From a virus: a stretch of DNA of 22,223 nt. Both the position numbers and the translations under genes were made by a program. Under the pieces are notes generated by a model. The model did not search any database. It saw nothing but the letters and a program-made list of their open reading frames with translations, and was not told the origin of the DNA. Below, piece after piece: positions 1 through 22,223 of this stretch. Within the stretch, counting starts at the first letter, position 1. Every line of letters starts with the position of its first letter. The stretch is taken from IMG/VR virus record IMGVR_UViG_3300043568_001868, positions 1 through 22,223 of that record; one strand, given 5' to 3'.

Positions 1-740
1 ATACCAACTATACTATCATACAAGCCATCAAAGAAGCCAATAATTTCGTCAATTATTGCTTTTAATCTTTCAGGATCAAATAATAATAATGCAAGTCCAG
101 CCAATGTACCTAAAAGGCTAGCTTTATTAAGAAAGCCATCTGCGAATCTTTCAAAACTAGAAGCCATACTATCTAAACCAACGGCCATTCGTTCTAAAAG
201 AGAGTTAGCATCTTCTTGTAACTTTTTAGCTTCGCGAGTTTCTTCTTCAGTTGAAGCCAATTCCTTTATTTGATTAATTTGATCCATTGCTAATTGGCGT
301 TCTTCTTCGCTAATTTCTGGATTATTTAAAGTAGTGACAGCTTGGTTAAATAGATCACGTAAAAGTAATGAATTTTCATTTGCGTCACTATTTAACGCTT
401 CTATTTTTTTATCTAGCTCAGAAGTAGATAGTTCAAATTGAGCAGCATCTTTTTCAGTAGTAAATTTTTTAGTAAGTTCAGCTAAGCTATTTGTTTGTGA
501 TTCGCTTAACTGAGTAAGTAAACTTGCATTATCTTTTTGTAAATTAGCAAGAGACTTTCCAACATTCATTAGACTTAGATTAAGAGATTTTTGTAATACC
601 TTATCGCCTGCTAGTTTTGCTTTATCGTATTCTGCGCGGAGTTTTACTCGTTTTGCTTCTTCATCGCGCTGCGCTTTACGAGAAGCTTCTAACTCTTCTC
701 TAATACGATCTAGACCGTTCATAGGATTATCTACAGCCAT
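1..740 (-). CDS. Putative tail structural (tape-measure-like) protein, N-terminal 246 residues, partial at left edge
   Basis: The frame is open from an ATG at 740 to the window edge with no stop, so the C-terminus is missing. A purine-rich GAGAGAGA lies just before the ATG and can serve as ribosome binding site. The start lies 11 bases beyond the stop of the gp51-like gene, so the two are probably co-translated. Roughly residues 8-195 are rich in Glu, Lys, Gln and Leu and look like long coiled coil. They are followed by a hydrophobic stretch around residues 207-226 (SLLGTLAGLALLLF) and an amphipathic segment. Coiled coil followed by hydrophobic helices, next to hub genes 26 and 51, is typical of tail tape-measure or hub-associated proteins (gp29 role in T4). 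No domain is recognised for certain. The function is inferred from context and could instead be another tail chaperone or structural protein. Confidence 0.5.
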   Translation of the reverse strand, partial: MAVDNPMNGLDRIREELEASRKAQRDEEAKRVKLRAEYDKAKLAGDKVLQKSLNLSLMNVGKSLANLQKDNASLLTQLSESQTNSLAELTKKFTTEKDAAQFELSTSELDKKIEALNSDANENSLLLRDLFNQAVTTLNNPEISEEERQLAMDQINQIKELASTEEETREAKKLQEDANSLLERMAVGLDSMASSFERFADGFLNKASLLGTLAGLALLLFDPERLKAIIDEIIGFFDGLYDSIVG

Positions 741-751
741 TTACGTCTCTC

Positions 752-913
752 TCATCGACTTTGTTGTTTTAACCTTTGGTTTTCATCTTTAATGTATTGC
801 TGTAACAGCATAACATAAATCTCTCTTTCCCAAGGTAGCATATCATCTAATTCAGCTAACGAATATTTGTGATGCTGCAATAACGCAAAATTAGTCTTAT
901 AATGATTCTCCAA
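752..913 (-). CDS. 51: gp51-like baseplate hub assembly protein, very short, disturbed 5' end
   Basis: The reading frame encodes a core NHYKTNFALLQHHKYSLAEL followed by DDMLPWEREIYVMLLQQY and a charged C-terminus ending at the TGA at 752-754. The HHKYS..EL and PWEREIYV..L pattern is what I remember from the short gp51 proteins of marine T4-like phages, which help assemble the baseplate hub. It follows gp26 directly, as in T4. No ATG opens this frame. The coordinates use the TTG at 913 (53 residues), which has no visible Shine-Dalgarno. The natural-looking start is the ATG at 932, two bases past the gp26 stop, but it reads only four codons before TGA at 920-918. One extra TC unit in the (TC)4 run after that ATG would fuse it in frame as MSLSHESLENHY. 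The gene may be recoded, use TTG, or carry an indel. Confidence 0.6.
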   Translation of the reverse strand: MENHYKTNFALLQHHKYSLAELDDMLPWEREIYVMLLQQYIKDENQRLKQQSR

Positions 914-921
914 TGATTCAT

Positions 922-929
922 GAGAGAGA
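922..929 (-). repeat. (TC)4 dinucleotide run at the gp51-like gene start
   Basis: On the minus strand the ATG at 932-930 is followed at once by TCTCTCTC, then ATGAA. With four TC units the ATG frame ends at TGA after four codons. With five units it would enter the conserved gp51-like frame. The repeat therefore sits exactly where a slip of one unit switches the gene between open and closed. Confidence 0.7.
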
Positions 930-933
930 CATA

Positions 934-1635
934 TTAGAAAAAATTTTGCAAACCTTCGACAGCAATTTTATTCTCTTCTTTGCAATGCGTACATGTAAAA
1001 TCAATATCATGTTTTAGCTTTGGCATATCATCAAAGAAAGAAACTATCTTTTTAAACTGATCTGATGTAAGCGATTCAATAAATTCGAGTATACTTTTTT
1101 CAGATTCATTCTCAGCTGGATATACGTTATCAGCATCGTATATCGATTCGATAGCTGAAGCAATTGCTGCTAATGCGCTGTTTGCTTCGTTTAAACTATT
1201 CAGCTGTCTATATAATCCCTTTACCGTTGGGTATTTAAGCATTACGCCAACCGTATCAGTTAATTCTATTTTAGCAGTTGGCTTAATTTCGCCTACAACA
1301 TTTACAGAGCTTAAATCAATATTTACTTCATTTGGCGTTTCGCACTTAATACATTTAACTTTTAATTTAGCGTTTTCACCTACTGATTTAGTTCTCAATT
1401 TTAGGAAAATATATTCAAGGTCAAACATAGTTAAATTGTCAACCTTAATTTTTCCTTCAGTACATCCAGCAATCGTATCTCGTAATGCTGTAATCATTTG
1501 AGACTGATCTTTAGACTCAAATGCCATCATTAATATCTTTTCTTCTTTGACCAAGTATGGCCTGTATTCAATACTCTCTTTGGTGCTTGGTACTACTAAC
1601 GTATGCTTTGATGATACTAATTTAGGTAATGCCAT
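934..1635 (-). CDS. 26: gp26-like baseplate hub subunit with two CxxC pairs
   Basis: This is a 233-residue protein of the T4 gp26 / T4_baseplate family, which sits in the central hub of the baseplate. The start is the ATG at 1635, because GGAG at 1645-1648 is spaced correctly for it. A longer reading from TTG at 1650 would begin on the ribosome binding site itself. CxxC pairs at residues 95/98 (CIKC) and 215/218 (CTHC) suggest one zinc-ribbon-like site built from both halves. T4 gp26 is slightly shorter (about 208 residues from memory). The stop (TAA, 934-936) is almost fused to the next ATG at 932, so the gp51-like gene depends on translational coupling. The gene lies 34 bases downstream of the gp54-like stop on the same strand. 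The family assignment is from memory of motif and position. Confidence 0.75.
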   Translation of the reverse strand: MALPKLVSSKHTLVVPSTKESIEYRPYLVKEEKILMMAFESKDQSQMITALRDTIAGCTEGKIKVDNLTMFDLEYIFLKLRTKSVGENAKLKVKCIKCETPNEVNIDLSSVNVVGEIKPTAKIELTDTVGVMLKYPTVKGLYRQLNSLNEANSALAAIASAIESIYDADNVYPAENESEKSILEFIESLTSDQFKKIVSFFDDMPKLKHDIDFTCTHCKEENKIAVEGLQNFF

Positions 1636-1642
1636 ATTGCTT

Positions 1643-1648
1643 TTCTCC
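1643..1648 (-). promoter_or_regulatory. Shine-Dalgarno GGAGAA deciding the gp26 start
   Basis: The minus strand reads GGAGAAAAGCAATATGG. GGAG lies nine bases before the ATG at 1635, which favours that ATG over the in-frame TTG at 1650. Confidence 0.7.
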
Positions 1649-1669
1649 AATAATTAAACAATTATATAA

Positions 1670-2596
1670 CTAACCAACCAAACCTTTTACTGCGGCCGAA
1701 CCTCTTGAAATAACAGATTTTCCAGCATTGATAAGTGCTCCACCAGCTGATGGAATAGCTCCACTTAAACTAGAGCCAAATATATTTTTAACCTTTCCAG
1801 AAACTTGTGAAACAATACTTCCTAATCCACCTTGATATACCGTCGTGATAGAAGAAGTATTAGCACCAATCTTATCTCGTAATATACTTGTAATGATATT
1901 GAGCTGAGCGGTAAGCTCACCAGCCAATTCAGATTTTAATCCAGCCAATATAGTTTCACCTTGACTACCCAAATCTCCAAATGGAGAAAACGGTACTGAT
2001 GGCATTAATGGATTAGGAAACGAAAGTGCATCTCTTAAATCTGCTAATGACGTGGCTAAACTAAAAAACGTTGTATTGGTTTTATAGTTATCATATGTGA
2101 GTGTGACAGTTACTTTCATTACCTGATTTTCTGCAGCATTAGATAATTCAATAGCTGTCATAGTAATTGGATATGCGTTTTGTAAAGTTACCTTATGAAT
2201 CATCTGCGACTTAGGGCTTAGCACAGTAATAGTAAAATCTGAAGCATATTGTTTTTTGTAATATACTTTACCATCTACGTCATTGATAACACACTTCATC
2301 CACTTATCAAATAAGTTTTTCATGTAAAAATCGTTAGTAACCAAAAAGGTTAATGTCACATCGTCATTAATAAATGTGTATGGAACCTTTACTGCATTTT
2401 TAGTTGTCGCATATTCTGTGGTTGAAAATGATCTACCTGGTAAAGAAGCAGATTCGCATAATGCATTCACTAACCATACGTTTGGATTAATTGACGCTGG
2501 GCCAGTGAAGGTTACGGCAAAATAGTTTGGTTTAGCTAGACCACCTCTTTCCGAGATCTTAGCGCTTAAACTATCAATAGGATTTTTAAAAATCAT
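1670..2596 (-). CDS. 54: gp54-like baseplate tail-tube initiator
   Basis: This 308-residue protein is close in length to T4 gp54 (320 residues, from memory), which sits with gp48 on top of the hub and nucleates polymerisation of the tail tube. Residues about 25-180 look like the beta-rich tube-protein fold: NYFAVTFTGP, then CESASLPGRSFSTTEY, then a VTLTFLVTNDFYMKNLFDKW segment, and late strands with VMKVTVTLTYDNY. The CE-A-LPG segment is a recurring feature of T4-like tube and tube-initiator proteins. The last 100 residues are Gly/Ser/Ala-rich with no clear domain. It starts two bases beyond the stop of the upstream gene, so the two are coupled. A major tail tube protein (gp19-type) is the main alternative, but length and baseplate context favour gp54. 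Confidence 0.65.
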   Translation of the reverse strand: MIFKNPIDSLSAKISERGGLAKPNYFAVTFTGPASINPNVWLVNALCESASLPGRSFSTTEYATTKNAVKVPYTFINDDVTLTFLVTNDFYMKNLFDKWMKCVINDVDGKVYYKKQYASDFTITVLSPKSQMIHKVTLQNAYPITMTAIELSNAAENQVMKVTVTLTYDNYKTNTTFFSLATSLADLRDALSFPNPLMPSVPFSPFGDLGSQGETILAGLKSELAGELTAQLNIITSILRDKIGANTSSITTVYQGGLGSIVSQVSGKVKNIFGSSLSGAIPSAGGALINAGKSVISRGSAAVKGLVG

Positions 2597-2598
2597 AA

Positions 2599-3192
2599 TT
2601 ATCTTCCTACACTCTTTCTAGACTCTTTCCATATGTTATCTCGAGTATCCTTTTTAAACTGCTCTGTTGGTAAGAACATTGCTACTTCCCATTCAGTAGC
2701 ATCAACTATTACTGGAGAATTTTTTACATTACTATATAAGTATCTTTTAAAGCATGGTGCAAACCATCTTAGTTTACTCGAGCTTTTTAATAAATCATAC
2801 GAAAGTTTAAACTTAGTTGATTCATCATACCGAGTATTATTGGTTATGTCTAATAACGCAGTAAACATTTTAGCTCTTAGTATTGGCGGAAGATAGTGGA
2901 GATTAATTCCGTAAAATCCGCCAGGTGCTGGTTCGACCATAATTGTTAATGGGAACCTATCATAATATGGAAGAGTCTTTTTATGTTTAGGATCATAAAA
3001 ATACATATACATAGAACCAACACGTAATCTATTTTTAGCTCTTACGGCTGGATCACTTAATAGTTTAGTGCGACTTACATTACGTAAATCTTTTAATTTA
3101 TTCATGAACCATTTACGAGACTCAACAGTGCGTGGAGCTACTCCAGCCTTGAATGCTTGTGCTTGGTACTTGTCGAAAAGTGAGTCTGCCAT
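2599..3192 (-). CDS. Conserved T4-like phage protein in the gp2 (DNA end protector) position
   Basis: A 197-residue basic protein with a signature I remember from marine T4-like phages: MYMYFYDPKHKKTLPYYDRF followed by P..I.VEPAPGGFYGINLHYLPP, and later FAPCFKRYLY and EWEVAMFLP. It has no signal peptide or membrane segment. It lies directly downstream of the gp4-like gene on the same strand. In T4, genes 2 and 4 are neighbours and both act in head completion, gp2 protecting the DNA ends. That makes gp2 the best positional guess, but I see no direct sequence match to T4 gp2, so the function is inferred. The first ATG is only six bases from the exact late promoter core at 3199-3206, so the late transcript may begin at the start codon. 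The next Met is at residue 30. Confidence 0.6.
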   Translation of the reverse strand: MADSLFDKYQAQAFKAGVAPRTVESRKWFMNKLKDLRNVSRTKLLSDPAVRAKNRLRVGSMYMYFYDPKHKKTLPYYDRFPLTIMVEPAPGGFYGINLHYLPPILRAKMFTALLDITNNTRYDESTKFKLSYDLLKSSSKLRWFAPCFKRYLYSNVKNSPVIVDATEWEVAMFLPTEQFKKDTRDNIWKESRKSVGR

Positions 3193-3198
3193 AATACC

Positions 3199-3206
3199 TA
3201 TTTATA
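3199..3206 (-). promoter_or_regulatory. T4-type late promoter core TATAAATA, 6 nt before a start codon
   Basis: The minus strand reads TATAAATAGGTATTATGG. The exact late core recognised by the gp55 sigma factor in T4 is followed after six bases by the ATG at 3192. With T4 geometry (core at about -13 to -6) the first transcribed base would be at about 3193. The AGG inside GGTATT could act as a weak Shine-Dalgarno only for read-through mRNA. Confidence 0.7.
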
Positions 3207-3262
3207 TGTACAATTAATGGTCTTTATGATATAATAATAGAGTTCATCTGAGGGTTGGGGTA

Positions 3263-3715
3263 TTACCCAGTAAGTAATTTAATACCCAATGACTTTAAAA
3301 TATCTTCATGCCATATTTCAAAATGGTATCCACGCTCGGTGGCATACTTACTAGCGGCTATCCATTTAGATTCATTTTTAATATATGTCATTACTTCTGT
3401 GACATACTTTTTAGTTTGTCTGGCTGGTCTTTGAGGAGGAACAGTCTGTGACTTTGGCTTTATTTCTACTAACACTGTTCTGCCATTAGCAAATTTTATT
3501 TTTAAATCTATAAAGTATCTGTGTATTTTATTATCAGTTTTGCACTGATATGGTATAACAGTTTCTTCAGAAGACCATGCAATAACGTCGGTACGATCTT
3601 CACACCAACGAAAAGCTTGTCGCTCCCATAAAGATCGATACGTAACATTTGATGCATCACCAATGTACTTATCAAGTCTCTTTATTTTATATTTGCCTTT
3701 ATAAGTCTTTGCCAT
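3263..3715 (-). CDS. 4: gp4-like head completion protein, TnsA/restriction-endonuclease-like nuclease fold
   Basis: At 150 residues it matches the length I recall for T4 gp4 (50/65), which completes filled heads before tail joining. The order of motifs also matches the T4 protein as I remember it: TYRSLWER (26-33), IAWSSEETVIPY (45-56), RYFIDLKIKF (66-75), VEIKPK (83-88), then KW.AA..YA..RG..F.I..E. The acidic residues E31, D70 and E84 with K86 form the E...D...ExK pattern of TnsA-like endonucleases, so a role in trimming packaged DNA ends is likely but unproven. It is the first minus-strand gene of the divergent pair and is read from the late promoter at 3749-3756. No Shine-Dalgarno precedes its ATG. 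A gap of 70 bases with another late promoter separates it from the next gene. Confidence 0.85.
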   Translation of the reverse strand: MAKTYKGKYKIKRLDKYIGDASNVTYRSLWERQAFRWCEDRTDVIAWSSEETVIPYQCKTDNKIHRYFIDLKIKFANGRTVLVEIKPKSQTVPPQRPARQTKKYVTEVMTYIKNESKWIAASKYATERGYHFEIWHEDILKSLGIKLLTG

Positions 3716-3720
3716 AAATA

Positions 3721-3728
3721 TATAAATA
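3721..3728 (+). promoter_or_regulatory. Late promoter core TATAAATA for the plus-strand operon
   Basis: Exact TATAAATA. T4 geometry puts the start site at about 3734, giving a leader of about 43 bases before the gp48-like ATG at 3777. It faces the minus-strand core at 3749-3756. No strong Shine-Dalgarno is present in the leader. Confidence 0.7.
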
Positions 3729-3748
3729 GAATTAGTATATGTTAAACT

Positions 3749-3756
3749 TATTTATA
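3749..3756 (-). promoter_or_regulatory. Late promoter core TATAAATA for the minus-strand operon
   Basis: The plus strand shows TATTTATA, the exact complement of the late core. The predicted start is at about 3743, a 28-base AU-rich leader before the gp4-like ATG at 3715. Its start region overlaps that of the opposing promoter at 3721-3728. Confidence 0.7.
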
Positions 3757-3776
3757 ATAGGTCATTAGTAATATCT

Positions 3777-4559
3777 ATGGAAGCAAGTAATCATTTTTTT
3801 CCAAAAAATCTTATTGGTGCAAACGTGCCATTCATGCGGATTACTGCTAATCAGTATCAGTATGGTGGTGGTGGCCCAATTCGTGGATCTTTATCGATTT
3901 ATCATCCGCCAAACGTAACATTTGGAGATGGTGCTACCTTTGGATCAATTGATATGGGTCCTATTGGATCTACGCTCATGAGAGGAATGGAGACAGGTGA
4001 TATTACAGGAACAGCAGAAACTGCTAATGCGCAAATCGCCTCGTCAACTGATTTAAGAACAATGATAGCAACAAAGATTGCTATGTCATCGGGTCTCGGT
4101 TCGACTATTCCTGGTGTAGAAAATCTTTCTGATATTTATAGCCTATCAAAAGGTAAAGCAGTGAATCCTAACACTGTGACGTCATTTCAAAATATGACAG
4201 TAAGATCATTTACCTTTACATTTAAACTAATTCCTGAAGACCCTTCTGAATCAGAATCGATTAGAAATATTATAAACTTTTTTAGAAAAGAAATGTATGC
4301 TGCGCAAAGTGATGCTGGTTACTTACTATCGTATCCATCAACATTTACAATTAAATTCTATTCGCAAGATGGAAAGGAAAATTTATATTATCCTAAAATA
4401 TACGAGTGCTTTTTAACTGGAATGAGTAGTGCATACTCCACGGCCGGTGGGAATATGCATTTTGATGGTGGAGCTCCATTGGATGTTGATTTATCATTTA
4501 CCTTTCAAGAAACAAAGGTGCTTACACGCGGCGATATTAATGAGCATGGTGGAGACTAA
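3777..4559 (+). CDS. 48: gp48-like baseplate tail-tube cap
   Basis: This 260-residue protein is first in the plus-strand operon. In T4, gp48 and gp54 together cap the hub and form the platform on which the tail tube grows. Residues about 127-165 (PNTVTSFQNMTVRSFTFTF, then KLIPEDPSESESIRNIINFF) match the pattern I recall from gp48: an F-F-F tube-like strand followed by a helix that spaces subunits. The N-terminus is Gly-rich (YQYGGGGPIRGSLSIYHPP). The C-terminus ends with a final beta segment (DVDLSFTFQETKVLTRGDI). T4 gp48 is longer (about 364 residues from memory). The last base of its TAA is the first base of the next ATG (TAATG), so gp48 and gp53 are translationally coupled. The start has no good Shine-Dalgarno. 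Confidence 0.7.
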   Translation: MEASNHFFPKNLIGANVPFMRITANQYQYGGGGPIRGSLSIYHPPNVTFGDGATFGSIDMGPIGSTLMRGMETGDITGTAETANAQIASSTDLRTMIATKIAMSSGLGSTIPGVENLSDIYSLSKGKAVNPNTVTSFQNMTVRSFTFTFKLIPEDPSESESIRNIINFFRKEMYAAQSDAGYLLSYPSTFTIKFYSQDGKENLYYPKIYECFLTGMSSAYSTAGGNMHFDGGAPLDVDLSFTFQETKVLTRGDINEHGGD

Positions 4560-5332
4560 TGTTAAACTTTTTTAAATCCTTTCCATTAATACAATATCAA
4601 ATCGATAATGAAAGTGTTGATACTTCGATCATTGTTGATATCACTCGAAATATTAGAGTGTATTTAAATGAATTAGATAATGCTAATGCTTATCTTTATA
4701 AAGAAATAAATGATGGCTCTAGACCTGATCAATTATCAATGGAGCTTTATCAAACACCAAGTTACTGGTGGACGTTTTTTGTTATAAACGATAGCTTGAG
4801 TACAGGTCTTCATTCTTGGCCAAAGTCGGCGTTAGAACTAGAAAATTACATCGATGAAAAATACCCTCATATAGTATTCACTCCAGAACTAAGAACTGGT
4901 AGAACTGGTACGCAACATTGGATCCATAATTATAATCTTCTTATTGGAGAAGAAGTGCTAGGACTATCATCTGGTGCTAGAGGTGTTGTTGTTGAAATAC
5001 AACCTGAGCTTAATTCGGTCGTTATTCGAAAAACAAATACAATACCTTTTCAAAATGAGAATACTGCCTTTCTTACTTCTGCATTCGCCTTTCCAGCAAA
5101 TATTAATTATAGAAATATATTTACTCCTCAAAAAGATGGGGCGCATCATTATGTGAATGCTGCAGGTACGTCTGTTGAACGGCTGATTTTTTCTCAAACT
5201 GACCCACAGCTTCCAGTAACGAATTACGAATATGAGACCGAAGTAAACGATAGAAAGACTCAATTAAGAGTTTTAAACAGATCTGTTGTTGATGAATTTG
5301 CTACTCGCTTTCGTTCATTAATTAATAAGTGA
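4559..5332 (+). CDS. 53: gp53-like baseplate wedge subunit
   Basis: A 257-residue protein whose N-terminal half carries the gp53 hallmarks: FFKSFPLIQY, then YKEINDGSRPDQLSMELYQT and PSYWWTFFVIND at about residues 54-77. In this family that part is a LysM-like segment that positions the wedge against the hub. T4 gp53 is about 196 residues, so this one has an extended C-terminal half. The extra part includes a short beta module (GEEVLGLSSGARGVVVEIQP) and a conserved-looking tail ending RFRSLINK. It overlaps the upstream stop by one base and ends eight bases before the next ATG. Its role is in wedge assembly together with gp25 and gp6, encoded downstream. Confidence 0.75.
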   Translation: MLNFFKSFPLIQYQIDNESVDTSIIVDITRNIRVYLNELDNANAYLYKEINDGSRPDQLSMELYQTPSYWWTFFVINDSLSTGLHSWPKSALELENYIDEKYPHIVFTPELRTGRTGTQHWIHNYNLLIGEEVLGLSSGARGVVVEIQPELNSVVIRKTNTIPFQNENTAFLTSAFAFPANINYRNIFTPQKDGAHHYVNAAGTSVERLIFSQTDPQLPVTNYEYETEVNDRKTQLRVLNRSVVDEFATRFRSLINK

Positions 5333-5340
5333 AATAGATA

Positions 5341-6645
5341 ATGTCGATTCAGAAGGGATTACATCCTACAGATTTAAGTGCAATTGATCCGGATTCATTC
5401 CGACTACTTGTTAGTATTGAAGGTGCTAACGGTAAAGAAAGAGAAATTTCTCAATTGGTTCAGAAGATGGTAATCTATGAATCAATATTTCAACAAGCGC
5501 TGATAGCTGAATTCGATATTGCTGATGGTGTATCTCTCTTTGAAGATTTGCAAATTTCTGGTAATGAAAAGATATCTTCAATAGTAACTAAACAAAACGA
5601 TAAAAGCTCTCCTCCTATTAGCATACAAAATGATTGGTATATTTTAGATATTCCTACGTATGGTAAACCAAAGCCAGACATGGCTGCGTATCGGATACGT
5701 TGCATTTCTTCATTTGGATTAGTATCAACGGCAAGAAGAGTTTCAGCTAAATTATCCGGAACATCGATTGAAATATTGCGTGAGTTATATCGACAAGTTG
5801 GAGCTCCAGTCACGGTATTAGATGATCAATCGCTTGGTACTATGAAGTTTATTCCACCTCGATTAACTTATTCAGATGCAATTAAGAATATACTACAAAA
5901 GAGTATGACGCCGAATGGCTCTCCATTCTTTGCGTATCAGACGTTTCATGATTCTCAATATGTTTTAAATTCTTATAATAATATGATTACTAGTGACACT
6001 TTAGATTCATATAATCATGGTACATTCTTTAGTGCTGAAGCTCAGACTGATGCTTCCTTTGAAGAAAAGCGTCGTAGAATATTAGAAGCATCAAGTAATA
6101 TAGGGTTCTCTCCATATAAGTCTTTAAAGAATGGCTCGTACGTGACACGTACACACGCGCTAGACATATCAAATAAAACATACAACGCTATAGATTTTAA
6201 TGCGTTCACCGATAAGATACCTTTAATTGACGGCCCTCAATCTGATTTAGTTTGGAATCCAGAGTTTAATGTGTCGGGTGTAAGCCCAGCAACTCTTACT
6301 GATACGTATAATATTTTTATTCACCAAAATTCTTTGGCAATGATTGATTCAAATGAAATCAACTATCATCAGTTTAGTGCATATAAATTAGCAACAAAAC
6401 ATTCGATCTATTCTAACTTAGAACAGCTAGAACATTCAATACGTTTAAATGGTGATTCACGTTTAACGCCAGGTTCTATTATCGAATTGTATTTTCCCAA
6501 GACTGGACAAGTTGAAGGAGCAGGTCGTGAGAATGATGAATTCATGAGTGGTAGATATTTAATAGTATCAAGCACGCATTCATTTGATTCAAGTGGATAT
6601 TACACACGAGTAAAAGTACGTAGAGATTCGGTGCATAAACGATGA
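5341..6645 (+). CDS. 27: gp27-like baseplate hub protein
   Basis: A 434-residue hub protein, near the T4 gp27 length (391). Such proteins form a trimeric torus below the tube and hold the gp5 spike. The N-terminal part shows the tube-like hub domain: FRLLVSIEGANG, VQKMVIYESIFQQALIAEF and DGVSLFEDLQISGNEKI. The C-terminal part has the GpD/gp27-like finish: RLTPGSIIELYFPKTGQ, then FMSGRYLIVSSTHSF and YYTRVKVRRDS. This GpD-like N- and C-terminal pattern is shared by hub proteins of most contractile tails. The stop overlaps the gp5 start (ATGA), which is expected for two proteins that assemble as a hub-spike complex. The assignment as hub is strong. The specific symbol 27 is by analogy. Confidence 0.75.
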   Translation: MSIQKGLHPTDLSAIDPDSFRLLVSIEGANGKEREISQLVQKMVIYESIFQQALIAEFDIADGVSLFEDLQISGNEKISSIVTKQNDKSSPPISIQNDWYILDIPTYGKPKPDMAAYRIRCISSFGLVSTARRVSAKLSGTSIEILRELYRQVGAPVTVLDDQSLGTMKFIPPRLTYSDAIKNILQKSMTPNGSPFFAYQTFHDSQYVLNSYNNMITSDTLDSYNHGTFFSAEAQTDASFEEKRRRILEASSNIGFSPYKSLKNGSYVTRTHALDISNKTYNAIDFNAFTDKIPLIDGPQSDLVWNPEFNVSGVSPATLTDTYNIFIHQNSLAMIDSNEINYHQFSAYKLATKHSIYSNLEQLEHSIRLNGDSRLTPGSIIELYFPKTGQVEGAGRENDEFMSGRYLIVSSTHSFDSSGYYTRVKVRRDSVHKR

Positions 6646-7865
6646 ACACATTTATGAATACAGATTTTGCTTGGTTCCATGGCGTCGTTGAAGACCGAGC
6701 AGATCCTTTATATTTAAACAGAGTAAGAGTTCGATGCTTTGGTTATCACACCGCAGATAAAGTTTTATTACCTACAAACGATTTACCGTGGGCTACTGTC
6801 GTATTGCCAACAACTGAATCTGGTACATCTGGTGTTGGTAGATCTCCACACGGTTTAGTCGAAGGTTCATGGATTGTTGGCTTTTTTAGAGATGGGACCG
6901 ATGCTCAAGATCCAATCATATTAGGATCAATTGCTTCTTTCAATAGTGTTGAAGCAAATACCAATGAGGGCTTCTATGACCCATCTGGTAATTATCCAAA
7001 AAAGACTGACGACATTATCACTAACTATTTAAATGAATCTGATGTAAATAAAGCTGCACGAGGATTAGCAACACAAGCAAGCATTATTCAAGAGCAAATC
7101 CGCACAAACAAAGTTGCTAATTCTGACGCAATACCAGATCTTGGGTTTGTTGAAGCTAAATCAAAAGCAGAGATGTTTAAATTGTCTGGTGATGTACCAA
7201 ACATTTTTTACTTTGATGAACCAGCTTCTCCTGCTAAGCCACAGTATCCATTTAATAAAGTCCTTGAATCTGAATCAGGTCACGTGTTTGAAGTTGATGA
7301 CACACAAGACTATCAGCGTATAAAGGAAGCACACAGAACTGGAACGTTTTATGAAATACATCCAGATGGATCACGAGTATTTAAAGTAATAAAAGATAAT
7401 TATGAAGTAACCTTAGGTGATGAGTATGTCAATATTAAAGGCACTTCACGTGTTACTGTAGAAGGCGACTGCAATCTCTTTGTTGTAGGTAATTGCAATA
7501 CAGAAATACAGGGAAATAAGAATGAACACGTGTATGGCAATTTAACTCAAATCATTGAAGGCTCAGAATTTAAAACCATAAAGGGAAATGCAATACACCA
7601 AGTTACTGGTTACATGACTCAGGATATTGGTTCCTACATGACTCAAACAATTGGCGGTTATCTCAATCTAGAAGTTGGATCGAATTATACAGAAACCATT
7701 TCTGGTACTCAATCAACAACTGCGTCTGGTCATACTACTATCAATAATAATATTACTATAACTGGCACAACTCATTCAGTAGGTGATGTATCAACAAGTG
7801 CAGGGCTATCACCAACACTTGCTACACACAAACATATACCTAACAGTTCGAGTCCTCCACAATAA
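6642..7865 (+). CDS. 5: gp5-like baseplate central spike without lysozyme domain
   Basis: A 407-residue spike. Residues about 10-103 form the OB-fold collar (WFHGVVEDRADPLYLNRVRV, LPWATVVLPTTE, GSWIVGFFRDGTDAQDPIIL). A 100-residue linker of mostly polar helix and loop follows. From residue 257 to about 368 there is a regular eight-residue xxGxxxxx repeat, the intertwined triple beta-helix of T4 gp5 and P2 gpV needles. T4 gp5 has a lysozyme domain between OB fold and needle, and nothing here resembles it. The C-terminus (GLSPTLATHKHIPNSSSPPQ) carries HxH at 396/398, like the iron-binding tip of gpV-type spikes. Acts by puncturing the outer membrane. The start is the ATG overlapping the hub stop; a second ATG four codons later is possible. 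Confidence 0.85.
   Translation: MNTFMNTDFAWFHGVVEDRADPLYLNRVRVRCFGYHTADKVLLPTNDLPWATVVLPTTESGTSGVGRSPHGLVEGSWIVGFFRDGTDAQDPIILGSIASFNSVEANTNEGFYDPSGNYPKKTDDIITNYLNESDVNKAARGLATQASIIQEQIRTNKVANSDAIPDLGFVEAKSKAEMFKLSGDVPNIFYFDEPASPAKPQYPFNKVLESESGHVFEVDDTQDYQRIKEAHRTGTFYEIHPDGSRVFKVIKDNYEVTLGDEYVNIKGTSRVTVEGDCNLFVVGNCNTEIQGNKNEHVYGNLTQIIEGSEFKTIKGNAIHQVTGYMTQDIGSYMTQTIGGYLNLEVGSNYTETISGTQSTTASGHTTINNNITITGTTHSVGDVSTSAGLSPTLATHKHIPNSSSPPQ
7410..7745 (+). repeat. Fourteen eight-residue beta-helix repeats in the spike gene
   Basis: Residues 257-368 read in register as units such as VEGDCNLF, VVGNCNTE, IQGNKNEH, VYGNLTQI, IEGSEFKT, IKGNAIHQ, VTGYMTQD and IGGYLNLE, nearly all with Gly at position 3 (two units have Gly at position 2 instead). 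The repeat is at protein level; the DNA copies have diverged. Confidence 0.8.
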
Positions 7866-7869
7866 AGGT

Positions 7870-7877
7870 TATAAATA
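7870..7877 (+). promoter_or_regulatory. Late promoter core TATAAATA, 6 nt before the gp25-like start
   Basis: The 18-base gap between the spike and gp25-like genes reads GGTTATAAATAGATAGC before the ATG at 7884. T4 geometry puts the transcript start at about 7883, one base before the start codon. No Shine-Dalgarno lies at usable distance; AAAGG at 7864-7868 is too far away. Confidence 0.7.
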
Positions 7878-7883
7878 GATAGC

Positions 7884-8327
7884 ATGAGTACTCAAATTCT
7901 ATCAGATAAAAGTCTAGAAACTGTTAAGTCAATAGTAGTTGCTCGTTCGCGCGACTATTCAGATCTAGATTTGCGATTTAAACCACATCCAAGTTTTGGT
8001 GATGTGGTACCATTGCGTGATATTGCTGCTATTCGTAATTCAGTTCGAAATTTAATTCTTACTGGATATGGTGAAAGACCATTTCAGCCAAATGTTGGCT
8101 GTGGTATTATGAATCAGCTATTTGAAAATTTTAATCCACTTACCGTTGCAGCAATGGAAGAATCTATTTTACGGACAATCAAATACCACGAACCAAGAGT
8201 GTCAGTAGCTAAAGTACAAATCGTTGATAAGTCTGACCTAAATTCTGTATTTGTTTCTATATTAATACGAATACTGAATGTCCCAGAATTAGTAGATGTA
8301 AATATTTATTTAGAGAGAATTCGCTAA
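7884..8327 (+). CDS. 25: gp25-like baseplate wedge subunit (GPW/gp25 family)
   Basis: A 147-residue protein with the complete GPW/gp25 signature: YSDLDLRFKPHP at residues 25-36, GDVVPLRDIAAIRNSVRNLI, then LTGYGERPFQPNVGCGIMNQ and LFENFNPLTVAAMEESI. T4 gp25 is about 132 residues. The protein joins sheath and wedge and has a lysozyme-like history in annotation, but its conserved role is structural: it binds the gp6 ring and starts the sheath. An exact late promoter sits six bases upstream. The stop overlaps the next ATG by one base (TAATG), coupling it to gp6, its direct partner in the wedge core. Confidence 0.9.
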   Translation: MSTQILSDKSLETVKSIVVARSRDYSDLDLRFKPHPSFGDVVPLRDIAAIRNSVRNLILTGYGERPFQPNVGCGIMNQLFENFNPLTVAAMEESILRTIKYHEPRVSVAKVQIVDKSDLNSVFVSILIRILNVPELVDVNIYLERIR

Positions 8328-10168
8328 TGGCCAATATTAAAAATGTAACTGAGTTAGATTTTGATCAAATCAAAATGAATTTAAAAGCTTATCTTTCAGC
8401 TCAAGATAAGTTTGCGGATTACGATTTTGATGGATCAGGCATGAGTATTTTGTTAGATGTCCTTGCATATAACACTCAGTATAACGCTCTCTTAGCTCAT
8501 ACAAATGCGAATGAATCATTCTTAGATTCTGCTCAGCTTCGTGCTAACGTTGTGTCACATGCAAAGTCTTTAGGGTATGTTCCATCATCTACTACAGCAG
8601 CTCAAGCAACTATAAACGTCGTTGCTCGTGGAATTAACACAACTCCAAATTCTGTTACTATGCCACGTGGTACAGTGTTTCAAGGATTGATAGGCAATAA
8701 GCAATATACTTTTGTAACTAATGCATCGTACACGGCAAGTAAAGACGTAGAAAACTTTTTCTATTTTAACAACGTAGAGTTATACGAAGGCGTTATTGAA
8801 ACGTTTTCATATCGTATAAATAACCGAATAGAGAATCAAAAATTTAAAATACCAACAGAACAAGTTGACGTAGCTACGTTACTTGTATCAGTGCGCTCTT
8901 CTGTTACATCAACCATTGCTGAAATTTATACTTACTATAATAATATACTTGACGTAAAGAATGATTCAAGAGTTTATTACTTACAAGAAAGTTATGATGG
9001 TCAATATGAGATCTATTTTGGTGATGGTGTTATTGGCCAAAAGCCTACAACTGGACAAATAGTTGATATTGCATACATCAAAACAAATGGAAAAGAAGCT
9101 AATGGCATATCGTCATTTACAATCAATTCGTCACTAGGTGGATTAACAAACATAGTGGTTTCTCCAGCTTCAGGGTTTACTAAAACTCAAACTGGATCTG
9201 ATCGTGAAAGCATTGACTCAATTCGATTTAACGCACCAATGGCTTTTTCAACTCAAAATCGTGCAGTGACATCAATCGATTATCGTGCAATCTTAAATGC
9301 TGAATTTGATTTTATTGAAGACGTATCTGTCTGGGGTGGAGAAGTAAATGTACCACCAACATATGGTAAAGTGTTTATTTCAATCAAGCCGTTTTCAGGC
9401 GAGTTTTTATCTGGAACAACTAAGCAAATTGTAAATCGATTTTTGTCAACTAAAAACGTTGGATCAATTACAACTGAGATTGTGAATCCAGATTACACGT
9501 TTATTAGTATGGACGTGTTCTTTAAATATGACCCAAATAATACTGCCAAAACAAAAGCGCAACTCGAAGCTGCAGTAAGACAAACTATAGTCGACTATAA
9601 CGATACTGTATTAGAAAAGTTTGATGGCGTATTACGATATTCTAAGTTACTAAAGGCAATTGATAATACTGATAAAGGTATCTTAAACTCATTTGCTAGA
9701 ATAAAGATGCATAAGCATGTGCCAGTACGTACTGGCGTTTCTACAAATTATACTGTTAATTTTTCTTCTCCAATCTACATAACAAATACGACTGAACAAA
9801 CTCTTTCATCATCAACGTTTAGTTATGATGGACAAATTTGTGAGTTAACTGATATACCATCTGCTGTATATCCTAATCGTATTGCACAAATTAGAAACTA
9901 TAATACAAAAGCAATAGTAAATAATAATGCTGGAACTATTGAGCCAGTAGAAGGAATAATTAGATTAATCGATGTAAGAATTAATTCTATAGAACCTTTA
10001 TTAATATTTGCTAGTCCAGATTCAAATGACATTGCTCCAAAATTTAATCAGTTAGTTTCAATCGAGTTAGATGATACTCCTGGAGTAACTGTTACTGGTG
10101 AAGAAGATACAATCGCTACGCTTGGTTCTGTTGGTGCAACATCTTACACTACGTTTAGTAGACATTGA
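8327..10168 (+). CDS. 6: gp6-like baseplate wedge protein (baseplate J-like)
   Basis: A 613-residue protein, close to T4 gp6 (660). gp6 forms the inner baseplate ring that couples wedges together and transmits the trigger for sheath contraction. The N-terminus shows the family pattern DFDQIKMNLKAYLSAQDKFA, DGSGMSILLDVLAYNTQYNA, then LRANVVSHAKSLGYVPSS. The middle contains the J-like block YEIYFGDGVIGQKP and TGSDRESIDSIRFNAPMAFS followed by AVTSIDYRAIL. The C-terminal third has the PPTYGKVFISIKP block and a beta-rich end. One internal TATAAATA at 8815-8822 is inside coding sequence and far from any start, so I treat it as chance. The gene overlaps gp25 and runs to within five bases of the next ATG. 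Confidence 0.9.
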   Translation: MANIKNVTELDFDQIKMNLKAYLSAQDKFADYDFDGSGMSILLDVLAYNTQYNALLAHTNANESFLDSAQLRANVVSHAKSLGYVPSSTTAAQATINVVARGINTTPNSVTMPRGTVFQGLIGNKQYTFVTNASYTASKDVENFFYFNNVELYEGVIETFSYRINNRIENQKFKIPTEQVDVATLLVSVRSSVTSTIAEIYTYYNNILDVKNDSRVYYLQESYDGQYEIYFGDGVIGQKPTTGQIVDIAYIKTNGKEANGISSFTINSSLGGLTNIVVSPASGFTKTQTGSDRESIDSIRFNAPMAFSTQNRAVTSIDYRAILNAEFDFIEDVSVWGGEVNVPPTYGKVFISIKPFSGEFLSGTTKQIVNRFLSTKNVGSITTEIVNPDYTFISMDVFFKYDPNNTAKTKAQLEAAVRQTIVDYNDTVLEKFDGVLRYSKLLKAIDNTDKGILNSFARIKMHKHVPVRTGVSTNYTVNFSSPIYITNTTEQTLSSSTFSYDGQICELTDIPSAVYPNRIAQIRNYNTKAIVNNNAGTIEPVEGIIRLIDVRINSIEPLLIFASPDSNDIAPKFNQLVSIELDDTPGVTVTGEEDTIATLGSVGATSYTTFSRH

Positions 10169-10173
10169 TAACT

Positions 10174-11745
10174 ATGAATTTAGATAATATAGAATCAAGT
10201 AAAATTGAATCGATCATACCACGGCAATTAATTGCTGATGCTGGTGGATTAATTCAATTTTTAAAAGAATATTATAATTTTTTAAATGAAGAAGGTGGTC
10301 CTTCTCATGTATTAAATAATATTCTTGCAAACAGAGATCTTGACAGAGTTGTTGATGAATTCTTAGAGCTATTACAAAAAGAAGTAGGCGCTGGATTTAC
10401 TACACAACTAGTTGCTAATAAGGTAAATCTATATAAGAACATAGTTCAGTTTTATCAATCAAAGGGATCTATTGAGTCGTTTAAATTGCTCTTTAGACTT
10501 CTGTATAATATAGATGTTAATATATCTTTTCCTAAAGAAAAAATATTAATTGCATCAGATGGTAGATGGCTTCAGCAAAACTCTATATTCATTGAAGCAA
10601 CCGAAGGCGATGCGTTTGATTTATATGCTAGCGTAATACAATTAACTACCGCTGAAAGAATTGTGACAGTTGAAGTTGAACGTATTAAGAGAATAGGTCT
10701 AACGAGTTATTATGAAATTTTTATTACCAAAGATATTAATACGCCATTCATAAATGTTGGTGCTACTATTAATGCTCTTGGTGTTGTTGCATCAGTAATT
10801 CCATCTCTTAATACGTATGAAATTGTATATCCTGGTGAAGGATTTAATATTGCACAATTTGTTGATGTTGTTGAAGGTACTGGCACTGGTGTAAAAATAA
10901 AAACATCATTGGTAGGACCAAACGGCGAATTGCAACAAATAAAAATGATATCATTTGGTATCGATTATTCTGACGAATTCTATGCACAGATTATTCCTTT
11001 AGTAGATGTTGTTGGAGGAGTCGACTTTATTATATCGACCGATCCTGAAGCTGATCATTTAGCCAATCCTACTCGAGCAATTTTAAAATTTAGCAATTCT
11101 CCAGTAGCGAAATATCCTGGTGAGTATATTACAAATAATGGATTCTTATCAGATGACATTTATTTGCAAGACAATTATTTTTACCAACAATTTTCTTACT
11201 TAATTACATCTTCACAACAAATAGATAATTATAAGAATATAGTCGATAAAACTATTCACCCAGCTGGCATGATTATGTTTGGTGAATTTGAAATTAATAA
11301 CGAGTTTGACTTATCTAGAAACCTAGATGCATTAAGAAGATACTTTACTAATCGTATTAGCGATTCAGTTGATACCTTTGACGCTAAATCGATTACATTT
11401 TTAAAATTAATAAATGACTTTGTTAGTACTAGCGATAATGACTTTTACTCATTGACGAAAGTTATAACTGAGGCTGTTGCAACACTTGATGCAAAAGCTT
11501 TAGAAGTATATAAGCTTTTGAATGACACTGTAACAACTAGTGATGCTATTACAATACAAGTATTTAGAGCTAGAACGATAAATGATATCATAAATGGTAA
11601 TGATATTGCCATTATTACTTTATCAAAACAATTAAATGATGGTATAAATACTAATGACACTGGTGTAATTGAAATTTTAAATAGCATTTACGCCGAAGAC
11701 TATTTTGCCGAAGATTATTCTGAAGGCGTAACTTCCTTTACTTAG
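10174..11745 (+). CDS. Wedge-type structural protein in the gp7 position, with C-terminal 18-residue repeats
   Basis: A 523-residue protein from the ATG at 10174; an upstream in-frame TTG at 10165 overlaps the gp6 stop and is less likely. Residues about 15-120 (FLKEYYNFLNEEGGPSHVL, DRVVDEFLELLQKEV, then FYQSKGSIESFKLLFRLLYN) match a helical N-terminal domain I recall from large structural proteins of marine T4-like phages, somewhat like the tail protein I family. A beta-rich middle contains a VYPGEGF....V.GTGTG module resembling those in the gp8-like protein. Residues 395-504 are six copies of an 18-residue repeat. Position between gp6 and gp8 equals T4 gene 7, but T4 gp7 is about 1032 residues and no direct match is seen. 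Peripheral wedge or fibre attachment is inferred. Confidence 0.55.
   Translation: MNLDNIESSKIESIIPRQLIADAGGLIQFLKEYYNFLNEEGGPSHVLNNILANRDLDRVVDEFLELLQKEVGAGFTTQLVANKVNLYKNIVQFYQSKGSIESFKLLFRLLYNIDVNISFPKEKILIASDGRWLQQNSIFIEATEGDAFDLYASVIQLTTAERIVTVEVERIKRIGLTSYYEIFITKDINTPFINVGATINALGVVASVIPSLNTYEIVYPGEGFNIAQFVDVVEGTGTGVKIKTSLVGPNGELQQIKMISFGIDYSDEFYAQIIPLVDVVGGVDFIISTDPEADHLANPTRAILKFSNSPVAKYPGEYITNNGFLSDDIYLQDNYFYQQFSYLITSSQQIDNYKNIVDKTIHPAGMIMFGEFEINNEFDLSRNLDALRRYFTNRISDSVDTFDAKSITFLKLINDFVSTSDNDFYSLTKVITEAVATLDAKALEVYKLLNDTVTTSDAITIQVFRARTINDIINGNDIAIITLSKQLNDGINTNDTGVIEILNSIYAEDYFAEDYSEGVTSFT
11356..11685 (+). repeat. Six-copy 18-residue repeat in the gp7-position protein
   Basis: Units at residues 395, 413, 431, 449, 469 and 487 follow the pattern [IL]-[SNT]-[DE]-x-[VI]-x-T-x-D-A-x-x-x-x-x-x-K-x, for example ISDSVDTFDAKSITFLKL and ITEAVATLDAKALEVYKL. 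Copy four is followed by two extra residues. The last 19 residues repeat AEDY twice. Confidence 0.75.
11643..11650 (+). promoter_or_regulatory. Possible internal late promoter TATAAATA
   Basis: An exact late core lies inside the last 18-residue repeat, about 105 bases before the next gene's ATG at 11755. It could give separate late expression of the small virion protein. Since the motif also falls on coding sequence, chance is possible. Confidence 0.35.
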
Positions 11746-11748
11746 GAG
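11744..11748 (+). promoter_or_regulatory. Shine-Dalgarno AGGAG overlapping the upstream stop
   Basis: CTTAGGAGATAACTATG joins the upstream TAG and a strong AGGAG six bases from the ATG at 11755. It selects this ATG over the one six bases later. Confidence 0.75.
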
Positions 11749-11754
11749 ATAACT

Positions 11755-12198
11755 ATGTTAATGAACGAAATGGTAAAAGCTACTGGACGTCTCACAATTG
11801 AGATTTTTAGTTCTAGTGGTCTTTTAAAAGAAAAAGTAAATGTTCCAAACTTAGTAGTTACTACTGGTAGGAATTATATTGCTTCGAGAATGACAGGGGC
11901 AACTCCAGCTGTTATGAGCCGTATGGCAGTTGGTACTGGAACTACAGAACCAGTAATAGCCAATACCACATTAGAGACAGAACTTACTCGTGTAGCACTT
12001 GATTCACAAAATACTACAGACAACGTATCAACGTATATTGCAACATACGGTGCTGGAATTGCTACTGGTGCTATTACTGAAGCTGGTATTTTTAACGCAG
12101 CAAGTGCCGGCACAATGCTTTGTCGTACTGTATTTGGTGTAGTTACAAAAGCTGTTGACGACATCATGGTAATCACTTGGAACGTAACAATATCTTAA
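11755..12198 (+). CDS. Small conserved phage virion-associated protein
   Basis: A 147-residue protein with a pattern I have met in many unrelated tailed phages: an N-terminal strand region (GRLTIEIFSSSG), then VPNLVVTTGRNYIASRM, a MAVGTGTTEPV...TTLETEL segment, and an end of TEAGIFNAASAGTMLCRTVF followed by ITWNVTIS. It is Thr/Ala-rich, probably all-beta, and has no signal peptide. In other phages such genes lie beside baseplate or fibre genes and are annotated as structural or tail-fibre-associated, but I know of no established function. Here it sits between the gp7-position and gp8-like genes and has the best Shine-Dalgarno in the operon, suggesting high expression. A decoration or fibre-adaptor role is only a guess. 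Confidence 0.6.
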   Translation: MLMNEMVKATGRLTIEIFSSSGLLKEKVNVPNLVVTTGRNYIASRMTGATPAVMSRMAVGTGTTEPVIANTTLETELTRVALDSQNTTDNVSTYIATYGAGIATGAITEAGIFNAASAGTMLCRTVFGVVTKAVDDIMVITWNVTIS

Positions 12199-12212
12199 GA
12201 GAAGATTAACTC

Positions 12213-13775
12213 ATGGTTGCTATAGTTAGGCCGAATTTTCACCACACTATGACTGAATCGATTTACGAAAAGATTCAGAATAAATCAGCAAATTATCATT
12301 ACTATATTGGTAAGATTTTGCCATGGATTGGTGAAGGCGTTATTACTCAAGCACCATTGCCCGTTAATAATTACGTATCAGAAAATGATGCTAGAAATAA
12401 CATCATTAGTGTAAAACAAATTGCCATTAATGATGTATCATTTATTACTCGTAGAATTGATTGGACATCAGGCACTGTTTATGACGAGTATAATGATTCG
12501 TACATCAATGAAGCAGATCGTAATTTTTACGTCTTAACAGAAGACTTTAGTGTTTATAAATGCATCAGCAATAATGGCGGCATTCCATCTACTGTAAAGC
12601 CTACAGGTTCTGATACTGGGTATTTTGAAACAGTAGATGGTTATATTTGGAAGTTCGTGTATTTTATTCCATTATCATTAAGGAATAAATTTTTAACTGG
12701 TGCATACATGCCAGTTATTAAGAAAGTGAAAAACCAATATTATTCTGCTGGAACTATAGAAGACTATGTTATTAATGATTCAGGACAAGACTACGATCCA
12801 GAAGAAACATATGGAGTTGTTGTTGGTGATGGCGAAGATGGGGATGTTGATTTAGTAATTGAAGCAGGCCAGATCGTTGGTGTTGTCATTAATAATCCTG
12901 GAACCGGTTATACTACTGCTGTATTAAATATAGTAAAAGGCCCGACAGATCCTGGATCTGGAGCGAGTATTAGTTTAGTACTTTCTTCTCCTGGCGATTT
13001 GGATAGTTTACAAGCTGACGTTGAAACATTAACAGTTGATGGTGATATATCAACAATTCAAATATTGACATCAAACGTTGGATATACTTCTCCACCAGCA
13101 GTTACTATTACAGGTGACGGAACTGGTGCAACGGCAATTACTCAACTAGACATCTTTGGTCGAGTTGTAAAGGTGATATTAACTAATCGTGGATCCGGAT
13201 ATCACTATGCATCCGTGAGTATTGCTTCTCAGGGAATAATCACGACTACTGCTAGAGCAGTTATATCTCCTCCCAATGGTCATGGCTTTAATGCACCAAG
13301 AGAACTATTAGCTGATACATTGTGTTTTTATATTTCGTTTGAAAATGAATTAAACCAAACTCTTATTGTAAATAACCAATTTAGACAATTTGGAATTATA
13401 AAAGATATTGAGCTGTTTGATGAAAAGCGTTTGTATATTAATAACTCGGGTTCTTCATGCTATTTGCTTGAAGGAGCTTTAGCTGGATCATCATTTCCAG
13501 AAGATGCGAATATACATACTGCGTTATTTGCAAAAACATTAAAGATTGTTTCATCAGAAAATAATAAGCTTTTAATAAATTCAGAAACTGGAGCTATTCC
13601 AGTAATAGGTGATGTGTTTTTTAATACAAATGAATCTGCTAGTTTTACTGTCACAGCAATAACCGAGCCACAAATTAATAAGTATTCTGGTGAACTTATA
13701 TTCATTGATAATCGATTAGCATTCACTTCTTCTGATGAACAAACTGTTGTATTTAGAACATTCATCAAGTTTTAA
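12213..13775 (+). CDS. 8: gp8-like baseplate wedge protein with GxGY-repeat insertion
   Basis: A 520-residue protein whose N-terminal 170 residues follow the T4 gp8 pattern: FHHTMTESIYEKIQNKSANY, YIGKILPWIGEGV, VKQIAINDVSFITRRIDWTS, VYDEYND, NFYVLTEDFSVYKCISNNGG and TVKPTG....ETVDGYIWKFVYFI. T4 gp8 is 334 residues and forms a dimer linking wedge and peripheral proteins. The extra length is a beta-rich stretch at about residues 185-342 with repeated GxGY-type units (NNPGTGYTTA, SNVGYTSPPAVTITGDGTGA, NRGSGYHYASVSI). The last 150 residues return to a gp8-like finish. The gene begins 14 bases after the preceding stop; a purine-rich AAGAGAAG is the likely ribosome binding site. Confidence 0.7.
   Translation: MVAIVRPNFHHTMTESIYEKIQNKSANYHYYIGKILPWIGEGVITQAPLPVNNYVSENDARNNIISVKQIAINDVSFITRRIDWTSGTVYDEYNDSYINEADRNFYVLTEDFSVYKCISNNGGIPSTVKPTGSDTGYFETVDGYIWKFVYFIPLSLRNKFLTGAYMPVIKKVKNQYYSAGTIEDYVINDSGQDYDPEETYGVVVGDGEDGDVDLVIEAGQIVGVVINNPGTGYTTAVLNIVKGPTDPGSGASISLVLSSPGDLDSLQADVETLTVDGDISTIQILTSNVGYTSPPAVTITGDGTGATAITQLDIFGRVVKVILTNRGSGYHYASVSIASQGIITTTARAVISPPNGHGFNAPRELLADTLCFYISFENELNQTLIVNNQFRQFGIIKDIELFDEKRLYINNSGSSCYLLEGALAGSSFPEDANIHTALFAKTLKIVSSENNKLLINSETGAIPVIGDVFFNTNESASFTVTAITEPQINKYSGELIFIDNRLAFTSSDEQTVVFRTFIKF
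12765..13240 (+). repeat. GxGY-type beta repeats inside the gp8-like gene
   Basis: About four units of roughly 40-55 residues share V.I.N.G.GY....V.I.G.G.GA. Clear anchors are NNPGTGY, SNVGYTSPP and NRGSGY; a degenerate first unit is NDSGQDYDP. The repeat is at protein level with approximate borders. Confidence 0.55.
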
Positions 13776-13776
13776 T

Positions 13777-13784
13777 TATAAATA
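13777..13784 (+). promoter_or_regulatory. Late promoter core TATAAATA for the DUF4815-gene transcript
   Basis: Exact core in the 41-base gap after the gp8-like gene. The predicted start at about 13790 gives a 27-base leader that contains TAGGA as a weak Shine-Dalgarno before the ATG at 13817. This is a normally spaced late promoter, unlike those at 3199 and 7870. Confidence 0.75.
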
Positions 13785-13816
13785 CTTGATATAAGACATA
13801 TTAGGAATAACGTCAC

Positions 13817-16800
13817 ATGGCAATTAATTTTAACGCTGATCCATATTACGATGATTTTGATGAAACTAAAAACTTTCATCGTATTCTATTTAAGCCAGGT
13901 GTTGCTGTTCAAGCACGTGAACTAACGCAACTACAAACTTCTATACAAAACCAAATTAAACGATTTGGCGATAATATTTTTAAAGAAGGCACTATTGTAC
14001 ATGGTGGTGAGCGAGCTTACGATAGAAACTATGAAGCAGTAAAACTTCAAGCAAGTTATAACGATGGTACAACAACATATAATGCTAATACAGAATTAAC
14101 TGGACTGATTGGTGATGAAATTTATGGTATAACTTCTGGCGTTAGAGCATTAGTTGTAAATGTGGTTGCATCAAATACTGCTGGTGATCCTCCTACAATA
14201 TATGTTAAGTATACAAATTCTGGTACGAATAAGCAGACTTATACTTTTGCTGATAATGAAGTAATTATAAACTCATTTAATAATAAGAAATTTAAAAGCT
14301 TAGTAACTAATGCTACAGCAATTGGTACAGCGTATACTATTACAGCTGGTGTTGCTTACGTTAAAGGTTATTTCGTATACTTCCCACGTCAAACATTGAT
14401 TTTAAATAAGTATGAAAACATTGATACTGCTATTGTAGTATTTAATGTTAATGAATCAATTAGGACTTTTACACAAGATTCAACTCTTCTTGATCCTGCT
14501 TCTGGTTCTTACAATTTCGCTGCACCTGGTGCGGATAGGTATTATATTGAACTGGTCATTGGTAAAAAAGAATGGCAACCAACTACTATTGTTGATGATG
14601 ATGTTATTGAGCTAGCAAGAATTCAAGGCTCTAATATCATTAAAGAAAATAAAAATACAGAATATGCAGTTCTTCAAGATACTTTGGCTAGAAGAACTTA
14701 TGACGAATCTGGCGACTATATTGTTCGTCCATTTGACATTAAAGTAATTGAGCATTTACAAAGTCCTACTCAACGATTAGGTTATTACACCGCAGCGCGT
14801 GGTGGTACTGGAGATAAGTTTGTTGCACAAATATCTGCTGGTAAAGCATACGTTCAAGGATATGAAGTAGAGGGTATTAAAACTTCTATTATATCTGCAG
14901 ATAAAGCGCGTGACACTGCCTCAGTAACAAACGGGTCAGTGTTTATTCCATTCGGCAATAGCATAGACATTACTAATGTGTTTGATACATTGACGAATCC
15001 AGAAGAATTTACTCGAGTAGATTTATATAATCGATATGTTGCAACACCTGGTTCTATCGCTGGTGCTGGCACTAAAATTGGTACAGCACGCGTATCGAAT
15101 ATACAATATATTTCCGGAACAGTTGGATCGACAGCATCAGTATATAGAGCATATCTGTTCGATATTCAAATGGAATCTGGTTTTTCATTTACTAAAGATG
15201 TAAAAGCTTTATATCAAGATTCAGGTGCAGTCAAACCTTTAGACTTTACTGCTGACGTAGCGCCTACTAACACATTACTTACTGGCACAATTTCTGTTAC
15301 ATCCGGAGCCAGTGCAGTAACCGGCGTTGGTACACGTTTTACTTCTCAACTTCGTGTTGGTGACTATATTAGTTTTGGTGCACAGATTGGTAGAGTAAAT
15401 AACATAACGAATGACTTAGCTTTGGTGTTAGGTGCTAATGCATTAACTACAGTAAGCGGTGCTAACTTCTTTATTCAATCAGTTTCAATCAATGATCAAG
15501 AACTAAATACTAGCATATTTCCTATGCCAGCACCAAATATTGAAACTATAGATCCTACTGGAGTAAATACGTCGTATTCAGTGCGTCGAGCAGAAGCTAA
15601 TGTTACTCTTTCTGGAGGACAGCTTCAAGTTATTGCGAATTCGAATGAAACGTTTTCAAGTTTTTCAACCGATAACTATCAAGCTTGGAATAATACTACT
15701 GGTGCTGCAATTGATATTGCTGGTAAATTAACGTTTACTGGTATCAATACTATCGTAACATTAGATTTAAGCTCTGTTGGATATACTAATGAAACAATTA
15801 CGTTTATTAATACTCGACAATTAACGTCTACTGCTGCTGATAAGAAAACAAAAACTTTAGTAGCAAATGCAACTCTTGATAAAGTAACAGCTGGTACCGC
15901 TGCAGTTTCTAATATCTCTCTAGAAAAGGCTGATGGATATAGATTAGTTTCTGTTGTGATGGACGCTGGATCGTTTGCTACTCCAGCTGGCACTTATACT
16001 GTTGATATTACTTCACGTTATACTTTTGATAATGGTCAAAGACTTAGCCATTACGCTCCAGCATCAATTTCTTTAAAATCAGGAGCAGCACTTCCTACTG
16101 CACCAATTCGAATTACTTTCGATTATTTTAATCATTCATTTGATGGTACGTTCTTTACCGTTGACTCATATACAGCTTTAGACTATAAAGATATACCAAC
16201 AGTTACTATCTCTGGTCAAACATTTGTGCTGAGAGATTGTGTAGACTTTAGACCACGCATGAATGATGCTGGTACAGGATTTTCCGGCACTGGCGGAAGA
16301 ATATCTTACTTCCCAGATTTCGAAAATGACTTGATTACTTCATACGAATATTATTTGCCACGTATCGATAAACTCGTATTAAGTCGTGATGGCGAATTAA
16401 CCTTTATAAAAGGACAAAGCTCGTTAAAGCCAAAAGAACCAGAAGCTCCAACTGGTACTATGACTTTATATATTTTTAAACAAAAGCCATATGTTTTTGA
16501 TTTAAAGGACGATATTGAAATTGTAATTGTCGATAACCGCAGATATACTATGCGCGGTATTTCGAAACTAGAAGAAAGAATTAAGAATGTTGAATACTAT
16601 ACATCCTTAAATCTATTAGAGCAAAATGCTCAAAATTATCAAATAAAAGATCAGGACGGATTAGACAGATTTAAAAATGGATTTGTAGTTGATTCATTTT
16701 CTGGCCATGGTATTGGCGACGTATTCAATAATGATTACTCTGTATCAATAGACTTTGATAAAGAAGAATTGCGGCCGATGGCAAAAACTAATATGATGAG

Positions 16801-18913
16801 ACTAGAAGAAGTAAATACTTCTAAAGTTTCTCGTTTAGCTAATGGCTACGTAAAAGTTGGCGATATGATTACTTTACCATATAAGCTTCAAAGATTTATA
16901 TCAAATAATTATAACTCAACTACCACTGAACTAAACCCATTTAAAATGATAAGTTTTGCTGGTAAAGCTTATGGTATACAGCAAGATTACTGGTTTGAAG
17001 AAAATATTCTACCAGACCTCTATACAAATGAAAATGGAAATTACGACTCATTAAAATCTACAGCTGTTGCAAAAGGTACTTATGGTACAGTTTGGGGTGG
17101 TTGGGAAGAACTGTATCTTGGCAAAGCAGCTGATGGTTTAACTGAAAGCACTCTTAAATATAGAGCTGGCAAAAAGTACGAAGTTAAAGAGTATACAACA
17201 AATAAAACAAAAACTTACGTTAAGTCTTCTGCCGTTATTCCAAAAATGCGTGATATTAATATTGATTTTCACGTTGTTGGATTAAAGCCAAACACTAGAA
17301 TATTTGTCTTCTTTGATAATATTAATGTCACCAATGATACTCATACTTTAGCACAAGGCGCTACTCAATATAATAACGATTTTTCTAGATTTTCTGATAT
17401 TATGTTTGCTGGTCAAAACATATTTAGTAAAGACGTTTTAGCAACAGATGAGAGCGGTGAAGTACACTTACGATTCCAATATAAGTCAAGTAAATATGAT
17501 TTAAATACTGGCACATATACAATTAGAGTATCTGATTCAGCTGACAATAATCCAGATCTTGAATCGACCGGCGCTAGTATGACATTTACATCTTCTGGCG
17601 AATTACGTAATATCGTAACTGAACATGTTGCAACACGTAATGCCAGATTGATTGACAGTGTCGTGAAAGAAGAAGATAGAATTACAAACAAAGTAATTCA
17701 AAAAGAAATTACAGTAATACCAGTAGCAGTTACTGGTGGAAATAGATCTGGCGCTGTGGTAGATGCAGTTACTGTTGTTGATGAAGGGACTTTTATATGT
17801 ACTGGCGGTAAAGTATTAGGACCAGGCGGATTCTGCATATGTCCTAATGGAACTTTACTAGATTCTTCTTCTGGCCTTTGTGAAGATGCAAGAACAGTTG
17901 ATCCAGCATGGATTCCTTCTGGAACCTTTATACGTTCATTCTGTTCAGGATTTGATCTATATTATGTTCGAGCTAATGGCATTGGTGGAGAACTTTCGCC
18001 AGCATTAATACGAGAAAATGATGTTGCAGATTGTGGATACGTCGCAGAAGCTATTTCGTTTCCTGCAGCTGGAACAGATCTTGGATTTACTTTCTGTAGA
18101 GACTTTCACTCATATCATGCATATACTGATGGAAAGGGTGGTACCTATACTGCGATATACGAGCAGCAATCAGTAGCCGATTGTAATTTTGAAGTACCAA
18201 TTAATCCAGATGGATGTCCTAATGATGGCACATTCATTGAATCATTCTGCATTGATAACGATGAAGTATTTTATTATGCTGATGGCTCTTGCGGAGTAAC
18301 GTTTACAACATCAGTTGGTGCGTGCGCTCCTGAAGTACCTTATGATAATATTATTACTATTAGAGTAGGTGGAACAGAAAACGATATTAATAATAATGCT
18401 GTTATTGATGTCGGTGAAGTAGATACAGTCTCTATCAATGATATAGTAGATCCTGTTGGTGTAATTGATGCAATTGCAGGATGGGTATTCGGTATTACAT
18501 TAAGCGAAGCTCAAAAAGCATGGGTTGCTGCTGAAGCTGCAGCACAAAATATTACTGCAGCAACCTTTTCTGCTGCAACTGTATCAAGTGAGAATATTCT
18601 TGCCGATGGACGTATTGATGTTATTGACCTTTCTGGCAATCTTATTATTCCAGCTAGTTATAACGCTGAAGCAGAAAGGGTTGCTAATTTTATAGCACAG
18701 ATGATTACTGAAGGCGCTGCAAGTAATGTTAGCGATTCGAGTGCTGTGACAGCAATTAATAATAGTGGTGGTGTTGGCTCCGCAGCTGCGCAAACATATA
18801 TAACAGCACTTGCAATACAAGCAACTACGGCAATTGCAAATTCTGGAACTACATCAGCTGATATATGGTGGAAAGAAGTTGCCGATGTTTCTAAATCAAA
18901 TGGCGCGGTATAA
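13817..18913 (+). CDS. Giant DUF4815-type baseplate/virion structural protein with C-terminal Cys-repeat and EF-hand-like extension
   Basis: A 1698-residue protein, the largest in the window. The N-terminus (DDFDETKNFHRILFKPGVAV then QARELTQLQTSIQNQIKRFG) is the DUF4815 signature seen in T4-like marine phages, where such proteins are virion components thought to lie at the baseplate rim. Several beta-rich domains follow; a helical segment is near residue 920 (SKLEERIKNVEYYTSLNLLE). After residue 1320 the composition changes: a CTGG...CICPNG knot (C1328, C1340, C1342, C1355), three Cys-pair repeats (1369-1503), then two Ca-binding-like loops (1523-1534 and 1593-1604) in an Ala-rich tail. No signal peptide. 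Late promoter 40 bases upstream. The DUF call is firm; peripheral baseplate placement and host-surface contact by the tail are inferences. Confidence 0.75.
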   Translation: MAINFNADPYYDDFDETKNFHRILFKPGVAVQARELTQLQTSIQNQIKRFGDNIFKEGTIVHGGERAYDRNYEAVKLQASYNDGTTTYNANTELTGLIGDEIYGITSGVRALVVNVVASNTAGDPPTIYVKYTNSGTNKQTYTFADNEVIINSFNNKKFKSLVTNATAIGTAYTITAGVAYVKGYFVYFPRQTLILNKYENIDTAIVVFNVNESIRTFTQDSTLLDPASGSYNFAAPGADRYYIELVIGKKEWQPTTIVDDDVIELARIQGSNIIKENKNTEYAVLQDTLARRTYDESGDYIVRPFDIKVIEHLQSPTQRLGYYTAARGGTGDKFVAQISAGKAYVQGYEVEGIKTSIISADKARDTASVTNGSVFIPFGNSIDITNVFDTLTNPEEFTRVDLYNRYVATPGSIAGAGTKIGTARVSNIQYISGTVGSTASVYRAYLFDIQMESGFSFTKDVKALYQDSGAVKPLDFTADVAPTNTLLTGTISVTSGASAVTGVGTRFTSQLRVGDYISFGAQIGRVNNITNDLALVLGANALTTVSGANFFIQSVSINDQELNTSIFPMPAPNIETIDPTGVNTSYSVRRAEANVTLSGGQLQVIANSNETFSSFSTDNYQAWNNTTGAAIDIAGKLTFTGINTIVTLDLSSVGYTNETITFINTRQLTSTAADKKTKTLVANATLDKVTAGTAAVSNISLEKADGYRLVSVVMDAGSFATPAGTYTVDITSRYTFDNGQRLSHYAPASISLKSGAALPTAPIRITFDYFNHSFDGTFFTVDSYTALDYKDIPTVTISGQTFVLRDCVDFRPRMNDAGTGFSGTGGRISYFPDFENDLITSYEYYLPRIDKLVLSRDGELTFIKGQSSLKPKEPEAPTGTMTLYIFKQKPYVFDLKDDIEIVIVDNRRYTMRGISKLEERIKNVEYYTSLNLLEQNAQNYQIKDQDGLDRFKNGFVVDSFSGHGIGDVFNNDYSVSIDFDKEELRPMAKTNMMRLEEVNTSKVSRLANGYVKVGDMITLPYKLQRFISNNYNSTTTELNPFKMISFAGKAYGIQQDYWFEENILPDLYTNENGNYDSLKSTAVAKGTYGTVWGGWEELYLGKAADGLTESTLKYRAGKKYEVKEYTTNKTKTYVKSSAVIPKMRDINIDFHVVGLKPNTRIFVFFDNINVTNDTHTLAQGATQYNNDFSRFSDIMFAGQNIFSKDVLATDESGEVHLRFQYKSSKYDLNTGTYTIRVSDSADNNPDLESTGASMTFTSSGELRNIVTEHVATRNARLIDSVVKEEDRITNKVIQKEITVIPVAVTGGNRSGAVVDAVTVVDEGTFICTGGKVLGPGGFCICPNGTLLDSSSGLCEDARTVDPAWIPSGTFIRSFCSGFDLYYVRANGIGGELSPALIRENDVADCGYVAEAISFPAAGTDLGFTFCRDFHSYHAYTDGKGGTYTAIYEQQSVADCNFEVPINPDGCPNDGTFIESFCIDNDEVFYYADGSCGVTFTTSVGACAPEVPYDNIITIRVGGTENDINNNAVIDVGEVDTVSINDIVDPVGVIDAIAGWVFGITLSEAQKAWVAAEAAAQNITAATFSAATVSSENILADGRIDVIDLSGNLIIPASYNAEAERVANFIAQMITEGAASNVSDSSAVTAINNSGGVGSAAAQTYITALAIQATTAIANSGTTSADIWWKEVADVSKSNGAV
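17921..18325 (+). repeat. Three tandem ~51-residue Cys-pair repeats in the DUF4815 protein
   Basis: Unit 1 (GTFIRSFC ... VADCGY, C1376/C1406), unit 2 (GFTFC ... VADCNF, C1427/C1456) and unit 3 (GTFIESFC ... GAC, C1478/C1503) share aromatic YY or YH followed by A-[DN]-G-x-[GC]-G. First cysteines are exactly 51 residues apart. Repetition is at protein level only. Confidence 0.7.
18383..18418 (+). other. EF-hand/dockerin-like calcium loop 1 in the DUF4815 protein
   Basis: Residues 1523-1534 read DINNNAVIDVGE: D1, N3, N5, I8, D9, E12, which satisfies the 12-residue EF-hand loop rule. Calcium binding is inferred from the pattern. Confidence 0.55.
18593..18628 (+). other. EF-hand/dockerin-like calcium loop 2 in the DUF4815 protein
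   Basis: Residues 1593-1604 read NILADGRIDVID: N1, D5, G6, I8, D9, D12, with position 3 (Leu) not a ligand. It lies 58 residues after loop 1, a wider gap than in standard dockerins. Confidence 0.45.
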
Positions 18914-18916
18914 CAG

Positions 18917-18924
18917 GATAAATA
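18917..18924 (+). promoter_or_regulatory. Near-match late promoter GATAAATA before the 594-residue gene
   Basis: GGATAAATACATAA precedes the ATG at 18930. It differs from the late core at the first base and would start transcription at the ATG itself. AGGA at 18915-18918 could equally be a distant Shine-Dalgarno. Weak call. Confidence 0.3.
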
Positions 18925-18929
18925 CATAA

Positions 18930-20714
18930 ATGGCTTATAAGATTATTACACCTTTAGCACAATCATTCTTTGTTGAAGAAGCTTGTGTCATTACATCGAT
19001 TGATTTATTCTTTGCTACAAAGGATCAACGCAATCCAGTCAATATTCATCTGCGCGAAAATAAGAATGGCGTACCTGGAAATTATATGTTACCTTTTTCT
19101 GAGGTACTATTAAAATCTTCTCAGGTATATACTTCAACAAATGGAAAGATTCCTACGTACATAGAATTTGATTCTCCAATATATGTTAAACCAGGAGAAT
19201 ATTCTGTATGTATTGGTTCTGGTTCAGATGAGTACTCTATACACATTTCAGAAATCAATCAAATTGATGTGAACACTGGAAGAAAAATTCTAGTGCAACC
19301 ATCATTAGGATCGCTGTATAAGTCTTCTAATAACTTGACCTGGACGCCAGTACAAGAAGCTGATTTAAAATTTGCAATATATCGCGCAGTATTTGATACT
19401 TCTGTTGTAGGCAATATAGACTTTACTATTAATAAAACTGGTCTAACTACTGAGCAATTAACAAAAGATCCGCTTGAAGTTTTTAATGGATCTAACTTAA
19501 TGCGAGTTCATCACTTTAATCATGGCATGACAAATGGGTCATATGTAAAACTCTTGGGTATTCAAGAGGCATACAATGCAATGACTCAAACTGCTAAGAC
19601 TTTATATGGCGTATCTTTTAACAGTATCATATATAATAATTTAGAAATAAGTAATGTTACACCAAATAGCTACACAGTTGAGTTATCTGGCAATGCAAAT
19701 GCTGATGCTAGATTTGGTGGTTCTTCAGTTATAGCAGAAAGAAATATTATAGTTGATGCGTTGTATCCAGTCATTGGCAAAATTGAAGAGTCTAGTACTC
19801 ATATTACTCCAAAGATAAAATCAACATCTACTGATTATGTTCTTGATTCCAATTATCAAATATTAGAAAAATCTACAAATGAATTAAGTTCTCGTAGAAT
19901 TGTTGCTTCTCCAGCAAACCAAGAGTTGCTATTGGCTGGTGCTGATACTTTAGAATATAGATTAGAATTAACTACTACTAACGAACTTGTTGCGCCAATG
20001 GTTGACGCTCAACAACTTGGACTATTAGCAATTCAAAACTTAGTTGATAATCCAATATATTCAACTTCTAATCCAATATCAGAAGATATCGTAACACTCT
20101 TTAGCGCTGTAGCTTCAGTCGTTGCAACTCAAGTGAGTGGATCAGTTGGTGTAATTACAATACCTACGGCTCACATATCTGATGTTGCATCACTTACTGC
20201 TGGAAATATTATTAATATAACCAGTTCATCAAATACTGGCCAGGCAAGAGTAGTATCAATAGCGCAAGATAATACTTCAATTACTGTTGATTTATTCTCT
20301 GGGAACTTTACAACTGGAACAGGTACTACAACGATTACTTATGGTAAGAATTTTATTACTGAAGAAGCTGCTACTGCTGGTTCGGTATATTCAAAATATA
20401 TTACTCGTAAAATTGACTTTAAGAATCCGTGTACTTCTATTAATGTTAGATTAGATGTAAACAAGCAAGCTGGAACTGATATTACTTTTTATTATAAAAC
20501 ATTGCTAACTGGTGAATCACTTGATATTACTTCAAAAGAATATACAAAATTAGACTATATTGTTCCAATCACTCTAGCAAATGAGTTCCAAGAAATAGAA
20601 ATTCAAAAAGATGACTTATCGCCATTTGTAAGTATCGTATTTAAAATTGTATTTACTTCAACAAACGGAAAAGCACCTAAGTGTAGAAACTTGCGACTAA
20701 TCGCATTGGCATAA
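18930..20714 (+). CDS. Virion structural protein, partner of the DUF4815 protein
   Basis: A 594-residue protein. The N-terminal 170 residues hold a recognisable block: ITPLAQSFFVEEACVITSID, LFFATKDQRNPVNIHLREN, then YIEFDSPIYVKPGEYSVCIG, SGSDEYSIHISEI and TWTPVQEADLKFAIYRAVFD. From memory, in many marine T4-like phages the same block (LAQ.FFV....G.F..S.DLFF..KD) is found in one chain with DUF4815 or gp10-like proteins. It probably forms a jelly-roll-like attachment domain on the baseplate rim. The remaining 400 residues are Thr/Ser-rich beta structure with a fibre-like character and a final RLIALA. It starts 16 bases after the DUF4815 stop. Function is inferred from block and position; no enzyme motifs are seen. 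Confidence 0.6.
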   Translation: MAYKIITPLAQSFFVEEACVITSIDLFFATKDQRNPVNIHLRENKNGVPGNYMLPFSEVLLKSSQVYTSTNGKIPTYIEFDSPIYVKPGEYSVCIGSGSDEYSIHISEINQIDVNTGRKILVQPSLGSLYKSSNNLTWTPVQEADLKFAIYRAVFDTSVVGNIDFTINKTGLTTEQLTKDPLEVFNGSNLMRVHHFNHGMTNGSYVKLLGIQEAYNAMTQTAKTLYGVSFNSIIYNNLEISNVTPNSYTVELSGNANADARFGGSSVIAERNIIVDALYPVIGKIEESSTHITPKIKSTSTDYVLDSNYQILEKSTNELSSRRIVASPANQELLLAGADTLEYRLELTTTNELVAPMVDAQQLGLLAIQNLVDNPIYSTSNPISEDIVTLFSAVASVVATQVSGSVGVITIPTAHISDVASLTAGNIINITSSSNTGQARVVSIAQDNTSITVDLFSGNFTTGTGTTTITYGKNFITEEAATAGSVYSKYITRKIDFKNPCTSINVRLDVNKQAGTDITFYYKTLLTGESLDITSKEYTKLDYIVPITLANEFQEIEIQKDDLSPFVSIVFKIVFTSTNGKAPKCRNLRLIALA

Positions 20715-20716
20715 TT

Positions 20717-20941
20717 ATGGCATTATTAAAAGTACAACCAATTGATGGACACGAGCACTTGTTAAAAGACACTGATAGTAAAGCTGTGATCAATGCTGAT
20801 ACTGTTGGATTTGATACGTATATAAAAAAAAGAGAAAAACAAAAAGAACTTTTTAATAAAGTAAACGATTTGGAAACAGATATAAATAGCATTAAGAACG
20901 ATATTAATACTATATTATCTCTATTACAGAAAAAAGAATAG
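20717..20941 (+). CDS. Small coiled-coil virion-associated protein
   Basis: A 74-residue protein with two parts. Residues 1-35 (MALLKVQPIDGHEHLLKDTD followed by SKAVINADTVGFDTY) are a segment I recall as conserved in a small gene of T4-like phages next to fibre genes. Residues 36-72 are a lysine-rich heptad region (NKVNDLETDINSIKNDINTI) with I/L at a/d positions, a clear coiled coil. It begins two bases after the upstream stop and ends eight bases before the fibre gene, so it belongs to the fibre operon. A connector or fibre-assembly role is plausible but not established. Confidence 0.65.
   Translation: MALLKVQPIDGHEHLLKDTDSKAVINADTVGFDTYIKKREKQKELFNKVNDLETDINSIKNDINTILSLLQKKE
20881..20888 (+). 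promoter_or_regulatory. Possible late promoter TATAAATA for the tail fibre gene
   Basis: An exact core lies inside the 74-residue gene. The predicted start at about 20894 leaves a 56-base leader to the fibre ATG at 20950. The spacing is reasonable, but the motif also falls on coding sequence. Confidence 0.4.
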
Positions 20942-20949
20942 GAATAACA

Positions 20950-21882
20950 ATGTCTGTTGCATTAACACTTAGAAGTATAAAGGGCTCTCGGTTAACTAAT
21001 ACCGAAATGGATAATAATTTCATTAATATTAGTGACGAGTTAGACTTAAAGGCTACAACAGCAAATCCTGAATTTACTGGACTTGTACTTGTGACTGGCG
21101 ACTTACAAGTTACTGGTACTACTACATTTGTTAATACTCAGAATCTATCAATAGCTGATACTACACTTTATCTGAATAGACGTATTGAAGGTACTATAAC
21201 AAATGCTGTTGGTGATGGAACCAATGTAGTATATACGGTAGATAATAATTATACTGTTGGAGATTTTCTTACAGTAACTGACGTTACTCCTTCATCATTT
21301 AATGTTGCTGGTGTGGTAATTACTGGTGCTACTTCAAGCACTGTTACGATTGCATCTATTAATACTGATACTTACGGAAGTGGTGGAGAAACATATAGTA
21401 AAACTACAGCAAATCCAGATCTTGGACTTGTTGGTGGTTATAACTCCACCGGCTTACTAAGTGGATATGCTCACTCTGGAATATTTAGAGATGCTAGCGA
21501 TTCTGGCGTATGGAAATTTTATGATGGGTATATACCAGAACCTGTAGGCACGATCAATACTTCTGATGCTAGTTTTTCATTGGCTCCTATTGCTGCTTTA
21601 AGTGTAACGGCTAATGATTTTAATTCTACGTCAGATATAAAATTAAAGAAAAATATTTCTGTTATAGAAAATGCATTAGATATAGTAAATCAATTAGAAG
21701 GTGTAAATTTTGAGTGGAAGGATTCTGGCAAAAAATCGATTGGCGTAATTGCACAACAGGTTGAACAGGTAGTTCCAAATATAGTAATTACTGGTTCTGA
21801 TGGAATAAAAAGAGTTTCGTACGATTCACTTATTCCCATATTAATAGAGGCAATTAAAGAACTATCTGCTAAAATCAAATAA
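20950..21882 (+). CDS. Tail fibre protein with C-terminal S74 intramolecular chaperone
   Basis: A 310-residue fibre. The N-terminus (LTLRSIKGSRLTNTEMDNNF then INISDELDLKA) is a common baseplate- or fibre-attachment segment, followed by a TGDLQVTGTTTF...NLSIADTTLYLN beta region typical of trimeric fibres and a variable middle. The last 83 residues are an S74 peptidase/chaperone domain: SDIKLKKNI, VNQLEGVNFEW, KKSIGVIAQQVEQVVPNIV, VSYDSLIPILIEAIKEL. In this family the domain helps trimerise the fibre and then cuts itself off just before the Ser of the SD..LK motif, here Ser228 with Lys233 as likely dyad partner. The mature fibre would have about 227 residues. AGGA eight bases before ATG is the ribosome binding site. 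Confidence 0.8.
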   Translation: MSVALTLRSIKGSRLTNTEMDNNFINISDELDLKATTANPEFTGLVLVTGDLQVTGTTTFVNTQNLSIADTTLYLNRRIEGTITNAVGDGTNVVYTVDNNYTVGDFLTVTDVTPSSFNVAGVVITGATSSTVTIASINTDTYGSGGETYSKTTANPDLGLVGGYNSTGLLSGYAHSGIFRDASDSGVWKFYDGYIPEPVGTINTSDASFSLAPIAALSVTANDFNSTSDIKLKKNISVIENALDIVNQLEGVNFEWKDSGKKSIGVIAQQVEQVVPNIVITGSDGIKRVSYDSLIPILIEAIKELSAKIK

Positions 21883-21901
21883 ACCTTCCGCCGAGTTTCT
21901 T

Positions 21902-21907
21902 AAGGAG
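21902..21907 (+). promoter_or_regulatory. Strong Shine-Dalgarno AAGGAG for the last gene
   Basis: TTAAGGAGATACGAAGATGG places AAGGAG eight bases before the ATG at 21916. Confidence 0.75.
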
Positions 21908-21915
21908 ATACGAAG

Positions 21916-22223
21916 ATGGCAATAAAGGTATCAGGAGTTACGATTATTGATGACAATCGTAACTTAGTCAATGCTAACGTAAAAAGCAAACAGCAAGATC
22001 TTGGTAGCATTTCAGGTGTTAACACTGTAAATTTTAATAATGGCGAAACTGTAGTAGCAACCATTACTGGTAATACTACGTTTACTGTTTCTAATCTTAC
22101 GTCTGGCGCAGTAAATACAATTTATTTTATTTTGACCAACCCTGGTGCTGGCGCTATTACTTGGCCTATAGGAACACAATGGGATAAAGGAAATTTGCCG
22201 GTATTATATTCTAGTGGAAAAAC
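21916..22223 (+). CDS. Putative second tail fibre or structural protein, N-terminal 102 residues, partial at right edge
   Basis: The frame is open from the ATG at 21916 through the window end with no stop. The N-terminus MAIKVSGVTIIDDNRNLVNA is a phrase I recall from the start of many T4-like marine phage fibre and structural proteins. It is followed by a beta-rich region with TVNFNNGETVVATITGNTTF, TSGAVNTIYFILTNPGAGAI and WPIGTQWDKG. The latter part resembles a repeated fibre or phage head/tail adhesin module in which a noise-like signal domain precedes a receptor-binding C-terminus. The strong Shine-Dalgarno and position after the S74 fibre fit a fibre cluster. The C-terminus is outside the window, so its end domain is unknown. 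Confidence 0.6.
   Translation, partial: MAIKVSGVTIIDDNRNLVNANVKSKQQDLGSISGVNTVNFNNGETVVATITGNTTFTVSNLTSGAVNTIYFILTNPGAGAITWPIGTQWDKGNLPVLYSSGK

Follow-up and report, generated by a model that had tools for sequence, protein, structure and literature searches.

In bacteriophage T4, the late box occupies positions -13 to -6 relative to the transcription start (PMC1524935); according to the account in PMC2988020, a late promoter needs this box only. The sliding clamp is located at the upstream end of the late open complex, where it adds 13 bp to the footprint. The nick at which it is loaded must be in the non-transcribed strand, so the nicked strand sets the direction of transcription (PMC2988020). 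A variant, CTAAATA, is described as the late box of phage Aeh1 (PMC1524935).

Bidirectional promoters of E. coli are described by Warman et al. (2026; PMC12825309). There, polymerase engages one site in either direction and exclusion is expected; in that account, competition is seen only when one direction is strongly activated. The hairpin-gated late genes of T4 (I-TevI, segB and e) carry the late box within an inverted repeat; at I-TevI and segB, known hairpins hide the ribosome site (PMC2988022).

The literature searched contains no description of a conserved face-to-face pair of late promoters at the gp4 junction, and no 5' ends mapped at this junction in other phages were found in it; the main review of the T4 genome may include both T4 promoters.

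Architecture of the gp4/gp48 spacer

The window (the whole stretch of DNA analysed here) is a virus record of 22,223 bases. Two late cores lie in the divergent spacer between gp4 and gp48 (Table 1). Both match the 8-bp T4-type box, in which the first base is variable, exactly; they point toward each other and are separated by 20 bases (3729-3748). The initial annotation had described both cores and their distance, and they were recovered as described. Recomputation with T4 geometry also returned the same start points. Each predicted start is an A in its own strand, and the 10 bp at 3734-3743 are predicted to be transcribed from both strands, giving 10 nt of complementary 5' ends.

The two promoters lie shortly upstream of virion genes, with predicted leaders of ordinary size; the shorter gp48 leader falls inside the range tabulated for relatives (-6 to 45 nt) and the longer one outside it. 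The window thus shares with the T4-type late promoter its 8-bp box, its position upstream of virion genes and a similar leader size. In the window, the transcript starts are predicted from sequence and gp55 dependence is presumed. Families of the gp55, gp33 and gp45 type had no match among the 17 window proteins scanned in this 22-kb record. An open frame at positions 1-740 (minus strand) has no PHROG match at E 0.001.

A second rightward core, the variant CATAAATA, was missed in the initial annotation. The CAT within it is the complement of the gp4 start codon.

PHROG names for the window proteins come from profile matches; the T4 gene numbers are those which we take to correspond to them, and the name gp53 for the PHROG 232 wedge subunit is presumed from T4 synteny. 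On the right, gp48 is followed by the gp53-type wedge subunit, a PHROG 350 tail protein, a gp5-type hub lysozyme and two more wedge subunits. Further left of gp4 are the gp2-type DNA end protector, a tail tube protein and a hub protein. Both sides are therefore mixed, which gives no support to the earlier proposal that head-completion and hub output on one side is balanced against wedge output on the other.

Table 1. Positions of late-promoter cores, predicted starts and neighbouring genes in the window
Feature	Position	Strand	Remarks
Rightward late-promoter core TATAAATA, gp48 direction	3721-3728	+	exact 8-mer match
Leftward late-promoter core TATAAATA, gp4 direction	3749-3756	-	exact 8-mer match
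Second, variant rightward core CATAAATA	3713-3720	+	abuts core at 3721; overlaps gp4 start codon
Predicted start points	3734 (+), 3743 (-)		T4 geometry applied to cores
Divergent spacer gp4/gp48	3716-3776		61 bp
gp4-type head closure protein	3263-3715	-	PHROG 218, E 9.7e-51; predicted leader 28 nt
gp48-type baseplate tail-tube cap	3777-4559	+	PHROG 230, E 3.5e-40; predicted leaders 43 and 51 nt
gp53-type baseplate wedge subunit	4559-5332	+	PHROG 232; next in rightward operon
gp2-type DNA end protector	2599-3192	-	PHROG 429; next in leftward operon; own core 3199-3206
Late core before gp2	3199-3206	-	gp2 ATG at 3192
Late core before gp25	7870-7877	+	gp25 ATG at 7884

Facing late cores in T4 and other named phages

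Between T4 genes 4 and 53, TATAAATA occupies 77349-77356 and the complementary core 77364-77371, with a gap of 7 bp; the expected starts are near 77362 (plus) and 77358 (minus). In an ORF-based census, three divergent T4 junctions have cores in both directions: 4/53 and inh/segE are face-to-face and 26/51 is back-to-back. Like the window, 4/53 and inh/segE combine divergent genes with face-to-face late boxes; their spacers are 47-49 bp. They differ from the window in their gaps (6 bp at inh/segE), which give no predicted RNA overlap, and in the partner gene, which is 53 or segE instead of 48. In addition, the T4 4/53 spacer contains Shine-Dalgarno complementarity and the window spacer does not. 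The complementary Shine-Dalgarno sites flank T4 77349-77371 (locus L098), and both ribosome sites could be masked in an RNA that reads through the junction.

In RB49, two junctions are face-to-face, among them 4/53 (gap 8 bp), and one is back-to-back. Face-to-face pairs are also found in C48C1 (gap 9 bp) and Milchi (gap 24 bp), and, with the CTAAATA variant, in S-SRM01 and S-CAM22. The partner of gp4 is gp48 in the window and C48C1 and gp53 in T4 and RB49.

Conservation of the paired cores

The window contains nine exact cores, compared with 5.1 on average in shuffles (nine were reached in 2 of 100); since this count is little above expectation, single cores are weak evidence. An exact face-to-face pair appeared in 24 of 20,000 dinucleotide shuffles of the window's own spacer. 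A first set of 169 gp4 sequences gave 96 unique spacers, from which filters on the length of the spacer and the size of the partner ORF retained 85 divergent ones. Of these 85, 66 contain an exact face-to-face 8-mer pair (shuffle mean 0.04, maximum 2) and 74 a 7-mer pair; back-to-back pairs occur in none (8-mer) and two (7-mer).

All 20 unique regions of the window's own group have both 7-mer cores. Conservation in this group is 0.93 and 0.95 in the two cores, 0.68 between them and 0.49 just outside. This confirms two head-on T4-type late boxes; conservation of a single core, which the initial annotation had named as an outcome that would tell against the pair, was not what was found.

Searching phages for similar DNA gave one weak match to the region, and relatives were therefore sought by protein. 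Searches for gp4 protein in viral contigs and named phage records gave 335 usable sequences, which form 31 clusters at 70% identity. Scored for the core [AC]TAAATA, a wider motif run without a shuffle control, 30 clusters are divergent. Eighteen of these are face-to-face, including L058, which is doubtful (gap 1). Four are back-to-back (Aeh1, HTVC008M, L068 and L074). Eight are one-sided, five with a gp4-direction core only and three with an opposite core only; one of the five is L072, which was scored so through a mis-set start codon and is actually face-to-face with a 14-bp gap. The remaining cluster has a co-directional upstream gene. Start codons were chosen automatically and are wrong at some loci such as L072, gaps of 0-1 are listed in three clusters (L058, L369 and L371), and members of one cluster are not independent sequences. 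Loci at which the match began inside the protein were dropped: six of 80 from the early locus sets (L033, L034, L035, L037, L078 and L079), and L362 and L368 from the 335-sequence survey. Seven gp48 loci, some from the same contigs, were left out of the gp4 counts.

The same head-on pair, for which a search of relatives had been proposed, is thus recovered both in the unique spacers and in the divergent clusters. The initial annotation regarded such a pair as abnormal, divergent promoters normally pointing away from each other. This view does not hold: of the 22 gp4 clusters that carry a core in each direction, 18 are face-to-face, as are two of the three such junctions in T4.

In the C48C1-like cluster, the pair is present in all 53 divergent loci, and no core is present in any of the 27 loci whose upstream gene was scored as co-directional; one further locus is unclassified. 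Genome-wide 7-mer pattern counts over 20 records gave a face-to-face match in eight and a back-to-back match in five. Nine of the 12 named phages among these records have no genome-wide 7-mer face-to-face match (HTVC008M, S-WAM1, S-RSM4, S-CAM22, P-SSM7, pf16, Syn9, S-PM2 and P-SSM2); two of these, S-CAM22 and P-SSM7, have the CTAAATA form at gp4. XG4 has a 7-mer face-to-face match away from gp4. Syn9, S-PM2, P-SSM2 and S-RSM4 are outside the reading of the gp4 junction.

Spacing, leaders and core variants

Across 197 unique face-to-face junctions, the gap between cores is 6 to 29 bp with a median of 17, the minimum being the cut-off applied. DNA between the cores is 70% AT, compared with 57% outside. 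At 106 of the 197 junctions, the base predicted as +1 toward gp4 is T, so initiation may be displaced by one base or more.

Gp4-direction leaders group around 16-30 nt and resemble those of late cores generally in T4, RB49, C48C1 and S-CAM22; T4 late-gene leaders peak at 20-29 nt, like those at the gp4 junction. The leader counts for T4, other phages and window-like loci all rest on a simple ORF caller. In two back-to-back cases, L074 and HTVC008M, the predicted gp4 leader is 0 nt, which fits an account based on ordinary leaders and short spacers; T4 26/51 likewise has short leaders (7, 16 and 12 nt).

Core sequence varies between groups. Both facing cores are TCTAAATA in S-SRM01-like phages; S-CAM22-like phages mostly have CCTAAATA as the core toward gp4 and TATTTATG as the one facing it. 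The CTAAATA variant, which is of the Aeh1 type and departs from the T4 TATAAATA box, sits at the same junction in these cyanophage-like relatives. It is found upstream of ORFs in S-CAM22 in 9 of 25 cases (control 7-mers: 1 of 26 and 0 of 36); the enrichment is weaker in S-SRM01 (10 of 28, compared with 6 of 86 and 6 of 60). The facing cores thus track a late-promoter variant, which supports their identity as promoters. The layout of CATAAATA over the ATG in the window is that of the usual opposite core in S-CAM22-like phages. In the S-CAM22-like loci L296-L367 (e.g. L296), the ATG of TATTTATG is the gp4 start codon; the box is on one strand and the start codon on the other.

The baseplate direction sometimes has two late cores: CATAAATA and TATAAATA in the window, and cores at -26 and -7 from gp4 in the L038 group. 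The gp4 direction usually has one.

A probable compact bidirectional late promoter

The spacer is likely to be a compact bidirectional late promoter, at which initiation is probably exclusive. The face-to-face layout is most likely an old two-way promoter of compact form and not an oddity of one phage. This reading draws directly on the presence, orientation and conservation of the cores, on predicted leader lengths and on the variable spacing.

In the proposed mechanism, two gp55-type TATA boxes face each other, and each would lie inside the 5' leader of the other gene or over its start codon. Late RNA polymerase (with gp55, gp33 and the clamp) would open the AT-rich stretch separating the boxes, in either orientation. 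As the starts are within about 20 bp of each other, two late complexes should not fit together; on this geometry, one bound polymerase should exclude a second. Polymerases meeting head-on before clearing, as first envisaged, seem less likely than exclusion, since this distance is shorter than one polymerase footprint. After initiation, the polymerase would depart across the opposite box and leave the site free again. A stretch of about 60 bp could thus turn on both operons in the same late phase. We infer that both boxes are active, that transcription begins at the predicted start points, that the promoters exclude each other and that the site is used alternately in either orientation. Conservation of both cores supports activity of both window promoters.

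This arrangement resembles the bacterial bidirectional promoters of Warman et al. (2026; PMC12825309), in that one site would be engaged by polymerase either way with exclusion expected. The elements described there are pseudo-symmetrical and have -35 hexamers; in contrast, the window has two separate boxes, no expected -35 element and, presumably, a clamp-activated late polymerase.

The layout may be ancestral to the T4 group or repeatedly retained in it, because late leaders of about 15-35 nt and a spacer near 50 bp favour overlap. Most simply, leaders of ordinary length combined with a spacer of about 50 bp would place each box within the leader of the other gene. Compactness alone does not always force the face-to-face form: T4 26/51 is back-to-back in a 50-bp spacer.

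What appeared to be a local oddity is a conserved layout open to testing in T4, where the gene 4/53 junction has the same arrangement. This well-studied phage could show whether late promoters that overlap are in competition and whether direction depends on the orientation of the clamp. Some caution is also indicated: a head-on pair should not be read as special regulation when leader and spacer lengths predict it.

Alternative explanations

Promoter interference could act as a regulator, the pair being kept because promoter competition sets the ratio of the two operons. This is possible but doubtful. Both boxes match the consensus exactly and the geometry makes competition likely; the doubled boxes in the baseplate direction of some clades (3713 and 3721 in the window, and the L038 group) and the competition in strongly activated E. 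coli promoters are in its favour. However, the basal activity of five tested E. coli promoters is too low for competition (PMC12825309), the cores are not kept in a fixed register and their gaps reach 29 bp, the partner gene is gp48 in some phages and gp53 in others, back-to-back junctions exist, and ordinary leader lengths already explain the layout. Balancing of the two operons by the promoter pair is possible but unsupported.

A reading in which the face-to-face junction is a selected direction switch is rather improbable. A shared site would be fired by clamps of either orientation, and head and baseplate operons would alternate according to local replication polarity, with exclusion coupling their outputs. 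The idea follows from the clamp orientation (the strand of the nick or primer end), which decides the polarity of the active promoter (PMC2988020).

A fixed-register operator or protein-binding dyad was considered and rejected, as core gaps vary up to 29 bp.

The two boxes are complementary, and could form the stem arms of a hairpin that hides the ribosome site in read-through RNA. Two of the four T4 face-to-face matches are at segB and I-TevI, where this is known to occur (PMC2988022). The T4 4/53 spacer also forms a stem that takes in both Shine-Dalgarno sites (z -2.07 and -1.33); this intermediate value can be explained by the complementarity of the two sites. The window group differs from I-TevI, segB and e in lacking both a stable fold and conserved extra pairing. 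The window spacer has no better fold than its shuffles (z -0.50 on the plus strand and 0.03 on the minus strand, compared with -3.53 for I-TevI and -3.94 for segB), and no stable stem containing the box is found in it. Over 90 pairs in relatives there is no conserved compensatory pairing: bases adjacent to the boxes are not paired beyond chance (Watson-Crick in 13 of 90 inner and 20 of 90 outer positions), and first-base deviations of the cores, seen in 15 of the 90, restore no Watson-Crick pair and give six G-T wobbles. Loop length also varies. On fold z and pairing, the hairpin was rejected for the window, where it is a very unlikely explanation of the pair; it may apply in T4.

Antisense control through the complementary 5' ends of the two RNAs would require the overlap to matter, which is not supported for the roughly 10 nt described in the initial annotation. 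Overlap is predicted in the window and is positive at 149 of the 197 unique junctions, but its length varies from -4 to +19 nt and it is absent at 48, including T4 (gap 7), RB49 (gap 8) and the C48C1 group (gap 9); a 10-nt AU-rich duplex should also be weak. A conserved antisense overlap was rejected because of this variation, and such control has only a remote chance of explaining the pair.

Chance, or an AT-rich spacer with no promoter function, would accord with the modest number of exact cores in the window, but is refuted by the conservation of both cores and by the shuffle tests and has a negligible likelihood.

Candidate leaderless late mRNAs

Apart from the gp4/gp48 spacer, some late cores of the window and its relatives lie very close to a start codon. 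The gp2 genes of the window's group have the layout TATAAATA-N5-ATG. Where the ATG follows the core after 5-6 nt, the predicted transcript start is on the start codon or one base before it; gp2 and gp25 of the window are examples (Table 1). Measured from ATAAATA to ATG, the predicted leader in window-like loci is 0-2 nt long in 27 of 142 contexts and 3-13 nt in none; nearly all others are 14-45 nt. Control 7-mers show no peak at 0-2 nt, and T4 has 0 of 26 contexts in this range.

A direct pattern search found 29 cases, from the window and from metagenomic contigs, of which 23 best match the gp2 of the window, down to 41% identity (L058). These sequence patterns suggest leaderless late mRNAs in the window's group. 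The class with leaders of 0-2 nt also supports, indirectly, a predicted start 6 nt after the box in this group.

Follow-up and report, generated by a model that had tools for sequence, protein, structure and literature searches.

The DUF4815 (VrlC-type) baseplate protein encoded in the window, i.e., the whole analysed stretch of 22,223 nucleotides of the IMG/VR virus record IMGVR_UViG_3300043568_001868, carries three cysteine-paired repeats, here called beads, ahead of its C-terminal domain. This array is probably a spacer of exposed, disulfide-locked beads, which would keep the C-terminal domain off the baseplate edge and may adhere as well, a reading to which a probability of about 0.6 is given. 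We infer the disulfides themselves, the surface exposure of the beads, and their spacer role. The coordinates of the features are collected in Table 1.

Table 1. Features of the baseplate protein gene and its downstream neighbour, with positions in the window.
Feature	Position	Strand	Extent and evidence
DUF4815 (VrlC-type) baseplate protein gene, carries the bead array	13817..18913	+	1698 aa; PF16075, phrog_358, and PDB 9euf matches
Four-Cys knot CTGGKVLGPGGFCICPNGTLLDSSSGLC	17798..17881	+	residues 1328-1355; Cys count
R1, pair C1376-C1406	17912..18052	+	residues 1366-1412; held-out profile 36.7 bits; AF2 pLDDT 80 alone
R2, pair C1427-C1456	18059..18202	+	residues 1415-1462; held-out profile 33.3 bits; in-register alignment
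R3, two Cys pairs	18215..18334	+	residues 1467-1506; held-out profile 26.1 bits; second-pair covariation
C-terminal domain behind the array	18338..18910	+	helical by eye; kept across the split clade, in repeat-bearing and repeat-free members
Separate gene, C-terminal third of single-chain DUF4815/VrlC	18930..20714	+	blastp; phrog_358 positions 1423-1603

The carrier protein matches PF16075 (DUF4815) at 188.4 bits (E 2.4e-55), which exceeds the gathering cut-off of 30 bits, and phrog_358 covers its residues 2-1174 (E 2e-303). The DUF4815 chain of PDB 9euf is also related to it (E 4.5e-22), and none of the papers searched describes that structure. A DUF4815 protein on the baseplate, as proposed in the first-pass annotation, is borne out by these three matches. 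In pelagimyophages and cyanomyophages, VrlC stands in for T4 gp7 and is regarded as a component of a two-layered baseplate (PMC7029224). The window protein resembles other DUF4815/VrlC proteins (PF16075, phrog_358) across the length of the core (residues 1-1174) and in its neighbours, since the operon encodes homologues of gp53, gp5, gp25, and gp6, together with a T4-type tail tube protein and an S74-chaperone fibre. In contrast to those proteins, its chain is split, the C-terminal third forming a gene of its own, and a cysteine-rich array and a new C-terminal domain have been added. A fibre-like protein is encoded at 20950-21882, and its C-terminal end is a Peptidase_S74 intramolecular chaperone (PF13884).

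Cysteine is confined almost wholly to the added segment, with one residue (C808) in positions 1-1327 and 12 in positions 1328-1503. The earlier observation of a Cys-rich stretch after residue 1320 therefore stands, the stretch beginning at residues 1320-1328. The knot contributes C1328, C1340, C1342, and C1355. The first cysteines of the repeats (C1376, C1427, and C1478) follow one another with a period of exactly 51, and the pairs are spaced by 30, 29, and 25 residues in R1, R2, and R3, respectively, as had been described for three 51-residue repeats with cysteines 25-30 apart. A single pair per repeat, as first read, holds for R1 and R2 and fails for R3, whose four cysteines make two pairs: the canonical C1478-C1503, and C1467-C1492, which runs from the N-terminal part to the turn. 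The YYxxADGxGG core of the same annotation is a composite found in no single repeat, the actual cores being YYVRANGIGG, YHAYTDGKGG, and FYYADGSCG in R1 to R3, respectively.

The reality of the repeats was assessed with a held-out profile built from 124 copies, all from non-DUF4815 proteins. The whole protein scores 95.4 bits with it (E 7.5e-29 at Z=1000), and each repeat scores as given in Table 1, while the top score among 2000 shuffled segments was 10.6 bits. The window repeats also align in register with consecutive copies of other arrays. They exceed chance, and the feature is real. The knot pattern CxCPx[G/D] has no other occurrence among the collected open frames longer than 150 aa and is found in the window only; in the tandem model described below the knot has low confidence (pLDDT 52-60). 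An EGF-like identity for the knot was rejected, as it has four cysteines where EGF spacing requires six and shows no Pfam match.

The family was collected by a degenerate DNA scan (YxDGxGGTY) of viral contigs, a profile search, and a further scan aimed at copies with a Cys in the turn. It comprises 285 matches in 138 open frames, lipoproteins included, with 1-9 copies per frame and with some contigs present twice; a search for the unit in other phage or secreted host proteins, as had been suggested, thus found it. The module is about 45 residues long, with the consensus yPaaGTlLstyCsGtdlygtYADGsGGTYteliEaNStdCGYvpP, so the 51-residue unit named earlier applies to the window protein and not to the family as a whole. 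Close whole-protein relatives (L003-L008 and L020) have five copies at the position where the window has three.

The pairing of the cysteines was judged from 166 distinct copies, which are related by descent and not phylogenetically independent. Both canonical cysteines are present in 155 of them, neither in 6, and a single one in 5, and an N-terminal Cys just before GT accompanies the turn Cys (DGxCG) in 38 of 49 copies but occurs in only 2 of 117 without it (Fisher p 4e-25), several of the exceptions being copies incomplete at the edge of the segment analysed. As each of the two pairs is gained or lost as a unit, disulfides are favoured over a metal site. The canonical pair and the turn/N-terminal pair would accordingly form two separate disulfides, as far as covariation can tell. 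Of the two options left open by the first-pass annotation, disulfides are supported and metal is disfavoured. Metal ligation by the Cys pairs in the manner of a zinc ribbon is highly improbable. The four cysteines of R3 and the four of the knot could in principle hold Zn; however, R1 and R2 have only two cysteines each, 29-30 apart, as do canonical copies of the family at about 28-30 residues, with neither a CxxC knuckle nor a conserved His. Moreover, variation in the second pair is independent of that in the first, exported lipoproteins are among the carriers, and the few zinc-family matches lie far under cut-off. A true zinc ribbon needs two CxxC-type knuckles or His ligands, and neither is present in the Cys map or in the family consensus. 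Disulfides are known from another contractile-tailed virion, that of Agrobacterium phage Milano, where a disulfide network is said to block tail contraction (PMC10811340). In contrast, the cysteines here lie in autonomous repeats of a baseplate protein.

The suggested structure prediction was carried out, and it yields three-stranded beads. AF2 modelling of R1 alone with a 63-row alignment (pLDDT as in Table 1) gives three strands, with a short helix next to the second Cys. In a 192-residue tandem, three like strands are predicted per repeat, with local pLDDT mostly 75-86 and a pTM of 0.34. The beads are thus predicted to be well formed and their bead-to-bead orientation to be unfixed. No significant fold match was obtained for either model, as Foldseek returns nothing below E 0.1 in the PDB and a best value of 0.39 in BFVD. 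Each bead would consist of a beta-meander of three strands whose turn reads [A/T][D/N]GxGG, a closing disulfide would join the end of strand 1 to the C-terminal CGY motif, and R3 would have an extra disulfide from its N-terminal strand to the turn. Such disulfides would lock the beads once the virion reaches an oxidising medium.

The position of the array is best understood from the history of the gene. In the cultured phages Mosig and Melnitz, the DUF4815 chain runs straight on into its C-terminal third. The product of the separate gene of the window matches residues 1530-2044 of Mosig VrlC (blastp E 2.8e-50) and its Melnitz counterpart (E 3.5e-38), and the PLAQTF...SLDLFF region, which lies within the same chain in the single-chain form, is found in the next gene in the window. 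The counterpart is likewise a separate gene in L011, L003, and L156. The C-terminal domain behind the array is conserved in L003, L006, L156, L235, L265, and L011. A Pfam search with it gave nothing significant; DUF4214 (PF13946) appeared as a weak match (E 0.27) in the tail of L010 alone, and the window record and its relatives have none at E<=1. L011 has the split gene and the C-terminal domain, and in the slot of the array it has a Pro-rich linker, YSPPPDPPDPEPTP, and no beads. In the tree of the DUF4815 core, all bead carriers group in a single clade (100/98), and L011 and L010 branch just outside it; L010 ends at a contig edge, which leaves L011 as the only complete member of the split clade observed to lack repeats. 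This phylogeny indicates a single gain of the bead array, after the DUF4815/VrlC gene of the clade had been split. In the simplest history, the gene would have split, its first half would have acquired a linker and a new C-terminal domain, beads would later have entered the linker in a single insertion, and divergence to three or five copies would have followed. The window in this way documents a conserved baseplate protein that was split and then rebuilt with a beaded extension.

Because the array occupies the slot of the Pro-rich linker of L011, it is best read as a beaded spacer. This anatomy supports a spacer role no less than it supports receptor binding or adhesion. Against a spacer, three beads make a short one. 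Against a pure spacer, the surface residues of YADGxGG and CGY are more conserved than such a role would require and could instead mark a binding site. It is very unlikely that the array is a fast-turnover, functionally neutral repeat insertion tolerated in the linker. The slot is indeed a linker, copy number differs between clades (three versus five), and the module recurs across unrelated proteins; however, the array is kept throughout a clade whose cores are as low as about 55% identical (window versus L156) or lower, and the canonical cysteines are retained in every aligned copy.

The bead looks like a recurrent small domain that is absent from the standard family libraries and that nobody has catalogued so far. 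Curated Pfam and NCBIfam cut-offs were reached by none of 63 bead copies, nor by the window segment. PHROGs has no credible match over the module, only scattered weak ones, of which the best (phrog_33459, E 5.5e-5 over 46 residues) came from one array and was not reproduced with the window. A PDB profile search with the bead gave nothing credible. The earlier statement that the repeat belongs to no named family agrees with these profile searches, and the confident match to a known domain that would have spoken against it was sought with the bead profiles and not found. Single-sequence searches with the window segment gave nothing in Pfam, NCBIfam, PHROGs, the PDB, or the cultured phages, exact-peptide scans of viral contigs with its peptides gave nothing either, and the core motif has no occurrence in the paper texts searched. 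DUF5977 (PF19404), a small Cys-containing domain of Bacteroidota that we take to be a look-alike, resembles the bead in size, in its two cysteines, and, by eye, in a Y-x-V-x-x-G-x-Y-type hairpin. On the other hand, DUF5977 has a C-terminal A-D-Q-x-A helix and a GQxxAN motif, neither of which the bead has, and hhalign gives the pair a probability of 0.8% with a small DUF5977 profile of 7 sequences.

In 50,697 cultured phage records, tblastn found no credible bead, with a best E of 2. In a control with equal query, database size, and low-complexity filter, 117 collected loci were detectable, the window among them at 4e-10, so the absence from cultured phages is not a filter artefact, although weak copies could escape. 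A match in Vibrio phage Vc1 (E 6) is to an unrelated beta-helix-like protein without the motif, and Citrobacter and Desulfovibrio phage matches (E 2-6) were excluded as members by the profile. With 117 loci findable and nothing credible in the cultured records, the bead appears as a common part of environmental viruses that is invisible to annotation. It would be a recurrent building block of the virion surface overlooked by family libraries and cultured-phage records alike, and a curated profile would permit its mapping.

The carriers bear on whether the beads bind a ligand. They include members of the virion/tail families phrog_2163 and phrog_14478 and one member of phrog_38559, a family of unknown function. 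In surface lipoproteins of L202, L203, and L204 (Flavobacteriaceae), and also of L209-L211, the lipobox is separated from a GH43 catalytic domain by a single bead, and M12B-like metalloprotease lipoproteins also carry beads. In genome collections, the bead occurs mainly in Flavobacteriaceae (5 of 397 genomes of the family in one scan), with one weak match elsewhere in the phylum. Because beads occur on GH43 and protease lipoproteins, adhesion stays alive as an explanation, and this context hints at the ligand. If the beads were primarily carbohydrate- or receptor-binding, every repeat would bind a surface polymer and copy number would tune avidity; as the primary role, this is rather doubtful. 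The site between lipobox and GH43 domain is a common one for binding modules, many copies in virion proteins are located towards the protein ends, conservation is strong in the core YADGxGGTY, and the region downstream of VrlC is termed the host recognition cluster in pelagimyophages (PMC7029224). Moreover, the lectins PhoSL and cyanovirin-N are among the weak fold matches (Z 2.0-2.8). However, these fold matches are at noise level (Foldseek E > 1), and fully conserved aromatic residues are few. PhoSL, the 40-aa lectin of Pholiota squarrosa, is likewise a tiny beta fold and gives weak VIA-align matches to the bead (Z 2.6-2.8 over 36-38 residues, also noise level), whereas its sequence is unrelated and its cysteines are placed differently. 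It was rejected by sequence, since it scores 1.1 bits, a value equalled by 184 shuffled sequences, and the profile gives no PhoSL match.

Glycan adhesion by the beads is plausible though speculative, and within the spacer reading the beads may additionally stick to host-surface polymers. Only tentatively can the bead be proposed as an undescribed, widely shared, disulfide-locked, lectin-like adhesion module of the virion proteins of uncultured-bacteria viruses and of the polysaccharide-degrading surface lipoproteins of Flavobacteriaceae. If so, reach and avidity at the host surface would depend on how long the array is.

Further bead-containing architectures were observed among the collected loci. 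M12B-like metalloproteases with N-terminal beads are encoded at L131:980-2284, at L149:25-1644, and in similar viral contigs, and the L131 protein has a lipoprotein-type signal by eye. At L147:2048-6253 and L228:3-3020, beads and Hint-type self-processing domains occur in one protein, and the L147 protein has a sedolisin-like N-terminal region by eye. Looser repeats with a DGxCG turn, which have more cysteines or no canonical ones, are present in L136, L143, L263, L268, and L277 and hint that hairpin repeats of this kind form a wider superfamily.
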